From Pseudomonas tensinigenes (GTDB lineage: Bacteria; Pseudomonadota; Gammaproteobacteria; Pseudomonadales; Pseudomonadaceae), in contig NZ_CP077089.1 in NCBI RefSeq assembly GCF_014268445.2, forward strand, positions 4,943,501-5,007,500: DNA of 64,000 bases, written 5' to 3'. The position numbers were made by a program, and so were the translations under genes. Positions 1 through 64,000 of the stretch are shown one piece after another (positions within the stretch are counted from its first letter, which is position 1; every line of letters starts with the position of its first letter). Below the pieces are notes generated by a model. That model did no database searches, had not been told where the DNA came from, and was given only the letters and a program-made list of their open reading frames with translations.

Positions 1-668
1 ACGCCGGTGCCGTCGCGCCAACCACCTTTTTAAGGGAAGCCTATGTCAACAACGACATCAAGGTCCCCATGAAAACCTTGTGGTTCGGCATCGACGTCGA
101 CCGCACGCCGAAGCCGCAGCGAGACGCCGAACACATTCCAGTGATCGGTTTCATCGGCCAGATAGCACCGCACAAAGGTACAGATCTGCTGATTGATGCC
201 TTCAATCGCCTGCCAAAAGGCAGTGCAAGATTGCTGATCTATGGTCCGACCGACCAGGATCCGGCGTACATGGAAGAATTGAAAGCCAAAAGCGCCGGCA
301 CGCAAATCGAGTTCCGTGGCGTTTTCGAGAGCAAGGATATGGTCAATATCCTGCGCGACATGGACACCCTGGTGATCCCGTCACGCTGGTATGAAAACAG
401 CCCACTGGTGCTGTTGAACGCTCTGGCCACCCACACCCCTGCCCTGGTATCGGATGTGCGCGGCATGACCGAGTTTGTAGAGGCCGGGATAAACGGAGAG
501 ATATTTGATCGCGGCAGCGCCGAAGATCTTTATCGCAAGCTGTCGGCCTGGGTTGCCAACCCGCAAGCCCTTTACGATCTCGCGAAAACCACGAACTACG
601 AGAGGACGCCGGAAATCATGGCCCGAGAGACATTTGCCATGTACTCAAAGGCAACTGAATCAGCCTGA
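1..668 (+). CDS. Glycosyltransferase family 4, C-terminal part (5' end outside window)
   Basis: The reading frame is open from base 3 to the TGA at 666-668, with about 221 residues visible. The start lies upstream of the window, so the internal ATG at 69 is not taken as the start. What remains is the C-terminal Rossmann half of a GT-B enzyme: a GFIGQIAPHKG strand-loop, then a donor-binding stretch ENSPLVLLNALA. The second Glu of the usual EX7E motif is Asn here. It is clearly paralogous to the next gene, which has ENAPLVLLNALA. It probably transfers a sugar from a nucleotide donor onto a lipid-linked glycan at the cytoplasmic membrane, given its place in a surface-polysaccharide locus. The sugar cannot be read from the sequence. 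Confidence 0.85.
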   Translation, partial: AGAVAPTTFLREAYVNNDIKVPMKTLWFGIDVDRTPKPQRDAEHIPVIGFIGQIAPHKGTDLLIDAFNRLPKGSARLLIYGPTDQDPAYMEELKAKSAGTQIEFRGVFESKDMVNILRDMDTLVIPSRWYENSPLVLLNALATHTPALVSDVRGMTEFVEAGINGEIFDRGSAEDLYRKLSAWVANPQALYDLAKTTNYERTPEIMARETFAMYSKATESA

Positions 669-838
669 GGATTGTCTACGAACGGCGTGGCCAGGGACGG
701 CCACTACCGGATTTATCCCCAATACTGTTTTAGAGTCCACCCTCTCCCCGACTGACAGTTGCTGAACGACTCGAGCGCTCAACGCCCGTCGAATGGAAGT
801 CTGTAAATCGGTCTGCACAATCGGAACCATCAAAATGC

Positions 839-2248
839 ATGAAACAATTCATCACCATGCAATCTGATAAGCCATTGGCCATCGGCAAGCGCATCCTCTT
901 ATGCGTTCACCAGTTTTTTCCGTTTTTTTCTGCGGGAACAGAAGTCCTGACTCTATCGACCGCTCAAGCGCTAAGAGCACAGGGCCATCAAGTCGAAATC
1001 GTCACAGCAAAACTAGACGATATCGAGTCGCTAGAGCGTTCAACATACGTATACAAAGACTTTACTGTGCATCAATTCAACATTCCCTATGCACCGGGAA
1101 AGTTCTCCCGCACCCGAATGATCGACGAGTACCACAATGCTTCCATCTACCAGCCATTCAGAGTCCTTCTCGAACAACTCAAGCCGGATCTGGTGCATTT
1201 TTTTCATCTGAAGAACCTGACGATCGCAGCACTGAACGCTTGTTTTGACGAGAAAATACCGACGGTCTATACACCGACCGATTACTGGATAAGCTGTCGA
1301 TCCTGCCAACTAGTAAAGCCATGGGGAAAGGCTGAATGCACAGGCCCGAACTTGCTGGCCGGAAACTGCTTAAAACATGTTGCCATCAACAACAAAAAGG
1401 GAACAACTCGTACCCTGCTGGCATTGACACCTCAATTAATGTTTTCATCTATTGCTCTGACCGCCTCAACCCTTATCAACACTCCACTGAAACGACTTGT
1501 TTCCCCCTTGGTTGATTTGAGCAATAGAAAAAAAGTTATTACAGAAGCGCTATTAAAAGTCGACAGAATATTGCCGCCGACATTATTTATAGAAAAATTA
1601 TTGCTCCAGACGGGACTTCCACAAAGCAGAATCCAGCGCCTGAGGTACGGTATTCAACCACCACTGATTCACCCTAAAGAACCGGACCTTGCTACACCGA
1701 CTAAAACAACTGCAACCTTTGGCTTCATCGGTACGCTGACGGAACATAAGGGCTGCCACATCTTCATGCAGGCGATCAAATCGCTGCCGCACGTCAATGC
1801 CCGTTTTTTAGTTTACGGTGACAAACAACAATATCCGGAATACTTCAACACGCTCGAATCCATTATCCAGGAAGATAAGCGCGTCCGATTCATGGGCACT
1901 TTCCCCCATGAAAATATTGGCAACATCTTGAGTTCTCTGGACGCGCTGGTCATACCCTCGACATGGAGAGAGAACGCACCGCTTGTGCTATTGAACGCAT
2001 TGGCTTGCGGCACACCGGTCATTGCCAGTGATGTAACGGGCATAACGGAGTACTTGGGCAAGGACGATAACGTAGCTGTATTTGAGCCCGGTAACGCCCG
2101 ACAACTGGCACAACGAATAGAGTCTCGTCTTGCAATGGTAAATGACCCGGCCCACAATCAGAGCCAGGGAAGGATGGCAGGTGAATCGCTAGATGCCTAT
2201 GTGAATGTACTTTCAGGCGTTTATGCCGAACTCATCAAATCCTCATGA
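839..2248 (+). CDS. Glycosyltransferase family 4 protein
   Basis: This 469-residue GT-B glycosyltransferase starts at ATG 839; an in-frame ATG at 857 (MQSDKP) is a possible alternative. The N-terminal domain begins with LLCVHQFFPFFSAGTE, typical of GT4 enzymes. A cysteine-rich insertion (CRSC, then two further Cys) lies near residues 150-180. The C-terminal donor domain carries GFIGTLTEHKG and ENAPLVLLNALACG. As in the upstream gene, Asn replaces the second Glu of EX7E. The central part (about 1440-1620) is noticeably AT-rich compared with the core genes, which suits an O-antigen locus acquired by transfer. It probably adds one sugar to the O-unit or a related glycan; donor and acceptor are unknown. 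Confidence 0.9.
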   Translation: MKQFITMQSDKPLAIGKRILLCVHQFFPFFSAGTEVLTLSTAQALRAQGHQVEIVTAKLDDIESLERSTYVYKDFTVHQFNIPYAPGKFSRTRMIDEYHNASIYQPFRVLLEQLKPDLVHFFHLKNLTIAALNACFDEKIPTVYTPTDYWISCRSCQLVKPWGKAECTGPNLLAGNCLKHVAINNKKGTTRTLLALTPQLMFSSIALTASTLINTPLKRLVSPLVDLSNRKKVITEALLKVDRILPPTLFIEKLLLQTGLPQSRIQRLRYGIQPPLIHPKEPDLATPTKTTATFGFIGTLTEHKGCHIFMQAIKSLPHVNARFLVYGDKQQYPEYFNTLESIIQEDKRVRFMGTFPHENIGNILSSLDALVIPSTWRENAPLVLLNALACGTPVIASDVTGITEYLGKDDNVAVFEPGNARQLAQRIESRLAMVNDPAHNQSQGRMAGESLDAYVNVLSGVYAELIKSS

Positions 2249-2264
2249 ATAATTGGAATAAATC

Positions 2265-3203
2265 ATGAAATACGTAATTTTTGGCGGTGGTGGGTTTATC
2301 GGTTCTGCGATCGCGGACAAACTGCTGGAAGAAGGGCACAGTCTACGAATTTTCGAACGCCCTCGCGTGCCGCCCTACAGAGCGTTCGAACCCCACGAAA
2401 ACGTTGAATGGATCTCGGGAGATTTGCAGAGCAAACACGACCTTGAAGAAGCGATCACTGGCGTCGACGGCGTGCTCCATCTCGTTTCCACCACCCTGCC
2501 AAAATCTTCCAACGATGATCCCATTTATGACATTCAGACCAATGTCATCGCCACATTAAACATGCTTGACGTTATGGTTGAGCAGAACGTTCAGCAAATT
2601 GTTTTTATTTCATCAGGCGGAACCGTATACGGCAAACCTGTACAGTGCCCCTTGACTGAAGAGCACCCGACAGACCCTGAAGTCTCATACGGAATAAGCA
2701 AGCTGACCATTGAGAAATATCTCTATCTGTACAGCAAGCTTCATAAGATAAAGCCGGTCATTCTGCGTGTCGCCAACCCGTACGGTGAAAGACAAAGAAT
2801 CGAAACTGCTCAAGGCGCGATAGCCGCTTTCGTCAGCCGCGCAACCGCCGGCCAATCAATCGATATCTGGGGCGACGGTTCGGTGACTCGCGACTATATA
2901 TACATAAAAGATATCGCGAATGCATTTTCAAAAGCACTGAAGTATTCAGGGCCAAAAACCGTTTTCAACATTGGTTCTGGCGAAGGTACTGCACTCAGTA
3001 CTCTAATAGAACTTATCGAAAAAATTACCGACACGCCTGTCGCGAGAAACTTTCTTCCAGCGAGACCATTTGACGTCCCCGTTAATGTGCTGGAATGCTC
3101 TCTTGCTGAACGGGAACTGGGCTGGAAAGCAGAGTTTAGCCTTCAGGAAGGCCTGAAGCGCACGATTGCCTGGTATATCGAAAGCAAGCGCTCAACAAAG
3201 TAA
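2265..3203 (+). CDS. NAD-dependent epimerase/dehydratase (extended SDR)
   Basis: This 312-residue protein has an N-terminal nucleotide-binding motif GGGGFIGSAI and the catalytic YGISK (YxxxK) pattern. FISSGGTVYG supplies the catalytic Ser/Thr strand. These are hallmarks of nucleotide-sugar epimerases and dehydratases such as UDP-glucose 4-epimerase. ATG 2265 follows the previous stop by 16 bases, so the two genes are probably co-transcribed. It likely makes an activated sugar for the neighbouring glycosyltransferases. The exact substrate (UDP-Glc, UDP-GlcNAc or other) cannot be decided by eye. Confidence 0.88.
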   Translation: MKYVIFGGGGFIGSAIADKLLEEGHSLRIFERPRVPPYRAFEPHENVEWISGDLQSKHDLEEAITGVDGVLHLVSTTLPKSSNDDPIYDIQTNVIATLNMLDVMVEQNVQQIVFISSGGTVYGKPVQCPLTEEHPTDPEVSYGISKLTIEKYLYLYSKLHKIKPVILRVANPYGERQRIETAQGAIAAFVSRATAGQSIDIWGDGSVTRDYIYIKDIANAFSKALKYSGPKTVFNIGSGEGTALSTLIELIEKITDTPVARNFLPARPFDVPVNVLECSLAERELGWKAEFSLQEGLKRTIAWYIESKRSTK

Positions 3204-3237
3204 CCGGGTAAATCCGCCTTCCATATCATGGGGGAGC

Positions 3238-3264
3238 GACAAGCTCATCAGGCTTGTCCTTTCC
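3238..3264 (+). terminator. Possible weak terminator after the epimerase gene
   Basis: A 7-bp perfect stem (GACAAGC, loop TCATCAG, GCTTGTC) at 3238-3258 is followed by CTTTCCC. The tail is pyrimidine-rich but not a clean T-run. It sits 35 bases past the epimerase stop and before a 230-base gap, the expected place for transcription to end or be attenuated. Confidence 0.35.
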
Positions 3265-3490
3265 CAGTCCAAACCGATACGGGCCACTGGCGAAGTCAAT
3301 GTCAGGGGCACGCTCAGCACAACTATTCAGAACGTGGGCAACGCGTGATGAGCTCATCCACTTGCTCGGCCGCTCCCACCGCGACCGCCAACACCAGTGA
3401 TTTCTGAATCAGCACCCTCGCCCTGCGATCTTTAAAATGCCATGACATAGCGATACCATACGCCCCCCCTTTTTTATCCTGGTAGGAATT

Positions 3491-4714
3491 GTGAACGTTA
3501 AGCACAAATTGGACGCGCTGACGTCCCTGCGATTTTTCGCTGCTGCGATGATCGTGCTTACCCATGCGCACCCGATATTCGGGTCATTCGGGATTGCCGA
3601 GGCTGCTCCTCTGGGTCAGGGCGTTTCATTTTTCTTCGTGCTTAGCGGATTCATTCTGGCGTACAACTACAAAGACTTTTCAAAGGACGGGTCGATCAAG
3701 AGGTTTCTGGTTGCCCGGTTTGCCCGGGTCTGGCCGCTCCATTTAGTGACATGCATCATTTGGATAGGCCTGATTTTCCACTTTGACCGGTACACCTACT
3801 TTGGTGGCGAGACAGGCATGCTGCGCCTGATTTCAAACCTGACACTGGTCCAATCATGGATTCCACTGAAACTATGGGCCCTGTCATTCAATGGCGTGGC
3901 ATGGAGCATTTCCAACGAAATGTTCTTCTACCTTCTGTTTCCGCTACTCATCGGGTTGTGGAGCAAACACTGGGCCAAGCTGTTTTTTGCTGCAACCCTG
4001 GTTGTCGTGGCATTTATCTGGGCCGGTAACGCCTTGGAGTTGAAGTCTACCGACAATTACAACGGCGTCAGTTTGCTCGGAACCCTCTATTTCAACCCGC
4101 TGGTCAGGGTATTTGAATTCATGTTTGGTATTTTCCTGGCCAAGGTTTTCATGACGCCAGCGATTCATGAGTTCAAAGCCAGTCAATTGGGCTGGCTGTA
4201 TTTAGAGTTGATGGCACTTGGCTTGGTCGTCGCAGGCATGTTGCTGGCTGGCAACCCTACACGTATCGCCGATACATTTGGAACCGCCGCCGGTTACTAC
4301 TTCCAGCGGGAGGGTATCTGGCTCATTTGGGGAACGTTGATCCTCGTCTTTGCACTGAGCAAAGGGCCGATCGGGGCACTGCTCTCGACCAGACCGCTGG
4401 TGTTTCTGGGGGAAATCAGCTTCTCCCTTTACCTCGTTCACGCGATTCTGATCACATTCATTGAGCCATACACCGCAGCGATCAAGCCGTACGGGCTGAC
4501 TGGGTACGCAATATTCTGGATAGTAGCGCTCACATCATCGGCACTCCTCTATAAAGGCATTGAAGACCCTTGCAGGCATCTGATCATGAATGCCTGGGAT
4601 CGCCGTCACGCCTCCGTGAAGGACAACCTCAGATCCAGTTATGGTCCAGTTGCGATCAGTTGCGTACTGGTGCTGATTGCCACTGTCGCAGCCTTCCACT
4701 TGAACAGGTTCTGA
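3491..4714 (+). CDS. Acyltransferase family 3 (OafA/YrhL-like) membrane protein
   Basis: This 407-residue multi-spanning protein is read from GTG 3491, with TAGGAATT just upstream as a plausible ribosome site. It has the family-3 acyltransferase signature: LDALTSLRFFAAAMIVLTH near the N-terminus with the conserved His, then FFFVLSGFILAY. About ten hydrophobic segments follow. Members O-acetylate surface glycans such as O-antigen, using cytoplasmic acyl donors. It has no C-terminal SGNH domain, so it is the short form. It is followed almost directly by the small gene at 4717. It most likely decorates the glycan made in this locus; the target sugar is unknown. Confidence 0.9.
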   Translation: MNVKHKLDALTSLRFFAAAMIVLTHAHPIFGSFGIAEAAPLGQGVSFFFVLSGFILAYNYKDFSKDGSIKRFLVARFARVWPLHLVTCIIWIGLIFHFDRYTYFGGETGMLRLISNLTLVQSWIPLKLWALSFNGVAWSISNEMFFYLLFPLLIGLWSKHWAKLFFAATLVVVAFIWAGNALELKSTDNYNGVSLLGTLYFNPLVRVFEFMFGIFLAKVFMTPAIHEFKASQLGWLYLELMALGLVVAGMLLAGNPTRIADTFGTAAGYYFQREGIWLIWGTLILVFALSKGPIGALLSTRPLVFLGEISFSLYLVHAILITFIEPYTAAIKPYGLTGYAIFWIVALTSSALLYKGIEDPCRHLIMNAWDRRHASVKDNLRSSYGPVAISCVLVLIATVAAFHLNRF

Positions 4715-4716
4715 AC

Positions 4717-5178
4717 ATGAAAAAGTATTGGTTGCTCCCCGCCATAGCAATAATTGCCATCACCACCAGCATGGTTTACTCCATGGCAAGCATTGAAAAG
4801 TCAAAATCGGTCGATGGCAAAGTGATCTTCATCGACGGCACGACGATTTCCAATCTTAGCTATCAACCCACTGACACAGAGGACAAGCATAAGGTTGTAT
4901 TTTTCAAGCTCGTCCCCGGAACGCAGGCTGGTCTGATTTTCGCCATTCACCTGAATGACTCGAATCAAAAAATACTCATCAACGCGGGTGATTTCCCCCT
5001 GGCAAAATATTGCCAGGGCGACAAAGTTCTCGAATGCAGATTCCCTATCCCTGATAAAGCACTTGAACAATCCGAGACGCTGGGCATTGCCGCCTATGCG
5101 ATTCCCGGCCAATTGATTCAGATTCAGGAAGGCAGGGCGGACTGGGATGACCATCGCGCCATTTTCCCAACTCGCTAA
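4717..5178 (+). CDS. Hypothetical exported or membrane-anchored protein
   Basis: I do not recognise this 153-residue protein. ATG 4717 is chosen because it starts 2 bases after the acyltransferase stop and gives an MKKYW... sequence with a positively charged tip and a hydrophobic stretch (residues 5-24), as in a signal peptide or anchor. The longer frame from 4570 would overlap the acyltransferase by 145 bases and encode an implausible lead. The rest is soluble, with two Cys about 9 residues apart (YCQGDKVLEC) that could form a disulphide in the periplasm. Its position suggests a job tied to glycan acylation, but nothing in the sequence shows that. Confidence 0.7.
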   Translation: MKKYWLLPAIAIIAITTSMVYSMASIEKSKSVDGKVIFIDGTTISNLSYQPTDTEDKHKVVFFKLVPGTQAGLIFAIHLNDSNQKILINAGDFPLAKYCQGDKVLECRFPIPDKALEQSETLGIAAYAIPGQLIQIQEGRADWDDHRAIFPTR

Positions 5179-5534
5179 AACAACGCGATGGCGTCCTGCC
5201 CATCCGACGCCTCGATCTTGCAAGCACCCGTTCCTGGACGGGTGCGCGCTTGATTAGATCACCGCAGGAGCTCCTGGTCACGCAATCAAGTCGTCCTGAA
5301 TGGATTCGCGAGGAAGCTTCCCGCAATGGAAAACAGCAGAAAACGCACAAGCATTTACAGATGAGACCGAGCCCCGACGAAGGGCAGAAAAAAATCTGGA
5401 GTACCCTTCAACCCATGAAAAAAAGCTCTGTTCGTGCTATGTTCGCGCGCTTAATGAATACCCGCTGGCCTTACTGATTGATTGTCGCCCAGCGGCGCTG
5501 TTCTCCTCGACTCACTACGCTGGGACAAGCCTTA
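5179..5534. other. Intergenic stretch with one hairpin
   Basis: This gap of about 355 bases separates the acyltransferase pair from the arabinofuranose-type genes. A perfect 8-bp stem (GCACCCGT, loop TCCTGG, ACGGGTGC) lies at 5224-5245, about 45 bases after the stop at 5178. It may act as a terminator, although no T-run follows. Short open frames inside have no family resemblance or good start context. The promoter for the genes from 5535 onward should lie here, but I cannot pick a convincing -35/-10 pair. Confidence 0.5.
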
Positions 5535-6995
5535 ATGCTGGCCAGCACTCAGGGAAGAACCCTCGTGACCGGCTCAGCTCCACCCCTTGTCGTTGACCTC
5601 GACGGCACTCTGTTGCGCTCCGATCTGTTGCTCGAAACCGGTATGGCCTTCTTGCGCAGTCACCCACTGCAATTGCTCAAGCCATTCAAATGGTTGGCCA
5701 ACGGCAAAGCCACGCTGAAATCAAGGCTGGCCAATGCGACTCATATCGATGTCAACGTTCTTCCATACAATCGGGAAGTTATCGCGCTGATCGAAACCGC
5801 CCGCAGTGCAGGTCGTTCGGTAGTGTTGGCGACTGCAAGCCATCACTCATTGGCCGAGCGCATTGCCGAGCATCTTGATTTGTTCGACAGCGTGCTGGCG
5901 TCCGACGAAAAGACCAATCTGTCGTCCCACCGCAAGCGAGATCTGCTGGTCGAGCATTATGGCGTGCAAGGCTTCGACTATATCGGCAACTCCCATGACG
6001 ATATCTCCGTCTGGGCCGCGGCACGAATGGCCTACGTGGTCGATCCGGAGTCCGGCGTCGAGCGTCGAGCGCGAGCTCAGGGTAATGTCGAACAAGTCAT
6101 TCGCACCGCACCGTCGGCCATCAAGGACTGGACCAAAGCACTGCGCCTGCATCAATGGATGAAGAACCTGTTGATTCTTGCTCCGATGCTGGCTGCGCAT
6201 CAGTTGACCAATTTGAACATGCTCTGGCAGAGCCTTATAGCGTTCCTGCTTTTCGGTCTGTGCGCTTCCAGCGTTTACCTGCTCAACGACCTGCTGGACT
6301 TGGCGGACGACCGCCATCACCACTCCAAACGTCATCGCCCGTTCGCGTCGGGACGACTGTCCATAAAGTTCGGACTGTTCGCGTTTCCTCTTTTATTGAT
6401 CACCGCGTTCACAGGTGCGGCGCTATTACTCCCCTGGGAGTTTTGTGGCGTACTGGCGGCCTATTACATACTCACGCTTGCGTACTCATTGTCACTGAAA
6501 CGGCAAATGGCCATTGACGTCATTGCGCTGGCCTTGCTGTATACAATCCGGATTATTGCCGGCGCCGCGGCCCTGAACCTGGAACTGACCTTCTGGATGC
6601 TGGCGTTTTCGATGTTCATGTTCCTGAGCCTCGCGCTGGTCAAGCGTTATGCCGAGTTACGTGAAGCCCGACGCAAGGGGCATACGGAAAAAACCCGCGG
6701 CCGCGGTTATTACCCCGACGACCTGGAAATGATTTCATCCCTGGGCGCCGCATCCGGCTACCTCGCTGTGATGGTACTTGCGCTGTATATCCATGATCAG
6801 GGTACCGTCGCACTCTATGCCCGGCCCCAACTGATCTGGCTGGCATGCCCATTGTTGCTGTTCTGGATTACCCGGATCTGGATGCTCACCCATCGCGGAC
6901 AAATGCACGATGACCCTGTTGTATTTGCCGTACGCGACCGAATCAGCCTGGTGGTAGGGGCGCTGTTCTGCCTCGTGTTCTGGGCAGCATCATGA
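5535..6995 (+). CDS. HAD phosphatase-UbiA prenyltransferase fusion (DPPR synthase-like)
   Basis: This 486-residue protein has two domains. The N-terminal third is HAD-type: DLDGT with Asp21 and Asp23, and later YIGNSHDD. The C-terminal two thirds are UbiA-type membrane protein: RLHQWMKN, then NDLLDLADDRHHHSKRHRPF from about residue 251, and VKRYAELREA. These match the decaprenyl-phosphate phosphoribosyltransferase (Rv3806c) pattern rather than UbiA of ubiquinone synthesis. Expected role: attach phosphoribose from PRPP to polyprenyl phosphate, with the HAD domain perhaps removing the 5-phosphate. The start is uncertain. ATG 5535 is given; GTG 5565, preceded by AGGGAAG, has the better ribosome site, and TTG 5478 is also in frame. 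The stop overlaps the next ATG (ATGA). Confidence 0.88.
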   Translation: MLASTQGRTLVTGSAPPLVVDLDGTLLRSDLLLETGMAFLRSHPLQLLKPFKWLANGKATLKSRLANATHIDVNVLPYNREVIALIETARSAGRSVVLATASHHSLAERIAEHLDLFDSVLASDEKTNLSSHRKRDLLVEHYGVQGFDYIGNSHDDISVWAAARMAYVVDPESGVERRARAQGNVEQVIRTAPSAIKDWTKALRLHQWMKNLLILAPMLAAHQLTNLNMLWQSLIAFLLFGLCASSVYLLNDLLDLADDRHHHSKRHRPFASGRLSIKFGLFAFPLLLITAFTGAALLLPWEFCGVLAAYYILTLAYSLSLKRQMAIDVIALALLYTIRIIAGAAALNLELTFWMLAFSMFMFLSLALVKRYAELREARRKGHTEKTRGRGYYPDDLEMISSLGAASGYLAVMVLALYIHDQGTVALYARPQLIWLACPLLLFWITRIWMLTHRGQMHDDPVVFAVRDRISLVVGALFCLVFWAAS

Positions 6996-8305
6996 GTTCA
7001 CCGCTGTTTTCCTGGGGCCTCTATCCTGCGGCCCCACAGACCGCTCACGGCTGCACCTGGAAAAGCGAAGTACCTCAGCAACTGGACTGCCTGAATTCCG
7101 AGTTCGGTAGCACCCTGGCATACGGCAATGGCCGTAGCTATGGCGATAGCTGTCTGGCCGACAGCGATCACGTACTGCACATGCGGACCTTGAATCGCTT
7201 TATCGAAGTCGATTGGCAACGGGGTGTTGTGACAGCAGAAGCAGGCATCACGCTCGCCGAGATCCTCGCCGTTGCCATCCCGCGGGGCTGGTTTCTGCCA
7301 GTAACACCGGGCACTCAGTTCGCTACGCTGGGGGGCGCGATTGCCAATGACGTGCACGGCAAGAACCATCATGTGCGCGGCACCTTCGGCAATCATGTGC
7401 GACGTTTGGGTTTGCAACGTCATGATCAGGATCTGCTGACCTGTTCGCCGGTCGAAGCTCCTGAAATGTTCGCTGCCACCATCGCTGGCCTGGGTCTGAC
7501 AGGGGTGATCATCTGGGCCGAGATCCAATTGATACCGATCAAGTCCTGTCAGATCGACAGCAGCGCGGTACGTTTTGACAATCTGGCGGATTTTTTCGCC
7601 TTGTCCACGGAACTGGACCACCAGCACGAGTACAGCGTCGCCTGGATTGACTGTCTGGCCAAAGGTGCGCAAGCCGGTCGTGGCGTATTTTTTGTGGGTG
7701 ATCATGCGGAATATGGCGCTAAAACCGTCGAAGAGCGCAGCAAGTTGTTCGTGCCGATCACACCTCCGATTTCGTTGATCAACAAACTTTCATTACATAC
7801 GTTCAATGAAGCGTACTGGCGAGTGCATCCCGCCACACAGACGCGCAAACGGGTGAATTACGAACCCTTCTTTTACCCGCTTGATCGAATTGATCACTGG
7901 AACCGGATCTATGGTCGTCGGGGCTTCCAGCAGTACCAATGCGTGATACCTCAGCCAGTGGCAGAGGTCGCCATTCGCGAACTTCTCAGCGCTATCGCAC
8001 AATCAGGCCAAGGTTCCTTTCTGGCCGTGCTCAAGCGTTGCGGGGAAATCACTTCGCCAGGCTTGCTGTCCTTCCCGATCCCGGGAACCTCGCTCGCCCT
8101 GGACTTCCCTCAAAACAAACACTTGGCCGCCCTGTTCGCACGCCTCGATGCCATCGTGCACGAAGCGGGTGGACGACTCTATCCGGCCAAGGATGCGCAT
8201 ATGAGCGGGAAAGATTTTCGTCAAGCCTATCCCGCCTGGGAGCGACTGGAAGCCCTTCGCGATCCCTCCCTGATGTCCCGCTTCTGGAAACGAGTGACAA
8301 AATGA
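6992..8305 (+). CDS. FAD-binding oxidoreductase, DprE1-like
   Basis: This 437-residue protein resembles decaprenylphosphoryl-ribose 2'-oxidase. The FAD domain shows YGNGRSYGDS (residues 44-53) and a long match around GGAIANDVHGKNHH (HGKNHH at 122-127). The C-terminal part has LLSFPIPG and RLYPAKDAH with Lys400, corresponding to DprE1 Lys418. The position of DprE1 Cys387, the benzothiazinone target, is Ala369 here. DprE1 oxidises C2 of polyprenylphosphoryl ribose to a keto intermediate, the first half of conversion to arabinose. The start overlaps the upstream stop and the stop overlaps the next start, so translation is probably coupled. VanA-like alditol oxidases are more distant relatives; the GGAIAxDxHGKNHH context favours DprE1. 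Confidence 0.9.
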   Translation: MSSPLFSWGLYPAAPQTAHGCTWKSEVPQQLDCLNSEFGSTLAYGNGRSYGDSCLADSDHVLHMRTLNRFIEVDWQRGVVTAEAGITLAEILAVAIPRGWFLPVTPGTQFATLGGAIANDVHGKNHHVRGTFGNHVRRLGLQRHDQDLLTCSPVEAPEMFAATIAGLGLTGVIIWAEIQLIPIKSCQIDSSAVRFDNLADFFALSTELDHQHEYSVAWIDCLAKGAQAGRGVFFVGDHAEYGAKTVEERSKLFVPITPPISLINKLSLHTFNEAYWRVHPATQTRKRVNYEPFFYPLDRIDHWNRIYGRRGFQQYQCVIPQPVAEVAIRELLSAIAQSGQGSFLAVLKRCGEITSPGLLSFPIPGTSLALDFPQNKHLAALFARLDAIVHEAGGRLYPAKDAHMSGKDFRQAYPAWERLEALRDPSLMSRFWKRVTK

Positions 8306-9042
8306 AACGAGTTTTGATTGTTGGAGCCACATCGGCCATTGCTACTGCGTGTGCCAGAATCTGGGCAGCCCAGGGCTGCGAGTTTTTCCTGGTCGCGCGC
8401 AACGAAGAAAAGCTGGAACAGACCCGTGCAGACCTGAGTGCTCGTGGTGCAAAATCCGTCACTATTCACATCATGGATGCCAACGACTTCAACGCGCATC
8501 CTGCGATGATCGACAGCTGCCTTGCTGCGCTGCACCAGATCGACATCTCCCTGATCGCCCATGGCACGCTGCCAGACCAGAAAGTCTGCGAGCAGGATGT
8601 CGATGTGGCGCTCAAGGAGTTTGCTAACAACGGCACATCCGTAATCGCTCTTTTGACCCTACTGGCCAATCAGTTTGAACGCCAACGCTGCGGTACGCTG
8701 GCTGTCATTTCTTCGGTTGCCGGTGATCGCGGACGTCCGTCCAACTATCTGTACGGTGCGGCCAAGGCTGCGGTCTCGAGTTTTTGCGAAGGCCTCAGAG
8801 CGCGCCTGTTCAAAGTTGGCGTACATCTGATCACCATCAAACCCGGCTTTGTGGATACCCCGATGACTCAAGGGTTACCGCTGCCTGCTGCGCTCGTAGC
8901 CAAACCCGAACAGGTGGCCAAGAGCATCGTCGCTGGTATCGAACGCAAGACTGCCGTCCTCTACACCCCCGGGTTCTGGGCACTGATCATGCTGATTATC
9001 CGATGCGTGCCTCAGGCAGTCTTCAAGAGGCTGAATCTTTGA
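8302..9042 (+). CDS. SDR oxidoreductase, DprE2-like
   Basis: This 246-residue short-chain dehydrogenase starts at ATG 8302, inside an ATGA overlap with the DprE1-like gene. It has the N-terminal cofactor motif GATSAIA, the strand VISSVAGDRG with the catalytic Ser, and YGAAK as the YxxxK pair. A hydrophobic C-terminal tail (FWALIMLIIRCVPQAVF) could hold it at the membrane, as with DprE2-type proteins. In the known pathway DprE2 reduces the 2-keto intermediate to polyprenylphosphoryl-D-arabinose. Pairing with a DprE1-like neighbour is the main reason for this call; the sequence alone would support only a classical SDR. Confidence 0.87.
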   Translation: MKRVLIVGATSAIATACARIWAAQGCEFFLVARNEEKLEQTRADLSARGAKSVTIHIMDANDFNAHPAMIDSCLAALHQIDISLIAHGTLPDQKVCEQDVDVALKEFANNGTSVIALLTLLANQFERQRCGTLAVISSVAGDRGRPSNYLYGAAKAAVSSFCEGLRARLFKVGVHLITIKPGFVDTPMTQGLPLPAALVAKPEQVAKSIVAGIERKTAVLYTPGFWALIMLIIRCVPQAVFKRLNL

Positions 9043-10004
9043 GCGAGGGCATTTATCTATCAGGCTGGAGATACAGAGCAGTCGTTCTGTCGATCGTCGC
9101 ATCAGCGCTGGGCTATCTGGGGTTTTCCTTGTGGGGCGGATGGGAGGCAGTCGTCAATGCCGTCGCCCAAGTCGGTTTAATGGGCGTCACCCTGGCGCTG
9201 TCGATGTCTTCGCTGAACTACGCCATAAGGTTTCTCAGGTGGCAGATTTACCTCAAGGCGCTCGGCCATCCGGTGCCCTGGCGTCCGAGCCTGAAAATCT
9301 ACCTGTCCGGCTTTGCCCTGACCACGACCCCCGGGAAAGCGGGTGAAGCCATGCGTGGCGTACTGCTTAAACCTTTGGGCGTGCCCTATGCGAAGAGCTT
9401 TGCGGCATTCTTCAGTGAACGGCTCAACGACCTGTTTGCCGTAGTGCTGCTTGCACTGTTCGGCCTGACACTTTACCCACAAGCGCTTCCTTTGATTATC
9501 GCGGGGGTCGTACTGGTCGGTGTGGTCTTTACCGGCTTGTCGCAGCGCAAGCTCATTGTGTACATGGCACAAAAGCTGCCTCGCGAAGGCGGCAACCTTA
9601 AAGCAATGGCCCGTCACCTGCTCAATGTTCTGCTAGAGGCACAGTTGTGTCACCGACCACTGACGCTGCTGGTCGCCACTCTGCTGACCGTGATGGCCTG
9701 GGGCGCAGAAGCGTTTGCCTTCTATTGGATACTCAATGCAATGGGGGCGGAAATACCGCTGACTTTTGCCATATTCGTGTATTCGGTTTCCATGCTTGCC
9801 GGAGCCCTCAGCTTCATGCCTGGCGGTCTGGGAGGCGCTGAAGCAGTGATGGTCGCCTTGCTCGTGTGGAAGGGCATGCCCGGCTCCGATGCTGTCGCTG
9901 CAACAGTGCTCATTCGGCTAGCCACCTTGTGGTTCGCTGTGGGAGTCGGTGCATTATTCCTGACCACCAGGAATCGGACCGAACTTCCCACCCAAAAAAC
10001 ATAA
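9039..10004 (+). CDS. UPF0104/lysylphosphatidylglycerol synthase-TM family protein
   Basis: This 321-residue integral membrane protein has about eight hydrophobic segments. It carries the family's FLRWQIYLKALG and GKAGEAMRGVLLKPLGV stretches and a C-terminal FMPGGLGGAEAVM. TTG 9039 is preferred as start: AAGAGG lies 8 bases upstream and the codon overlaps the previous stop as TTGA. ATG 9003 has no ribosome site and would overlap the SDR by 40 bases. The family includes the membrane half of MprF and YbhN, and some members are suspected of moving lipid-linked substrates. Here it may move or hold polyprenyl-linked arabinose, which is inference from position. Function is otherwise unknown. Confidence 0.85.
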   Translation: MSEGIYLSGWRYRAVVLSIVASALGYLGFSLWGGWEAVVNAVAQVGLMGVTLALSMSSLNYAIRFLRWQIYLKALGHPVPWRPSLKIYLSGFALTTTPGKAGEAMRGVLLKPLGVPYAKSFAAFFSERLNDLFAVVLLALFGLTLYPQALPLIIAGVVLVGVVFTGLSQRKLIVYMAQKLPREGGNLKAMARHLLNVLLEAQLCHRPLTLLVATLLTVMAWGAEAFAFYWILNAMGAEIPLTFAIFVYSVSMLAGALSFMPGGLGGAEAVMVALLVWKGMPGSDAVAATVLIRLATLWFAVGVGALFLTTRNRTELPTQKT

Positions 10005-10042
10005 TTTATTAATTCAACGACTTCTTTCAGGAGCGATTCATC

Positions 10043-12001
10043 ATGGGCGGTCAGGGGCAATTAGCGCGCAAAGGCCTTATTAGCGCGATCATAGTCATCG
10101 GACTATTGATCGCAATGGCGGTTGCGTACTACTTACGAAATCAGAATTACTCTGTCGATGACTCTTTCATTACCTATCGTTATGCCTTCCACCTGTCACA
10201 GGGTGACGGCCTGGCTTTTAACGTTGGGGAAAAGTACTACGGCACCACGGCAGCAGGTTACGCAATCGTTCTGGCTACATTCAACAAACTTGCGTCGACC
10301 CTTCATCTGGATTTGTCGACTCAAAACATTTCGGTCGCGATCTCTACCCTGGCGCTGCTCATCACGTCACTGTTCGCTTTTTGTATCTCTGCCAGACGCA
10401 GCTCGCCTGCCACGTCAGCACTAATGACGCTGGGGCTGGCAGTCTCCCTGTTCACCGCTTATTCGTTCAATGAGGTCGCAGGCCATGAAACCTATGCGTT
10501 CCTCGCGCTTGCTTTTGTAGGCGTTGTCCTCGCCAGCTATGAAAAAATGCTTGCGGCGGGAATCATTGTAGCCATTGCGACTACCTTCAGGCCCGATGCT
10601 GTGCTTTTCGCACCGATCATTTGCTGCGCCTACATGCTGTTCAACAATCTTGGCCTACGCCGCGCGCTCACCAACAAACAACTGATTCAGTTTGCGTGTG
10701 GCTTTTTCCTGATTGCAATTCCATGGTTGCTGTTCCTTTATAGTTACTACGGGCGCATATCACCGGGAACAATGGATGCAAAAAAAGCGCAAATACTTAT
10801 TGGCGGTTTCCCGACCTACAACCTTAAAAGCATCCTTGGTTATGTATCCAGCAGTATCAGCTGGATCGCTGGTGTAGCGATTTCAGTAGGTGTTGTTCTT
10901 TTCGGAATAAACCTGTTCAGCTCGAAAAAACCGGCCCCAACGGCATTCATCGAGAAACAACATTCCTTTATCGGGACATGCTGGCTGGTATTTCTGGTCA
11001 TCAGCATCGGTTTTTACATTTCAATCAACGTAACGTTCTGGAGATGGTATGGCATCCCGGCCGTTTTTTCGTTGATGATTATCGCTTTTTGCGGCTTCTG
11101 TGCACTGGCCGGCAAGAATAATGAAACCCAGACAACCAACGCCAAACCCGCCCTGTTCATTGCATTGTGCGCGGCAGTCCTGCTGGTGGCCAACATTGCG
11201 CATATCAAGTTCTGGCTAACCAGCGAGAACGTGAACCCACACACCAAAGCCTATTACGACATTGCGCAATACCTCAAAAAAGCAGAGCCCGATGGCACGG
11301 TTATCGAAATGGCCGAACCGGGCTCCTTTGGCATGCAACTGGGTCCAAAATTCACGGTTGTGGATGAACTTGGGCTTATTAGTCCTGGCGTCGCGACTGC
11401 ATTGCTGAAAGGCGATAAAACTTATACAAATCGAACATACAATCCGAAATACATCGTATGTAGCTGGGGCAGTTCTTACAGCGCCTGCACCATCCCTGAA
11501 ATCATCATGAATTATGACTTCGTGGGCGAGTTCGATGCCGATTTCTGGACGAAACTTCTCGGCCGCGGCGCTAAACTCTATCGCAAGAACACCTCGAACC
11601 TGCTGCCTATCGGGCAATATGTCAGTGACCCGGTGCTTGGAGACAAATACGGCATCGTCCGCCAAAACACCGAGCGCCAGACATTGTTCGTGCATCCTGG
11701 GGACACACCGACCTCCTTTAATCTGGAAGTGTCTAGCCTCATCACCAGCCCCGGCAAAACACTGCCAGTAGTGGTCGCCATCTCCAAAGGCGTTCCCGAC
11801 AGCGCAGTGGCCAGTGGTGGAGCGACCGCCGGCGTAACGATCTATCTGGATGGCAAAATTTTCAAGGAAAGAAGCGTTATCAAAGTGGGGACTTCGCTGT
11901 CTGTCGACCTTCCTTACTCAAAGGGCCGACCTTACAGGTTCTCCGTAGATAACAACGGAATGTCCAACAACAACTGGGTTGATCTGTCGGCCAGCTATTA
12001 A
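10043..12001 (+). CDS. GT-C type membrane glycosyltransferase (candidate arabinofuranosyltransferase)
   Basis: This 652-residue protein has an N-terminal membrane segment, then DDSFITYRYAFHLSQGDGL near residues 38-57. The acidic pair in the first periplasmic loop followed by FITYRY and GxGLxFN typifies a GT-C group that uses polyprenyl-phosphate sugars, including arabinofuranosyltransferase-like proteins. Ten or more hydrophobic segments run to about residue 400. A soluble, probably periplasmic C-terminal domain of about 250 residues follows (from about SENVNPHTKAYYDIA). Start ATG 10043 has CAGGAGCG upstream. As the last gene of the run making the presumed lipid-linked arabinose, it is the natural candidate to transfer that sugar to a glycan or protein. 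The acceptor is unknown. Confidence 0.82.
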   Translation: MGGQGQLARKGLISAIIVIGLLIAMAVAYYLRNQNYSVDDSFITYRYAFHLSQGDGLAFNVGEKYYGTTAAGYAIVLATFNKLASTLHLDLSTQNISVAISTLALLITSLFAFCISARRSSPATSALMTLGLAVSLFTAYSFNEVAGHETYAFLALAFVGVVLASYEKMLAAGIIVAIATTFRPDAVLFAPIICCAYMLFNNLGLRRALTNKQLIQFACGFFLIAIPWLLFLYSYYGRISPGTMDAKKAQILIGGFPTYNLKSILGYVSSSISWIAGVAISVGVVLFGINLFSSKKPAPTAFIEKQHSFIGTCWLVFLVISIGFYISINVTFWRWYGIPAVFSLMIIAFCGFCALAGKNNETQTTNAKPALFIALCAAVLLVANIAHIKFWLTSENVNPHTKAYYDIAQYLKKAEPDGTVIEMAEPGSFGMQLGPKFTVVDELGLISPGVATALLKGDKTYTNRTYNPKYIVCSWGSSYSACTIPEIIMNYDFVGEFDADFWTKLLGRGAKLYRKNTSNLLPIGQYVSDPVLGDKYGIVRQNTERQTLFVHPGDTPTSFNLEVSSLITSPGKTLPVVVAISKGVPDSAVASGGATAGVTIYLDGKIFKERSVIKVGTSLSVDLPYSKGRPYRFSVDNNGMSNNNWVDLSASY

Positions 12002-12074
12002 AGAGACATCCAGAAATTCTCCGTTTTTTGAAACAGGATCAATTTCGGGTGTGAGTGGAAAAACACGCCATCGA

Positions 12075-12101
12075 GAGGTTATCAGTTGACCTGATAACCT
12101 C
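12075..12101. repeat. Perfect 11-bp inverted repeat
   Basis: GAGGTTATCAG at 12075-12085, loop TTGAC, then CTGATAACCTC at 12091-12101. It starts 74 bases after the GT-C stop. No T-run follows on either strand, so it is not a classic terminator. It may be an RNA 3'-end stabiliser or a protein site. Confidence 0.6.
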
Positions 12102-12161
12102 CGCTGCCAAAACAACGCTTTAAGGCACTGACAGCACGCTGCAGTGACCTCACTTCCCAAG

Positions 12162-12200
12162 AATCCTCGATAGGTGGAAATGCATCTATCGAGGATTTTT
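12162..12200 (+). terminator. Rho-independent terminator of the arabinofuranose-type operon
   Basis: A perfect 12-bp stem (AATCCTCGATAG at 12162-12173 with CTATCGAGGATT at 12186-12197) has a 12-base loop and is followed by TTT on the plus strand. The T-run is clearly better on plus than on minus. It would stop transcription arriving from 12001 and protect the convergent GT2 gene. Confidence 0.7.
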
Positions 12201-12453
12201 CATTCTGGGCAACCACAGTGTTTCGGTAGCAACCCACTTATCCTGGAAACGCATCAGGTCTTTCCTCGGCCGGGCACGCAGGCATGAGCCCATCATTGAA
12301 CTGATGAGGTCGCATGCATTTTTATCGATAAATGAAGAGAAGGAGATAGCGCTTTCAGAGTACCAGGCCACTGATACATCCCAAGGCTTGAAAGACGTCG
12401 CTTCGCACCTGACAGACAGGCTCTCACTCACGCGAGAGACGCCTCGTAGAACC

Positions 12454-13428
12454 TTACTTTTTCGCAGCGGTGATAGTGCTATCAGCACATTGTAGAGGCT
12501 GCCACATTGCTGCATTGATCCAGCAAATACAGAAGAATAAAAACTTGTCACGCGCCCGCCGCCGACACTTCAAGGCACTCATTGAAAGCGATAGAAGTTG
12601 CAGCCTGCCCAACGCCCGCCATTGCAAAACAAAGGGGTGCACATCCAAACCAACCAGCGATGCGATGAGTTTGACTTGAGAGAACCACCATCCGTTGTTA
12701 ATGCTTTTGTACCGCGAAACAAGCGACTTTATTCCGGTATTAGCGCCGACCTGATTCCTCTCATGCTGGCGATAACGCAACGTTGAGCGAGAGTCGATAA
12801 ACCATTTATATCCCGCACTGCGCGCAAAGGCATAGACATACCAATCGTGCAGCGACACAGATTGAAGCCTCTCCCAAGTCTGAAGCATTAATGCCTTCAA
12901 CGGGTCGGCGACCTTGCGGCTCATCAGATAAGTACAGCCGGGACCAGCGGCCTCAAATAGATAATCCCACTCCACCTGAGACTGCGCCTTGTCCAACAGA
13001 AGCGTTTTGCCACTTGGCCAGAATGCGGTGACATTACTGGAATACGCATCAACGCCATGACTCTGCAGCATCCGGACAGAATGCTCGAGCTTGTCTGTAT
13101 CCCAGATATCATCCTGATCAGAGAACGCAACATAGTCATAACCGTCGAACGCGACGTCACGAATCAGGCGGAAAAAGTTGCGAGCAGCGCCTCCGAACAC
13201 CTCGGAGACAGGCAGAAGAACTATGTCGGAGTACTTCGCAGCGCTCGCGGCGCACCACTGCTCGGTACCATCAGTGGATGGATCGACACTGATGTAAATC
13301 GTCAAATCCACCGCCGTCTGGCGGCGAATTGACTCAATCTGTTCTTCTAGCCAGTGCACACCATTGTAGGCCGCCAGCAAAACAGCGATTCGGGGTTTTA
13401 CCGGCGTATGATTTTGGCGAGCACTCAC
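12454..13428 (-). CDS. Glycosyltransferase family 2 (rhamnosyltransferase-like)
   Basis: This 324-residue protein has the GT2 start VLLAAYNGVHWLEEQIESI and an acidic metal-binding stretch FSDQDDIWDTDKL. The start is GTG 13428, preceded by AAAGGA 7 bases upstream. It lies 29 bases downstream of rmlA, at the end of the rmlB-rmlD-rmlA run. Transfer of rhamnose from dTDP-L-rhamnose onto the growing glycan is therefore the likeliest role, though GT2 sequence alone does not fix the donor. It is cytoplasmic or membrane-associated, with no clear spanning segment. Confidence 0.87.
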   Translation of the reverse strand: MSARQNHTPVKPRIAVLLAAYNGVHWLEEQIESIRRQTAVDLTIYISVDPSTDGTEQWCAASAAKYSDIVLLPVSEVFGGAARNFFRLIRDVAFDGYDYVAFSDQDDIWDTDKLEHSVRMLQSHGVDAYSSNVTAFWPSGKTLLLDKAQSQVEWDYLFEAAGPGCTYLMSRKVADPLKALMLQTWERLQSVSLHDWYVYAFARSAGYKWFIDSRSTLRYRQHERNQVGANTGIKSLVSRYKSINNGWWFSQVKLIASLVGLDVHPFVLQWRALGRLQLLSLSMSALKCRRRARDKFLFFCICWINAAMWQPLQCADSTITAAKK

Positions 13429-13457
13429 GAAACATCCTTTGCATCAAATCGCCATTT

Positions 13458-14348
13458 TCAGCGATTAGTTGGCTCCAAGAGTTTCTGCAAGTACTGGCCA
13501 TAACCAGTCTTCTTCAGCGCATCGGCTTGGGCACCGAGTTGCTCAGCAGTGATCCAGCCGTTGTGGTATGCGATCTCTTCCAGGCAAGCCACCTTGAGGC
13601 CCTGACGCTGTTCGATGGTGTGTACGAAGTGACTGGCCTCAAGCAGCGAATCGTGCGTGCCTGTATCGAGCCAGGCAAATCCACGACCGAGCATTTCAAC
13701 ACTCAGCGTCTTTCTTTCAAGGTACGCACGGTTGACGTCAGTAATTTCCAACTCACCACGCTCAGATGGCTTGATGCCCTTCGCGATCTCGACGACGTCG
13801 TTATCGTAGAAGTACAGCCCGGTCACGGCGTAGTTGGATTTTGGCTTGAGCGGTTTCTCTTCAATACTCAGAGCACGGCCCGTTTCGTCGAATTCGACAA
13901 CACCGAAACGCTCTGGATCAGACACGTGATAACCGAAGACAGTAGCGCCTGTCTGCTGAGTGCTCGCAGAACGCAAATTGTCCGAGAAGTGCTGCCCGTA
14001 AAAGATATTGTCACCAAGAATCAGGCAGCAAGGATCTTTGCCAATGAACTCTTCACCGATGATGAATGCCTGGGCCAGACCGTCGGGACTAGGTTGTTCT
14101 GCATAGGTCAGCTTGATCCCGTAAACGCTTCCATCACCTAGCAATTTGCGAAAACAAGGCAAATCTTCCGGCGTGGAGATGATCAGGATTTCGCGCATCC
14201 CCGCCAGCATCAACACGGACAGCGGATAGAAGATCATCGGTTTGTCGTAGATCGGCAGCATCTGCTTGGAAACGCCAAGGGTCAGCGGGTGCAGGCGTGT
14301 ACCCGAACCACCAGCGAGGATGATGCCTTTACGATTTGTCGTGGTCAT
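13458..14348 (-). CDS. rfbA: Glucose-1-phosphate thymidylyltransferase
   Basis: This 296-residue RmlA/RfbA joins glucose-1-phosphate and dTTP to give dTDP-glucose, the first step of dTDP-L-rhamnose synthesis. The N-terminal nucleotide-binding motif [16 protein letters not shown] is intact, followed by [19 protein letters not shown]. Length is normal for the family. ATG 14348 overlaps the rfbD stop as ATGA, so the genes are translationally coupled. The order here is B-D-A, followed by a GT2 gene. Confidence 0.97.
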
Positions 14349-15238
14349 TTGTTCAGAACTTCCCTAAGCATTCGGTTCACACCACTTTGCCAATCCGGCA
14401 AGTGTAGATAAAATTTGGCACGTAACTTCTGGGTATCAAGACGTGAGTTCAGGGGCCGTTGCGCAGGAGTCGGGTAAGCAGTCGTGTCGATTGGATTGAC
14501 GGCCGTTACTGCAAGTTTTTCCCCATTGGCCTGAGCGAATGCAATGACATGAGCCGCATACCCATGCCAAGACACTTCGCCGCTGGCCGCCAAGTGATAA
14601 ACACCTGAAAGCTCCGGCTGCTGCAACGCCTGGCGAATGGCCAAAGCGCTTACATCCGCTATCAGATCAGCCCCTGTCGGAGCTCCGATCTGGTCCGCGA
14701 TAACATTCAGCGTTTCCCGGTCCTTTGCCAGCCGCAACATCGTCTTGGCGAAGTTGTTGCCGCGCGCTGCGTAGACCCAACTGGTCCGGAAGATCAGATG
14801 CTTGCAGCCCGACGCAATGATCGCCTGCTCGCCTGCCAGCTTACTCGCACCGTACTGATTCACCGGGCCGACAGCATCCGTCTCCAGCCATGGAACGGAA
14901 CCAGTACCATTGAAGACATAATCGGTTGAATAATGAACCAGCCAGGCATTCAGAGCAGCTGCCTCTTCGGCCAAGACCTGCATCGCCTGGCCGTTCACAA
15001 TGAAGGCCAGCTCAGCTTCTGATTCTGCCTTGTCGACTGCGGTGTACGCAGCGGCGTTGACGATGACATCGGGCTTGATCTGTCGGATCGTCGCACGCAC
15101 GGCGGCCAGATCGGCGAGATCACCACACAGCCCATCGGCAGTCTGGCGATCCAGCGCAATCAACTGACCAAGCGGCTCGAGCGAGCGCTGCAGCTCCCAA
15201 CCTACCTGACCGTTCTTACCCAGCAGAAGGATTTTCAT
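14345..15238 (-). CDS. rfbD: dTDP-4-dehydrorhamnose reductase
   Basis: This 297-residue RmlD/RfbD reduces dTDP-4-dehydro-L-rhamnose to dTDP-L-rhamnose. It starts [16 protein letters not shown] (GxxGxxG-type motif), has YSTDYVFNG, and carries the catalytic YGASK. ATG 15238 is chosen because it overlaps the rfbB stop (ATGA) and gives the family's usual start. The frame extends further upstream but would run into rfbB. Its 3' end overlaps rfbA by 4 bases. Confidence 0.97.
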
Positions 15239-16311
15239 GCCTTGTTCGAGCGATCCGCATAGTTCTGATCGATCCACTGCTGGTAGCTGCCGCTCTTCAC
15301 GTGCTCAACCCACTCAGCGTTATTCAGATACCATTCGACAGTCTTGCGAATACCAGTCTCGAAAGTTTCTTCCGGCGTCCAACCCAGCTCACGCTGAATC
15401 TTGCTCGCATCGATTGCATAACGCACGTCATGACCTGGACGATCCTGAACATAAGTAACCAGGCTGGCATGAGGGCGGTGGGGCGAATCAGGACGCAACT
15501 CATCGAGCAACGCACACAGGGTATGCACCACTTCGATGTTTTGTTTCTCGTTATGACCACCGATATTGTAAGTCTCACCGATGACGCCTTCGGTCACGAC
15601 TTTGTACAACGCGCGCGCGTGATCTTCGACATACAACCAGTCACGAACCTGATTACCTTTGCCATACACCGGCAGAGGTTTGCCTTCCAGTGCATTGAGA
15701 ATGATCAGCGGGATCAGCTTCTCAGGGAAATGGCACGGGCCGTAGTTGTTCGAACAGTTGGTTACCAGAGTCGGAAGACCATAGGTACGAGCCCAAGCGC
15801 GAACAAGGTGATCAGAGCTGGCCTTGCTGGCCGAGTATGGCGAGCTTGGCTGGTAAGGCGTGGTTTCGGTGAAGAGGTCTTCCGGACCTTCGAGGTCTCC
15901 GTAAACTTCGTCAGTCGAAATGTGGTGGAAGCGGAAATTGGCTTTACGCGCATCATCCAGCGCAGCCCAGTAGTGGCGGGCAGCTTCAAGCAGCGTGTAC
16001 GTGCCGATGATATTGGTCTGGATGAACTCGGACGGACCGGAGATCGAGCGATCAACGTGGGATTCAGCGGCCAGATGCATGATTGCATCTGGCTGGTGCT
16101 CGCGCAGGACACGGTCGATCTGATCACGATCACAGATATCGACTCGTTCAAATGCGTAGCGCGAATTCTGGCTGACTTCTGCCAAGGACTCCAGATTGCC
16201 GGCGTAAGTCAGTTTATCGACGTTAACGACAGCATCGGACGTGTTGGAAATGATGTGACGGATGACTGCCGAGCCAATAAAGCCGGCGCCGCCGGTAACT
16301 AGAATTTTCAC
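15235..16311 (-). CDS. rfbB: dTDP-glucose 4,6-dehydratase
   Basis: This 358-residue RmlB/RfbB converts dTDP-glucose to dTDP-4-keto-6-deoxyglucose. It shows [19 protein letters not shown], then [23 protein letters not shown] and YSASK, all expected of the family. The start is GTG 16311 with AAGGG about 10 bases upstream; a longer in-frame extension reaches 16395 but lacks homology. It is the first gene of the rmlBDA-GT2 operon. The 220 bases upstream, to lapA, must hold the promoter. rmlC, the epimerase needed between RmlB and RmlD, is not in this window. Confidence 0.97.
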
Positions 16312-16533
16312 GCGAACGATACCCTTGAGCTGCGGACAGCGCTGCCGATGAGCGCTGTCTAATCCATGAATGCAGAAGCCACTCGCAGTTGGCATCTGTC
16401 AGAGTCAGTCTGAATCGACATGCAATAAGGCAAGATCGAACAAGGGACGCATTTTACAGCTTAATGATGGTTTTACTAATGGATAAAGACAGGCAGAGGC
16501 GCAATTTCGACAGACGCCCCGCCCCTTGCCGCT

Positions 16534-16773
16534 TCAGACCAGTCGCTTGCGCGCAGCTCTGGACGAGCGTCCCAAAAACCAGCCCAGCACTGGACCAATC
16601 AACATGCCAATGAGCAACGCCAATACGACGACCAGCGAAACCGGCAACTGCGGCCCAGACAAACCTAGAAACAATAAAGACACCGATTGCTGATTCTCCA
16701 GCACAAACGCCAGAATCGCCAAGACCAGTAAAAGAATGAATACACCAAGAAATATGCGCTTAAGGTTACGCAT
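16534..16773 (-). CDS. lapA: LapA-domain inner membrane protein
   Basis: This 79-residue protein has two hydrophobic segments (about residues 7-25 and 43-65). They are separated by ENQQSVSLLFLG, the conserved LapA/DUF1049 stretch. A short basic tail follows, without a long coiled coil. The family's E. coli member works with LapB in lipopolysaccharide assembly control. It lies 27 bases after ihfB and is probably co-transcribed. The name refers to the lipopolysaccharide assembly protein, not the Pseudomonas adhesin LapA. Confidence 0.85.
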   Translation of the reverse strand: MRNLKRIFLGVFILLLVLAILAFVLENQQSVSLLFLGLSGPQLPVSLVVVLALLIGMLIGPVLGWFLGRSSRAARKRLV

Positions 16774-16800
16774 GAGTAACCCCTTGAGAGATAGCGACTG

Positions 16801-17097
16801 TCAAACCCCCTCCTCCTCTTCTTCGTTCACGCGATCACGCAACTCCTTGCCCGGCTTGAAGTGCGGAACGAATTTACCGTCCAGACTGACCGATTGACCG
16901 GTCTTGGGATTACGACCAACGCGCGGTGCACGGTAGTGCAGAGAGAAACTGCCAAACCCACGGATCTCGATACGATCACCGGTAGCCAGACATTGGGACA
17001 TTTGTTCAAGCATGGTCTTGATGGCCAACTCCACATCCTTGGATGAGAGCAGCCCTTGATGGGTGACAATTCGTTCGATCAACTCCGACTTCGTCAT
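16801..17097 (-). CDS. ihfB: Integration host factor subunit beta
   Basis: This 98-residue DNA-bending protein has the DNABII features: [10 protein letters not shown] start, [12 protein letters not shown], and the arm [14 protein letters not shown] followed by [13 protein letters not shown]. It pairs with IhfA to bend DNA at promoters and recombination sites. It ends in an acidic EEEEEGV tail typical of Pseudomonas. In this genus ihfB marks one border of the O-antigen locus, which fits the genes to its left. Confidence 0.97.
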
Positions 17098-17249
17098 ATT
17101 TTTCCCTTCTTTTTCAAGCAGCTAGATCAGCGCTTGAAAGGTTTTAGCACGCCCGGAAGATTTTGAACAGCCCAGGGATTGACATATCTTCCACCGCGTC
17201 GAAACGCCCGTTTTCAGGGCATCACAGCAACAAACAGGGCACAGCATGC

Positions 17250-17528
17250 TTAACGGCATATCACCAGCATGGTTCGCGTCACGTAGCCCGCCGGGTTGAA
17301 GCCAAAAGGAAACTCATCTTCATCCTTGGCATCATCTGATCTCGTGATCACTTTGTAGCCCGCGCCCTTGCACTCCTTCGCCGCGCGCTTCTGGCATTTC
17401 TCCCAGCCAGAGCCCAACCCGGAGCAGTCGACCTCTATACCACTGACACCACGCACGGCATGGGTCTTGGCACTCGTGGTACAGCCAGCCAGAACCAGTA
17501 CAGCCATGAGGACAATAAACTTGTTCAT
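17250..17528 (-). CDS. Small putative lipoprotein
   Basis: This 92-residue protein starts at ATG 17528, with AAGGAAG just upstream. The longer frame from 17549 lacks a better ribosome site. It begins MNKFIVLMAVLVLAGCTTS, a clear lipobox LAGC with Cys16 as the predicted lipidated residue. The rest is basic, with further Cys residues at CSGLGSGWEKC and in EC and ICR. I recognise no function. It sits between the rpsA terminator and ihfB, so it may share a promoter with ihfB. Confidence 0.8.
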   Translation of the reverse strand: MNKFIVLMAVLVLAGCTTSAKTHAVRGVSGIEVDCSGLGSGWEKCQKRAAKECKGAGYKVITRSDDAKDEDEFPFGFNPAGYVTRTMLVICR

Positions 17529-17687
17529 CCACTTCCTTATGCCAGGCAACTGCCCGACGACTACACGCTTAAGACCAAGCTTAGACGTGAATAGACGATT
17601 GATCCGATTAAAGAAACAGACCGCCCGGAAGCCAGATTGGTTTCACCAAAACCATCATGCAAGCCGCGGACACTAAATCGCAGGCAC

Positions 17688-17716
17688 AAAAAAGGGCGAC
17701 CGAAGTCGCCCTTTTT
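17688..17716 (-). terminator. rpsA terminator with UUCG loop
   Basis: On the minus strand GGGCGAC, loop TTCG, GTCGCCC is followed by TTTTTT. The C(UUCG)G tetraloop is exceptionally stable. It begins 17 bases after the rpsA stop, so it should end the cmk-rpsA transcript before the lipoprotein gene. Flanking A and T runs make it partly bidirectional. Confidence 0.9.
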
Positions 17717-17732
17717 CATGATCAAGCAGAAC

Positions 17733-19415
17733 TTAGTTCTGTTTGGCCATTGCCTGGCGCAGCAGTGCCGCCATGGTGGTGTCGCCAGCAGGAGCTTCTT
17801 CAGCCTTCAGGCTTTGGATAGCTTCTTTCTCTTCAGCATCGTCTTTCGACTTGATGGAGAGCTGGATCACGCGGCTCTTGCGGTCAACGCTGATGATCTT
17901 GGCTTCTACTTCCTGGCCTTCTTTCAGAACGTTGCGCGCGTCTTCAACGCGGTCACGGCTGATTTCGGAGGCTTTCAGAGTCGCTTCGATATCGTCGGCC
18001 AGAACGATGATGGCGCCTTTGGCGTCAACTTCTTTCACAGTGCCTTTAACGATGGCGCCTTTGTCATTCTCTTGAACGTACTCGGAGAACGGATCGCTTT
18101 CCAGTTGCTTGATACCCAGGGAGATACGCTCGCGCTCTGGGTCAACCGACAGGATAACGGTGTCCAGCTCGTCGCCCTTCTTGAAACGACGTACGGCTTC
18201 TTCGCCCACTTCGTTCCAGGAGATGTCGGACAGGTGAACCAGACCGTCGATGCCGCCGTCCAGACCAATGAAGATACCGAAATCGGTGATCGACTTGATG
18301 GTGCCGGAGATTTTATCGCCCTTGTTGAACTGGCCAGAGAAATCTTCCCATGGGTTAGATTTGCACTGCTTGATGCCCAGGGAGATACGACGACGCTCTT
18401 CGTCGATGTCCAGAACCATAACTTCCACTTCGTCGCCGACTTGTACGACTTTCGAAGGGTGGATGTTCTTGTTGGTCCAGTCCATTTCCGAAACGTGTAC
18501 CAGACCTTCAACGCCTTCTTCCAGCTCAGCGAAGCAGCCGTAGTCGGTCAGGTTGGTTACACGAGCGGTAACGCGAGTGCTTTCTGGGTAACGGGCTTTG
18601 ATAGCAACCCATGGATCTTCGCCCAGTTGCTTCAGGCCCAGGGAAACACGGTTGCGTTCGCGATCGTATTTCAGAACCTTAACGTCGATTTCGTCACCAA
18701 CGTTGACGATCTCGGAAGGATGCTTGATGCGCTTCCAGGCCATGTCGGTGATGTGCAGCAGGCCGTCCACGCCACCCAGATCGACGAATGCGCCGTAATC
18801 GGTGAGGTTTTTGACGATACCTTTGACTTGCTGGCCTTCCTGCAGGGATTCCAGCAGAGCTTCACGCTCGGCGGAGTTCTCGGCTTCCAGGACGCTGCGA
18901 CGGGAAACGACAACGTTGTTGCGCTTCTGGTCCAGCTTGATGACCTTGAATTCCAGCTCTTTGCCTTCCAGGTGCGTGGTGTCGCGCACTGGACGGACGT
19001 CAACCAGGGAACCTGGCAGGAACGCACGGATGCCGTTAACGTCGACAGTGAAGCCGCCTTTAACCTTACCGTTGATAACGCCCTTGACCACTTCCTCAGC
19101 TGCGAAGGCTGCTTCCAGAACGATCCAGCACTCAGCGCGCTTGGCTTTTTCACGGGACAGCTTGGTTTCACCGAAACCGTCTTCAACCGAGTCCAGAGCA
19201 ACGTGAACTTCGTCACCGACATTGATAGTCAGATCGCCAGCGTCGTTGTAGAACTGCTCAAGCGGGATGAGTGCTTCAGACTTCAGGCCAGCGTGAACGG
19301 TTACCCAGCGAGCCTGGTAATCGATATCAACGATAACACCGGTGATGATGGAGCCTGCCTGAAGGTTCAGGGTTTTTAGGCTTTCTTCAAAGAGTTCCGC
19401 AAAGCTTTCGCTCAT
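17733..19415 (-). CDS. rpsA: 30S ribosomal protein S1
   Basis: This 560-residue protein has six S1 RNA-binding repeats. They are seen as successive GxVxxxxxxGxFVxL-type blocks such as [30 protein letters not shown] and [16 protein letters not shown]1 brings mRNA to the 30S subunit during initiation. ATG 19415 ([13 protein letters not shown]) has AGGA 7 bases upstream; the frame extends to 19460 without homology. Length matches Pseudomonas S1. It follows cmk by about 120 bases, the common gammaproteobacterial order. Confidence 0.98.
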
Positions 19416-19454
19416 TTTAATTCCTGTAAATGAGGGCGAAGGATACGCCCATCT

Positions 19455-19474
19455 CCACACCCCAGACGGTGTGG
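19455..19474 (-). promoter_or_regulatory. Hairpin in the rpsA leader
   Basis: CCACACC and GGTGTGG pair around a 6-base loop, 40 bases upstream of the rpsA start. S1 is known in enterobacteria to repress its own leader, so a leader structure is of interest. Whether this one is used for that is inference. Confidence 0.35.
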
Positions 19475-19534
19475 GTTAGTTTCATATAGAAGAAGCGCCG
19501 CAGGACTATGACTGGTCCCCTGCAACCTTCTTGG

Positions 19535-20224
19535 TCACCCGGCGATATCGCGAATGGCGATCTCGCTCATGATGCGTTCAAGCACCTGATCGATGGACAA
19601 CTCCGTGGAATCCAGCTGTATGGCGTCAGCCGCCGGCTTAAGCGGGGCTACCGCTCGCTGGGTGTCACGCTCGTCGCGTGCACGGATCTCATCTAGCAGA
19701 CTCGACAGACTAACACCCTCGACTTTGCCCTTCAACTGCAAATATCGACGGCGCGCCCGCTCCTCGGCACTGGCGGTCAGGAAAATCTTCAGCGGCGCAT
19801 CAGGAAAAACCACGGTTCCCATGTCGCGACCATCGGCCACCAGCCCCGGCGCTTCCTGAAAAGCACGCTGGCGCTGCAGCAGCGCCTCGCGCACGGCGGG
19901 CAATGCAGCCACTTGCGAAGCACCGGAACCGACGCTTTCGGTGCGAATGACATCGCTGACTTCGTCACCTTCCAGGATGATCCGTTGCAGCTGACCTTCG
20001 GTCGCGGCAATGAACTGAACATCCAGATGAGCGGCGAGTTTCTTCAGCAGCTCTTCATTGGTCAGGTCGACACCATGATTGTGCGCAGCAAACGCCAGCA
20101 GGCGATAAAGCGCACCGGAATCCAGCAGATTCCAGCCCAGACGCTTGGCCAGAATCCCGGCGACCGTGCCCTTGCCCGAGCCGCTTGGCCCATCAATGGT
20201 GATGACCGGTGCAATGTTTTTCAC
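19535..20224 (-). CDS. cmk: Cytidylate kinase
   Basis: This 229-residue kinase phosphorylates CMP and dCMP with ATP. The P-loop [14 protein letters not shown] is at the N-terminus, and [13 protein letters not shown] is the conserved CMP-binding region. GTG 20224 is chosen as start because it overlaps the tyrA-aroA stop as GTGA and gives the normal family length. A longer in-frame lead to 20266 would overlap that gene more deeply. It is followed by rpsA. Confidence 0.97.
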
Positions 20225-22428
20225 GACTGAGCCTCTTGTGCCACACGAATACCGACCTGCCCGCACAGCGCGAGGAAGTTGGGGAACGACGTCGCGACGT
20301 TAGCGCAATCATGGATGCGGATCGGTGCAGTGGCGCGCAACGAGGCAACGCTGAACGCCATCGCAATACGGTGATCGCCGTGACCATGCACTTCGCCGCC
20401 GCCGATCTGGCCGCCATCGATGATAATGCCGTCTGGGGTTGGCTGGCATTTCACGCCCAGCGCCAACAGACCGTCCGCCATCACCTGGATACGATCCGAT
20501 TCCTTGACCCGCAGCTCTTCAGCGCCAGTCAGCACGGTACGACCTTCCGCACAGGCAGCCGCCACGAACAGCACCGGGAATTCGTCGATGGCCAGCGGAA
20601 CCAGCTCTTCGGGAATCTCGATACCTTTGAGTTTAGCTGCCCGCACGCGCAGGTCAGCCACCGGCTCGCCGCCGACTTCACGCTGGTTTTCCAGAGTGAT
20701 GTCCGCGCCCATCAGACGCAGGATGTCGATCACGCCAGTACGGGTCGGATTGATGCCGACGTGCTCGAGCACCAGCTCCGAACCCTCGGCGATCGACGCT
20801 GCCACCAGGAAGAACGCCGACGAGGAGATATCGCCAGGCACTTCAATGTGAGTCGCGGTCAGCTTACCGCCAGACTCAACCGAAGCCGTCGCACCTTCAA
20901 CGCTGACCGGATAACCGAAACCACGCAGCATGCGCTCGGTATGGTCGCGAGTCGGAGCCGGCTCGGTCACAGTGGTCTTGCCTTCAGCGTACAGACCGGC
21001 GAGCAGCAGGCAGGATTTCACCTGAGCACTGGCCATCGGCATGGTGTAGGTCAGGCCTTTGAGCTTGTGACCGCCACGAATGGTCATCGGTGGACGACCT
21101 TCAGCAGCAGTTTCAATCACCGCTCCCATTTCACGCAGTGGATTGGCTACGCGATTCATCGGGCGCTTCGAAAGCGACGCATCACCCGTCAAAACACTGT
21201 CGAAGTTCTGCGCGGCCAGCAAACCGGACAGCAGACGCATCGAGGTACCGGAGTTGCCCAGATAGATCGGGCCCGGCGCCGGTTTCAGACCGTGCAGGCC
21301 GACACCGTGAATGGTCACGCGGCCGTGATGCGGGCCTTCGATAACCACGCCCATGTCGCGGAATGCCTGCAAGGTCGCCAGGGCGTCTTCGCCCTCAAGG
21401 AAGCCTTCGACTTCGGTGACGCCTTCGGCAAGCGAGCCGAGCATGATCGAACGGTGGGAAATGGATTTGTCACCCGGTACGCGAATCCGACCGGACAGGC
21501 GGCCACCAGGTTGAGCCAGGAAGATCAGATCGTTGGAATTCATAGCGTCCACATAGGCCCTGCGGGCCAGGATTTTACTGAAATGCTCGCGGGCAACCCG
21601 GGCGCGCGTGAAAACGCCCAACAATTGGTGCCCATCCCCTGCATCGACCGCGTCGCGCAAGGCGTCGAGGTCGCTGCGAAATGTATCGAGTGTGCGCAGG
21701 ACAGCCTCGCGGTTGGCGAGGAAGATGTCGTGCCACATCACCGGGTCGCTTCCGGCGATTCTTGTGAAATCGCGGAAACCGCCCGCAGCGTAACGGAAGA
21801 TCTCAAGATTTTCATTGCGCTTGGCCAACGAATCGACCAGACCGAAGGCCAGCAGGTGCGGTAGATGACTGGTCGCGGCCAGCACCTCATCGTGACGCTC
21901 GACCTGCATATGCTCGACGTCAGCGCCCAATTCGCGCCACAGACGATCGACCACGGCCAGCGCCGCCGGATCGGTTTGCTCGAGCGGCGTGAGAATCACC
22001 TTGTGACGACGGAACAGCTCGGCATTGGAGGCTTCCACCCCGCTCTGCTCGGAACCGGCAATCGGATGCCCCGGCACGAAACGCGCCGGCATACCACCGA
22101 ACGCCTCGGTCGCCGCGCGCACCACATTGCCTTTGGCGCTGCCGACATCGGTCAGAATCGCCTGCCCCAGATCCATGCTCGCCAGACGCGCGAGTACTTT
22201 TTCCATGGCCAGAATCGGCACCGCCAGCTGAATCACATCAGCGCCTTGGCATGCAGTTGCCAAGTCATCCTCACAACGATCAACCACACCCAACTCGACC
22301 GCCAGCTTGCGCGATTGCGGATCGAGATCGACCCCGACCACTTCGCGGCAGATACCGCTTTCACGCAAGCCTTTGGCAAACGAACCACCGATCAACCCCA
22401 GACCGACCACCACAAGGCGACCGATCAT
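20221..22428 (-). CDS. Bifunctional prephenate dehydrogenase / EPSP synthase (TyrA-AroA fusion)
   Basis: This 735-residue fusion catalyses two aromatic pathway steps. The N-terminal part (about 1-290) is prephenate dehydrogenase, with [20 protein letters not shown] binding NAD and [14 protein letters not shown]. The C-terminal part is 3-phosphoshikimate 1-carboxyvinyltransferase: [19 protein letters not shown], then [14 protein letters not shown] and [16 protein letters not shown] 22428 gives the length usual in Pseudomonas. An in-frame GTG at 22464, overlapping the hisC end, is an alternative. The fusion is normal for the genus. The stop overlaps the cmk start. Confidence 0.95.
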
Positions 22429-22456
22429 AGGTGCAGCAGATTGCAGTGCAGTGACA

Positions 22457-23569
22457 TCACCCACGAGCCAGAACCTTGCGCAGCGCTTCAAGGAAGCGGC
22501 TGTTTTCCGCCGGCAGACCGATGGTCACCCGCAGGTGGTTCGGCATGCCGTAGTTGGCCACCGGACGCACGATCACGCCTTCGCGCAGCAAGCCCTGAAA
22601 CACCGGGGCTGCGACTTGAGTGAGGTCGACGCAGATAAAGTTGCCTTTGGATTCGATCCAGCTCAGCCCCAACTCACGGAAACCGGCCTGCAACTGCTGC
22701 ATGCCCGACTCGTTGAGCTGGCGGCTTTGCGCCAGATATTCCTCATCCTTCAGCGCCGCACAGGCTGCCGCGAGAGCCAGACTGTTAACGTTGAACGGCT
22801 GGCGAACACGGTTCAGCACGTCAGCGACAACCGGAGTCGACAGACCGTAGCCGACGCGCAATGCCGCCAGACCATAGGCCTTGGAGAACGTGCGCGACAC
22901 CAGCAGATTCGGGTAAGCGGCAAGGAAATCCAGACCGTCCGGCAGATCGCTGCCTTCGGCGTACTCGATGTACGCCTCGTCGAGCACCACCAGCACATGC
23001 TCCGGAACATCCTGGAGGAATTCGTCCAGCGCTTCTGCGCCGAACCAGGTGCCGGTCGGATTGTTCGGGTTGGCGATAAACACCACGCGGGTGTTGGCAT
23101 CGATTGCCGCCAGCATCGCAGGCAGGTCATGCCCCCAATCCTTGGCCGGTACCACTTTGGCCTGAGCACCGACCGCTTGAGTAGCAATTGGATACACCGC
23201 GAACGCGTGCTCACTGAACACAGCGTTCAGGCCCGGCGCCAGATAGGCGCGCGCGACCAGCTCAAGAATATCGTTGGAACCGTTACCCAGAGTGACCTGG
23301 TTCAGTTCGACACGGCATTGCTCCGCCAGCAGGGATTTCAGCGCGAAACCATTGCCGTCCGGGTAACGAGTCAACTCAGCCAGCTCTTCGCGGATCGCCG
23401 CCAAGGCTTTCGGGCTGGCACCCAACGGGTTTTCGTTGCTCGCCAGTTTGACGATTTTGGCCGGATCCAGATCCAGCTCGCGCGCCAGTTCGTCCACAGG
23501 CTTGCCCGGAACGTACGGCGAAAGTTGTTGCACGCCCGGCTGTGCCAGAGCGAGGAAGTTGCCACTCAT
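22457..23569 (-). CDS. hisC: Histidinol-phosphate aminotransferase
   Basis: This 370-residue class I/II PLP aminotransferase has LASNENPLGASP, IFIANPNNPTGT-type (VFIANPNNPTGTW) and the PLP lysine in SRTFSKAYGLAALRVGYG. HisC acts on histidinol phosphate. This copy sits between pheA and tyrA-aroA, so it probably also transaminates prephenate or phenylpyruvate-type substrates for Phe and Tyr. That is inference from the gene order, which Pseudomonas shares. The start is 13 bases after pheA ends. Confidence 0.95.
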   Translation of the reverse strand: MSGNFLALAQPGVQQLSPYVPGKPVDELARELDLDPAKIVKLASNENPLGASPKALAAIREELAELTRYPDGNGFALKSLLAEQCRVELNQVTLGNGSNDILELVARAYLAPGLNAVFSEHAFAVYPIATQAVGAQAKVVPAKDWGHDLPAMLAAIDANTRVVFIANPNNPTGTWFGAEALDEFLQDVPEHVLVVLDEAYIEYAEGSDLPDGLDFLAAYPNLLVSRTFSKAYGLAALRVGYGLSTPVVADVLNRVRQPFNVNSLALAAACAALKDEEYLAQSRQLNESGMQQLQAGFRELGLSWIESKGNFICVDLTQVAAPVFQGLLREGVIVRPVANYGMPNHLRVTIGLPAENSRFLEALRKVLARG

Positions 23570-23582
23570 TTGCTACCGCCCC

Positions 23583-24677
23583 TTAGAGAACTGCTTTCGG
23601 GTAGGAACCCAGCACTTTGAGTGCTACTGCTTCCTGACTGATCTTTTCCAGCACACCCTTGATCAACGGATCACGGTGGTGGCCGACAAAGTCGATGAAG
23701 AACACGTAGGTCCATTTGCCGCTGCGCGACGGACGGGTTTCGATACGGGTCAGGTCGATCCCGTTGTCATGGAACGGCACCAGCAGCTCGTGGAGCGCGC
23801 CGGGCTTGTTGCTCATCGACACGATGATCGAAGTCTTGTCGTCGCCGGTCGGCGGCACTTCCTGGTTACCAATCATCAGGAAGCGCGTCGAGTTATCCGG
23901 ACGGTCTTCGATCTTCTCGGCCAGACGGGTCAGGCCATACAGCCCTGCCGCCATGTCGCCGGCAATCGCCGCCGAATTCCACTCACCTTTGACCCGCTTG
24001 GCCGCTTCGGCGTTGCTCGACACCGCCACGCGCTCGACATTCGGGTAATGCGCATCCAGCCACTTGCGGCACTGGGCCAGCGACTGCGCGTGGGAATAGA
24101 TGCGGCTGATGCTGTCGGTCTTGGTACTTTCACCGACCAACAGGTGATGGTGAATGCGCAGCTCGACTTCGCCACAGATGACCATGTCGTGCTCGAGGAA
24201 GCTGTCCAGCGTGTGGTTGACCGCGCCTTCGGTGGAGTTTTCCACCGGGACCACGCCAAAATTCACCGCACCGGCCGCCACTTCACGGAACACTTCGTCG
24301 ATCGCCGCCATCGGCTTGCTGATCACCGCGTGACCGAAGTGCTTCATTGCCGCCGCCTGGGTGAAGGTGCCTTCAGGGCCGAGGTAAGCCACTTTCAGCG
24401 GCTGCTCCAGCGCCAGGCACGACGACATGATTTCGCGGAACAACCGCGCCATCTCTTCGTTGCCCAGCGGCCCCTGATTGCGCTCCATGACACGCTTGAG
24501 CACCTGAGCTTCACGCTCAGGACGATAGAACACCGGCACTTCGCCTTCGGCCAGCGAGGCCATCTTTACTCGCGCGACTTCCTGGGCGCAACGCGCACGC
24601 TCACTGATCAGCTCCATGACTTTGGTGTCCAGAGCGTCAATGCGAACGCGCAGTGCCTTGAGTTCTTGCTCGGACAT
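23583..24677 (-). CDS. pheA: Bifunctional chorismate mutase / prephenate dehydratase
   Basis: This 364-residue P-protein makes phenylpyruvate from chorismate. The N-terminal AroQ-type mutase covers about residues 1-90 (LKALRVRIDALDTKVMELI). The dehydratase domain follows (VAYLGPEGTFTQAAA and later STEGAVNHTLDSF). The C-terminal ACT domain has NKPGALHELLVPF and IETRPSRSGKW, the phenylalanine-binding GALx and ESRP-like motifs (ETRP here). It overlaps the serC stop by one base (TGATG). Feedback inhibition by Phe is expected from the ACT domain. Confidence 0.97.
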   Translation of the reverse strand: MSEQELKALRVRIDALDTKVMELISERARCAQEVARVKMASLAEGEVPVFYRPEREAQVLKRVMERNQGPLGNEEMARLFREIMSSCLALEQPLKVAYLGPEGTFTQAAAMKHFGHAVISKPMAAIDEVFREVAAGAVNFGVVPVENSTEGAVNHTLDSFLEHDMVICGEVELRIHHHLLVGESTKTDSISRIYSHAQSLAQCRKWLDAHYPNVERVAVSSNAEAAKRVKGEWNSAAIAGDMAAGLYGLTRLAEKIEDRPDNSTRFLMIGNQEVPPTGDDKTSIIVSMSNKPGALHELLVPFHDNGIDLTRIETRPSRSGKWTYVFFIDFVGHHRDPLIKGVLEKISQEAVALKVLGSYPKAVL

Positions 24678-25762
24678 CAGCCGTGTTCCTTCTCGAATTC
24701 AGCCATGTATGCCACCAGCGCATTAACCGCGGTGATGTCGACGGCGTTGTAGATGGAGGCGCGCATGCCGCCCACGGAGCGGTGGCCCTTCAGATTGAGC
24801 AAACCGCGCTCTTCGGCACCGACCAGGAAAGGCTTGTCGAGACGATCATCAGCCAGACGGAACGGCACGTTCATCCACGAGCGGTCCGACTTGTTGATCG
24901 GGTTGCTGTAGAGGCCGCTGGCGTCGATGAAGTCATACAGCGTGCGTTGCTTGACGTCATTCAGTTTGGCGATGGCTTCAACGCCACCCTGCTCTTTCAG
25001 CCACTGGAACACCAGACCGGACAGGTACCAGGCCAGAGTCGGTGGGGTGTTGTACATCGAGCCGTTATCCGCCGCGACTTTGTAGTCGAGCATGGTCGGG
25101 CACAGCGCACGCGCCTTGCCCAGCAGGTCTTCGCGGATGATGTTGACGACGATACCGCTCGGGCCGATGTTTTTCTGCGCGCCGGCGTAGATCATGCCGA
25201 AACGCGAGATGTCGACCGGACGCGACAGAATATCCGAAGACATGTCAGCCACCAGCGGCACGTCACCGGTTTCCGGGATCCACTGGAATTCCAGACCGCC
25301 GATGGTTTCGTTCGGTGCGTAGTGAACGTAAGCGGCGTCTTTCGACAGGTTCCACTCGTTCTGGCCCGGGATGGCGAAATAGTCGTAAGGCTTGGCGGTA
25401 GCGGCAACGTTGACGTGACCGTAGCGCGAGGCTTCTTCGATGGCTTTCTGCGACCAGATACCGGTATCGATGTAGTCGGCCGAGCCGTTTTCCGGCAACA
25501 GGTTGAGCGGGATCTGCGCGAATTGCTGGCTGGCGCCACCTTGCAGAAACAGCACTTTATAGTTCGACGGGATATTCAGCAGGTCACGCAGATCCTGCTC
25601 GGCCTGGGTGGCGATGGACACGAACTCATCGCTGCGATGGCTCATTTCCATGACCGACAGACCCTTGCCGTGCCAATCAAGGAGTTCACCCTGGGCGCGC
25701 TGCAGGACAGCTTCGGGAAGCGCCGCAGGACCGGCGCAGAAGTTATAGGCTCGCTTGCTCAC
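24677..25762 (-). CDS. serC: Phosphoserine aminotransferase
   Basis: This 361-residue class V PLP aminotransferase makes phosphoserine from 3-phosphohydroxypyruvate, and takes part in pyridoxine synthesis. It starts with the family hallmark RAYNFCAGPAALPEAVL and carries the PLP lysine in IYAGAQKNIGPSG. GTG 25762 is preferred, giving MSKRAYN; TTG 25768 would add two residues. It is first in the serC-pheA-hisC-tyrA-aroA-cmk run, and its promoter must lie in the 230-base gap that also holds a REP pair. Confidence 0.96.
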   Translation of the reverse strand: MSKRAYNFCAGPAALPEAVLQRAQGELLDWHGKGLSVMEMSHRSDEFVSIATQAEQDLRDLLNIPSNYKVLFLQGGASQQFAQIPLNLLPENGSADYIDTGIWSQKAIEEASRYGHVNVAATAKPYDYFAIPGQNEWNLSKDAAYVHYAPNETIGGLEFQWIPETGDVPLVADMSSDILSRPVDISRFGMIYAGAQKNIGPSGIVVNIIREDLLGKARALCPTMLDYKVAADNGSMYNTPPTLAWYLSGLVFQWLKEQGGVEAIAKLNDVKQRTLYDFIDASGLYSNPINKSDRSWMNVPFRLADDRLDKPFLVGAEERGLLNLKGHRSVGGMRASIYNAVDITAVNALVAYMAEFEKEHG

Positions 25763-25823
25763 ATCCAATCTCGCTCTGATTTGGTGGTATCACGCAATAA
25801 ATCACACTACCGATCAACACGGC

Positions 25824-25916
25824 CCTGTGGGAGCGAGCCTGCTCGCGAATGCATCACCGCGGTGCGTCAGAGGTACCGCAGCGCCTGCATTCGCGAGCAG
25901 GCTCGCTCCCACAGGG
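25824..25916. repeat. REP inverted pair between gyrA and serC
   Basis: Two opposed copies of the tgggagcgagcctgctcgcga palindrome, at about 25826-25850 and 25889-25914, are separated by 38 bases. This is a BIME-like arrangement. As RNA it would fold into a long cruciform that could stabilise or end the gyrA transcript. Confidence 0.9.
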
Positions 25917-25993
25917 GATCTCCATGATGTCGAAATTTCATACCGGACAAATAACAAGGGGGCGAATTCTCATCCGCCCCCTTATTTGTCCGC

Positions 25994-28768
25994 TTATTCT
26001 TGCGGCTCTTCGTCTGCTGCGGCGTCGAGTTGCTGGTCTTCACCGGCATCGTCGTTTACGACAGTGCCTTCGAATTCCTCGCTCTCTTCACCTTCGAGCT
26101 CTTCACCTTCAATTTCCGAAGGCTCCTGAACCCGCTCCAGCCCAACCAGGGTTTCATCCTTGGCCAGCTTGATCAGCGTCACACCTTGAGTGTTACGACC
26201 CAGGCTCGACACTTCGTCGACACGGGTACGTACCAGAGTGCCCTGATCGGAGATCAGCATGATTTCTTCGCCATCCTGCACCTGAACCGCGCCGACCAGT
26301 CGGCCATTACGCTCGTTGCTGACCATGGCGATTACGCCCTGACCGCCACGCTTGTATTCAGGGAACTCGGTGATCGCCGTGCGCTTGCCGTAGCCGCGCT
26401 CGGACGCCGTCAGGATTTCGCTGCCTTCTTCCGGAATCAGCATGGAGATCAACTTCTGCCCTTCCGGCAGACGCATACCACGCACACCGCGGGCGGTACG
26501 GCCCATGGCGCGAACTTCGGATTCCTTGAAGCGAGTCACTTTGCCGCCGTCGGAGAACAGCATGATTTCCTTCTCGCCATCGGTGATGGCGGCGGAGATC
26601 AGGATGTCGCCTTCGTCCAGCTCCAGCGCGATCAGACCGACGCTGCGCTGACGGCTGAAGGCCACCAGCGGAGTCTTCTTCACGGTACCGTTGGCAGTCG
26701 ACATGAAGATGAACGGCGCTTTCTTGCGATCGGCAGCCCTGATGCGAGCGCGACGCTCTTCATCGGTTTCGTTGCTGTTTTCGATCTCTTCTACATCAGC
26801 CTCGACGCCTTCGGCTTCTTCTTCATCAGCCTGACGCTTCATGGCTTCGAGATCGACCGGCAGCATGGTGGTGATGTATTCGCCTTCGCTCAACGGCAGA
26901 AGGTTGACCAGCGGACGACCACGGGCAGCGCGGGACGCTTCCGGGATTTCGTAGGTCTTGAGCCAGTACACCTTGCCCTTGCTGGAGAACAGCAACAGCG
27001 TGGTGTGGCTGTTGGCAACCAGCAGGTGAGCGATGTAGTCCTCATCCTTGACGCCGGTGGCCGATTTGCCTTTACCGCCACGACGCTGAGCCTGGTACGC
27101 AGCCAATGGCTGGGTCTTGGCGTAGCCACCGTGGGAAATGGTCACGACGCGCTCTTCTTCCGGGATCATGTCACCCAGGGTCAGGTCGAGACGGGCATCG
27201 AGAATTTCGGTGCGACGCACGTCGCCGTATTCGGCACGAATCACTTCCAGCTCTTCGCGGATCACTTCCATCAAGCGCACAGCGCTGTTGAGGATGCGGA
27301 TCAGCTCGCCGATCTGGTTGAGGATCTCTTGATACTCAGCCAGCAGTTTTTCGTGTTCCAGACCGGTCAGACGGTGCAGACGCAGTTCCAGAATGGCTTG
27401 CGCCTGTTCTGGCGACAGGAAGTACTTGCCTTCGCGCAGACCGTATTGCGGGTCGAGGTTTTCCGGACGGCACGAATCGGCACCGGCACGTTCAACCATC
27501 GCCACCACCGCCGAGGATTCCCACGGCGTGCTGATCAGCGCTTCTTTGGCTTCCGAAGGGGTCGGCGAGGCTTTGATCAGGGCGATGACCGGGTCGATGT
27601 TCGACAGGGCAACGGCCTGGCCTTCGAGAATGTGGCCACGCTCACGCGCCTTGCGCAGTTCGAACACGGTGCGACGGGTAACGACTTCGCGACGGTGACG
27701 GACGAAGGCTTCCAGCAGATCCTTGAGGTTCAGGATGCGTGGGCGGCCGTCGATCAGCGCAACGATGTTGATACCGAATACCGATTGCAGCTGGGTCTGG
27801 GCGTAGAGGTTGTTGAGGATCACCTCAGGCACTTCGCCGCGACGCAGCTCGATCACGACGCGCATACCGTCCTTGTCGGACTCGTCGCGCAGTTCAGTGA
27901 TGCCTTCCAGCTTCTTCTCTTTGACCAGCTCGGCGATCTTCTCGATCAGACGCGCCTTGTTCAGCTGGTAGGGGAGTTCGGTGATGACGATCTGCTGACG
28001 GCCACCGACCTTGTCGATGTCCTCGATGATCGAGCGGGCGCGCATATAAATGCGCCCGCGACCGGTGCGGTAGGCTTCGATGATGCCGGCGCGACCATTG
28101 ATGATCGCGGCGGTCGGGAAGTCCGGACCGGGGATGTACTGCATCAACTCGTCGACGGTCAGCTCAGGGTTGTCGATGAGTGCCAGGCAACCATCAATCA
28201 CTTCACCGAGGTTGTGTGGCGGAATGTTGGTCGCCATGCCCACGGCGATACCGCTGGAGCCGTTGACCAGCAGGTTCGGGATACGGGTCGGCATGACCGC
28301 CGGGATCATTTCGGTGCCGTCGTAGTTCGGCACCCAGTCCACGGTTTCCTTGTGCAGGTCAGCCAGCAGTTCGTGCGCCAGTTTGGTCATGCGCACTTCG
28401 GTGTATCGCATGGCCGCAGCGTTGTCGCCGTCGACCGAACCGAAGTTGCCCTGACCGTCTACCAGCAGGTAGCGCAGGGAGAAAGGCTGAGCCATACGAA
28501 CGATGGTGTCGTACACGGCAGTGTCACCGTGCGGGTGATACTTACCGATCACGTCGCCGACAACACGGGCAGATTTCTTGTACGGCTTGTTGAAGTCGTT
28601 GCCCAGCTCGCTCATCGCAAACAGTACGCGACGGTGCACGGGCTTGAGGCCATCGCGCGCATCCGGCAGTGCACGGCCGACGATCACGCTCATCGCGTAG
28701 TCGAGGTAGGACTGTTTCAGCTCGTCTTCGATATTGACCGGGAGGATTTCTTTGGCCAGTTCGCCCAT
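25994..28768 (-). CDS. gyrA: DNA gyrase subunit A
   Basis: This 924-residue type II topoisomerase subunit introduces negative supercoils with GyrB. The start is ATG 28768 ([20 protein letters not shown]); upstream in-frame sequence to 28852 has no homology. The quinolone region reads [20 protein letters not shown] with Thr83 and Asp87, the wild-type state in Pseudomonas. The C-terminal domain keeps the GyrA box in AQRRGGKGK, needed to wrap DNA. A long acidic insertion ([17 protein letters not shown]) and an acidic C-terminus are present, as in other pseudomonads. Confidence 0.98.
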
Positions 28769-29191
28769 GAGAAGCCTGATTCCTTTTTCTGGTGAAACTT
28801 CGTCATATCCATGTGGGAGCAACGAAGCTCGTCGGGGCCGGCCGAGTGCCATGCGCCGACTTACGACAAATCAACATTGGATCGCGGATTTGCGCAGTAA
28901 AGACAGCTCCGTGGAGCTGCCTCGGAAAACGCCGGATGTTATCACAAAGGCCGCCACGCACCTATCCCCCTGATGCGCATGGAGCATAGTTAGTTGACCG
29001 GTGACAGGCTTAACGGGGACGAGAGAGGCTCAGAGCTTCTTTGAATGCAGATTTGAGCTTCGGTTTAGCGATGTTTATTGACTTTTAGGGCCCTTTCGCG
29101 AGCAGGCTCGCTCCCACATTGCTTCGTGGCGATCACAAAACCTGTGGGAGCGAGCCTGCTCGCGAAGAGGACAACGCAGACATCAAGCCAA
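28769..29191. other. gyrA upstream region
   Basis: This 420-base gap lies between gyrA and the 3' end of mtnA, both on the minus strand. A degenerate half-REP (tgtgggagcaacgaagctcg) lies near 28811-28832 in the gyrA leader. GTTATCAC at 28938-28945 reads on the minus strand as TGTGATAAC, a possible extended -10 for gyrA, with no good -35 element visible. A full REP pair at 29094-29166 follows mtnA. No gene is supported. Confidence 0.4.
29094..29166. repeat. REP inverted pair after mtnA
   Basis: The opposed arms ttcgcgagcaggctcgctcc and ggagcgagcctgctcgcgaa are separated by about 26 bases. The pair begins 25 bases after the mtnA stop on the minus strand and may serve as its 3'-end structure. 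It is the same element family as at 25824 and 35303. Confidence 0.9.
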
Positions 29192-30268
29192 TCAGTGCAG
29201 GCGCTTGCGGCACATCAACTGGGCCATTTTCGCGGTATCCGGACGCTCGACGATGCCTTTTTCGGTGACGATCGCGTCGATGAGATCCGCCGGCGTCACG
29301 TCAAACACCGGATTGAACGCTTCAACATCCGCACCGACACGCTTGCCGCCGACTTCCAGCAACTCGGCGCCGTCACGCTCTTCAATCGGAATGTCGTCAC
29401 CGCTAGCCAGGTTCATGTCGATGGTCGAACTCGGCGCCACCACCATGAAACGCACGCCGTGGTGCATGGCGTTGACCGCCAGTTGATAGGTGCCGATCTT
29501 GTTCGCCACATCACCGTTGGCCGTGATGCGGTCGGCGCCGACGATCACCCAGGTCACGCCTTTGGTTTTCATGATGTGCGCAGCGGCGGAGTCGGCATTC
29601 AGAGTTACCGGAATGCCTTCGTTGGCCAGTTCCCACGCAGTCAGGCGCGAGCCCTGCAGCCATGGACGGGTTTCGTCGGCATAAACGCGCTCGACCATGC
29701 CTTCAATAAAGGCTGCACGAATCACTCCCAACGCCGTACCGAAACCACCGGTAGCCAGCGCGCCGGTATTGCAGTGGGTCAGAATCGCCTGGGCGTTGCC
29801 CTGATGTTTGCGGATCAGGTCGACGCCGAGCTGCGCCATGGTCAGATTGGCTTCGCGGTCGCTTTCATGGATAGCGATGGCTTCGGCTTCCAGTGCCGCC
29901 AGCGGATCGGCATTCTCTTTCAAGCGATCGAGGCGATCATGCATACGGCCGAGCGCCCAGAACAGATTGACCGCCGTCGGACGGGAGTCGGCCAGCAAGG
30001 CAAAATCCTCTTCCAGCGCCGCGTACCAATCGCCACCTTCAGCGATCCGCGCACGCGCCGCGAGGACGATGCCATAGGCCGCACTGATGCCGATGGCCGG
30101 CGCGCCACGCACCACCATCGAGCGAATCGCCTCGGCCACGCCGGCGGCACTGGTGTAGGCAATCCACGTTTCTTCGAACGGCAAAATACGCTGATCCAGC
30201 AGGTGCAGCGCGCCATCTCGCCAATCGATGGCCTTCACTTTCTCCGCAGCCAACAGTCGATCGCGCAT
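29192..30268 (-). CDS. mtnA: S-methyl-5-thioribose-1-phosphate isomerase
   Basis: This 358-residue isomerase converts methylthioribose-1-phosphate to methylthioribulose-1-phosphate in methionine salvage. It shows [33 protein letters not shown] with the conserved Cys, and [18 protein letters not shown] with the catalytic Asp. ATG 30268 ([16 protein letters not shown]) fits the Pseudomonas length; ATG 30286 would add six residues. It is divergent from mtaD, which acts earlier in the same pathway, with 108 bases between the starts. Confidence 0.96.
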
Positions 30269-30376
30269 CCCACACCCCGCACTCATGAACAAAAGCCGCC
30301 GATTATAGCGATCCCCCCGCGAAGACGCTCGGGTATACTTCGCCATCCTTTACAAAAGCACTGGAACCGACCCTCG

Positions 30377-31711
30377 ATGCCGAAACCTGCCATTGCGCTC
30401 GACTTATTATTGCTGCCGACCTGGCTGGTACCCGTCGAACCTGCAGGCGTTGTGCTCAAAGAGCACGGCCTGGGCATCCGCGACGGTCGCATCGTGTTTA
30501 TCGGCCCGCGCGCCGAAGCATTGAAGTGTAACGCCACTGAAGTTCGCGAACTGCCGGATGTGCTGCTCGCCCCCGGCCTGATCAATGCCCACGGCCACGC
30601 GGCGATGACATTGTTCCGTGGCCTGGCCGATGATCTGCCGCTGATGACATGGCTGGAAAACCACATCTGGCCGGCCGAAGCGAAATGGGTCAATGAAGAT
30701 TTCGTCCGTGACGGCACCGATCTGGCCATTGCCGAGCAGATCAAGGGCGGCATCACTTGTTTCTCGGACATGTATTTCTTCCCGAAAGTCGCCAGCGAGC
30801 GCGTGCACAACAGCGGCATTCGCGCGCAGATCGCCATTCCGATCCTCGATTTCCCGATCCCGGGCGCCAGCAGCGCCGATGAAGCCATTCGTCAGGGCGT
30901 CGAACTGTTCGGCGATCTGAAGCATCACGAACGCATCAAGATCACCTTCGGCCCTCATGCACCGTACACCGTCGGCGACGAGAATCTCGAGAAAATCCGC
31001 GTGATTGCCGAGGAGTTGGACGCCTCGATCCACATGCATGTCCATGAAACCGCGTTCGAAGTTCAGCAGTCACTGGAGCAGCGCGGCGAACGTCCGCTGG
31101 CCCGCCTCGGTCGTCTTGGCCTGCTCGGCCCGCGCTTCCAGGCCGTGCACATGACCCAGATCAGCGATGACGACCTGGCGTTGCTGGTAGAAAGCAACAC
31201 CAGCGTGATCCATTGCCCGGAATCCAACTTGAAACTGGCCAGCGGCTTCTGCCCGGTCGAGCGTTTGTGGCAGGCTGGGGTAAATGTCGCGGTCGGCACC
31301 GATGGCGCCGCCAGCAATAACGATCTCGATCTGCTCGGCGAAACCCGCACCGCCGCCCTGCTGGCCAAAGCCGTCGCCGGCTCCGCCACCGCGCTGGACG
31401 CCCATCGGGCGCTGCGCATGGCCACCCTGAATGGCGCGCGGGCGCTGGGGATCGAAACGCAAGTTGGCTCGCTGGAGATAGGCAAAGCTGCCGACATCGT
31501 CGCTTTCGACCTGTCCGGTCTGGCGCAGCAACCGGTGTATGACCCGGTTTCGCAGCTTATATACGCCACCGGCCGCGACTGCGTGAAGCATCTGTGGGTC
31601 GCTGGCAAACAACTGCTCGACGACCGTCGCCTGACGCGAATGGACGAAACACAACTGGGCGCCACCGCCCGGGCCTGGGGCCAACGCATCAGCGGCCATA
31701 AAGAATCGTAA
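30377..31711 (+). CDS. mtaD: 5-methylthioadenosine / S-adenosylhomocysteine deaminase (TRZ/ATZ hydrolase)
   Basis: This 444-residue amidohydrolase has the metal-binding [13 protein letters not shown] (His72, His74), [10 protein letters not shown], and [14 protein letters not shown] with the catalytic Asp. In Pseudomonas this protein deaminates methylthioadenosine to methylthioinosine, which is then cleaved to methylthioribose-1-phosphate, the MtnA substrate. ATG 30377 is the true start; the frame extends upstream to 29078 only as an antisense shadow of mtnA. The divergent layout with mtnA supports the role in methylthioadenosine salvage. Confidence 0.93.
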
Positions 31712-31714
31712 AAA

Positions 31715-31746
31715 CCCCGGAACACACTCCGGGGCTACAGCCTTTT
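31715..31746 (+). terminator. Possible terminator or attenuator after mtaD
   Basis: CCCCGG and CCGGGG pair around 8 bases just after the mtaD stop. A T-run (CTTTTTC) begins only 8 bases beyond the stem. The 56-base gap to ubiG leaves partial read-through possible. Confidence 0.4.
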
Positions 31747-31767
31747 TCAAGTTTCAGAGGATTTAAC

Positions 31768-32466
31768 ATGAGTAACGTCGACCACGCCGAAATCGCCAAA
31801 TTCGAAGCCCTGGCCCATCGCTGGTGGGATCGTGAAAGCGAGTTCAAACCACTGCACGACATCAATCCGCTGCGGGTCAACTGGATTGACGAGCGGGTCA
31901 ATCTGGCCGGCAAGAAAGTCCTCGACGTCGGTTGCGGCGGCGGCATTCTCAGCGAAGCCATGGCCCAGCGTGGCGCGACCGTGATGGGCATCGACATGGG
32001 CGAAGCGCCACTGGCGGTCGCGCAACTGCATCAGCTGGAATCCGGCGTCAACGTCGAATATCGCCAGATCACTGCCGAAGACCTCGCTGAAGAAATGCCT
32101 GAGCAGTTCGACGTAGTGACCTGCCTTGAGATGCTCGAACACGTGCCTGATCCATCGTCGGTGATTCGCGCATGCTTCCGCATGGTCAAACCGGGCGGCC
32201 AAGTGTTCTTCTCGACCATCAACCGCAACCCGAAGGCGTATCTGTTCGCCATCATCGGCGCTGAATACATCATGAAGCTGCTGCCGCGCGGCACCCACGA
32301 CTTCAAGAAATTCATTCGCCCGTCCGAGCTCGGCGCATGGAGCCGCATGGCCGGCCTGACCGTCAAGGACATCATCGGCTTGACCTACAACCCGCTGACC
32401 AAGCACTACAAGCTGGCCAACGATGTTGACGTCAACTACATGATCCAGACCCTGCGCGAGGAGTAA
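31768..32466 (+). CDS. ubiG: Ubiquinone O-methyltransferase UbiG
   Basis: This 232-residue class I SAM methyltransferase carries out both O-methylations of ubiquinone synthesis. It has the family lead [20 protein letters not shown], the SAM motif [27 protein letters not shown] and the late [10 protein letters not shown]. Start ATG 31768 has AGAGGATTTAAC upstream. The gene is 4 bases from mupP, with yciK next, a conserved Pseudomonas order. Confidence 0.97.
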
Positions 32467-32470
32467 GCCG

Positions 32471-33142
32471 ATGGCCATCAGAGCAGTTCTCTTCGACATG
32501 GACGGCACCCTGCTCGACACGGCGCCGGACTTCATCGCCATCTGCCAGGCGATGCGCGCCGATCGCGGCTTGCCGCCGATCAACGACAAGCACATCCGCG
32601 ACGAGATCTCCGGCGGCGCCAAGGCCATGGTTGCGGTGACGTTCTCGATGGACCCCGAGTCGCCGGGCTTCGAAGAACTGCGTCTGGAGTTCCTCGAGCG
32701 CTATCTGGTCGGTTGCGCCGTACACAGCAAGCTGTTCGACGGCATGGGTGAACTGCTCGCCGACATCGAGAAGGCCAATTTGATCTGGGGCGTGGTGACC
32801 AACAAGCCGTTGCGCTTTGCCGAGCCGATCATGCAGCAACTGGGGCTAGCCGAGCGCTCGGCGCTGCTGATCTGCCCGGATCACGTGAAGAACAGCAAAC
32901 CGGATCCGGAGCCGTTGATCCTTGCGTGCAAGATGCTTGATCTGGATCCATCGACGGTGCTGTTTGTCGGCGATGATCTGCGCGATATCGAATCCGGCCG
33001 CGATGCCGGTACGAAGACGGCAGCGGTGACGTTCGGCTACATCCACCCGGACGACAACCCGCGGCATTGGGGGGCGGACGTGGTGGTGGATCATCCGTCG
33101 GAGCTGCGCAAGGTGCTCGATAGCGCGCTTTGCAGTTGCTGA
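32471..33142 (+). CDS. mupP: N-acetylmuramic acid 6-phosphate phosphatase MupP
   Basis: This 223-residue HAD phosphatase has the nucleophile motif [25 protein letters not shown] (motif II), Lys in KPDPEPL and [12 protein letters not shown] (motif IV). It resembles phosphoglycolate phosphatase, but this gene immediately after ubiG is the Pseudomonas MupP. MupP dephosphorylates MurNAc-6-P in the cell-wall recycling route that bypasses de novo UDP-MurNAc synthesis. Loss in P. putida and P. aeruginosa affects fosfomycin and beta-lactam tolerance. Assignment rests on context and sequence together. Confidence 0.88.
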
Positions 33143-33150
33143 TCAAAGTC

Positions 33151-33224
33151 AAAAGATCGCAGCCTGCGGCAGCTCCTACAGGGCAGTGATTATCTGTAGG
33201 AGCTGCCGCAGGCTGCGGTCTTTT
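33151..33224. repeat. Long inverted repeat between mupP and yciK
   Basis: A nearly perfect palindrome of about 30 bases per arm (gcagcctgcggcagctcctac against its complement) has a 12-base loop. It begins with AAAAGA and ends with TCTTTT. It is a different repeat family from the tgggagcgag elements, and it may act as a bidirectional terminator. Confidence 0.85.
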
Positions 33225-33250
33225 AGCTATTAATGGATTGTGAGGTTTTT

Positions 33251-33991
33251 ATGTTTGATTACTCCGCTCGTCCCGAATTGCTCAAGGATCGGGTCATTCT
33301 GGTCACCGGTGCCGGTCGTGGCATTGGCGCGGCGGCCGCGAAAACCTACGCCGCTCATGGCGCTACGGTATTGCTGCTGGGCAAAACCGAAGCCAATCTG
33401 ACCCAGGTCTACGACGAGATCGAAGCCGCCGGCCATCCGCAACCGGCAGTGATTCCGTTCAACCTCGAAACCGCTCTGCCCCATCAGTACGATGAGCTGG
33501 CCGCGATGATCGAGAGCGAATTCGGCCACCTCGACGGATTGCTGCACAACGCTTCGATCATCGGCCCGCGCACGCCGATCGAGCAGTTGTCCGGTGAAAA
33601 CTTCATGCGCGTCATGCAGGTCAACGTCAACGCCATGTTCATGCTGACCAGCACTCTGCTGCCGCTGCTCAAGCTGTCGCAGGATGCATCGGTGGTGTTC
33701 ACTTCCAGCAGCGTCGGGCGCAAGGGTCGGGCGTACTGGGGCGCCTATGGCGTGTCGAAGTTCGCTACCGAAGGCCTGATGCAAACCCTGGCCGATGAAG
33801 TCGACGGTGTGGCGCCAGTACGCTCGAACAGCATCAACCCCGGCGGTACGCGCACCAGCATGCGTGCTCAGGCCTATCCGGGGGAAAACCCGCTGAACAA
33901 TCCGACGCCGGAAGAAATCATGCCGGTCTACCTGTACCTGATGGGCCCGGACAGCACCGGCATCAACGGCCAGGCATTCAACGCGCAATAA
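33251..33991 (+). CDS. YciK-type SDR oxidoreductase
   Basis: This 246-residue classical SDR has VILVTGAGRGIGAAAAKTYA, the strand FTSSSVGRKGRAYWG and YGVSK as the catalytic YxxxK. It begins MFDYSARPELLKDRV as YciK proteins do. ATG 33251 has TGTGAGG 6 bases upstream and is preferred over the frame's earlier ATG at 33233. The substrate of YciK is not established. It follows ubiG-mupP but is set off by a long palindrome. Confidence 0.92.
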   Translation: MFDYSARPELLKDRVILVTGAGRGIGAAAAKTYAAHGATVLLLGKTEANLTQVYDEIEAAGHPQPAVIPFNLETALPHQYDELAAMIESEFGHLDGLLHNASIIGPRTPIEQLSGENFMRVMQVNVNAMFMLTSTLLPLLKLSQDASVVFTSSSVGRKGRAYWGAYGVSKFATEGLMQTLADEVDGVAPVRSNSINPGGTRTSMRAQAYPGENPLNNPTPEEIMPVYLYLMGPDSTGINGQAFNAQ

Positions 33992-34352
33992 CTGCCATAC
34001 GTCGCATTTGTTGCCGCGGCAGATTCCTGTCGCGGCATGCATTTGCCGCTGATGACTGTCATATTTCAGTCAATTTTCCAGCGCATCCATCCCTCAACAC
34101 CAGCCAACTCATTGATTCAAAACGGTTTAAATAAAACCGAACCGAATGGCACGACTTTCGCTCTAATTTCTCTCAAAACAAGCCACGTGAAGGCAATGGG
34201 GCGAGCCCGATTTCGATAGCTTACTAATCGTCATCCGGCAGACTAGACTTACGCCAAACGTCCTACGGGACTGATGGATCAGTACGACGCGCAGCCCATA
34301 GCCGCTCTCACCCAGCCTGTAAGACAGACTTACTGCTAAGGGTTCACGCCAT
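33992..34352. other. Intergenic stretch between yciK and the GGDEF gene
   Basis: This 360-base gap contains a hairpin at 34012-34037 (TGCCGCGGCAG, loop ATTC, CTGTCGCGGCA; 11 pairs with one G-T) shortly after the yciK stop, without a T-run. The rest has lower GC than its surroundings and no supported gene. A short frame at 34037-34219 has no ribosome site or recognisable sequence. The promoter of the diguanylate cyclase should lie in its right half. Confidence 0.45.
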
Positions 34353-35279
34353 ATGAAATCACCCTCCCAGACCAATGCAATTGACTTTGACAGTGCCAAA
34401 TTGCAACGCCTGGGCTTTGGTCAACTGCCGCCCCTTCTGGAGCGACCGGCCAATCTGGCGCAATTGCGTCAGCAAATGAGCCTGCAGCTGCAAACCAGTC
34501 TTGAGCCGCAACGCATCCTCGGCCTGTTTTTCCGCGAAGTTCAGCGCCTTGTACCGCTGGACGCGCTGAGCTACGTGCACCAGGGCAGCGATCTGCGCCT
34601 GGAATTCGGTACCCGCGGCCACCATTCGATCAGCTATAGCCTGAGCCACGAAGGCGAGCATATGGGCGAACTGGTGTTCCGTCGCAATCAGCGCTTCAAC
34701 GAACAGGATCAGGGCAACCTTGAATCGCTGTTGTCGTCGCTGCTGTACCCGATGCGCAATGCCCTGCTCTACCGCGCCGCCACGCAGAGCGCCCTGCGTG
34801 ATCCGCTGACCGGCGCCGGTAACCGCATCGCCATGGAGCAGACCTTGCAGCGCGAGATCGACATGTCGCGTCGGCATGTGCAGCCGCTCTCGGTGCTGAT
34901 GCTCGACATCGATCACTTCAAACGGGTCAACGACAGCCATGGTCACAGCGCCGGCGATGACGTACTTAAAGCCATCGCCGCGACCATCAAGGCGCAGCTG
35001 CGCAATGTCGACATGGTATTTCGTTACGGTGGCGAAGAGTTTCTGGTGCTGCTGTCCAATACCGGCCGGGATGCGGCCGCAATGGTCGGCGAACGCCTGC
35101 GCTATGCGACGCAGGCGGCTGAATACTATGCGGACGGGCAGTTGATCGAATTGACTGTGAGCCTGGGATGTTCGACGTTGTTGCCGGGCGAATCGGCCGA
35201 CAGCTTGCTGCGCCGCGCTGACAGTGCGCTGTACGTGGCCAAGCGTGAAGGGCGTAATCGCTTGGCCATGGCGGGCTGA
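34353..35279 (+). CDS. Diguanylate cyclase (GAF-like, GGDEF)
   Basis: This 308-residue soluble protein makes cyclic di-GMP from two GTP. Residues 40-145 form a GAF-like sensor region. The GGDEF domain runs from about 148 with DPLTGAGNR, DIDHFKRVND and an active GGEEF at 226-230. An intact inhibitory site, RNVD at 217-220, lies five residues upstream of GGEEF, so product feedback is expected. There is no membrane segment, signal peptide or EAL domain. The ligand sensed is unknown. It is followed by a REP pair. Confidence 0.95.
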   Translation: MKSPSQTNAIDFDSAKLQRLGFGQLPPLLERPANLAQLRQQMSLQLQTSLEPQRILGLFFREVQRLVPLDALSYVHQGSDLRLEFGTRGHHSISYSLSHEGEHMGELVFRRNQRFNEQDQGNLESLLSSLLYPMRNALLYRAATQSALRDPLTGAGNRIAMEQTLQREIDMSRRHVQPLSVLMLDIDHFKRVNDSHGHSAGDDVLKAIAATIKAQLRNVDMVFRYGGEEFLVLLSNTGRDAAAMVGERLRYATQAAEYYADGQLIELTVSLGCSTLLPGESADSLLRRADSALYVAKREGRNRLAMAG

Positions 35280-35302
35280 GCTGTTCAACCAACACAAAAC
35301 AG

Positions 35303-35391
35303 TGTGGGAGCGAGCCTGCTCGCGAATGCAATCTGACATTCAACCATGAGTTGACTGACGGACCGCTTTCGCGAGCAGGCTCGCTCCCACA
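35303..35391. repeat. REP inverted pair after the GGDEF gene
   Basis: The arm tgtgggagcgagcctgctcg at about 35303-35327 faces cgagcaggctcgctcccaca at about 35368-35391. It lies between two convergent genes (stops at 35279 and 35412) and can serve both as a 3' structure. Confidence 0.9.
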
Positions 35392-35411
35392 TTAGTTTCA
35401 TGTAGCCGGAA

Positions 35412-36206
35412 TCAGCTCTCGACTACCGCCCTGCGCTCTCGGTTGACCAACAAGCGTTCCGACGTCTCCAGTTGCATGCAACGCTCCAGAAACAGGTACA
35501 TGTAGTCGTAGCTCTTGCACACTGCCTGACGCAGTTCTTCCTGCAAAGCCTTGGTCGGGTTCATCCCGGCCAGGGTGCAGATGATTTCCAGCGCCTCCCA
35601 AGGGTGAGCATCGTCATACTGGGCATGCATCTTCAGCCACTTCATTGCACGCTTGCGGTCTTCTTCAGGAAACGCCGCCGCGTAAACTCCCGTCGAACAA
35701 ACCACAGCCGACCACTCCCCGGTCGCGCCCTCGATGGCGTAGTTGGTGGCGGCGATAGCCACGATCAGCGAATCGGCCGAACTGGTGTGCCAGCACCAGT
35801 GACTCAGGGCATGCAGTTCCGGTGGCACATGTTGGGCCTGGAGATCTTCAAGACTGACGCCATGGGCACGACTCCAATGCACCCAGTAATCAGCGTGATT
35901 GAGTTCAACGCGGATATTGCGCATCAGCCAGCGCCGCGCCATGTCTTCTCCGGGGTGGCGGGCAAACCGGGTTTTGGTGAGATTCTGCGCCATGTACAAC
36001 GCGAACTGCTCAACCACTGGCCAGCCGCCAATCAGGTACTGACGCATGGTTCTGGCACTGAGCTTGTTATCCCGCATGCGCATATACAACTCATGTTCGA
36101 CAACCCGGCGCTTGCTCTCGCTGCAATCCTCAATGAGCTGTTGCGCCCAGGCAGGATAACTTGCAGCTTCCATGAGTGGTCCGGTTCGGTTGAATGTGTC
36201 GATCAC
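35412..36206 (-). CDS. TenA/PqqC-like helical protein
   Basis: This 264-residue all-helical protein resembles the TenA/PqqC (heme-oxygenase-like) family. It has conserved EH, ELNHADYWVHW and AIEGATGEWS stretches that would line the cavity. GTG 36206 is chosen because AAAGGAG lies 8 bases upstream and the sequence then begins IDTFNRTGPLMEAASYP; the frame extends to 36323 without homology. Members include thiaminases, PqqC and iron-containing redox enzymes. No thiamine or PQQ genes are nearby, so the substrate is unknown. Confidence 0.8.
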   Translation of the reverse strand: MIDTFNRTGPLMEAASYPAWAQQLIEDCSESKRRVVEHELYMRMRDNKLSARTMRQYLIGGWPVVEQFALYMAQNLTKTRFARHPGEDMARRWLMRNIRVELNHADYWVHWSRAHGVSLEDLQAQHVPPELHALSHWCWHTSSADSLIVAIAATNYAIEGATGEWSAVVCSTGVYAAAFPEEDRKRAMKWLKMHAQYDDAHPWEALEIICTLAGMNPTKALQEELRQAVCKSYDYMYLFLERCMQLETSERLLVNRERRAVVES

Positions 36207-36252
36207 TGTTCGGCTCCTTTTGATTTGTGATTGTAAGGATCGGCGAGAGACT

Positions 36253-38712
36253 TCAACGGAACGTGCCAGGCGCTTTGAATAACAGCGGCTGCGGTCTGGC
36301 GGGCCGACTTTGCAAACTGTCACAGGTAAACAACTGTGGGCGTTCTATAACATAACCCTGAGCGTAGTCCACACCGATTTCAAGCAATGCCTGCTCGATC
36401 TGGGTTGTTTCAACAAACTCGGCAATTGTCTGCTTACCCATGACATGCCCGATGTGATTGATCACTTCGACCATTGCGCGGTTAATCGGGTCGTCCAGCA
36501 TATCCTTTACGAAACTCCCGTCGATCTTCAGGAAGTCTACAGGCAAATGTTTCAGATAAGCGAATGAAGACATTCCGGCACAAAAGTCATCAAGTGAGAA
36601 GTAACAACCTAAGCCTTTGAGTTCATTAATAAATCTAATTGCACTCCCCAAGTTTGAAATTGCACTGGTCTCGGTAATTTCAAAACAAATCATTTCAGGC
36701 GGTATCGCATAGTTAACAAACTGCTCACGCAGAAAGTGCAAAAATGCGTCATCTCCTATAGTAATGCCTGACAGATTAATCGCACACATCGCTAATGGCC
36801 GTTTATGCTCTTGCGCAATACATTGAGCAATAACCTTAAATACGTTCTGAACTACCCAGCGATCCAGTTGACTCATCAAACCATAGCGTTCGGCGGCTGG
36901 AATGAAACTGTCCGGCAGAATCATCCGCCCGGCTTCATCATGCAGTCGCAGCAGAATCTCGATGTGCCCACCCTTGTTGTCGCCCGGCTTGAGCGGCGCG
37001 ATTTCCTGGGCGTACAGACAAAAACGGTTTTCTTCCAGCGCCATGTGCAGACGCTGCACCCACGCCATTTCGCCAAAGCGCAGCGACAGCTCGGAATCGT
37101 CGGCGTGGTAGACCTGCACCCGGTTGCGGCCCTTCTCCTTGGCCATGTAACAGGCCATATCGGCCGCGCGCAATGAGGCTTCAAGGGTGGTCGGGGTCTG
37201 CGTAACATGCACCAGACCAATGCTCACCGTGGTCAGGAACGGCCGCCCTTTCCAGACAAAATGCAGATTCTGCACCGTCTGGCGCAACGCCTCGGCTATC
37301 TTTTCCGCCGCTTCCGGTGCGCAGTTCTCCAGCAAAATGCCGAATTCATCACCGCCAAGGCGCGCCAGCGTATCGCCTTCGCGCAGCCCCGATTGCAACA
37401 ACGTGCAAATGTGCCGCAACAGCTCATCGCCGGCGGCGTGACCACAGGTGTCGTTGACCAGTTTGAATTGATCGAGGTCGAGGAACATCAGCGCATGCCG
37501 CCCGGAATGGCGCGTGAGGTTGTGCAGCGCCTGCTCCAGGCGATATTCAAACTCGCGGCGGTTGGCCAGCCCGGTCAACGCATCATGGGTCGCCTGCCAC
37601 GACAGATTGGCGATGTATTGCCGCTCCTGAGTCATGTCGTGCAGCACCAGCACCGTGCCGCTGACCTTGCCGGCATTGCGGATCGGCGCGCCGACCAGCG
37701 TTACCGACAACGTTGTGCCATCGAGGCGCTGGATCAGTTTCGAATGCTCGCTACCGCCGCTGAGTTTGCCGCTGAGAATGTGTTCGATCAGCGTCAGGCC
37801 TTCGGCCTGAGCGTTGTCGTCGAGCAAATTGAACAGCGCGGCCAGCGGCAGGCCGGCCGCCTGCTCGGCCTTCCAGTGAGTCATGGATTCGGCGGCAGGG
37901 TTCATGTAATCGATGGCACCGCTGACATCGGTGGTGATGACGCCATCACCGATCGAATGCAAGGTGACGTGCGCCCGATCCTTCTCCAGTTGCAGCGCCT
38001 CGGCAAAGGCATGACGCTGCTTGAGCAGTTTGTGTGTGCGCCACAAGGCCAGCACGATCAACCCAAGTGCCGTGGCCAGGTTGGTGAACAGCAGCAGACG
38101 CATGATCATCCGCGAGCCTTCGCCCAAAGCATCGCTGAAGGCTTTCGCCGCCGGGGTGACGCCATCATTGATGGCGAAAATCCGCGCCTTCCAGCGCTGG
38201 ACATCGGCACTGTTGGCGGTGTTCTGCGAGATGCTGCGGTGCATCTCCTGCGCCACATCATCCAGCTCGACCAGATAGGCGTCACCGACGGTCCAGCGAT
38301 CAATGGCAGTTTCCAGATAACTGAAATGGCGGAAGTTGAGGTACAGCCAGATCAGGCTGGAGACGTCATCCGGGTGGTTGCCGCCCTTGAGAATACCTTC
38401 GCGCGCTGCGGCCAGATCCGGCGGTTGATGATCCAGCGCCAGGCGCAACTGATGCCCGCCTTGTGGCACGGCAATCGCGTTGCGGTATTTGAGGAAAATT
38501 GCCTCGTCGCGGCTATCGGCATACAGATTGAGGTAGTAGATCGCGTCTTTCTGGCCCTTGGACCAAAGGCTTTCGCCGGCGACGTAACCGCGAACGGCTG
38601 ACAGCACGTAGAGACTCACGCCCCCCAATAACGCTTGAAACAACACGACGGCAATAAATGGCCAGACGATGCCCAACAACCGTGGCGTTCCGAGAGTCCG
38701 CTTTTGCTTCAT
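36253..38712 (-). CDS. Membrane-bound PAS-GGDEF-EAL protein
   Basis: This 819-residue cyclic di-GMP enzyme has two membrane segments (about 13-35 and 204-224) framing a periplasmic sensor region. A PAS domain covers about 245-365. The GGDEF domain is intact (GGDEF at 453-457) with an inhibitory REGD site at 444-447. The EAL domain from about 550 has EIL at 585-587 in place of EAL, but it keeps the metal-binding residues in CAINLSG, ITETSA, DDFCAG, LKIDGSF and AEFVET. Either activity, or both, may operate. The ligand is unknown. Confidence 0.93.
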   Translation of the reverse strand: MKQKRTLGTPRLLGIVWPFIAVVLFQALLGGVSLYVLSAVRGYVAGESLWSKGQKDAIYYLNLYADSRDEAIFLKYRNAIAVPQGGHQLRLALDHQPPDLAAAREGILKGGNHPDDVSSLIWLYLNFRHFSYLETAIDRWTVGDAYLVELDDVAQEMHRSISQNTANSADVQRWKARIFAINDGVTPAAKAFSDALGEGSRMIMRLLLFTNLATALGLIVLALWRTHKLLKQRHAFAEALQLEKDRAHVTLHSIGDGVITTDVSGAIDYMNPAAESMTHWKAEQAAGLPLAALFNLLDDNAQAEGLTLIEHILSGKLSGGSEHSKLIQRLDGTTLSVTLVGAPIRNAGKVSGTVLVLHDMTQERQYIANLSWQATHDALTGLANRREFEYRLEQALHNLTRHSGRHALMFLDLDQFKLVNDTCGHAAGDELLRHICTLLQSGLREGDTLARLGGDEFGILLENCAPEAAEKIAEALRQTVQNLHFVWKGRPFLTTVSIGLVHVTQTPTTLEASLRAADMACYMAKEKGRNRVQVYHADDSELSLRFGEMAWVQRLHMALEENRFCLYAQEIAPLKPGDNKGGHIEILLRLHDEAGRMILPDSFIPAAERYGLMSQLDRWVVQNVFKVIAQCIAQEHKRPLAMCAINLSGITIGDDAFLHFLREQFVNYAIPPEMICFEITETSAISNLGSAIRFINELKGLGCYFSLDDFCAGMSSFAYLKHLPVDFLKIDGSFVKDMLDDPINRAMVEVINHIGHVMGKQTIAEFVETTQIEQALLEIGVDYAQGYVIERPQLFTCDSLQSRPARPQPLLFKAPGTFR

Positions 38713-38913
38713 GAGATCCCTTGCGCAAGCACTGCCAGATGAACACCGGAAAATCCCGCTCCTGACAGCTCAGCCTAGGCTAATTTTCGACAAGTCAAAG
38801 GGACAGCTCTGCCGTCCTCTAGGTCGATTGTGCAAATGGCTGGTCTGCTTGAACGTTCCGGTTGAGTTTACTCAATGCAATTCAAGCACTAAGCACAGAA
38901 ACCGGAACGAAAC

Positions 38914-40740
38914 TCAAGGGCGCTGGATCTGCTGCAGGTGACCATAGAGCTTGGCATACAGGCCACCGTCAGCGATCAACTGCTGATGATCGCCGTCTTC
39001 AGCGACCTGACCACCGTCGAACACCAGCACGCGATCAGCCTGCTTCACCGCCGACAGTCGGTGGGCAATGATCAGCGTGGTGCGGCCATTGAGAAAGCGC
39101 GCCATGGCCTGATGCAGGTTGTATTCGGTGGCGGCGTCTAGGGCCGAGGTGGCTTCGTCGAGAATGACAACTTTTGGCTCGGCGAGGATCATCCGCGCGA
39201 TGGCCAGACGTTGCCGTTGCCCGCCGGACAGGCGCACACCGGAACGACCGACAATACTGTCCAGGCCATTGGGCAAGGCGCGGATGGTCGCTTCGAGCTG
39301 AGCGATTTCCAGCGCCTGCCAGCACGCTTCGTCACTGCGGGTGCGGCCCATGGTCAGGTTGGCGCGCACGGTATCGTTGAACAGCGCCGGGTGCTGCAGC
39401 ACCACCGCGACGTTTTCCCGCACCGTGTCCAGGCCGATCTCCTGCTGGGTCGAACCGCCGAAACGGATGCTGCCGGACACTGGCGTATACAGCCCGAGCA
39501 GCAATTGCACGAGGGTACTTTTGCCACCGCCACTGGCGCCGACAATCGCGACTTTTTCACCGGGAGCTATCGACAGATTCAGCTGATCCAGCACCAGTTC
39601 ATCACCGTAACCGAAGCTCAGGCCTTGCACCTGAATGCCGACGGTGTCGCGCCCCTTGAACGGATCGACGCCGCCGGGATATTGCGGCTCATCGGCGCGC
39701 GCCAGCAGTTCGTTGATCCGCGCCAGCGCCCCGCCCGCCGCGTAGTAGGCGTATTGCAGGTTGAGCAGTTGTTCGACCGGGCCGATCATGAACCACAGGT
39801 AGCTGAACACCGCGAGCATCTGGCCGATCGACAGGTCGGAGAACAACACCGTGAGCATCGCCGCCGCGCGGAAAATGTCGATGCCGAACTGAAACAACAA
39901 GCCGCTGGCGCGGTTGGAAGCGTCGGTTTTCCACTGCGAGTTGACCGCGTAGTTGCGCACTTCCTGCGCACGCAGACCGAGTCGCCCAAGGAAGAAGCCC
40001 TGACGGTTGCCGGCACGGATCTCCTGAATCGCATCGAGGGTTTCGCTCAGCGCCTGAGTGAAGCGTGAGGTGCTGTCGTTCTCGAGTTTCTTCAGGTGTT
40101 TGACGCGCTTGCCCAACTGCACCGTGGCGTAGATCACCAACGGGTTGAACAGCAGAATCAGCAGCGCCAGTTTCCAGTGCATCCACATCAGAATACTCGC
40201 GGTGCCAACCAGCGTCAGCATCGCCACCAGAAAACGGCTGAGGGTTTCGCCGACGAATTTGTCGAGGGTATCGAGGTCGGTGACCAGGTGCGTGGTCACG
40301 GTGCCGCTACCGAGGCTTTCGTATTCGCCGAGGGAAATGCGTTTGAGGCGTTCGATCAAGCGCACGCGAATGCGGTAAACGATGTCTTTGGCCAAGCGCG
40401 CAAACAGGCGCGACTGCAACACGCCAAAGCACAGCGAGCCGCATCGCAGAGTCAAGGTGACCAACAGCATCAGACCGATGTAGCCCGCCGCTTGCTGCCA
40501 CATCGTCGGCAGCACATGGTTCATGACTTTCAGTGCCGCATCGCCGTGGCCGAGCAGGACTTCGTCCACCAGCAATGGCAGCAGCAATGGGATCGGCACG
40601 CTGCACAACGTCGCCAGCACAGCCACGCCGTTGGCGATCCACAGGGATTTTTTGTGTGTAAGTGCCAGTCGCCGGACTTCTGCCCAGCTCAGCCGGTCGA
40701 CACGCTTTACGGCTGGCGTGTCATCGGCCCGATCAGACAC
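38914..40740 (-). CDS. ABC exporter, fused permease and ATPase
   Basis: This 608-residue MsbA-type half-transporter probably works as a homodimer. The N-terminal half has six membrane segments. The ATPase half has Walker A GASGGGKSTL, the signature VRLSGGQRQRL, Walker B VVILDEATSALD and the switch His in IIAHRLSAV. GTG 40740 is preferred, overlapping the dsbA-like stop by 8 bases. The frame extends to 40785 without support. It may be co-transcribed with the trhO and DsbA-like genes upstream. The exported substrate cannot be told from sequence. Confidence 0.92.
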   Translation of the reverse strand: MSDRADDTPAVKRVDRLSWAEVRRLALTHKKSLWIANGVAVLATLCSVPIPLLLPLLVDEVLLGHGDAALKVMNHVLPTMWQQAAGYIGLMLLVTLTLRCGSLCFGVLQSRLFARLAKDIVYRIRVRLIERLKRISLGEYESLGSGTVTTHLVTDLDTLDKFVGETLSRFLVAMLTLVGTASILMWMHWKLALLILLFNPLVIYATVQLGKRVKHLKKLENDSTSRFTQALSETLDAIQEIRAGNRQGFFLGRLGLRAQEVRNYAVNSQWKTDASNRASGLLFQFGIDIFRAAAMLTVLFSDLSIGQMLAVFSYLWFMIGPVEQLLNLQYAYYAAGGALARINELLARADEPQYPGGVDPFKGRDTVGIQVQGLSFGYGDELVLDQLNLSIAPGEKVAIVGASGGGKSTLVQLLLGLYTPVSGSIRFGGSTQQEIGLDTVRENVAVVLQHPALFNDTVRANLTMGRTRSDEACWQALEIAQLEATIRALPNGLDSIVGRSGVRLSGGQRQRLAIARMILAEPKVVILDEATSALDAATEYNLHQAMARFLNGRTTLIIAHRLSAVKQADRVLVFDGGQVAEDGDHQQLIADGGLYAKLYGHLQQIQRP

Positions 40741-41368
40741 AGGCCGCACGCTCCAGCCAACGGCCGAGCAATGGCGACAGCTCACTGAGCGGTTGATAGC
40801 CGTTGGTCAGCAGGGCCAGTTGGCCGTTGCGTTCGGCGAGCAGGGTCGGAAAACCGGCGATGCCGAGATCCTGCACCCAACTGAAATCGGCCTGAGTCGC
40901 TTTGTGCTGATCGGCATGATCGAACAACGCAGCGAATTCGATGCGCGGCACGCCGGCCTTTTCTGCCAACTCGACCAGCACGCTGGCCTGGGTGACATCG
41001 CGACCTTCAGCGTAAAACGCCTGCTGGATCAGCCCGACCAGGGTCCATGCGCAATCCGGTGCCAGGCTGCGCGCGGTGACGATTGCGCGGCAGGCCGGCT
41101 CGGTGTCGTAGACAAACCCGTCAGGCAACGCGCCGTCAAACTTGAACGGCTGGCCGGTGGCCTCGGTGACCGCTTGCCAATGCTCAAGAATGTAACGACG
41201 CGTGGTCGGCTCCAGCGCCGAACCGCTGCCGGTGCGCAAACCGCCGACCACCAGATGCAACTCCACCCCGGCTGCTTGCGCCTGCTCGACCAATGCCTTG
41301 GCCACCGGAGCAAATCCCCAGCACCACGAACACATCGGATCCATCACATAGAGCAGGCGTGCAGACAT
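40733..41368 (-). CDS. DsbA family thioredoxin-fold protein
   Basis: This 211-residue protein has a redox motif at its N-terminus, DPMCSWCWGFAP, a CxxC with CSWC. A helical insertion and a C-terminal QDLGIAGFPTLL with the cis-Pro loop follow. It lacks a signal peptide, so it is cytoplasmic like FrnE/YwbO types. ATG 41368 begins two bases after the trhO stop, indicating one operon; the longer frame into trhO is ignored. Its partner or substrate is unknown. Confidence 0.9.
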   Translation of the reverse strand: MSARLLYVMDPMCSWCWGFAPVAKALVEQAQAAGVELHLVVGGLRTGSGSALEPTTRRYILEHWQAVTEATGQPFKFDGALPDGFVYDTEPACRAIVTARSLAPDCAWTLVGLIQQAFYAEGRDVTQASVLVELAEKAGVPRIEFAALFDHADQHKATQADFSWVQDLGIAGFPTLLAERNGQLALLTNGYQPLSELSPLLGRWLERAACV

Positions 41369-41370
41369 GA

Positions 41371-42312
41371 TTAAGCCTCGGTGGATGCTTGCTTGTAGTT
41401 GTAGCCGATCGGGTGCGGCATGTTGCGCGCCTTGGCCAGTTCGATCTGCTTCTGCCGATCGATGGCGCTGCGGCGGGTTTTCTCGCTCAGTTTGTCCCAG
41501 CAATGCGGGCAACTGATGCCGGCGACGTAATGCTCGGAGGCGCGATCTTCAACACTGACCGGTGTGCGGCAGGCATGACATTGATCGTAGTCGCCTTCGC
41601 TGAGGTCGTGACGCACGGTCACGCGGTTGTCGAACACGAAGCAGTCGCCCTGCCACTTGGTTTCTTCCTGAGGCACCTCTTCAAGGTACTTCAGGATGCC
41701 GCCCTTGAGGTGGTAAACCTCTTCATAGCCCTCGCCGAGCATGTAGCTCGAGGCTTTCTCGCAGCGAATGCCACCGGTGCAGAACATCGCGACCTTCTTG
41801 TGCACGGCCGGATCGAAGTGTTCTTTGATGTAGTCAGGGAATTCACGAAAACTGGTGGTTTTCGGATCGATGGCGCCTTCGAAGGTGCCGATCGATACTT
41901 CGTAATCGTTGCGCGTGTCGATCAACAGCACTTCCGGGTCGCTGATCAATGCGTTCCAGTCTTGCGGATCAACGTAGGTGCCGACTTTTTTGTTCGGGTC
42001 GACGCCTTCGACACCGAGGGTGACGATCTCTTTCTTCAGTTTGACCTTGGTGCGATAGAACGGCTGCTCGTCGCAGTACGACTCTTTGTGATCGATATCG
42101 ATCATGCGTGGGTCGTTCTTCAGCCAGGCGAGCAGGCCATCAATGCCTTCGCGGCTGCCGGACACCGTGCCGTTGATACCTTCTTCGGCGATCAGCAGGG
42201 TGCCTTTGATCTGGTTGTCGACCATCGCTTGCAGCAGGGGCTCGCGCAGGTTGACGTAATCTTCGAGGGTGACGAACTTATACAGTGCCGCCACGACAAT
42301 CGGTTGTGTCAT
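41371..42312 (-). CDS. trhO: tRNA uridine(34) hydroxylase (rhodanese-like)
   Basis: This 313-residue TrhO/YceA protein hydroxylates U34 of certain tRNAs, using prephenate-independent oxygen chemistry, toward 5-(carboxy)methoxyuridine. It has an N-terminal ferredoxin-like domain ([15 protein letters not shown]), a rhodanese domain with LIDTRNDYE and the catalytic loop CTGGIRC. A C-terminal Cys-rich tail follows (CHAC and CPHC). Start ATG 42312 has GGAGAAATACCC upstream. It heads the trhO-dsbA-ABC run. Confidence 0.94.
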
Positions 42313-42358
42313 GGGTATTTCTCCAGGTGGCTACCCTCGCAAAGGGTGAACCGGATTC

Positions 42359-42389
42359 AAAAAAAAACGCGCCGGGTGAGCGGCGCGTT
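42359..42389 (-). terminator. Terminator downstream of bolA
   Basis: On the minus strand AACGCGCCG and CGGCGCGTT pair around a 6-base loop and are followed by nine T. It sits between bolA and trhO and cleanly separates the two transcription units. Confidence 0.9.
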
Positions 42390-42406
42390 GCGGATTCTAG
42401 CAAAAA

Positions 42407-42491
42407 AGCAGCTTCAAGCGGCGAGCTTCAAGCGACAAGCCAAGAACACTCGCCTTTAACTTGCAGCTTGCCGCTTCAAGCTTGCGGCTGC
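42407..42491. repeat. Inverted gcttcaagcggc repeat overlapping the end of bolA
   Basis: The left arm (gcttcaagcggcgagcttca) and an imperfect complement on the right (ttgcagcttgccgcttcaag) are separated by about 18 bases. It belongs to a GCTTCAAGCGGCRAGC intergenic family, unlike the REP elements elsewhere. Its right arm runs into the last codons of bolA. Confidence 0.75.
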
Positions 42492-42781
42492 CGTCCTCCG
42501 GCACAGGTCGGTGACGCCGGGGCGGCGCCGATCTCTGCCCATTCCTGCGGGGTGTAGGTGTGCAGCGCCAACGCATGGAACTCGCCCATCAGCTCGCCGA
42601 GCGTGCCGTAGACTTTCTGGTGGCGCTTGACCCGGTTCAGGCCGTCGAACTGCGCGCTGACCACCACAGCCTTGAAGTGGGTCTGCAACCCGCGACTGTG
42701 CATATGGCTTTCATCCAGCACTTGCAGATGCTCAGGCTGAAGCAGGGCCAGCGTCGATTCGATGCGTTGTTGCATGGTCAT
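42476..42781 (-). CDS. BolA family protein
   Basis: This protein of 101 residues has the BolA/IbaG fold signature: QRIESTLALLQPEHLQVLDE, a shared HxxH-like HMHSRGLQTHFKAVVVS and FDGLNRVKRHQKVYGTL with LHALALHTYTPQEW-type ending. BolA proteins bind monothiol glutaredoxins and iron-sulphur clusters and can affect cell shape and envelope genes. ATG 42781 has GGAG 6 bases upstream; GTG 42784 and ATG 42775 are also in frame. The last five residues (RQPQA) are encoded inside an intergenic-type repeat. It follows the DUF2059 gene by 12 bases. Confidence 0.92.
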   Translation of the reverse strand: MTMQQRIESTLALLQPEHLQVLDESHMHSRGLQTHFKAVVVSAQFDGLNRVKRHQKVYGTLGELMGEFHALALHTYTPQEWAEIGAAPASPTCAGGRQPQA

Positions 42782-42793
42782 CACGAACTCCGC

Positions 42794-43315
42794 TTACTTC
42801 TTCTTGGCCGGCGCAGCAGCGCCTTTCGGGTCCAGCTCTTTGGTCATGTCGTCAAGCAGCTTGTTGACGACAGGTACGGCGCTTTCCAGTTTGGCCTGAG
42901 TCATCTGGGCCGATTGCTGAGTCAGCTGCGGCATTTTTTCCAGGACTTTCTTGCCCAGTGGCGACTGGTAGAACGCGACCAGGTCTTTCAGCTCGGATTC
43001 GCTGAAGTTAGTGGTGTAGAGCTTGACCATGTCAGGCTTGAGCTTGCTCCAGCCGATGGCCTGATCCAGCGCAGCGTTGGCTTTGGCCTGGTAGGTTTCC
43101 AGCACGGCTTTCTTGGCTTCCGGGGCTTTGGTCTGCTCAAAACGCTGAGCGAACATTTGCTGCACTTGCATGTACACCGGAGTGCCGAGCTTGTCAGCGT
43201 GGGCCAGGGTCAGGAAAGCTTCGGCACTGGCGTTGTGGCTGGCGGTATCGGCAAGCACCTGGCCGCTGGCGCAAACCAGTGCAACCGCGGTGCAGATGGC
43301 ACGAAGACGAGTCAT
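42794..43315 (-). CDS. DUF2059 exported protein
   Basis: This 173-residue protein has a signal peptide (MTRLRAICTAVALVCASGQVLA) and the DUF2059 region with LYTTNFSESELKDLVAFYQS and PLGKKVLEKMPQL. It ends in a Lys-rich PAKKK tail. ATG 43315 has AAAGGA 7 bases upstream and gives the signal peptide directly; the frame extends ten codons further without support. It should be periplasmic. Function of the family is not known. It is likely co-transcribed with bolA and is divergent from fumC. Confidence 0.9.
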   Translation of the reverse strand: MTRLRAICTAVALVCASGQVLADTASHNASAEAFLTLAHADKLGTPVYMQVQQMFAQRFEQTKAPEAKKAVLETYQAKANAALDQAIGWSKLKPDMVKLYTTNFSESELKDLVAFYQSPLGKKVLEKMPQLTQQSAQMTQAKLESAVPVVNKLLDDMTKELDPKGAAAPAKKK

Positions 43316-43508
43316 CGAGTTTCCTTTTAAGCAAAGCGAGGTCAAACCCCAAGGGCGACCATTCTGCGCCTAAAAAACCTCGTGGCTCAACCCCCGGGCC
43401 TTGCCGCGCTTGATTGGCCGGGTTTTACCGGTCAACAATCGGCTCGATGGAACCACCTGGGCCCGACCGGGCCTAAACTGCGCAAACAGACCAACAGGAG
43501 TGTGCACG

Positions 43509-44903
43509 ATGAGCCGTATCGAAACCGACAGCCTGGGCCAGATCGAAGTCCCGGACGACGCCTACTGGGGTGCTCAGACGCAACGCTCGCTGATCAACTT
43601 CGCCATTGGTCAGGAACGCATGCCGCTGCCGGTACTGCACGCCTTGGCCCTGATCAAGAAAGCCGCCGCACGGGTCAACGACCGCAACGGCGACCTGCCC
43701 GCCGACATTGCCCGCCTGATCGAACAAGCCGCCGATGAAGTCCTCGACGGTCAGCACGACGACCAGTTTCCGCTGGTGGTCTGGCAGACCGGCAGCGGCA
43801 CCCAAAGCAACATGAACGTCAACGAAGTCATCGCCGGTCGCGCCAACGAACTGGCCGGCAACCCGCGCGGCGGCAAGACGCCGGTGCACCCGAACGATCA
43901 CGTCAACCGCTCGCAAAGCTCCAACGACTGCTTCCCCACTGCGATGAGCATCGCCACCGCGCAAGCCGTGCAGGAACAACTGCTGCCGGCGATTGCCGAG
44001 TTGTCCGGCGGCCTCGCTGAACTGGCGGCGCGGCACATGAAGCTGGTGAAAACCGGGCGTACGCACATGATGGACGCGACGCCGATCACCTTCGGTCAGG
44101 AATTGTCCGGTTTTATCGCGCAGCTGGATTACGCCGAACGCGCGATCCGCGCGGCGCTGCCAGCGGTGTGTGAACTGGCCCAGGGCGGCACCGCGGTCGG
44201 TACGGGGCTGAATTCGCCGCACGGCTTCGGTGAGGCGATTGCCGCAGAACTGGCGGCACTGTCCGGTCTGCCATTCGTCACTGCGCCGAACAAGTTTGCC
44301 GCCCTCGCCGGCCACGAACCGCTGACCAGCCTCTCCGGCGCGCTGAAAACCCTCGCCGTGGCGCTGATGAAAATCGCCAACGACCTGCGTCTGCTCGGCT
44401 CCGGCCCACGCGCCGGGTTTGCCGAAGTACGCCTGCCGGCGAATGAGCCGGGCAGCTCGATCATGCCGGGCAAGGTCAACCCGACGCAGTGCGAAGCGCT
44501 GTCGATGCTGGCCTGTCAGGTGCTGGGCAACGATGTGACGATCGGCATTGCCGCGAGTCAGGGTCACTTGCAGTTGAACGTGTTCAAACCGGTGATCATC
44601 CACAACCTGCTGCAATCGATTCGCTTGCTTGCCGACGGTTGCAGTAACTTCCAGCAGCACTGCATCGCAGGGCTTGAGCCGGACGCAGAAGTCATGGCCC
44701 GACACCTGGAACGTGGGCTGATGCTGGTGACGGCGTTGAATCCGCACATTGGTTATGACAAATCAGCGGAGATTGCCAAGAAGGCTTACAGCGAAGGGCT
44801 GACCTTGCGTGAGGCGGCGTTGGCGTTGGGCTATCTGACCGATGAAGAATTTGATGCGTGGGTACGGCCGGAGAATATGATCGAGGCTGGCGCCAAGGGC
44901 TGA
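43509..44903 (+). CDS. fumC: Class II fumarate hydratase
   Basis: This 464-residue iron-free fumarase interconverts fumarate and malate. It shows [30 protein letters not shown], a [11 protein letters not shown] stretch, and the superfamily signature [18 protein letters not shown] 43509 has CAGGAG 9 bases upstream; the frame is open further upstream without homology. It is cytoplasmic and tetrameric in known members. In Pseudomonas FumC forms often rise under iron limitation or oxidative stress, but no Fur site was sought or found here. Confidence 0.96.
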
Positions 44904-44928
44904 GATTTGTAGCGCCTGAAAGCCCGTC

Positions 44929-45026
44929 TTCGCGAGCAGGTCGAATCGTCGCACCGTCGCTCCCACAGTGGACCGCATTCTCGTGTTGGAAATGCGTTCA
45001 AATGTGGGAGCGAGCCTGCTCGCGAA
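44929..45026. repeat. REP pair with an interrupted left arm
   Basis: The right arm (45004-45026) is a normal tgggagcgagcctgctcgcga. The left arm starts ttcgcgagcagg and ends tcgctcccaca, with about 16 extra bases (tcgaatcgtcgcaccg) in the middle. The same interrupted arm occurs at 62918. It lies between convergent fumC and the DMT transporter. Confidence 0.85.
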
Positions 45027-45041
45027 TGGGAGCGGCGCGGT

Positions 45042-46001
45042 TCAACTGGCCGCCACCTTCATCCGCCGCGCCTTCAATCCGGCAATCAACGAAGGCCCCA
45101 ACGCCACCAGGGCCGACCCCAGTACCACCAGCACCGCCCCGCCATAACCCAACCCATTGATCTGCTCGGCATGCACATATTCCGGCCAGATCCCGGCCGC
45201 AATCGCCACCGCGCCAAACGTCACCAACGGCGTAATCGCCAACGTCGCACTGACCCGCGACGCCTCCCAATGCGCCAGCGCCTCAGCGAATGCGCCATAG
45301 GCAATCAACGTGTTCATGCAGCACGCCAGCAACAGCCAGCCCTGCAGCGGACTCAGATTCAGCGCTTCGAGCGGATGCACCCACGGCGTCAGCAATATTG
45401 CGCAGAACAGATAGATCACCATCATCACCTGCAGCGAATTCCACACCGTCAGCAATTGCTTCTGGCCCAGCGCATAGAAGGTCCACACCGTCGACGCCAA
45501 CAGCACCAGCAACACGCCTTCGGTGTAATCCGACAATGACGTCAACAACTCCGCCAGGCGCTGATTGAAGAACAGCACAAAACCGATCAATAGCACCGCC
45601 AAGCCAATGCCCTGACCGATACTGAAGCGTTCCTTGAACACAAACAGACTGGCGATCAGCAACATGATCGGACCCATTTGCACCACCAGTTGCGCGGTGC
45701 CGGGGCTGAGCAAATTGAGACCCATCAGGTACAACACATAGTTGCCGACCAGCCCGAGTACCGCCATCAACACCAGCCAGCCACCCTTGGGCCCAAGCAC
45801 TTTGCGGCTGGGCAGGCGATTTACCGCCGCCAGATAGATGAACAGGCAGCCGCCGGACACCAGCAGACGAAACCAGGTCACCGTGATCGGGTCCATCACC
45901 AGCAAGACCTGTTTGAGTTTGATCGGCAGGATGCCCCATAGAAACGCGGTCAGCAGCGCCAGGAACAAGCCGTAAACCCAGCGACCGGATGAAATGTGCA
46001 T
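45042..46001 (-). CDS. DMT/EamA family transporter
   Basis: This 319-residue protein has about ten hydrophobic segments in two EamA repeats, with the family's FLWGILPIKLK lead and an inner repeat starting SDYTEGVLLVLLAST. It resembles RarD and other EamA permeases. ATG 46001 (MHISSGRW) is chosen over an earlier in-frame codon at 46025. It probably exports small metabolites or amino acids; the substrate is not readable. It ends close to a REP pair and is transcribed convergently with fumC. Confidence 0.9.
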   Translation of the reverse strand: MHISSGRWVYGLFLALLTAFLWGILPIKLKQVLLVMDPITVTWFRLLVSGGCLFIYLAAVNRLPSRKVLGPKGGWLVLMAVLGLVGNYVLYLMGLNLLSPGTAQLVVQMGPIMLLIASLFVFKERFSIGQGIGLAVLLIGFVLFFNQRLAELLTSLSDYTEGVLLVLLASTVWTFYALGQKQLLTVWNSLQVMMVIYLFCAILLTPWVHPLEALNLSPLQGWLLLACCMNTLIAYGAFAEALAHWEASRVSATLAITPLVTFGAVAIAAGIWPEYVHAEQINGLGYGGAVLVVLGSALVALGPSLIAGLKARRMKVAAS

Positions 46002-46212
46002 GGAAACCCCAAAGCCTGCTGACAAGTGCGCTCATTCTAGGCGCGCCCTGGATCGGCACACAGGGACAGTTAAGGCCAGGACGCGAATGAAACTGTGCAG
46101 GTCGCAGCATTAAATTGACGCGGCGCCGTTGATCGGCTGGGCGGGCGAGCCAAGTGCTTCAGGCATAAGCTCATTGGATCCCCTTTCAGCGCTTCAGCCA
46201 AGGAGACCGCTC

Positions 46213-46407
46213 ATGTTAGGAATGCGCGCCCGCGACAACGCCCCCGAAATGCACTTTCGCAGCGAGCGGGTGTGCCGGGTCAATGGCGAACTGTTTTTCA
46301 GCACTCGGGAAAATACCCTTGAAGGGCCTTTCGATAGTCATGAAATCGCTGAGCAGCAAATAAAGGCCTACATCGCGCGGATGCATCTGCTGGATTCCAA
46401 CCGGTAG
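46213..46407 (+). CDS. Small DUF6316-like protein
   Basis: This 64-residue protein is read from ATG 46213, which has AAGGAG 8 bases upstream; the frame's earlier start at 46129 has none. It contains MHFRSERVCRVNGELFF and TRENTLEGPF, a pattern I associate with a small Pseudomonas family (DUF6316). No signal peptide or membrane segment is present. Its function is unknown. It is divergent from the DMT transporter and is followed by a REP pair. Confidence 0.8.
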   Translation: MLGMRARDNAPEMHFRSERVCRVNGELFFSTRENTLEGPFDSHEIAEQQIKAYIARMHLLDSNR

Positions 46408-46420
46408 ACCCGGTCGATCC

Positions 46421-46515
46421 CTTCGCGAGCAGGCTCGCTCCCACACTGGATCTCTGGTGTACCCAAAATAGGTGCTCACTGAAGATCCACTGTGGGAGCG
46501 AGCCTGCTCGCGAAA
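46421..46515. repeat. REP inverted pair
   Basis: The arm ttcgcgagcaggctcgctcc at 46422 and its complement ending at 46515 are separated by about 46 bases. It lies between the convergent DUF6316-like and thiolase genes. Confidence 0.9.
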
Positions 46516-46546
46516 GCGGTAGATCAGACACCAAACAGGTCAGTGC

Positions 46547-47731
46547 TTAGCGAACGGCCTCAAACAACCCCGTCGCGCCCATTCCCCCGCCCACACACAT
46601 CGTCACGATCCCATAACGCAAATTACGCCGCTGCAACTCCCGCACCAGATGCCCGACCTGCCGCGATCCGGTCATGCCAAACGGGTGACCAATCGAAATC
46701 GAGCCGCCGTTGACGTTGTACTTGTCGTTATCGATCTCCAGTCGATCCCGGCTGTACAGGCACTGCGAAGCAAACGCCTCGTTCAGCTCCCACAAGTCGA
46801 TATCCGCCACCTGCAAACCTTTCGCCTTGAGCAGTTTCGGCACCGAGAACACCGGGCCGATGCCCATCTCGTCCGGTTCGCAACCGGCCACGGTGAAGCC
46901 GCGGAAAAACGCTTTCGGCTTGAGGCCCAGTTGCAGGGCTTTTTCCAGGCTCATCACCAAGGTCATCGAGGCACCGTCGGACAGTTGCGACGAGTTGCCC
47001 GCCGTTACCGAACCGTCCTCGGCGAACACCGGCTTCAGCCCGGCGAGGCTTTCATAAGTAGTGTCGGGGCGGTTGCAATCGTCGCGATCCACCACGCCAT
47101 CGAGAATCTGCACTTCACCGGTGTTTTTGTCCTCGACGCGATACTTGACCGCCATCGGCACGATTTCATCATTGAACAACCCGGCGGCCTGAGCCTGCGC
47201 AGTGCGGATCTGGCTCTGCAATGAATAACGATCCTGCGCTTCACGGCTGACGCCATAACGTCGCGCGACCACTTCGGCGGTCTGGCCCATCGTGTAATAG
47301 ATGCCTGGCGTCTGCTGTTTGAGCAGCGGGTTGATCAGGTGATCGGTGTTGACGCTTTTCATCGTCAGGCTGATCGACTCGACGCCGCCGGCAACGATGA
47401 TATCGCTGCAACCCGAGGCGATCTGGTTGGCGGCAATCGCAATCGCCTGCAAGCCTGAGGAGCAAAAACGGTTGAGAGTCATGCCGGCAGTGCCGGTGCC
47501 CAGACGCGACAGCACCGCGACGTTACGGCCGATGTTGTAGCCCTGCGCGCCCTCGTTGGAGCCTGCACCAACGATGCAATCCTCGACGCTGGCCGGGTCG
47601 ATGTCGTTGCGCTCAAGCAGGGCGTTGACGCAATGAGCCGCCATGTCATCGGGACGGGTCTGGTTGAACTTGCCGCGAAAGGATTTGGCCAGGCCAGTCC
47701 GCACGCTGTCGACGATCACCACTTCACGCAT
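46547..47731 (-). CDS. Acetyl-CoA C-acyltransferase (thiolase)
   Basis: This 394-residue thiolase cleaves 3-ketoacyl-CoA or condenses acyl-CoAs. The nucleophile Cys lies in LNRFCSSGLQAIA, the catalytic His in ISIGHPFGMTGSRQ and the second Cys in TMCVGGGMGATG. ATG 47731 has TGAGGT upstream; the frame extends to 47803 without homology. No FadB-like partner is adjacent, so the chain-length preference and pathway are open. A degradative FadA-like role is most likely. Confidence 0.93.
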   Translation of the reverse strand: MREVVIVDSVRTGLAKSFRGKFNQTRPDDMAAHCVNALLERNDIDPASVEDCIVGAGSNEGAQGYNIGRNVAVLSRLGTGTAGMTLNRFCSSGLQAIAIAANQIASGCSDIIVAGGVESISLTMKSVNTDHLINPLLKQQTPGIYYTMGQTAEVVARRYGVSREAQDRYSLQSQIRTAQAQAAGLFNDEIVPMAVKYRVEDKNTGEVQILDGVVDRDDCNRPDTTYESLAGLKPVFAEDGSVTAGNSSQLSDGASMTLVMSLEKALQLGLKPKAFFRGFTVAGCEPDEMGIGPVFSVPKLLKAKGLQVADIDLWELNEAFASQCLYSRDRLEIDNDKYNVNGGSISIGHPFGMTGSRQVGHLVRELQRRNLRYGIVTMCVGGGMGATGLFEAVR

Positions 47732-47834
47732 GGCATACCTCATTGTTGTGGTCAGTTGAGAGTGGACCTGAGCATAAGTCCACCGCATCAACCACCGCGA
47801 CAATCATTCACCCCGCGTATGCGCGTGTATCGGT

Positions 47835-49349
47835 TCAGTCCTTGTGTTTCTTCGCACGCTTGTCGGATTTCTCGAAAGCGTCTTCGAGTGCGCGGTTGAT
47901 CGTGCGCAGCACCTTGATCCGCGCCCAGCGCTTGTCATTGGCTTCGACCAGCGTCCATGGCGAGATCTCCGAGCTGGTGCGGTCGACCATATCGCCCACG
48001 GCGGCGCGATAGGCGTCCCACTTGTCGCGATTGCGCCAGTCGTCTTCGGTGATCTTGAAGCGCTTGAACGGGATCTCTTCGCGCGCCTGAAAACGCTCCA
48101 TCTGCGTGTCTTTATCAATGGCCAGCCAGAACTTCACAACGATCACGCCGGCGTCAGCCAATTGCTCTTCGAAATCGTTGATCTCGCCATAGGCGCGCAG
48201 CCAGTCGGCCGGCGTGCAGAAGCCTTCGACCCGCTCGACCAAGACCCGGCCGTACCAGGAGCGGTCGAACACGGTGAACTTGCCACGCGCCGGAATGTGC
48301 CGCCAAAAACGCCACAAATACGGCTGGGCTCTTTCTTCTTCGGTCGGTGCGGCAATCGGCACGATGTTGTACTGGCGCGGATCGAGCGCCGCCGCGACCC
48401 GACGGATCGCCCCGCCCTTGCCTGCCGCGTCGTTGCCTTCGAATACCGCGATCAGTGCGTGGCGACGCATACGTTTGTCGCGCATCAACCCGGACAGGCG
48501 CGCCTGCTCGGTGATCAGTTGTTCTTCGTAGTCTTTCTTCTCCAGGCGCTGGGTCAGGTCGAGGCTGTCGAGCAGGTTCAACTGATCGACCGGCGTGCCC
48601 AGCGGCGCGGCGCTGACATCGTGGGGATGTACGTCCGGACGCTTCAGCGCATTTTGCAAACCTTCGAGGAGAATCTTGCCGACCGCCAGGCTGCGGTAGT
48701 TGGCGTCGGCGCCTTCGATCACATGCCACGGCGCGTAATCACGGCTGGTACGGCGCAGCACGCGCTCGCCGTATTTGACGAACTTGTCGTAGGTCTCCGA
48801 CTGCTGCCAGTCCAGCGGGCTGATGCGCCAGCTGTGCAGCGGGTCATCGGCCAGCGCTTTGAGCCGGGCCTTCATCTGTTTCTTGGACAGGTGAAACCAG
48901 AATTTGAAGAGCAGCGCGCCTTCATCGCAGAGCATCTTTTCCAGACGCTCGGCGCCGGCAATCGCCTGATCCAGACGCGGATCCTTGAACAAGCCGTGCA
49001 CCCTGCCCTGCAGCATCTGGCTGTACCAGTTGCCGAAGAAAATCCCCATGCGCCCCTTGGCCGGGAGCATCCGCCAATAGCGCCACGCCGGTGGCCGCGA
49101 CAATTCCTCATCAGTCTGCTGATCGAAGGTGCGCACTTCGATCAGGCGTGGGTCCATCCACTCGTTGAGCAATTTTACCGTCTCGCCCTTGCCCGCACCC
49201 TCGATGCCGTTGATCAGAATGATCACCGGAAAACGCTTCTGCTGCTGCAATTCGAACTGGGCTTCGAGCAAGGCTTCACGCAATGCCGGGACGGCCGCCT
49301 CATAAGTGTCTTTGTCGATGGCGTGACCGATTTCAGCGGATTCAAACAT
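47835..49349 (-). CDS. pap: Polyphosphate:AMP phosphotransferase (two-domain PPK2)
   Basis: This 504-residue protein has two PPK2 domains. The first has INGIEGAGKGETVKLLNEW and a lid near EELSRPPAWRYWR. The second has FEGNDAAGKGGAIRRVAAAL and the lid EERAQPYLWRFWR, followed by DRSWYGRVLVERVEGF. Two-domain class II PPK2 enzymes phosphorylate AMP to ADP using polyphosphate. ATG 49349 has AAGGAG upstream; the longer frame to 49460 lacks homology. The first domain departs from the standard Walker A (GIEGAGKGE), and in known members the second carries the activity. Confidence 0.93.
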   Translation of the reverse strand: MFESAEIGHAIDKDTYEAAVPALREALLEAQFELQQQKRFPVIILINGIEGAGKGETVKLLNEWMDPRLIEVRTFDQQTDEELSRPPAWRYWRMLPAKGRMGIFFGNWYSQMLQGRVHGLFKDPRLDQAIAGAERLEKMLCDEGALLFKFWFHLSKKQMKARLKALADDPLHSWRISPLDWQQSETYDKFVKYGERVLRRTSRDYAPWHVIEGADANYRSLAVGKILLEGLQNALKRPDVHPHDVSAAPLGTPVDQLNLLDSLDLTQRLEKKDYEEQLITEQARLSGLMRDKRMRRHALIAVFEGNDAAGKGGAIRRVAAALDPRQYNIVPIAAPTEEERAQPYLWRFWRHIPARGKFTVFDRSWYGRVLVERVEGFCTPADWLRAYGEINDFEEQLADAGVIVVKFWLAIDKDTQMERFQAREEIPFKRFKITEDDWRNRDKWDAYRAAVGDMVDRTSSEISPWTLVEANDKRWARIKVLRTINRALEDAFEKSDKRAKKHKD

Positions 49350-49520
49350 AGGACGGCTCCTTCCAGGATTCAGCAAGACTAGCGGATTGGGCACAGCAGC
49401 GGCGCAGAAATTCCCGCGGGTGGCGGATTGTCCGCCAGTCTCGGCGACAAGCCTTGCCATGGATCAAGCAACGCCTGCGCGATCGGCTAGAATGGCCGCC
49501 TTGTCGTTGCCGAGCCTGCC

Positions 49521-51500
49521 ATGAAAGCCGTATTGCCCCACGCCCAACTCGACTGGGATGACCAGGGACGCCCGCGTTCGCGGGTCTTCGATGACGTGTA
49601 TTTTTCCGACAAATCAGGTCTGGATGAAACCCGTTATGTGTTCCTCGAACAAAACCGTCTGGCCGAGCGCTTTGCGGCGTTGCCGGCAAGCGGTCGGTTG
49701 GTTATTGGTGAAACCGGCTTCGGCACCGGGCTGAATTTTCTCTGTGCCTGGCAGTTGTTCGAGCAACACGCCGTCGCCGGTGCTCGGCTGCATTTTGTCA
49801 GCGTCGAAAAATACCCGCTGAGCCCGGCAGACTTGCAGCGGGCCTTGGCCTTGTGGCCGGAACTCAAGCCGCTGGCCGATCAGTTGCTGCGCCATTACGT
49901 GGCGATCCATGCCGGTTTTCAGCGCATCACTCTGGCCAACGGCCGCGTGACGCTGACGCTGTTGATCGGCGATGCACTGGAGCAACTGCCGCAGCTCGAT
50001 GCGCAGATCGATGCGTGGTTTCTCGACGGCTTTGCTCCGGCGAAAAATCCCGACATGTGGACCGCCGAACTGTTCGTCGAACTGGCGCGACTGGCGGCAC
50101 CCGGCTCGACCATCAGCACCTTCACCAGCACCGGTTGGGTGCGCCGCTTGCTCAACGCCGCCGGGTTCAAAATGAAACGCACGCCAGGCATCGGCCACAA
50201 GTGGGAAATCCTCCGGGGCGAGTTCCTCGGCTGGCCGGCGGAGGTGACGCCGCCGGCGCCGGAAAAACCCTGGTTCGCTCGGCCTGCACTGATCGCGGCT
50301 GAACGTAGAGCGCTGGTGATTGGCGCCGGTCTCGCCGGATGTGCTACGGCGTCCAGTCTGGCGGCTCGCGGCTGGCAGGTCACATTGCTCGAACGCCATG
50401 CAGCCGTGGCGCAAGAAGCCTCGGGCAATCCACAGGGCGTGCTGTACCTGAAACTGTCCGCCCATGGCACGGCGCTGTCGCAGCTGATTGTCAGCGGTTT
50501 CGGTTACACCCGACGCCTGCTGGAAACCCTGCAACGCGGCACCGACTGGGACGACTGCGGCGTGCTGCAACTGGCATTCAATGCCAAGGAAGCCGAGCGC
50601 CACGCGCAATTGGCGCAAGCCTTCCCGGAAGATCTGTTGCAATGGCTTGATCAGCCCGCGGCGCAGGCCCGCGCCGGTGTCGGTCTGGCCCATGGCGGCT
50701 TGTTCTACCCCGAAGGTGGCTGGGTGCATCCGCCCGCGCTCTGTCAGGCGCAAGCGGCGCAGCCAAACATCGAACTGCTCAGTCATCGCGAAGTGCTGGA
50801 AATACGCAAGGTCGATGATCAGTGGCAAGCCTTCGACGGCGAATGCCTACTCGCCAGTGCCCCCGTAGTCGTGTTGGCCGGTGCTGCCGAGATCAAGCGT
50901 TTTGCGCAAAGCGCCGAACTGCCACTCAAGCGCATTCGTGGGCAGATCACCCGTTTGGTGCAGACCGAACAGAGCCAGGGATTGGCTACAGTCGTCTGCG
51001 CTGAAGGCTACGTCGCCCCTGCACGATTGGGCGAACACACCCTCGGTGCCAGTTTCGACTTCAATAGTGATGACCTCACCCCGACCACCGCCGAACACCA
51101 GGGCAATCTGGCAATGCTTGCTGAGATCTCCGCTGATCTGGTCGCGCGCCTGACCATCAGCGAGCAGGATGTCGACAACCTTGAGGGGCGCGCCGCGTTC
51201 CGCTGCACCAGCCCGGACTACCTGCCGATCGTCGGTCCGCTGGCCGACCGCGGCGCTTTCATCCAGGCATACGCGGTATTGAGCAAGGATGCCCGGCAAG
51301 TGCCGGACATCGCCTGCCCCTGGCTCGACGGCTTATACGTCAACAGCGGTCATGGCTCGCGCGGTCTGATCACCGCGCCGCTGTCCGGCGAATTGCTCGC
51401 CGCCTGGCTGAACGATGAGCCGTTGCCCCTGCCCAGAAGCGTGGCCGAGGCCTGCCACCCCAACCGATTTGCGTTGCGTGAGTTGATACGCGGCCGATAA
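49521..51500 (+). CDS. mnmC: Bifunctional tRNA mnm5s2U methyltransferase / FAD oxidoreductase MnmC
   Basis: This 659-residue enzyme finishes 5-methylaminomethyl-2-thiouridine at tRNA U34. The N-terminal MnmD methyltransferase half has GETGFGTGLNFLCAW and DAWFLDGFAPAKNPDMW. The C-terminal oxidoreductase half has VIGAGLAGCATASSLAARGW and SRGLITAPLSGELLA, typical of DAO-type FAD enzymes that remove the carboxymethyl group. ATG 49521 gives the usual Pseudomonas length. It is divergent from pap and ends 4 bases from the convergent NEL ligase gene. Confidence 0.96.
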   Translation: MKAVLPHAQLDWDDQGRPRSRVFDDVYFSDKSGLDETRYVFLEQNRLAERFAALPASGRLVIGETGFGTGLNFLCAWQLFEQHAVAGARLHFVSVEKYPLSPADLQRALALWPELKPLADQLLRHYVAIHAGFQRITLANGRVTLTLLIGDALEQLPQLDAQIDAWFLDGFAPAKNPDMWTAELFVELARLAAPGSTISTFTSTGWVRRLLNAAGFKMKRTPGIGHKWEILRGEFLGWPAEVTPPAPEKPWFARPALIAAERRALVIGAGLAGCATASSLAARGWQVTLLERHAAVAQEASGNPQGVLYLKLSAHGTALSQLIVSGFGYTRRLLETLQRGTDWDDCGVLQLAFNAKEAERHAQLAQAFPEDLLQWLDQPAAQARAGVGLAHGGLFYPEGGWVHPPALCQAQAAQPNIELLSHREVLEIRKVDDQWQAFDGECLLASAPVVVLAGAAEIKRFAQSAELPLKRIRGQITRLVQTEQSQGLATVVCAEGYVAPARLGEHTLGASFDFNSDDLTPTTAEHQGNLAMLAEISADLVARLTISEQDVDNLEGRAAFRCTSPDYLPIVGPLADRGAFIQAYAVLSKDARQVPDIACPWLDGLYVNSGHGSRGLITAPLSGELLAAWLNDEPLPLPRSVAEACHPNRFALRELIRGR

Positions 51501-51504
51501 AACC

Positions 51505-54500
51505 TTACGCCTCGGGCATCACACAGATGCCCAGATCCATCAGGCGTAACGCGTCCTCGGTCAGGCGCTCGAGCACCGCTTCCTCTGCCTGCTCCCGCTC
51601 GAGTCTGATTGCCTCGGCCTGGCTGAGAAAATCGGCCGAGGTCAGGCTCTGCGCTTGTTCGTATGCTGCATTCATCCGATCCGGGAAGACTTCATTGATG
51701 CTGGCGAATTGTCGGGGGAACGTGCGCTGGAGGTAATCGCACCAGAACGGTTGACGCAGCATGAATCTCAGCCATTCGGATGACAGCTCAGCGGTGTCGA
51801 CCATGTTCTTTGCCCGCTCCAGATCCGCCTGGCTCACTTTGGCCAGGACCGAAAACAGCATGTTGCGCGGTTGCCCCGGCAGGTCAAGCTGATCGGCAAG
51901 ACCGATGCGAAAAGCGAGGTTGACTTCCAGTGGATCGACGGTCGGGTTCTTGCGCACGTGGTCTTGAGCGATCTGGTTCAGCTTGTCCAGCCTGAACAGG
52001 CCCCGACCGAGCTGGAGCAAAGGTCTGGCCGTGATAATGCGGCCACCCGCAAGGTTGGTCAGCTTGTCGACTTCCACCGCGACCTCGAGATGGCTGAAGT
52101 TGAGCGCCGCCGAATCTGTACAGTTTATCGGGTTGGCCGCCTGGTTCAGCACTTGCTCGCACAGGTCCGCATCGGACTCGGCGGCCTCGAGCACTGCCCA
52201 CACCCGTCGGTGCATGTCGTGACTGACCTTCTCCGAATCCGCCGTGTTGCCGAGTTCGGACAACAACTGGAACAAACCCTCAGCCTTGGGCTCATCCTTG
52301 AAGGCTGTCCAGATGCGATTACGCCGCCCCCACTCGGCGCCGGCGCCTTCCTTGAACCACAGCGCACGCGCCTTCTGTTCGTCGAGACGGGCGATATCAT
52401 TTTCCAGATAGCCCATACCGATGCCAACGTTGTTTCGATAATCGGCCAGGTGCGTGCTGCTTGCCAGCGACAAGGGATTACCTCGCAAGTTGACGGCGCG
52501 GCTGAAACCTCTGGAGGTCTTGAACAACCAGTCCGGCAAATCCCTGATGTTGTTATCACGCAGATCCACCCAGTCCAGAACGGGCAATCGCGCCAGGCCC
52601 TTGGGCAATTCGGTAGCCTGTGTCTCGCGCAGGGACAGCGTGCACAGATCCAGCATCTTGCTCACGTCCAGGGTCGCCCCCAACGGATTACCGTTCAGAT
52701 TCAAGAGGTGCAGCGTGCGCAAGTTGCCCAACTTCGCCAGGGTGTGTTCGGTCAGCTTGATCTGGTTGCCCGCGAGGCTCAACCGGGACAGATGGGGCAG
52801 GTGCGACAATACCTCGGGCAAGCGGGTGAGTTTGTTGCTGTCGAGTTCCAGAGACTCGACTTGCTTGAATGACTTGAGGAAATAAACAAGATCGTCATCC
52901 TGGTCCATGTTCTTCAGCGACAAATGCTTTACATGGTCGAAGTTCAGCCCTGAAGGCAAAGTCGGCAATTTTCCCACACGCATCCCGTCAAGATTCAGCG
53001 CGTAGACGGATTTGCCACTTGCATCGTTCACCGTGAAAAGTCGTCGGAACCCATCCTCTATCTGCTCAGCCGTCGACTTGCGACTTTGCCGTACTTCTCG
53101 CAAATCGCCACCGAGCGCCTTCATCGCGACTCGATCCTCACTCCAGACGTCCAGTACGTCGCGCAGTTGCTCGCGTTCACGGCGCAACGCTTTTACCCGG
53201 ATCGCGCGGGTCAGCGCGTCGGTGCCCAACCCATCGATGAATTCGCTGGCCTGTGCCTCGGAAAAGCGCGGATAGAGTTTTCTCACCTTGTGCAGTAGCG
53301 CCCGCGGATGAGCGGTCGCGGTCGATGCATGATCGGCTTGAATACACGCGACTTCGGCGGCCGGCGCCGCAAATTTGCCATCGGTCAATAGCCGGGCACT
53401 GGCCTCACGATCATCCAGCGCAACCTCCAGCAGTTGTTTGCGCAGCTGCGCACTGTCAGCGCTGACCGGATCGGCAAAACCGGCAGCGTTACGCTGGCGC
53501 GACGGGAGTGCCTTGAGGATGGCGGCATAGAGGTCGTCGGGACCCGCGGCCACGCGACCGAGGGATTTACCGTCGCCGGCGAACACTTCATAACCGCCAC
53601 CGGACTTGACCAGCGTGCACGTATTCAACGGTGTCGCCGACTCACTGCCGATGGCCTCCAGCACTGGCCCGGTCAGGGTCTTGTCACGCAGCGCAAGACG
53701 CAGTCCCGTGTCCCAGCCACTCAATCCCTGTAGTAACCCGATAGTCAGTTTTTCGCTGTCGGCATTGGCGACCTGCGGCATGTGCAGCCCACTCAGCGCA
53801 CGATCAAGACGCACCTGCGCAGTGGCGTTGCGGACTTTCTGTGCGAGGCGCAAAGGCACCCGCCCGGTCGAGCGCAAATGGATGCGCTCGACACTCGACG
53901 CCTGATCGATCAAACGCTGGGCATAGCGCGCAGGGATGTCGGCAAAGACGCTGCGCAACTTCTTCACCTCGTCAGTATCGCTTTGGTCATAACCTTGGTA
54001 CATCTGCTCGAAAACCGAACGACGATCCGCTTTCAAAGCCGCACCCAGATTTCTCGCCAGCGCCTGCCTTTCGCTGTCGGCATTGGGCCTGGTCCCCAGC
54101 AACGTATCGACTTCTTCCTGATAGAGGCCATCGATCACCGTTTGAAGCAATTGACCGCTCTCCAACTGGTCCTGGCTGACAACCACACTGAGGGTGTCAT
54201 CGGCAATGCGGGTGGCCGGATACCTGGCCGTGACGTTGGCGTCGTCATCGATGACCTCAATATAACGATCAGTCGGCCAGCCCGGCAGTTTCGGCAGACC
54301 GTGCAGTTGTTCCTGCAACGGCTGGCCAGAATGCGTTTCACCTTTTTCCAGCTCACGGATAAGTTGGCGCAGCTGGCGTCCGATGCGCAGCCGCTCCACG
54401 CTGTCGCGCAGCCGCACCGGCAGCGCCAGATTGTCGCTAAAGGCGCGGTATAACTCATCGTGGGTGACACCACTCAGTCGGCGCACAATGTCGATATCGC

Positions 54501-56340
54501 TGTCGACGAATTCACTCAGATGCGGGTCCATGCGCTTGAGGGTATAGGCCGCGCTGTTCCACTGTGCAGGATCTTCAGCGGCAAATCGCCAGCCGCCCTC
54601 GACATGTCGCTCAAGCTCGGGGACATAGGCTTGCAAGCGCTGGGGATGGGCCAGGCGCCAGCGATGGGTCTGCGTATCGATGGCCCCGGAAACGATTCGA
54701 TGATCGACGCGGCCGACGATATTGCCGCTGATCTCGTATAACTCTTCGGAGTCAGCGGCCACCGTAAACCCCACAGGCAGCCGATGCTCATAGCTCGCAA
54801 GATCAGGCTTCCACAGCCGCGGTTTGCCAAGCGCATTGGTGACAGCACTGAACTGCCCGAAAAACTCCGGATGGCCACGAACCAGTTTGCGTCCAAGCGT
54901 CCCCACCACCTTCTGTCCGGCGCCAAAAGCCGCCATCAAGGCAATATTTTCCGCCACGCTCAACAGGTGAGAAAACGCCTGCTGGTGGTCGCCGCGACGC
55001 CAGTCCTCGACACCCTCGTATACCTCCGCCAACAGTTGTCCGACCGCGACGCCCATCATCAATTGCCCCACGACTGGCACAAAAAACCCGGCCACCGAGG
55101 CAATCGTCACGCCCATCTGAAGAAAATCGAGCAGGCGTTTCTGGCGCACGTCTTCATCGATGTCAGCGGTCGGCACCGCGAGTTTTCGGGCGTCGAGTTG
55201 CAGTTTGCCGACGTGGCTCTGCACCATGAATTCGAACAGTGGCACGGTGATCGGCAACTGCCTGATGTGCCCCAGATCCGCCGTATCGGCGAAGGTCTTG
55301 AAGAAGTCCGCCTTGTCATCTTCGTCGATGCTGTTGGCGAAATAGTCCTTGTAGCTTTTCACCTTCAATTGCTGCGTGAGGTACTGCTTGAACGCGGTAA
55401 AGGTTGGGTATTCATACAGGGGCCTTTCGGGCTCGTTGGCCATGTACACCAGGCACCATTGATCCGGATACAACTCGAACGAGCGAGCAGAAAACACCAC
55501 CACGCCCCAGATACAGCTGTCGAGTATCTCGATGCCTTGCATGATCAACGGCCGTTGCTGGTATTGCAGGGTTTTCGCTGACACCACGCCATCAGCGGCA
55601 ATCAGGCTTTGTATCGTCTGCACGCCTGCCGGTGTGATGTGTTGTCTGAGCCCGGCCAGATGCATGTCCAGTTGCAGCAGGTGTTTTTTCATCGTCGCGA
55701 TGTCGCGGGTCATCGCGCTGGTCGCTACGACCTCGCCGGCACTGTCCTTGAGGCCGAACACTGCCTGGAAATGTTCCTGATAGCGCTTTCCCAGATCCAG
55801 TTCCCGACAGAACCTGGCAAACGACGCCGGGGTCAACCCAGGCACGCCTGCGGGCCTACTGGCCACGCGCACCAGGCTGCCGACGGGATAGTCGTCAGCT
55901 TCCTCGTCCTCACTGAAGTTCTGCATCGCCGCTTGCAATAACGTCTGGGTGGCATGCGGAACCGTTTCAATCGCCTCGCCATCGGTGGAAGTCGGCGGGC
56001 AACCGCAATCGGGGCCCGGCAGACTCAACAGGTCTTTCTCGACGTCGAATAGCGCTGACCACTTGCTGCTCAGCGCACGGGTCAACTCGGTTTTGCAGAA
56101 CGTGTTCAAAGGCGTGAGCCGCAGCAGGTCCTTGTCGACCTGCAGTTGAGAGACGTGCAAGTCTCGCGCGGTTTGATCGAGCGCGACCAAGGTGGCGGCC
56201 GAACTCTTGAGCAGCAAGTCGGGCAGGCTCTTTTGCAATGCCTCGGCGCTGTCCAGATCGCCGGTGGCTTCGAGCAAGGCGCTGAAAATCCCGTTCTGAG
56301 TCAGCGCCGGCGCTACGGATTTTTTCTGTGTAGTGATCAT
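51505..56340 (-). CDS. DUF6543-LRR-NEL type E3 ubiquitin ligase effector
   Basis: This 1611-residue protein has three recognisable parts. Residues 1-450 are a DUF6543 (dermonecrotic-toxin-like) region ending in a hydrophobic stretch (about 409-438, MGVTIASVAGFFVPVVGQLM). Residues about 1115-1290 hold leucine-rich repeats such as LESLELDSNKLTRLPEVL-type units. Residues about 1320-1611 match the NEL ligase fold of IpaH/SspH: NCTDSAALNF puts Cys1407 and Asp1409 at the C-x-D catalytic motif, followed by QLGRGLFRLDKLNQIAQDHV. NEL enzymes ubiquitinate host-cell proteins, so the target is probably eukaryotic. No signal peptide is visible and no secretion genes lie nearby. ATG 56340 is preferred to TTG 56346. 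Confidence 0.9.
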   Translation of the reverse strand: MITTQKKSVAPALTQNGIFSALLEATGDLDSAEALQKSLPDLLLKSSAATLVALDQTARDLHVSQLQVDKDLLRLTPLNTFCKTELTRALSSKWSALFDVEKDLLSLPGPDCGCPPTSTDGEAIETVPHATQTLLQAAMQNFSEDEEADDYPVGSLVRVASRPAGVPGLTPASFARFCRELDLGKRYQEHFQAVFGLKDSAGEVVATSAMTRDIATMKKHLLQLDMHLAGLRQHITPAGVQTIQSLIAADGVVSAKTLQYQQRPLIMQGIEILDSCIWGVVVFSARSFELYPDQWCLVYMANEPERPLYEYPTFTAFKQYLTQQLKVKSYKDYFANSIDEDDKADFFKTFADTADLGHIRQLPITVPLFEFMVQSHVGKLQLDARKLAVPTADIDEDVRQKRLLDFLQMGVTIASVAGFFVPVVGQLMMGVAVGQLLAEVYEGVEDWRRGDHQQAFSHLLSVAENIALMAAFGAGQKVVGTLGRKLVRGHPEFFGQFSAVTNALGKPRLWKPDLASYEHRLPVGFTVAADSEELYEISGNIVGRVDHRIVSGAIDTQTHRWRLAHPQRLQAYVPELERHVEGGWRFAAEDPAQWNSAAYTLKRMDPHLSEFVDSDIDIVRRLSGVTHDELYRAFSDNLALPVRLRDSVERLRIGRQLRQLIRELEKGETHSGQPLQEQLHGLPKLPGWPTDRYIEVIDDDANVTARYPATRIADDTLSVVVSQDQLESGQLLQTVIDGLYQEEVDTLLGTRPNADSERQALARNLGAALKADRRSVFEQMYQGYDQSDTDEVKKLRSVFADIPARYAQRLIDQASSVERIHLRSTGRVPLRLAQKVRNATAQVRLDRALSGLHMPQVANADSEKLTIGLLQGLSGWDTGLRLALRDKTLTGPVLEAIGSESATPLNTCTLVKSGGGYEVFAGDGKSLGRVAAGPDDLYAAILKALPSRQRNAAGFADPVSADSAQLRKQLLEVALDDREASARLLTDGKFAAPAAEVACIQADHASTATAHPRALLHKVRKLYPRFSEAQASEFIDGLGTDALTRAIRVKALRREREQLRDVLDVWSEDRVAMKALGGDLREVRQSRKSTAEQIEDGFRRLFTVNDASGKSVYALNLDGMRVGKLPTLPSGLNFDHVKHLSLKNMDQDDDLVYFLKSFKQVESLELDSNKLTRLPEVLSHLPHLSRLSLAGNQIKLTEHTLAKLGNLRTLHLLNLNGNPLGATLDVSKMLDLCTLSLRETQATELPKGLARLPVLDWVDLRDNNIRDLPDWLFKTSRGFSRAVNLRGNPLSLASSTHLADYRNNVGIGMGYLENDIARLDEQKARALWFKEGAGAEWGRRNRIWTAFKDEPKAEGLFQLLSELGNTADSEKVSHDMHRRVWAVLEAAESDADLCEQVLNQAANPINCTDSAALNFSHLEVAVEVDKLTNLAGGRIITARPLLQLGRGLFRLDKLNQIAQDHVRKNPTVDPLEVNLAFRIGLADQLDLPGQPRNMLFSVLAKVSQADLERAKNMVDTAELSSEWLRFMLRQPFWCDYLQRTFPRQFASINEVFPDRMNAAYEQAQSLTSADFLSQAEAIRLEREQAEEAVLERLTEDALRLMDLGICVMPEA

Positions 56341-56590
56341 CGGCAATAGTCCTTTATTGCAGGATTGAGGTTTAACCCTACCAATACAAAGTCAAATAAA
56401 ACACTTTTAACTTATATTTTTCGTCCGTATCAAAACCGGCATATTTCGCCGTTGACAGTGCGGTATCCATTTATATCCGGCATTCAAAATACTGCTAAAC
56501 CCGACCGGCAAACCATTGAATAATGGCGTTATTCCTGAGCAACACTTGCGCCTACCATGGAAGTTCAATTCAAGGAACGAGTTTACTGAC

Positions 56591-57931
56591 ATGCTCCCAT
56601 CAGCAACGGATACACCCGTCAATATCAAACACCTGCACACTGCAAAAACAATTGAACATTACCTGTCGGAAAAACTGGCCAATGCAGATAAAAGGAAAAT
56701 CACCGAGTATCGAGAAACCCTTGAACAGGCACATCCCTACCAGGTTTTTTTCGACAACTTGTTAGCCCCGCTTAAAACCCCGGAGGACTTCTGCAAGCAA
56801 CGACTTCAGGAGGCATTGCAAAATAAATACAACAGTCAGCTCAATCCCCAGGACTTGATCAGGCTCCAGCCCCGGCATTCCGTGAGCAAGGCGATGCCTC
56901 TCTACACCTTGCTCGACGCTGCAATGTTGAACTTCACCGACATCGAAACAGCAGCGCATTATTTTTCCGACGATAGCGAGACACTCACTGACGCTCAAGA
57001 CATACCAACCGAGGGCTCCACGAACACCAGGATTGGCGCCCGCCAATTCGCTGCATTGAGCCGCTCGCTAGATCTCGGCATGCAGTATCAAAACTACATA
57101 TCGCGAACTTTCAACGTGTCTTCAGTCAAATTGAACGCTCAGCGTCTGGCAAAACTCAACATGAAGTTGGCGGCCTATAGCAAATACTTCAGCAATGACA
57201 TCCATCAATCCCTGTGGTTCATGCTGAAAAACCTGAGCCGCGGATCGGCAGACATTGCCAACGGGGATAGTTTTAACAATTCACCCCTCCAGTTGTATTC
57301 GGTACAACTGTTTGGCAAGTATCTTGTAGACGCGGTTTTAATTACCTGTCGCCTGACAGATCAATCAACCCAGGACCGCTACCTGTTATATGTACCTAAT
57401 GATACGGGCCCCGGTTTTTACCTCAACCCTGACGAAGACAACTGCAGAATCACCCTGGCGGTCAAGCTGCTCGGGCAATCCCCATTGCGCAAACTGTTCG
57501 CCTCCCGACTGCCCAAAACAGATCAGAATGGGTTTCTGACAAGTCACTTGTCTTCCATCTCGTTTATTGACGACATTACGTTTCAGCCGTTAAAACAGCG
57601 GTTGTTCGAATACATCGCCAGTCGGCATCTGGATACATTTCTCGCCGATGCCAGGCAGTGCGCCGTTCCCGTAGCGGACATCAGCAGCTCAAACCATCAA
57701 CAGCGGCGAGAGCCCCCTGAGCTTCAACAACGCCGAATGCTCTGCGAATCACTGACTGACGATTTCAGCAAGCGTCTGCGCACCTGCGCAACGGATGCGC
57801 TTATAAGCGAAGTGTTTAGTGGCGTAGAAGGCTGGACGTCCGCTGAAAAGTTGCATGCGATCCATCAACTGTTGGATCTCAAGGAAAAGTCATCCTTGGC
57901 CGGTGATGTTGAGCCAACAGCAGCCTTATAA
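56591..57931 (+). CDS. Stand-alone DUF6543 protein
   Basis: This 446-residue protein is a divergent relative of the first 450 residues of the adjacent NEL ligase. Matching blocks include FCKQRLQEAL, TLLDAAMLNF, SRSLDLGMQYQNY, DARQCAVPVADI and EVFSGVEGW. It lacks the hydrophobic stretch present in the large protein and has no repeats or ligase domain. ATG 56591 is used; TTG 56516 would add 25 residues. The gene is AT-rich relative to the core genome. It could be an independent effector, a regulator or a truncated toxin remnant; the sequence does not decide. It is divergent from the NEL gene, with 250 bases between. Confidence 0.75.
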   Translation: MLPSATDTPVNIKHLHTAKTIEHYLSEKLANADKRKITEYRETLEQAHPYQVFFDNLLAPLKTPEDFCKQRLQEALQNKYNSQLNPQDLIRLQPRHSVSKAMPLYTLLDAAMLNFTDIETAAHYFSDDSETLTDAQDIPTEGSTNTRIGARQFAALSRSLDLGMQYQNYISRTFNVSSVKLNAQRLAKLNMKLAAYSKYFSNDIHQSLWFMLKNLSRGSADIANGDSFNNSPLQLYSVQLFGKYLVDAVLITCRLTDQSTQDRYLLYVPNDTGPGFYLNPDEDNCRITLAVKLLGQSPLRKLFASRLPKTDQNGFLTSHLSSISFIDDITFQPLKQRLFEYIASRHLDTFLADARQCAVPVADISSSNHQQRREPPELQQRRMLCESLTDDFSKRLRTCATDALISEVFSGVEGWTSAEKLHAIHQLLDLKEKSSLAGDVEPTAAL

Positions 57932-57959
57932 CTTATCGTTCTAAAACTCCATTTCCCGA

Positions 57960-57990
57960 GGCGGGTCAGTTTCTGAGTACCCGCCATTTT
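57960..57990 (+). terminator. Terminator after the stand-alone DUF6543 gene
   Basis: GGCGGGT and ACCCGCC pair around a 12-base loop and are followed by ATTTTGG. It lies 29 bases after the stop and 50 bases before the next start, separating this gene from the NAGGN operon. Confidence 0.55.
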
Positions 57991-58040
57991 GGCGAGGTAG
58001 CGTTTGACCCCTCCCCAACGGAAAAACCGGTAAGGACTTT

Positions 58041-59813
58041 ATGTGCGGATTAGCTGGCGAGTTACGTTTTGATCAACAACCTGCAGACCTTGCAGCGATC
58101 GAGAGAATCACCCATCACCTGGCCCCTCGCGGCCCCGACGCGTGGGGCTTCCATGCCCAAGGGCCGATTGCCCTGGGTCATCGTCGCCTGAAAATCATGG
58201 ACCTGTCGGATGGCTCGGCGCAGCCGATGATCGACAGCCAACTGGGCCTGTCGCTGGCCTTCAACGGCGCGATCTACAACTTCCCGGAACTGCGTACCGA
58301 ACTCGAAGCGCTGGGCTACGCGTTCTATTCCGGTGGCGACACCGAGGTGCTGCTCAAGGGCTACCACGCCTGGGGCGAAGCGCTGCTGCCGAAACTCAAC
58401 GGCATGTTCGCGTTTGCCATTTGGGAACGCGACGCGCAACGTCTGTTCATCGCCCGCGACCGTCTCGGCGTGAAGCCGTTGTACCTGTCGCGCACCGGCC
58501 AACGCTTGCGCTTTGCCTCGGCATTGCCAGCACTGCTCAAGGGCGGTGACATCAACCCGATCCTTGATCCGGTGGCGCTCAATCATTACCTGAATTTCCA
58601 TGCCGTGGTCCCGGCGCCGCGCACCCTGCTGGCCGGCATCGAAAAACTGCCACCGGCGACATGGATGCGCGTTGAAGCCGATGGCACCACCGAGCAGAAA
58701 ACCTGGTGGACCCTGCCCTACGGCCCGCACGAAGACGAGAAAAACCTGAAGCTGGAAGACTGGGTCGACCGCGTCCTCGACAGCACTCGCGAAGCGGTGG
58801 CGATTCGTCAACGTGCGGCGGTGGATGTCGGCGTACTGCTCTCCGGCGGCGTCGATTCGAGCATGCTCGTCGGCCTGTTGCGTGAAGTCGGTGTGGAAAA
58901 CCTGTCGACCTTTTCCATCGGTTTCCAGGATGCCGGCGGTGAGCGCGGTGACGAGTTTCAGTATTCCGATCTGATCGCCAAACACTACGGCACGCAGCAC
59001 CATCAGTTGCGCATCGACGAGAAAGAGATCATCGAGCAACTGCCCGCCGCATTCCGTGCGATGAGCGAACCGATGGTCAGCCATGACTGCATCGCTTTCT
59101 ATCTGCTTTCCCGTGAAGTGGCCAAACACTGCAAGGTTGTGCAGAGCGGCCAGGGCGCTGATGAGCTGTTCGCCGGTTATCACTGGTACCCGCAAGTCGA
59201 CGGCGCGGCCGATCCTTACGCGGCCTATCGCAACGCGTTTTTCGACCGCAGCTACGACGACTACGCCGCCACCGTGCAGCCGAAATGGCTGACCGCGCAT
59301 GACGCTGCCGGCGACTTCGTCAAAGAACATTTCGCCCAGCCCGGCGCAGATGCTGCCGTCGACAAAGCTCTGCGTCTGGACAGCACGGTGATGCTGGTCG
59401 ATGACCCGGTCAAACGTGTCGACAACATGACCATGGCCTGGGGCCTGGAGGCGCGCACGCCGTTTCTCGACTATCGACTGGTTGAACTCTCGGCGCGTGT
59501 GCCGGGCCAGTTCAAGCTGCCGGATGGCGGTAAACAAGTGCTCAAAGAAGCTGCACGCCGAGTCATCCCAAGTGAAGTAATCGACCGCAAAAAAGGCTAC
59601 TTCCCGGTGCCCGGTCTCAAGCACTTGCAGGGCGATACGCTGAACTGGGTGCGCGAACTGCTGCTTGATCCGAGTCAGGATCGCGGTCTGTTCAACCCGG
59701 CCATGCTCGACAAATTGCTGACCGACCCGCAAGGCCAACTGACGCCTTTGCGCGGCTCGAAGCTGTGGCAACTGGCAGCTCTGAACCTGTGGCTCAGTGA
59801 ACAAGGAATCTGA
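58041..59813 (+). CDS. asnO: N-acetylglutaminylglutamine amidotransferase
   Basis: This 590-residue asparagine synthase-type enzyme has the glutaminase nucleophile Cys2 (MCGLAGELRF) after Met removal. It has FNGAIYNFPELR, the ATP-binding VLLSGGVDSSMLVGLL, and GQGADELFAGYHWY. Start ATG 58041 has AAGGA 5 bases upstream. It is the first gene of a trio with the synthetase and an M42 peptidase that makes the osmoprotectant N-acetylglutaminylglutamine amide. Here it would amidate the dipeptide. The context separates it from AsnB proper. Osmotic induction is expected in this system, but no specific promoter was identified. Confidence 0.93.
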   Translation: MCGLAGELRFDQQPADLAAIERITHHLAPRGPDAWGFHAQGPIALGHRRLKIMDLSDGSAQPMIDSQLGLSLAFNGAIYNFPELRTELEALGYAFYSGGDTEVLLKGYHAWGEALLPKLNGMFAFAIWERDAQRLFIARDRLGVKPLYLSRTGQRLRFASALPALLKGGDINPILDPVALNHYLNFHAVVPAPRTLLAGIEKLPPATWMRVEADGTTEQKTWWTLPYGPHEDEKNLKLEDWVDRVLDSTREAVAIRQRAAVDVGVLLSGGVDSSMLVGLLREVGVENLSTFSIGFQDAGGERGDEFQYSDLIAKHYGTQHHQLRIDEKEIIEQLPAAFRAMSEPMVSHDCIAFYLLSREVAKHCKVVQSGQGADELFAGYHWYPQVDGAADPYAAYRNAFFDRSYDDYAATVQPKWLTAHDAAGDFVKEHFAQPGADAAVDKALRLDSTVMLVDDPVKRVDNMTMAWGLEARTPFLDYRLVELSARVPGQFKLPDGGKQVLKEAARRVIPSEVIDRKKGYFPVPGLKHLQGDTLNWVRELLLDPSQDRGLFNPAMLDKLLTDPQGQLTPLRGSKLWQLAALNLWLSEQGI

Positions 59814-59816
59814 TCG

Positions 59817-61562
59817 ATGAAACCCCACGCCACGGCCATCAACCAACGGCTGCTACGCGGTCAGACACCGTCCTATGAACGCTTGCAGGCGCGTCTGGCC
59901 GAAGACGGCAGCACGCTGGCCGCCGACCCGATTGCGCTGCATTGCGGCTGGGGCCGCTTGCTCATCGGCCACACGTTTCCCGACCCGGCATCGCTGGCGC
60001 AGGAACTGCTCAAAGAGCAGCCCGGCGAACGCGACATCGCCTTGTACGTCGCCGCGCCGCAGCAGATTCTCGGACTTGAGCCGACGCAATTGTTCCTTGA
60101 CCCATCCGACACCTTGCGCCTGTGGTTCAGCGATTACCGTCAGGCCACACGGGTGTTTCGCGGCTTTCGTATCCGCCGCGCACAGAGTGAAGCGGACTGG
60201 CAGGCGATCAATCAGTTGTATCAGGCGCGCGGCATGTTGCCGATCGATGCCACGCGATTGACTCCGCATCATCAGGGCGGCCCGGTGTACTGGCTGGCCG
60301 AGGACGAAGACAGCGGCGCGGTGATCGGCAGCGTCATGGGCCTGAACCATCAAAAAGCCTTCAACGACCCGGAAAACGGCAGCAGCCTGTGGTGCCTCGC
60401 GGTTGATCCGCAGTGCTCCCGACCGGGTGTCGGTGAGGTATTGGTGCGGCACCTGATCGAGCACTTCATGAGTCGCGGTTTGAGCTATCTGGATCTGTCG
60501 GTGTTGCACGACAATCGTCAGGCGAAAAACCTCTACGCCAAGCTCGGTTTTCGCAATCTGTCGACCTTCGCCATCAAACGCAAGAACGGCATCAATCAGC
60601 CGCTGTTTCTCGGCCCCGGCCCGGAGGCGCAGTTCAATCCGTATGCGCGGATCATCGTTGAAGAAGCCCATCGGCGCGGGATTGACGTGCAAGTGGATGA
60701 CGCTGATGCCGGGCTGTTCACCCTCAGCCATGGCGGGCGCCGGGTGCGTTGCCGCGAATCGCTGAGCGACCTGACCAGCGCGATCAGCATGAGTTTGTGT
60801 CAGGACAAAAGCCTCACGCACAAAGTGCTGAAAGGTGCCGGGTTGAACCTGCCCTCGCAGCAATTGGCCGGCAATGCCGACGACAACCTGGCCTTTCTTG
60901 ATGAGCATCAACGGGTGGTGGTCAAGCCGCTCGACGGTGAACAGGGCCAAGGCGTGGCCGTGGATTTGCAAAGCATCGAAGAGGTGCAGCAAGCCATCGA
61001 AACGGCGAAGCAATTTGATAGCCGCGTGCTGCTCGAAAGTTTCCATGAAGGGCTTGATCTGCGGATTCTGGTGATCGGTTTTGAAGTGGTGGCAGCGGCG
61101 ATTCGCAAGCCGGCGGAAGTGGTTGGCGATGGTCAGCATTCGATCGGCGCATTGATCGAGGCGCAGAGCCGTCGGCGGCAAGCGGCCACCAGCGGCGAAA
61201 GCAAGATCCCGCTGGACCACGAGACCCAGCGCACCCTGCATGCGGCGGGTTATGACTACAGCAGCATCCTGCCGGCCGGTGAACATTTGTTTGTGCGGCG
61301 CACGGCGAATCTGCACACCGGCGGCACTCTGGAAGATGTCACGGCGATTCTGCATCCGACGCTGGTCGATGCCGCGGTGCGGGCGGCGCGGGCGCTGGAT
61401 ATTCCGATGGTTGGCCTCGACTTGATGGTGCCAGCGGCGGATCAGCCTGAGTACGTGTTTATCGAGGCCAACGAACGTGCCGGGTTGGCCAATCATGAAC
61501 CGCAGCCGACGGCGGAGCGGTTTGTCGACTTGTTGTTTCCGCACAGTCAGCCGGCGATTTAA
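59817..61562 (+). CDS. ngg: N-acetylglutaminylglutamine synthetase
   Basis: This 581-residue fusion has an N-terminal GNAT acetyltransferase (about 115-260) with LWCLAVDPQCSRPGVGEVLV. It has a C-terminal ATP-grasp domain (about 310-575) with HQRVVVKPLDGEQGQGVAVD and YVFIEANERAGLANH. It should acetylate glutamine and join it to a second glutamine. ATG 59817 is 3 bases after the amidotransferase stop, with AAGGAATC upstream. Together the trio supplies a compatible solute for osmotic stress, as known in P. aeruginosa. Confidence 0.94.
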   Translation: MKPHATAINQRLLRGQTPSYERLQARLAEDGSTLAADPIALHCGWGRLLIGHTFPDPASLAQELLKEQPGERDIALYVAAPQQILGLEPTQLFLDPSDTLRLWFSDYRQATRVFRGFRIRRAQSEADWQAINQLYQARGMLPIDATRLTPHHQGGPVYWLAEDEDSGAVIGSVMGLNHQKAFNDPENGSSLWCLAVDPQCSRPGVGEVLVRHLIEHFMSRGLSYLDLSVLHDNRQAKNLYAKLGFRNLSTFAIKRKNGINQPLFLGPGPEAQFNPYARIIVEEAHRRGIDVQVDDADAGLFTLSHGGRRVRCRESLSDLTSAISMSLCQDKSLTHKVLKGAGLNLPSQQLAGNADDNLAFLDEHQRVVVKPLDGEQGQGVAVDLQSIEEVQQAIETAKQFDSRVLLESFHEGLDLRILVIGFEVVAAAIRKPAEVVGDGQHSIGALIEAQSRRRQAATSGESKIPLDHETQRTLHAAGYDYSSILPAGEHLFVRRTANLHTGGTLEDVTAILHPTLVDAAVRAARALDIPMVGLDLMVPAADQPEYVFIEANERAGLANHEPQPTAERFVDLLFPHSQPAI

Positions 61563-61570
61563 CCCTTTCC

Positions 61571-61680
61571 TGATCGTTCCCACGCTCTGCGTGGGAACGC
61601 CTCACCGGACGCTCCGCGTCCACTCTTGGGACGCAGAGCGTCCCCGGCTGCATTCCCACGCAGAGCGTGGGAACGATCAG
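61571..61680. repeat. Composite palindrome between ngg and the M42 peptidase
   Basis: The outer arms tgatcgttcccacgctctgc and its complement ending gaacgatca enclose an inner inverted pair (gacgctccgcgtc and gacgcagagcgtc). It is a third repeat family in this window, inserted inside an operon. It may lower expression of the peptidase relative to the synthetase. Confidence 0.85.
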
Positions 61681-61703
61681 TGCTCAACCCATCAGGAGTT
61701 TCC

Positions 61704-62894
61704 ATGACCACGCAAATCCCCGAACCGGATCTCAACTACCTGCAAAAAGTCCTGCTGGAAATGCTCGCCATTCCCAGCCCCACCGGCTTCACCGACACCA
61801 TCGTGCGTTACGTCGCCGAGCGTCTGGAAGAACTTGGCATTCCCTTCGAAATGACCCGGCGCGGGACCATTCGCGCCACGCTCAAAGGCAAGAAAAACAG
61901 CCCCGACCGCGCCGTTTCCGCGCACCTGGACACGATCGGCGCCGCCGTTCGTGCGATCAAGGACAACGGGCGCCTGACCCTCGCCCCGGTCGGCTGCTGG
62001 TCGAGCCGTTTTGCCGAGGGCAGCCGCGTCAGCCTGTTTACCGACAACGGTGTGATTCGCGGCAGTGTCTTGCCGCTGATGGCCTCCGGGCACGCGTTCA
62101 ACACTGCCGTCGATGAAATGCCGATCAGTTGGGACCACGTCGAACTGCGCCTGGACGCCTATTGCGCGACCAAGGCCGATTGCGATTCCCTGGGTATCAG
62201 CATCGGCGACGTGGTCGCGTTCGATCCGCTGCCGGAGTTCACCGAAAGCGGCCACATCAGCGCCCGTCACCTCGATGACAAGGCCGGGGTTGCGGCACTG
62301 CTCGCGGCACTTAAAGCCATCGTCGACAGCGGTCAGGAACTGATGATCGACTGCCATCCGCTGTTCACCATCACCGAGGAAACCGGCAGCGGCGCGGCGG
62401 CGGCATTGCCTTGGGACGTCAGTGAATTTGTCGGCATCGACATCGCGCCGGTCGCACCGGGGCAGCATTCCAGCGAACACGCGGTGAGTGTGGCGATGCA
62501 GGATTCCGGCGGCCCGTATGACTATCACCTGTCGCGACATTTGCTGCGTCTGGCCGGTGAAAACGAACTGCCGGTGCGCCGTGACCTGTTCCGCTATTAC
62601 TTCAGCGATGCGCATTCAGCGGTGACGGCGGGCCACGATATCCGCACGGCCCTGCTGGCTTTTGGTTGTGATGCGACCCATGGTTATGAGCGTACGCACA
62701 TCGACAGCCTGGCGGCACTCAGTCGCTTGCTCGGCGCTTATATTCTGAGCCCGCCGGTGTTTGCCAGCGATGCGGCGCCGGCCAATGCTTCGCTGGATCG
62801 CTTCAGTCATCAGATTGAACATGACACGCAGATGGAGAGCGATACGCGGGTGCCGTCGGTGGACAGTCTGGTGGGGCAGCGTTCCGACAGTTAA
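61704..62894 (+). CDS. M42 family metallopeptidase of the NAGGN system
   Basis: This 396-residue co-catalytic zinc peptidase has VSAHLDTIGAAVRAI (first metal His-x-Asp), SARHLDDKAGVAALL (bridging Asp), FTITEETGSGAAAAL (catalytic Glu pair) and later YYFSDAHSAVTAGHD. ATG 61704 has AGGAG 6 bases upstream. It is the third member of the osmoprotectant trio. It may degrade the dipeptide when stress ends or help processing; its exact role is not established. The composite palindrome upstream separates it from ngg by 141 bases. Confidence 0.93.
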   Translation: MTTQIPEPDLNYLQKVLLEMLAIPSPTGFTDTIVRYVAERLEELGIPFEMTRRGTIRATLKGKKNSPDRAVSAHLDTIGAAVRAIKDNGRLTLAPVGCWSSRFAEGSRVSLFTDNGVIRGSVLPLMASGHAFNTAVDEMPISWDHVELRLDAYCATKADCDSLGISIGDVVAFDPLPEFTESGHISARHLDDKAGVAALLAALKAIVDSGQELMIDCHPLFTITEETGSGAAAALPWDVSEFVGIDIAPVAPGQHSSEHAVSVAMQDSGGPYDYHLSRHLLRLAGENELPVRRDLFRYYFSDAHSAVTAGHDIRTALLAFGCDATHGYERTHIDSLAALSRLLGAYILSPPVFASDAAPANASLDRFSHQIEHDTQMESDTRVPSVDSLVGQRSDS

Positions 62895-62917
62895 ATCTTT
62901 GTTGGCAGAACCATCGC

Positions 62918-62999
62918 CTTCGCGAGCAGGTCGAATCGTCGCACCGTCGCTCCCACATTTGGAATGCGTTCCCCTGTAGGAGTGAGCCTGCTCGCGATG
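62918..62999. repeat. REP pair with the same interrupted arm as at 44929
   Basis: The left arm cttcgcgagcagg is followed by tcgaatcgtcgcaccg and then tcgctcccacatt. The right arm at about 62975-62999 is a variant, tgtaggagtgagcctgctcg. It lies after the M42 peptidase gene. Confidence 0.8.
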
Positions 63000-63079
63000 G
63001 CGTCAGTACAGGCAACACAAAACTGGCAGCCAACCAGCAATCGCCGTAGCATCCCGCCATTGATTCAGCCGAGGTGCCC

Positions 63080-63307
63080 ATGCTCATTCCCTACGACGCT
63101 CTTGAAGTCGACACCCTCACCCGCCTCATCGAAGATTTCGTCACCCGCGACGGCACTGACAATGGCGATGACACGCCGCTGGAAACCCGTGTGCTGCGCG
63201 TACGTCAGGCACTGACCAAAGGCCAGGCGCTGATCGTCTTCGACCCGGAAAGCGAGCAGTGCCAGTTGATGCTCAAGCACGATGTGCCCAAGCATCTGTT
63301 CGACTGA
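63080..63307 (+). CDS. YheU family protein
   Basis: This 75-residue acidic protein matches the UPF0270/YheU pattern: MLIPYDALEVDTLTRLIEDF, REGT-like RDGTDNGDD and ETRVLRVRQALTKGQALIVF. ATG 63080 has GAGG 6 bases upstream; GTG 63074 in the same frame is less well placed. Its function is unknown. It is convergent with the csrA paralogue, with only 6 bases between the stops. Confidence 0.92.
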   Translation: MLIPYDALEVDTLTRLIEDFVTRDGTDNGDDTPLETRVLRVRQALTKGQALIVFDPESEQCQLMLKHDVPKHLFD

Positions 63308-63313
63308 AAATCC

Positions 63314-63499
63314 TCAGCGGAGCTTTTCGGTGGCCTGCTTGCGCTTGATCCGGTCATAGACCTCTGCGCGATGCACATTGACCTTCTGTGGCGCCTCGAC
63401 GCCAAAACGCACGCTAGAACCGTTCACTGACAGAACGCGCAAGGTGATGTCGTCACCGATTGAAATCAACTCACCAACGACACGGCTGAGTACAAGCAT
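63314..63499 (-). CDS. csrA: CsrA/RsmA family RNA-binding regulator (paralogue)
   Basis: This 61-residue dimeric RNA-binding protein blocks or stabilises mRNAs at GGA sites. It begins [20 protein letters not shown] and keeps VRFGVEAP and [10 protein letters not shown] with the RNA-contacting Arg. It departs from canonical RsmA (GNQVRIGV is GSSVRFGV here; REEIY is RAEVY), so it looks more like the RsmI-type paralogue of fluorescent pseudomonads than the main RsmA. AAGGACG lies upstream of ATG 63499. Control by Gac/Rsm small RNAs is expected for the family. Confidence 0.88.
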
Positions 63500-63634
63500 G
63501 AGATTCGTCCTTCAGGGTTAGCGAACCCTGAAGATGCGCGGCTTACGGCAGCTCTACAATGCACGGCGAACAAATCAGTTTTGCCTTACACCCATACTCG
63601 CATCGAGCCGTCAGACGTTTCCGACAAATAGCCG

Positions 63635-63967
63635 TCAGGCCGCCGAAAAGCGCGGCCCGAACAGAATCACGCTGGCGCCGATTACGCACAACGCCACGCC
63701 GATCCAGTCAGATCCCAATGGGCGTACCCGCTCGACTACCATCAGCCAGCCAATCGACGCAACGATGTAGATCCCGCCATAAGCGGCGTAGGCACGACCG
63801 GCATAGTTGGCTTCAACACGGGTCAACAACAGTGCGAACAGGGTCAGGCTGAGCAGTGCAGGAATCACCCACAACGCACTTTTACCCTGACGCAGCCACA
63901 TGAAGAAGGCGAAACAACCGGCGATTTCAAACAGCGCCGCGAGGAAAAACCACAAGTAATTGAGCAT
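63635..63967 (-). CDS. YnfA family (UPF0060) membrane protein
   Basis: This 110-residue protein has four hydrophobic segments, with [20 protein letters not shown] at the N-terminus and [18 protein letters not shown] in the middle, the YnfA signature. It resembles small multidrug resistance transporters in size and layout. Some YnfA proteins export cationic compounds, but its role here is unproven. ATG 63967 has a weak GAGA upstream. It is the last gene in the window. Confidence 0.93.
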
Positions 63968-64000
63968 TGACGCGTCTCGACAGGGTGACCATTGCGGCCA

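What the first reader, a model, noticed from the sequence alone, without database searches (positions are those of the whole stretch)
5535..12001. Likely D-arabinofuranose donor and transfer pathway inside an O-antigen locus
Five consecutive genes match, in order, a HAD phosphatase-UbiA phosphoribosyltransferase, DprE1-like oxidase, DprE2-like reductase, UPF0104 membrane protein and a GT-C glycosyltransferase. The first three activities are the mycobacterial route from PRPP to polyprenylphosphoryl-D-arabinose; a related route is known to supply D-arabinofuranose for pilin in some P. aeruginosa. Here it lies next to GT4, acyltransferase and rml genes at the ihfB border, not beside a pilin gene. 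That suggests D-Araf on LPS or another surface glycan. The first four genes overlap stop-to-start.
Basis: partly seen in the sequence, partly recalled or inferred. Interest (0 to 1): 0.8.

Follow-up and report, generated by a model that had tools for sequence, protein, structure and literature searches.

The report
Arabinofuranose module in Pseudomonas O-antigen locus
This Pseudomonas carries a gene set, related to the one that builds the tuberculosis bacterium's arabinan wall, that very probably makes a lipid-bound D-arabinofuranose and adds it to the cell's outer sugar coat, and it uses an unexpected kind of membrane protein as the likely transporter of that sugar lipid.

Summary
Five genes at 5535-12001 encode a HAD-UbiA phosphoribosyltransferase (best solved match Rv3806c), a DprE1-like oxidase, a DprE2-like reductase, a PF03706 membrane protein and a GT-C glycosyltransferase. 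The first four overlap stop-to-start. The GT-C profile matches only mycobacterial AftB above noise in the PDB; its model ends in a CBM51-like domain. The locus lies between wbpM/wbpL-like and Wzm-Wzt genes and rmlBDA-ihfB, so it is an ABC-transporter O-antigen locus. The pilin gene lies elsewhere, with no glycosyltransferase among the neighbours scanned. The concept is published (Kelly 2024, three-component pentofuranose systems; P. paraeruginosa pilin D-Araf). New here is the fourth gene. Across 113 DprE1 loci, PF03706 and GtrA, the proposed but disputed mycobacterial flippase family, replace each other: 52 PF03706 only, 47 GtrA only, 5 both, 9 neither. The cassette PF03706 proteins form their own clade. 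Of 20 gammaproteobacterial genomes (of 274) carrying it, 19 also carry DprE1, against 53 of 274 overall. I propose it is the polyprenyl-phosphate-D-arabinofuranose flippase: a new variant of a known kind of system.

The parts
5535..6995 (+). HAD phosphatase-UbiA fusion: polyprenyl-phosphate 5-phosphoribosyltransferase plus 5'-phosphatase (makes polyprenyl-P-ribofuranose)
   Evidence: Pfam UbiA + HAD; PRK08238 687.6 bits; Rv3806c 8J8J E 4.7e-30 over residues 189-474 with the ND-D-D-KR-RP-A-G stretch conserved
6992..8305 (+). DprE1-like FAD 2'-oxidase of polyprenyl-P-ribose
   Evidence: Mycobacterial DprE1 E 1e-66; NF053785 361.2 bits (cut-off 500); positions aligned with Mtb Y60, H132, K134, W230, Q336, K367 and K418 identical in 130 of 130 (where Q336 is mislabelled Q334; residue roles recalled)
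8302..9042 (+). DprE2-like SDR 2'-keto reductase
   Evidence: adh_short; PRK07102 356 bits over its cut-off of 267, NF053786 190.3 bits (cut-off 250); present in 113 of 113 loci
9039..10004 (+). PF03706 (UPF0104/AglD2/MprF-flippase family) membrane protein, proposed polyprenyl-P-Araf flippase; TTG start overlaps the DprE2 stop
   Evidence: PF03706 174.3 bits; model pLDDT 87.3, all 6 PDB matches with E <= 0.001 are MprF; alternates with GtrA; dedicated clade; co-occurs with DprE1
10043..12001 (+). GT-C glycosyltransferase, AftB-like, proposed periplasmic D-arabinofuranosyltransferase
   Evidence: A1 profile hits AftB 9dlf at E 8e-6; model pLDDT 90.6; Foldseek top AftB E 7.5e-9; no Pfam
11597..12001 (+). 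C-terminal CBM51-like beta-sandwich of the GT-C (about residues 519-652), proposed glycan-binding part
1..668 (+). 3' part of a GT4 glycosyltransferase of the O-antigen locus (448 aa, starts outside the window)
   Evidence: L084:12822-14168, PF00534/PF13692
839..2248 (+). GT4 glycosyltransferase of the O-antigen locus
   Evidence: PF00534 94.4 bits
2265..3203 (+). NAD-dependent sugar epimerase/dehydratase of the O-antigen locus
   Evidence: PF01370 173.5 bits; 46% identical gene before the GT-C in L006
3491..4714 (+). Acyltransferase-3 family protein of the O-antigen locus
   Evidence: PF01757 92.2 bits
12454..13428 (-). GT2 glycosyltransferase beside rmlA
   Evidence: PF00535 52.8 bits
13458..16395 (-). 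rmlA, rmlD, rmlB (dTDP-L-rhamnose supply)
   Evidence: PF00483, PF04321, PF16363
16801..17097 (-). ihfB, the border of the O-antigen locus
   Evidence: PF00216 103 bits; translation; the name ihfB is my reading of it

Best explanation
A four-gene donor module plus a locus-specific transferase adds D-arabinofuranose to the O-antigen from outside the cytoplasmic membrane. [quoted passage not shown] (2) DprE1-like and DprE2-like enzymes invert C2 by oxidation and reduction, giving polyprenyl-P-D-Araf. (3) The PF03706 protein turns this lipid over to the periplasmic face, doing the job proposed for GtrA elsewhere (Rv3789 in mycobacteria). (4) The AftB-like GT-C, holding the glycan with its C-terminal CBM51-like domain, transfers Araf to the O-polysaccharide that Wzm/Wzt has exported. 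Shown: gene order, families, conserved residues, predicted folds, the alternation of PF03706 and GtrA, and co-occurrence with DprE1. Inferred: each activity, the sugar, the acceptor and the direction of flipping.
For: Sequence and predicted fold of the genes. ABC-transporter O-antigen setting: Wzm PF01061, Wzt with Wzt_C, GTs, wbpL- and wbpM-like genes upstream, rml and ihfB downstream. The nearest GT-C relative with a cassette in the fetched loci (L006, Pseudomonas sp. PH1b, 58% over 506 residues) lies in the same company: Wzt_C protein, multi-domain GT, 46% epimerase, GT-C, cassette, PF03706. PF03706 and GtrA tend to exclude each other: 52/47/5/9 of 113 loci, phi -0.756, 0 of 2000 simulations on the DprE1 tree as low. 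In 52 of 57 PF03706-bearing loci the gene directly adjoins the cassette (43 after DprE2, 8 before UbiA, 1 before DprE1). Cassette PF03706 proteins fall in one clade with SH-aLRT 99; 19 of 20 genomes with this subfamily have DprE1, and 10 of 10 checked in another sample. Precedent for the whole logic in PMC11127046.
Confidence: 0.72

Rival explanations
1. The PF03706 protein is not the flippase but a partner of the transferase or a regulator; another protein (the GtrA or another PF03706 protein elsewhere in the genome) moves the lipid.
For: Three other PF03706 genes and one GtrA over cut-off lie elsewhere in the genome. For mycobacterial Rv3789 the literature is split between flippase and AftA anchor (passages in PMC7389260; PMC7502851). 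[quoted passage not shown] Nine of 113 loci have neither family nearby.
Against: The only solved proteins with E <= 0.001 by fold are MprF, whose membrane domain is described as needed for lipid translocation (passages in PMC5898192). The gene travels with the donor genes and not with one kind of GT-C: the window's GT-C family is found in only 6 of the 130 other loci, in five of them weakly. An anchor should follow the transferase (inference).
Confidence: 0.25
2. The D-Araf goes to another surface molecule (lipid A-core, exopolysaccharide, a glycoprotein other than pilin), and the neighbourhood to O-antigen genes is incidental.
For: The cassette also occurs where no O-antigen export gene was seen: a gene of the Wzt cluster was found near it in only 10 of 80 named loci (flanks up to 10 kb, simple gene calling, so a lower bound).
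Against: Here it stands inside the locus between export/GT genes and rml-ihfB; the closest GT-C with context is beside a Wzt_C gene too; the CBM51-like domain fits a polysaccharide acceptor, as in the published ORF12 (PMC11127046).
Confidence: 0.15
3. The pathway arabinosylates type IV pilin, as in P. paraeruginosa.
For: A related donor pathway serves pilin in P. paraeruginosa and lies away from the pilin gene there too (PMC12369383 section 11), so distance alone is not decisive. The genome has one PF00114 pilin.
Against: Beside pilA lie pilB/pilC-like genes on one side and BON and DUF748/AsmA genes on the other, with no transferase among the six flanking frames scanned. The GT-C has no second copy in the genome. 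The loci most like the pilin type in architecture (L173-L177) have GtrA and a separate UbiA, not HAD-UbiA and PF03706.
Confidence: 0.06
4. The final sugar is not D-arabinofuranose: the oxidase/reductase pair yields another pentofuranose or acts on another polyprenyl sugar.
For: DprE1-like and DprE2-like scores are below NCBI's equivalog cut-offs; the residues aligned with Mtb W384, N385 and C387 differ.
Against: DprE2 is near DprE1 in 113 and UbiA in 109 of 113 loci; 7 of 13 positions looked at in DprE1 are invariant in 130 of 130; a GtrA-type locus resembling the published pilin system also scores below both cut-offs (440.7 and 211.8 bits); published surveys tie DprE1/E2 homologues to Araf-containing glycans (PMC11127046 discussion).
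Confidence: 0.08

Closest known systems
Three-component pentofuranose modification systems (Citrobacter youngae O1/O2 ORF12-15; Kelly et al. 2024, PMC11127046; abstract, start of the text, one result section, discussion and passages read; its SI not held)
   Same: HAD + UbiA synthase of polyprenyl-P-Ribf, GT-C with a C-terminal CBM, O-antigen setting; DprE1/E2 homologues stated for Araf-containing glycans
   Different: Their flippase is called MATE (4 helices, EmrE-like); here it is PF03706. The GT-C here is AftB-like with a CBM51-like domain; membership in their GT136 family was not tested
Mycobacterial DPA pathway (Rv3806c, Rv3807c, DprE1, DprE2, Rv3789, AftB)
   Same: Rv3806c, DprE1 and AftB homology and the same order of reactions
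   Different: Phosphatase fused to UbiA here (HAD, while Rv3807c is of a different structural family, PMC11127046); PF03706 in place of the GtrA protein Rv3789; acceptor is an O-antigen, not arabinogalactan (inferred)
P. paraeruginosa pilin D-Araf system (PSPA7_6245-6251, TfpW; PMC12369383 passages and section 11; Harvey 2011 not held)
   Same: UbiA, DprE1 and DprE2-type donor genes in Pseudomonas
   Different: A separate phosphatase there (PMC11127046). No transferase found beside pilA here.
UPF0104/PF03706 membrane proteins (MprF flippase domain, archaeal AglD C-terminal domain, GpgF)
   Same: Pfam family and MprF-like fold; proposed lipid or lipid-sugar flipping
   Different: A separate clade tied to DprE1; substrate proposed here is polyprenyl-P-Araf, for which I found no publication (search listings)
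GtrABC O-antigen glucosylation
   Same: Logic: conserved donor/flippase genes plus a variable GT-C
   Different: Donor synthase is UbiA-type from PRPP, not GtrB from UDP-sugar; flippase family differs

Membership tests
Three-component pentofuranose system (Kelly 2024) | Polyprenyl phosphoribose synthase with PRP (HAD) domain | tested here: met
   HAD 19-158 and UbiA 218-460 in one protein; Rv3806c match
Three-component pentofuranose system (Kelly 2024) | MATE/SMR-type flippase gene in the cassette | tested here: not met
   Fourth gene is PF03706 with MprF fold; none of the five genes is a MATE or GtrA protein. So it is filed as a variant, not as a member
Three-component pentofuranose system (Kelly 2024) | GT-C transferase with C-terminal CBM | tested here: met
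   Model and fold searches; predicted structure only
Three-component pentofuranose system (Kelly 2024) | GT136 sequence family | not tested
   ORF12 sequence not to hand
Three-component pentofuranose system (Kelly 2024) | Post-polymerisation pentofuranosylation of O-antigen shown biochemically | not testable with these tools
   Needs LPS chemistry
DprE1 (NCBIfam NF053785 equivalog) | Score over curated cut-off (500 bits) | tested here: not met
   361.2 bits
DprE1-like oxidases (homology) | Similarity to mycobacterial DprE1 over most of its length with active-site residues | tested here: met
   E 1e-66 over residues 41-418; 7 of 13 positions looked at identical in 130 of 130 (roles recalled); positions of Mtb W384, N385 and C387 differ
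DprE2 (NCBIfam NF053786 equivalog) | Score over curated cut-off (250 bits) | tested here: not met
   190.3 bits
AftB (NF041481 / GT89) | Score over curated cut-off (1050 bits) | tested here: not met
   19.2 bits
AftB-like GT-C (homology) | Significant profile similarity to AftB | tested here: met
   A1 profile E 8e-6, the only sequence above noise (next 0.13); Foldseek first
PF03706 LPG_synthase_TM/UPF0104 | Score over gathering cut-off and MprF-like fold | tested here: met
   174.3 bits vs 33.4; all 6 matches with E <= 0.001 are MprF
P. paraeruginosa pilin arabinosylation system | Arabinosyltransferase gene beside pilA | tested here: not met
   pilA neighbours scanned are pilB/pilC-like, BON and DUF748/AsmA, plus two frames without a family
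ABC-transporter-dependent O-antigen locus | Wzm and Wzt with C-terminal carbohydrate domain beside GTs and a wbpL-type initiating transferase | tested here: met
   PF01061, PF00005 + PF14524, GTs and PF00953 in L084

The most novel reading that the evidence does not exclude
A distinct clade of PF03706 (UPF0104) proteins is the dedicated flippase of polyprenyl-phosphate-D-arabinofuranose in Proteobacteria. It stands in for GtrA, so it also argues that GtrA proteins such as mycobacterial Rv3789 act at the flipping step rather than as anchors. The donor-plus-flippase block moves as a unit and is paired with different GT-C enzymes to change surface glycans.
Probability: 0.58. Interest if true: 0.72.

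Novelty: new variant of a known kind. Interest (0 to 1): 0.58.

Why it matters
[quoted passage not shown] Finding that two membrane families alternate beside the same donor enzymes makes the question testable in harmless bacteria. The locus also predicts D-Araf, possibly as an AftB-like side branch, on a Pseudomonas O-antigen, and gives a donor module and a CBM-bearing transferase for glycan engineering.

Tried and rejected
Pilin target: looked for a transferase beside pilA (six flanking frames scanned) and for a second GT-C copy; none found. Own-genome DprE1 paralogues: two partial matches of 22.5 and 19.4 bits, taken as other FAD oxidases without further study. Direct phmmer of the GT-C and of the PF03706 protein against the PDB: no match at E <= 1; a profile and predicted models were needed. 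Phage origin: one viral-contig scan with DprE1 gave no relative; that collection is not all phages. Promoter and terminator scan: 2 promoter-like sites (shuffles mean 5.0) and 10 terminator-like sites (shuffles mean 7.5), so not used. Literature on D-Araf in Pseudomonas O-polysaccharide: no paper with all five terms. Independent-pairs test of the PF03706/GtrA alternation: underpowered. TfpW and GT136 comparison: not possible, no sequences to hand. In one search the absence of other families among the listed rows is no evidence.

Rows dropped: 9 duplicates and 17 short-flank loci of 139. Of 58 PF03706 loci offered to the tree, 20 without a match to the local profile, 4 fragments and 2 identical rows were left out.
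Full report
What is there. The window lies at G000:C1:4943501-5007500 of a single-contig 6.62 Mb Pseudomonas genome (species not named; the nearest named GT-C is 89% identical and from P. kribbensis, and the nearest named DprE1 is 78% identical and from P. fluorescens HK44). The first four overlap stop-to-start by four bases each; the fifth follows after 38 bases. G+C is 0.56-0.57 in the first four genes, 0.505 in the GT-C and 0.497 in the GT4-epimerase-acyltransferase stretch before them. This fits a donor module that moves as a block and is joined to a locus-specific transferase (inference).

Setting. Just left of the window (L084) lie, on the minus strand, genes like comEA, wbpM (PF02719), wbpL (PF00953) and an epimerase. 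On the plus strand follow a GT2, Wzm (PF01061), Wzt with a Wzt_C domain, a 1209-aa methyltransferase-plus-GT protein and a GT4 gene. In the window another GT4, an epimerase and an acyltransferase follow, then the cassette. To the right are a GT2 and rmlA-rmlD-rmlB, LapA, ihfB, rpsA and cmk. This is an O-antigen locus of the ABC-transporter type. The only close relative of the GT-C with a cassette in the fetched loci (L006, 58% over 506 residues) lies in a like setting: Wzt_C gene, multi-domain GT, 46% epimerase, GT-C, cassette, PF03706. The genome's single PF00114 pilin lies about 0.92 Mb away beside pilB- and pilC-like genes, with BON and DUF748/AsmA genes on the other side; none of the six flanking frames scanned is a transferase. 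The GT-C has no second copy in the genome (one chance-level match at E 0.38).

The fourth gene. I collected DprE1 loci from named GTDB species (80 kept of 586) and from 398 Pseudomonas genomes, of which 55 have DprE1 (60 places; the 59 other than the window's own were fetched). These 139 loci gave 130 distinct ones, 113 with enough flank. Within -3.5 to +7.5 kb of DprE1, 52 have the PF03706 gene only, 47 a GtrA gene only, 5 both and 9 neither (three representative GtrA genes confirmed as PF04138 over cut-off). Fisher's p is 6.5e-17 but ignores descent. On a quick DprE1 tree of 114 rows PF03706 changes state at least 16 times and GtrA 14 times. Simulating both traits independently on that tree gave no phi as low as the observed -0.756 in 2000 draws (lowest -0.59). 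The stricter independent-pairs test on supported branches had only 5 pairs (on average 1.7 opposite, 0.1 the same way, 3.2 without difference) and was not significant (median p 0.5). In 52 of the 57 loci with PF03706 the gene directly adjoins the cassette. The other five are exactly the loci with both families; there PF03706 starts 4.7-6.1 kb downstream of the DprE1 start and next to GtrA, in four of the five with an epimerase/amine-oxidase pair before it.

A tree of 94 PF03706 rows puts 71 of 71 cassette rows (the window protein is in twice, once as L178) and one further protein in a clade with SH-aLRT 99, apart from the paralogue L179 of the same genome (quick tree, long branches flagged; loci without a match to the local profile were left out). 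The further protein (L215, genome G428) has no cassette within the 19 kb fetched around it, yet G428 has DprE1 on another contig. Among the fetched loci of that order-wide sample of 56 genomes, ten genomes besides the window's own have this subfamily; ten of ten have DprE1, nine of them on the same contig with starts within 3.1 kb. In a separate draw of 274 gammaproteobacterial genomes, 20 have the subfamily (profile A2, E <= 1e-30), 53 have DprE1 and 19 have both. The hypergeometric p is 2e-14, ignoring kinship. 13 of the 19 lie within 8 kb, 6 are on different contigs, and one genome (G675, weaker match of 145 bits) has no DprE1 match. The profile was built from cassette proteins, but the genomes of this draw were not chosen by DprE1; the window's own genome is among them, and without it the count is 18 of 19.

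How it most likely works. PRPP plus polyprenyl phosphate gives polyprenyl-P-ribose-5-P and then polyprenyl-P-ribose (HAD-UbiA). DprE1/DprE2-like enzymes give polyprenyl-P-D-Araf. The PF03706 protein flips it. The AftB-like GT-C with its CBM51-like tail moves Araf to the exported O-polysaccharide. The first two steps follow from established knowledge of the mycobacterial families. The flippase step is inferred from fold, overlapping genes, the alternation with GtrA and co-occurrence. The acceptor is inferred from context. An AftB-like enzyme would allow a beta-linked side residue; AftB's implication in terminal beta-Araf, and the absence of other beta-linked side-chain Araf examples, are stated in the discussion of PMC11127046.

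What is known. Kelly et al. 2024 (PMC11127046; I read the abstract, the start of the text, result section 9, the discussion and passages; the SI is not held) define three-component pentofuranose systems and say that DprE1/E2 homologues accompany Araf-containing glycans. [quoted passage not shown] P. paraeruginosa pilin carries D-Araf made by a related pathway (PMC12369383 section 11), and P. syringae B728a is named there and in PMC11127046 as having a homologous system. For Rv3789 both flippase and anchor roles are in print (passages in PMC7389260 and PMC7502851). UPF0104 proteins have been proposed as flippases for archaeal glycosylation (passages in PMC5898192) and for GlcN-PG, the latter not yet verified (passages in PMC12713373). 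I found no paper linking UPF0104/PF03706 to arabinose lipids in the held library (search listings; one search listed 20 of 110 papers; one search found one paper, the GpgF paper, whose passages read for UPF0104 concern GlcN-PG). Most subscription papers, and the SI of PMC11127046, were not searched.

Verdict. As a D-Araf system it is a variant of a published kind, since the flippase family differs from the one in the prototype. The new, testable point is the PF03706 clade as arabinose-lipid flippase.

Noticed in passing
L005:14091-16715, L013, L023, L120 and others: An epimerase (PF01370) and an FAD amine-oxidase-like gene (PF01593), mostly followed by GtrA, come after the UbiA-DprE1-DprE2 cassette; the epimerase and oxidase clusters occur in 20 of 80 named loci. 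It may be a second donor-editing step, perhaps another furanose.
   Followed up: partly
window 6992-8305, residue 369: The position aligned with Mtb DprE1 Cys387 is alanine in 129 of 130 distinct relatives (threonine in one), and the Asn385 position is Ser in 104 and Thr in 26.
   Followed up: no
G085, G115, G161, G272, G337: Five of 55 DprE1-bearing Pseudomonas genomes have two DprE1 matches, in G337 about 12 kb apart.
   Followed up: no
L173-L177: Five unnamed Pseudomonas genomes carry a 45-47% DprE1 with GtrA just upstream and a separate UbiA on the opposite strand, an arrangement like the published pilin-type donor locus; in L173 the UbiA has no HAD domain and a coproporphyrinogen oxidase gene lies downstream.
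   Followed up: partly
window 4570-5178: A 202-codon frame with no Pfam or NCBIfam match overlaps the end of the acyltransferase gene; a start further in would give a shorter secreted-looking protein.
   Followed up: no
L084:9196-12825: A 1209-aa protein with a methyltransferase domain and a GT4-type domain stands right after wzt, possibly a chain-termination enzyme (role is a guess).
   Followed up: no
G000:C1:5392311-5393216: A second PF03706 protein as strong as the cassette one (171 bits) lies elsewhere in the genome and groups with proteins of other Pseudomonas genomes outside the cassette clade; its role was not studied.
   Followed up: partly
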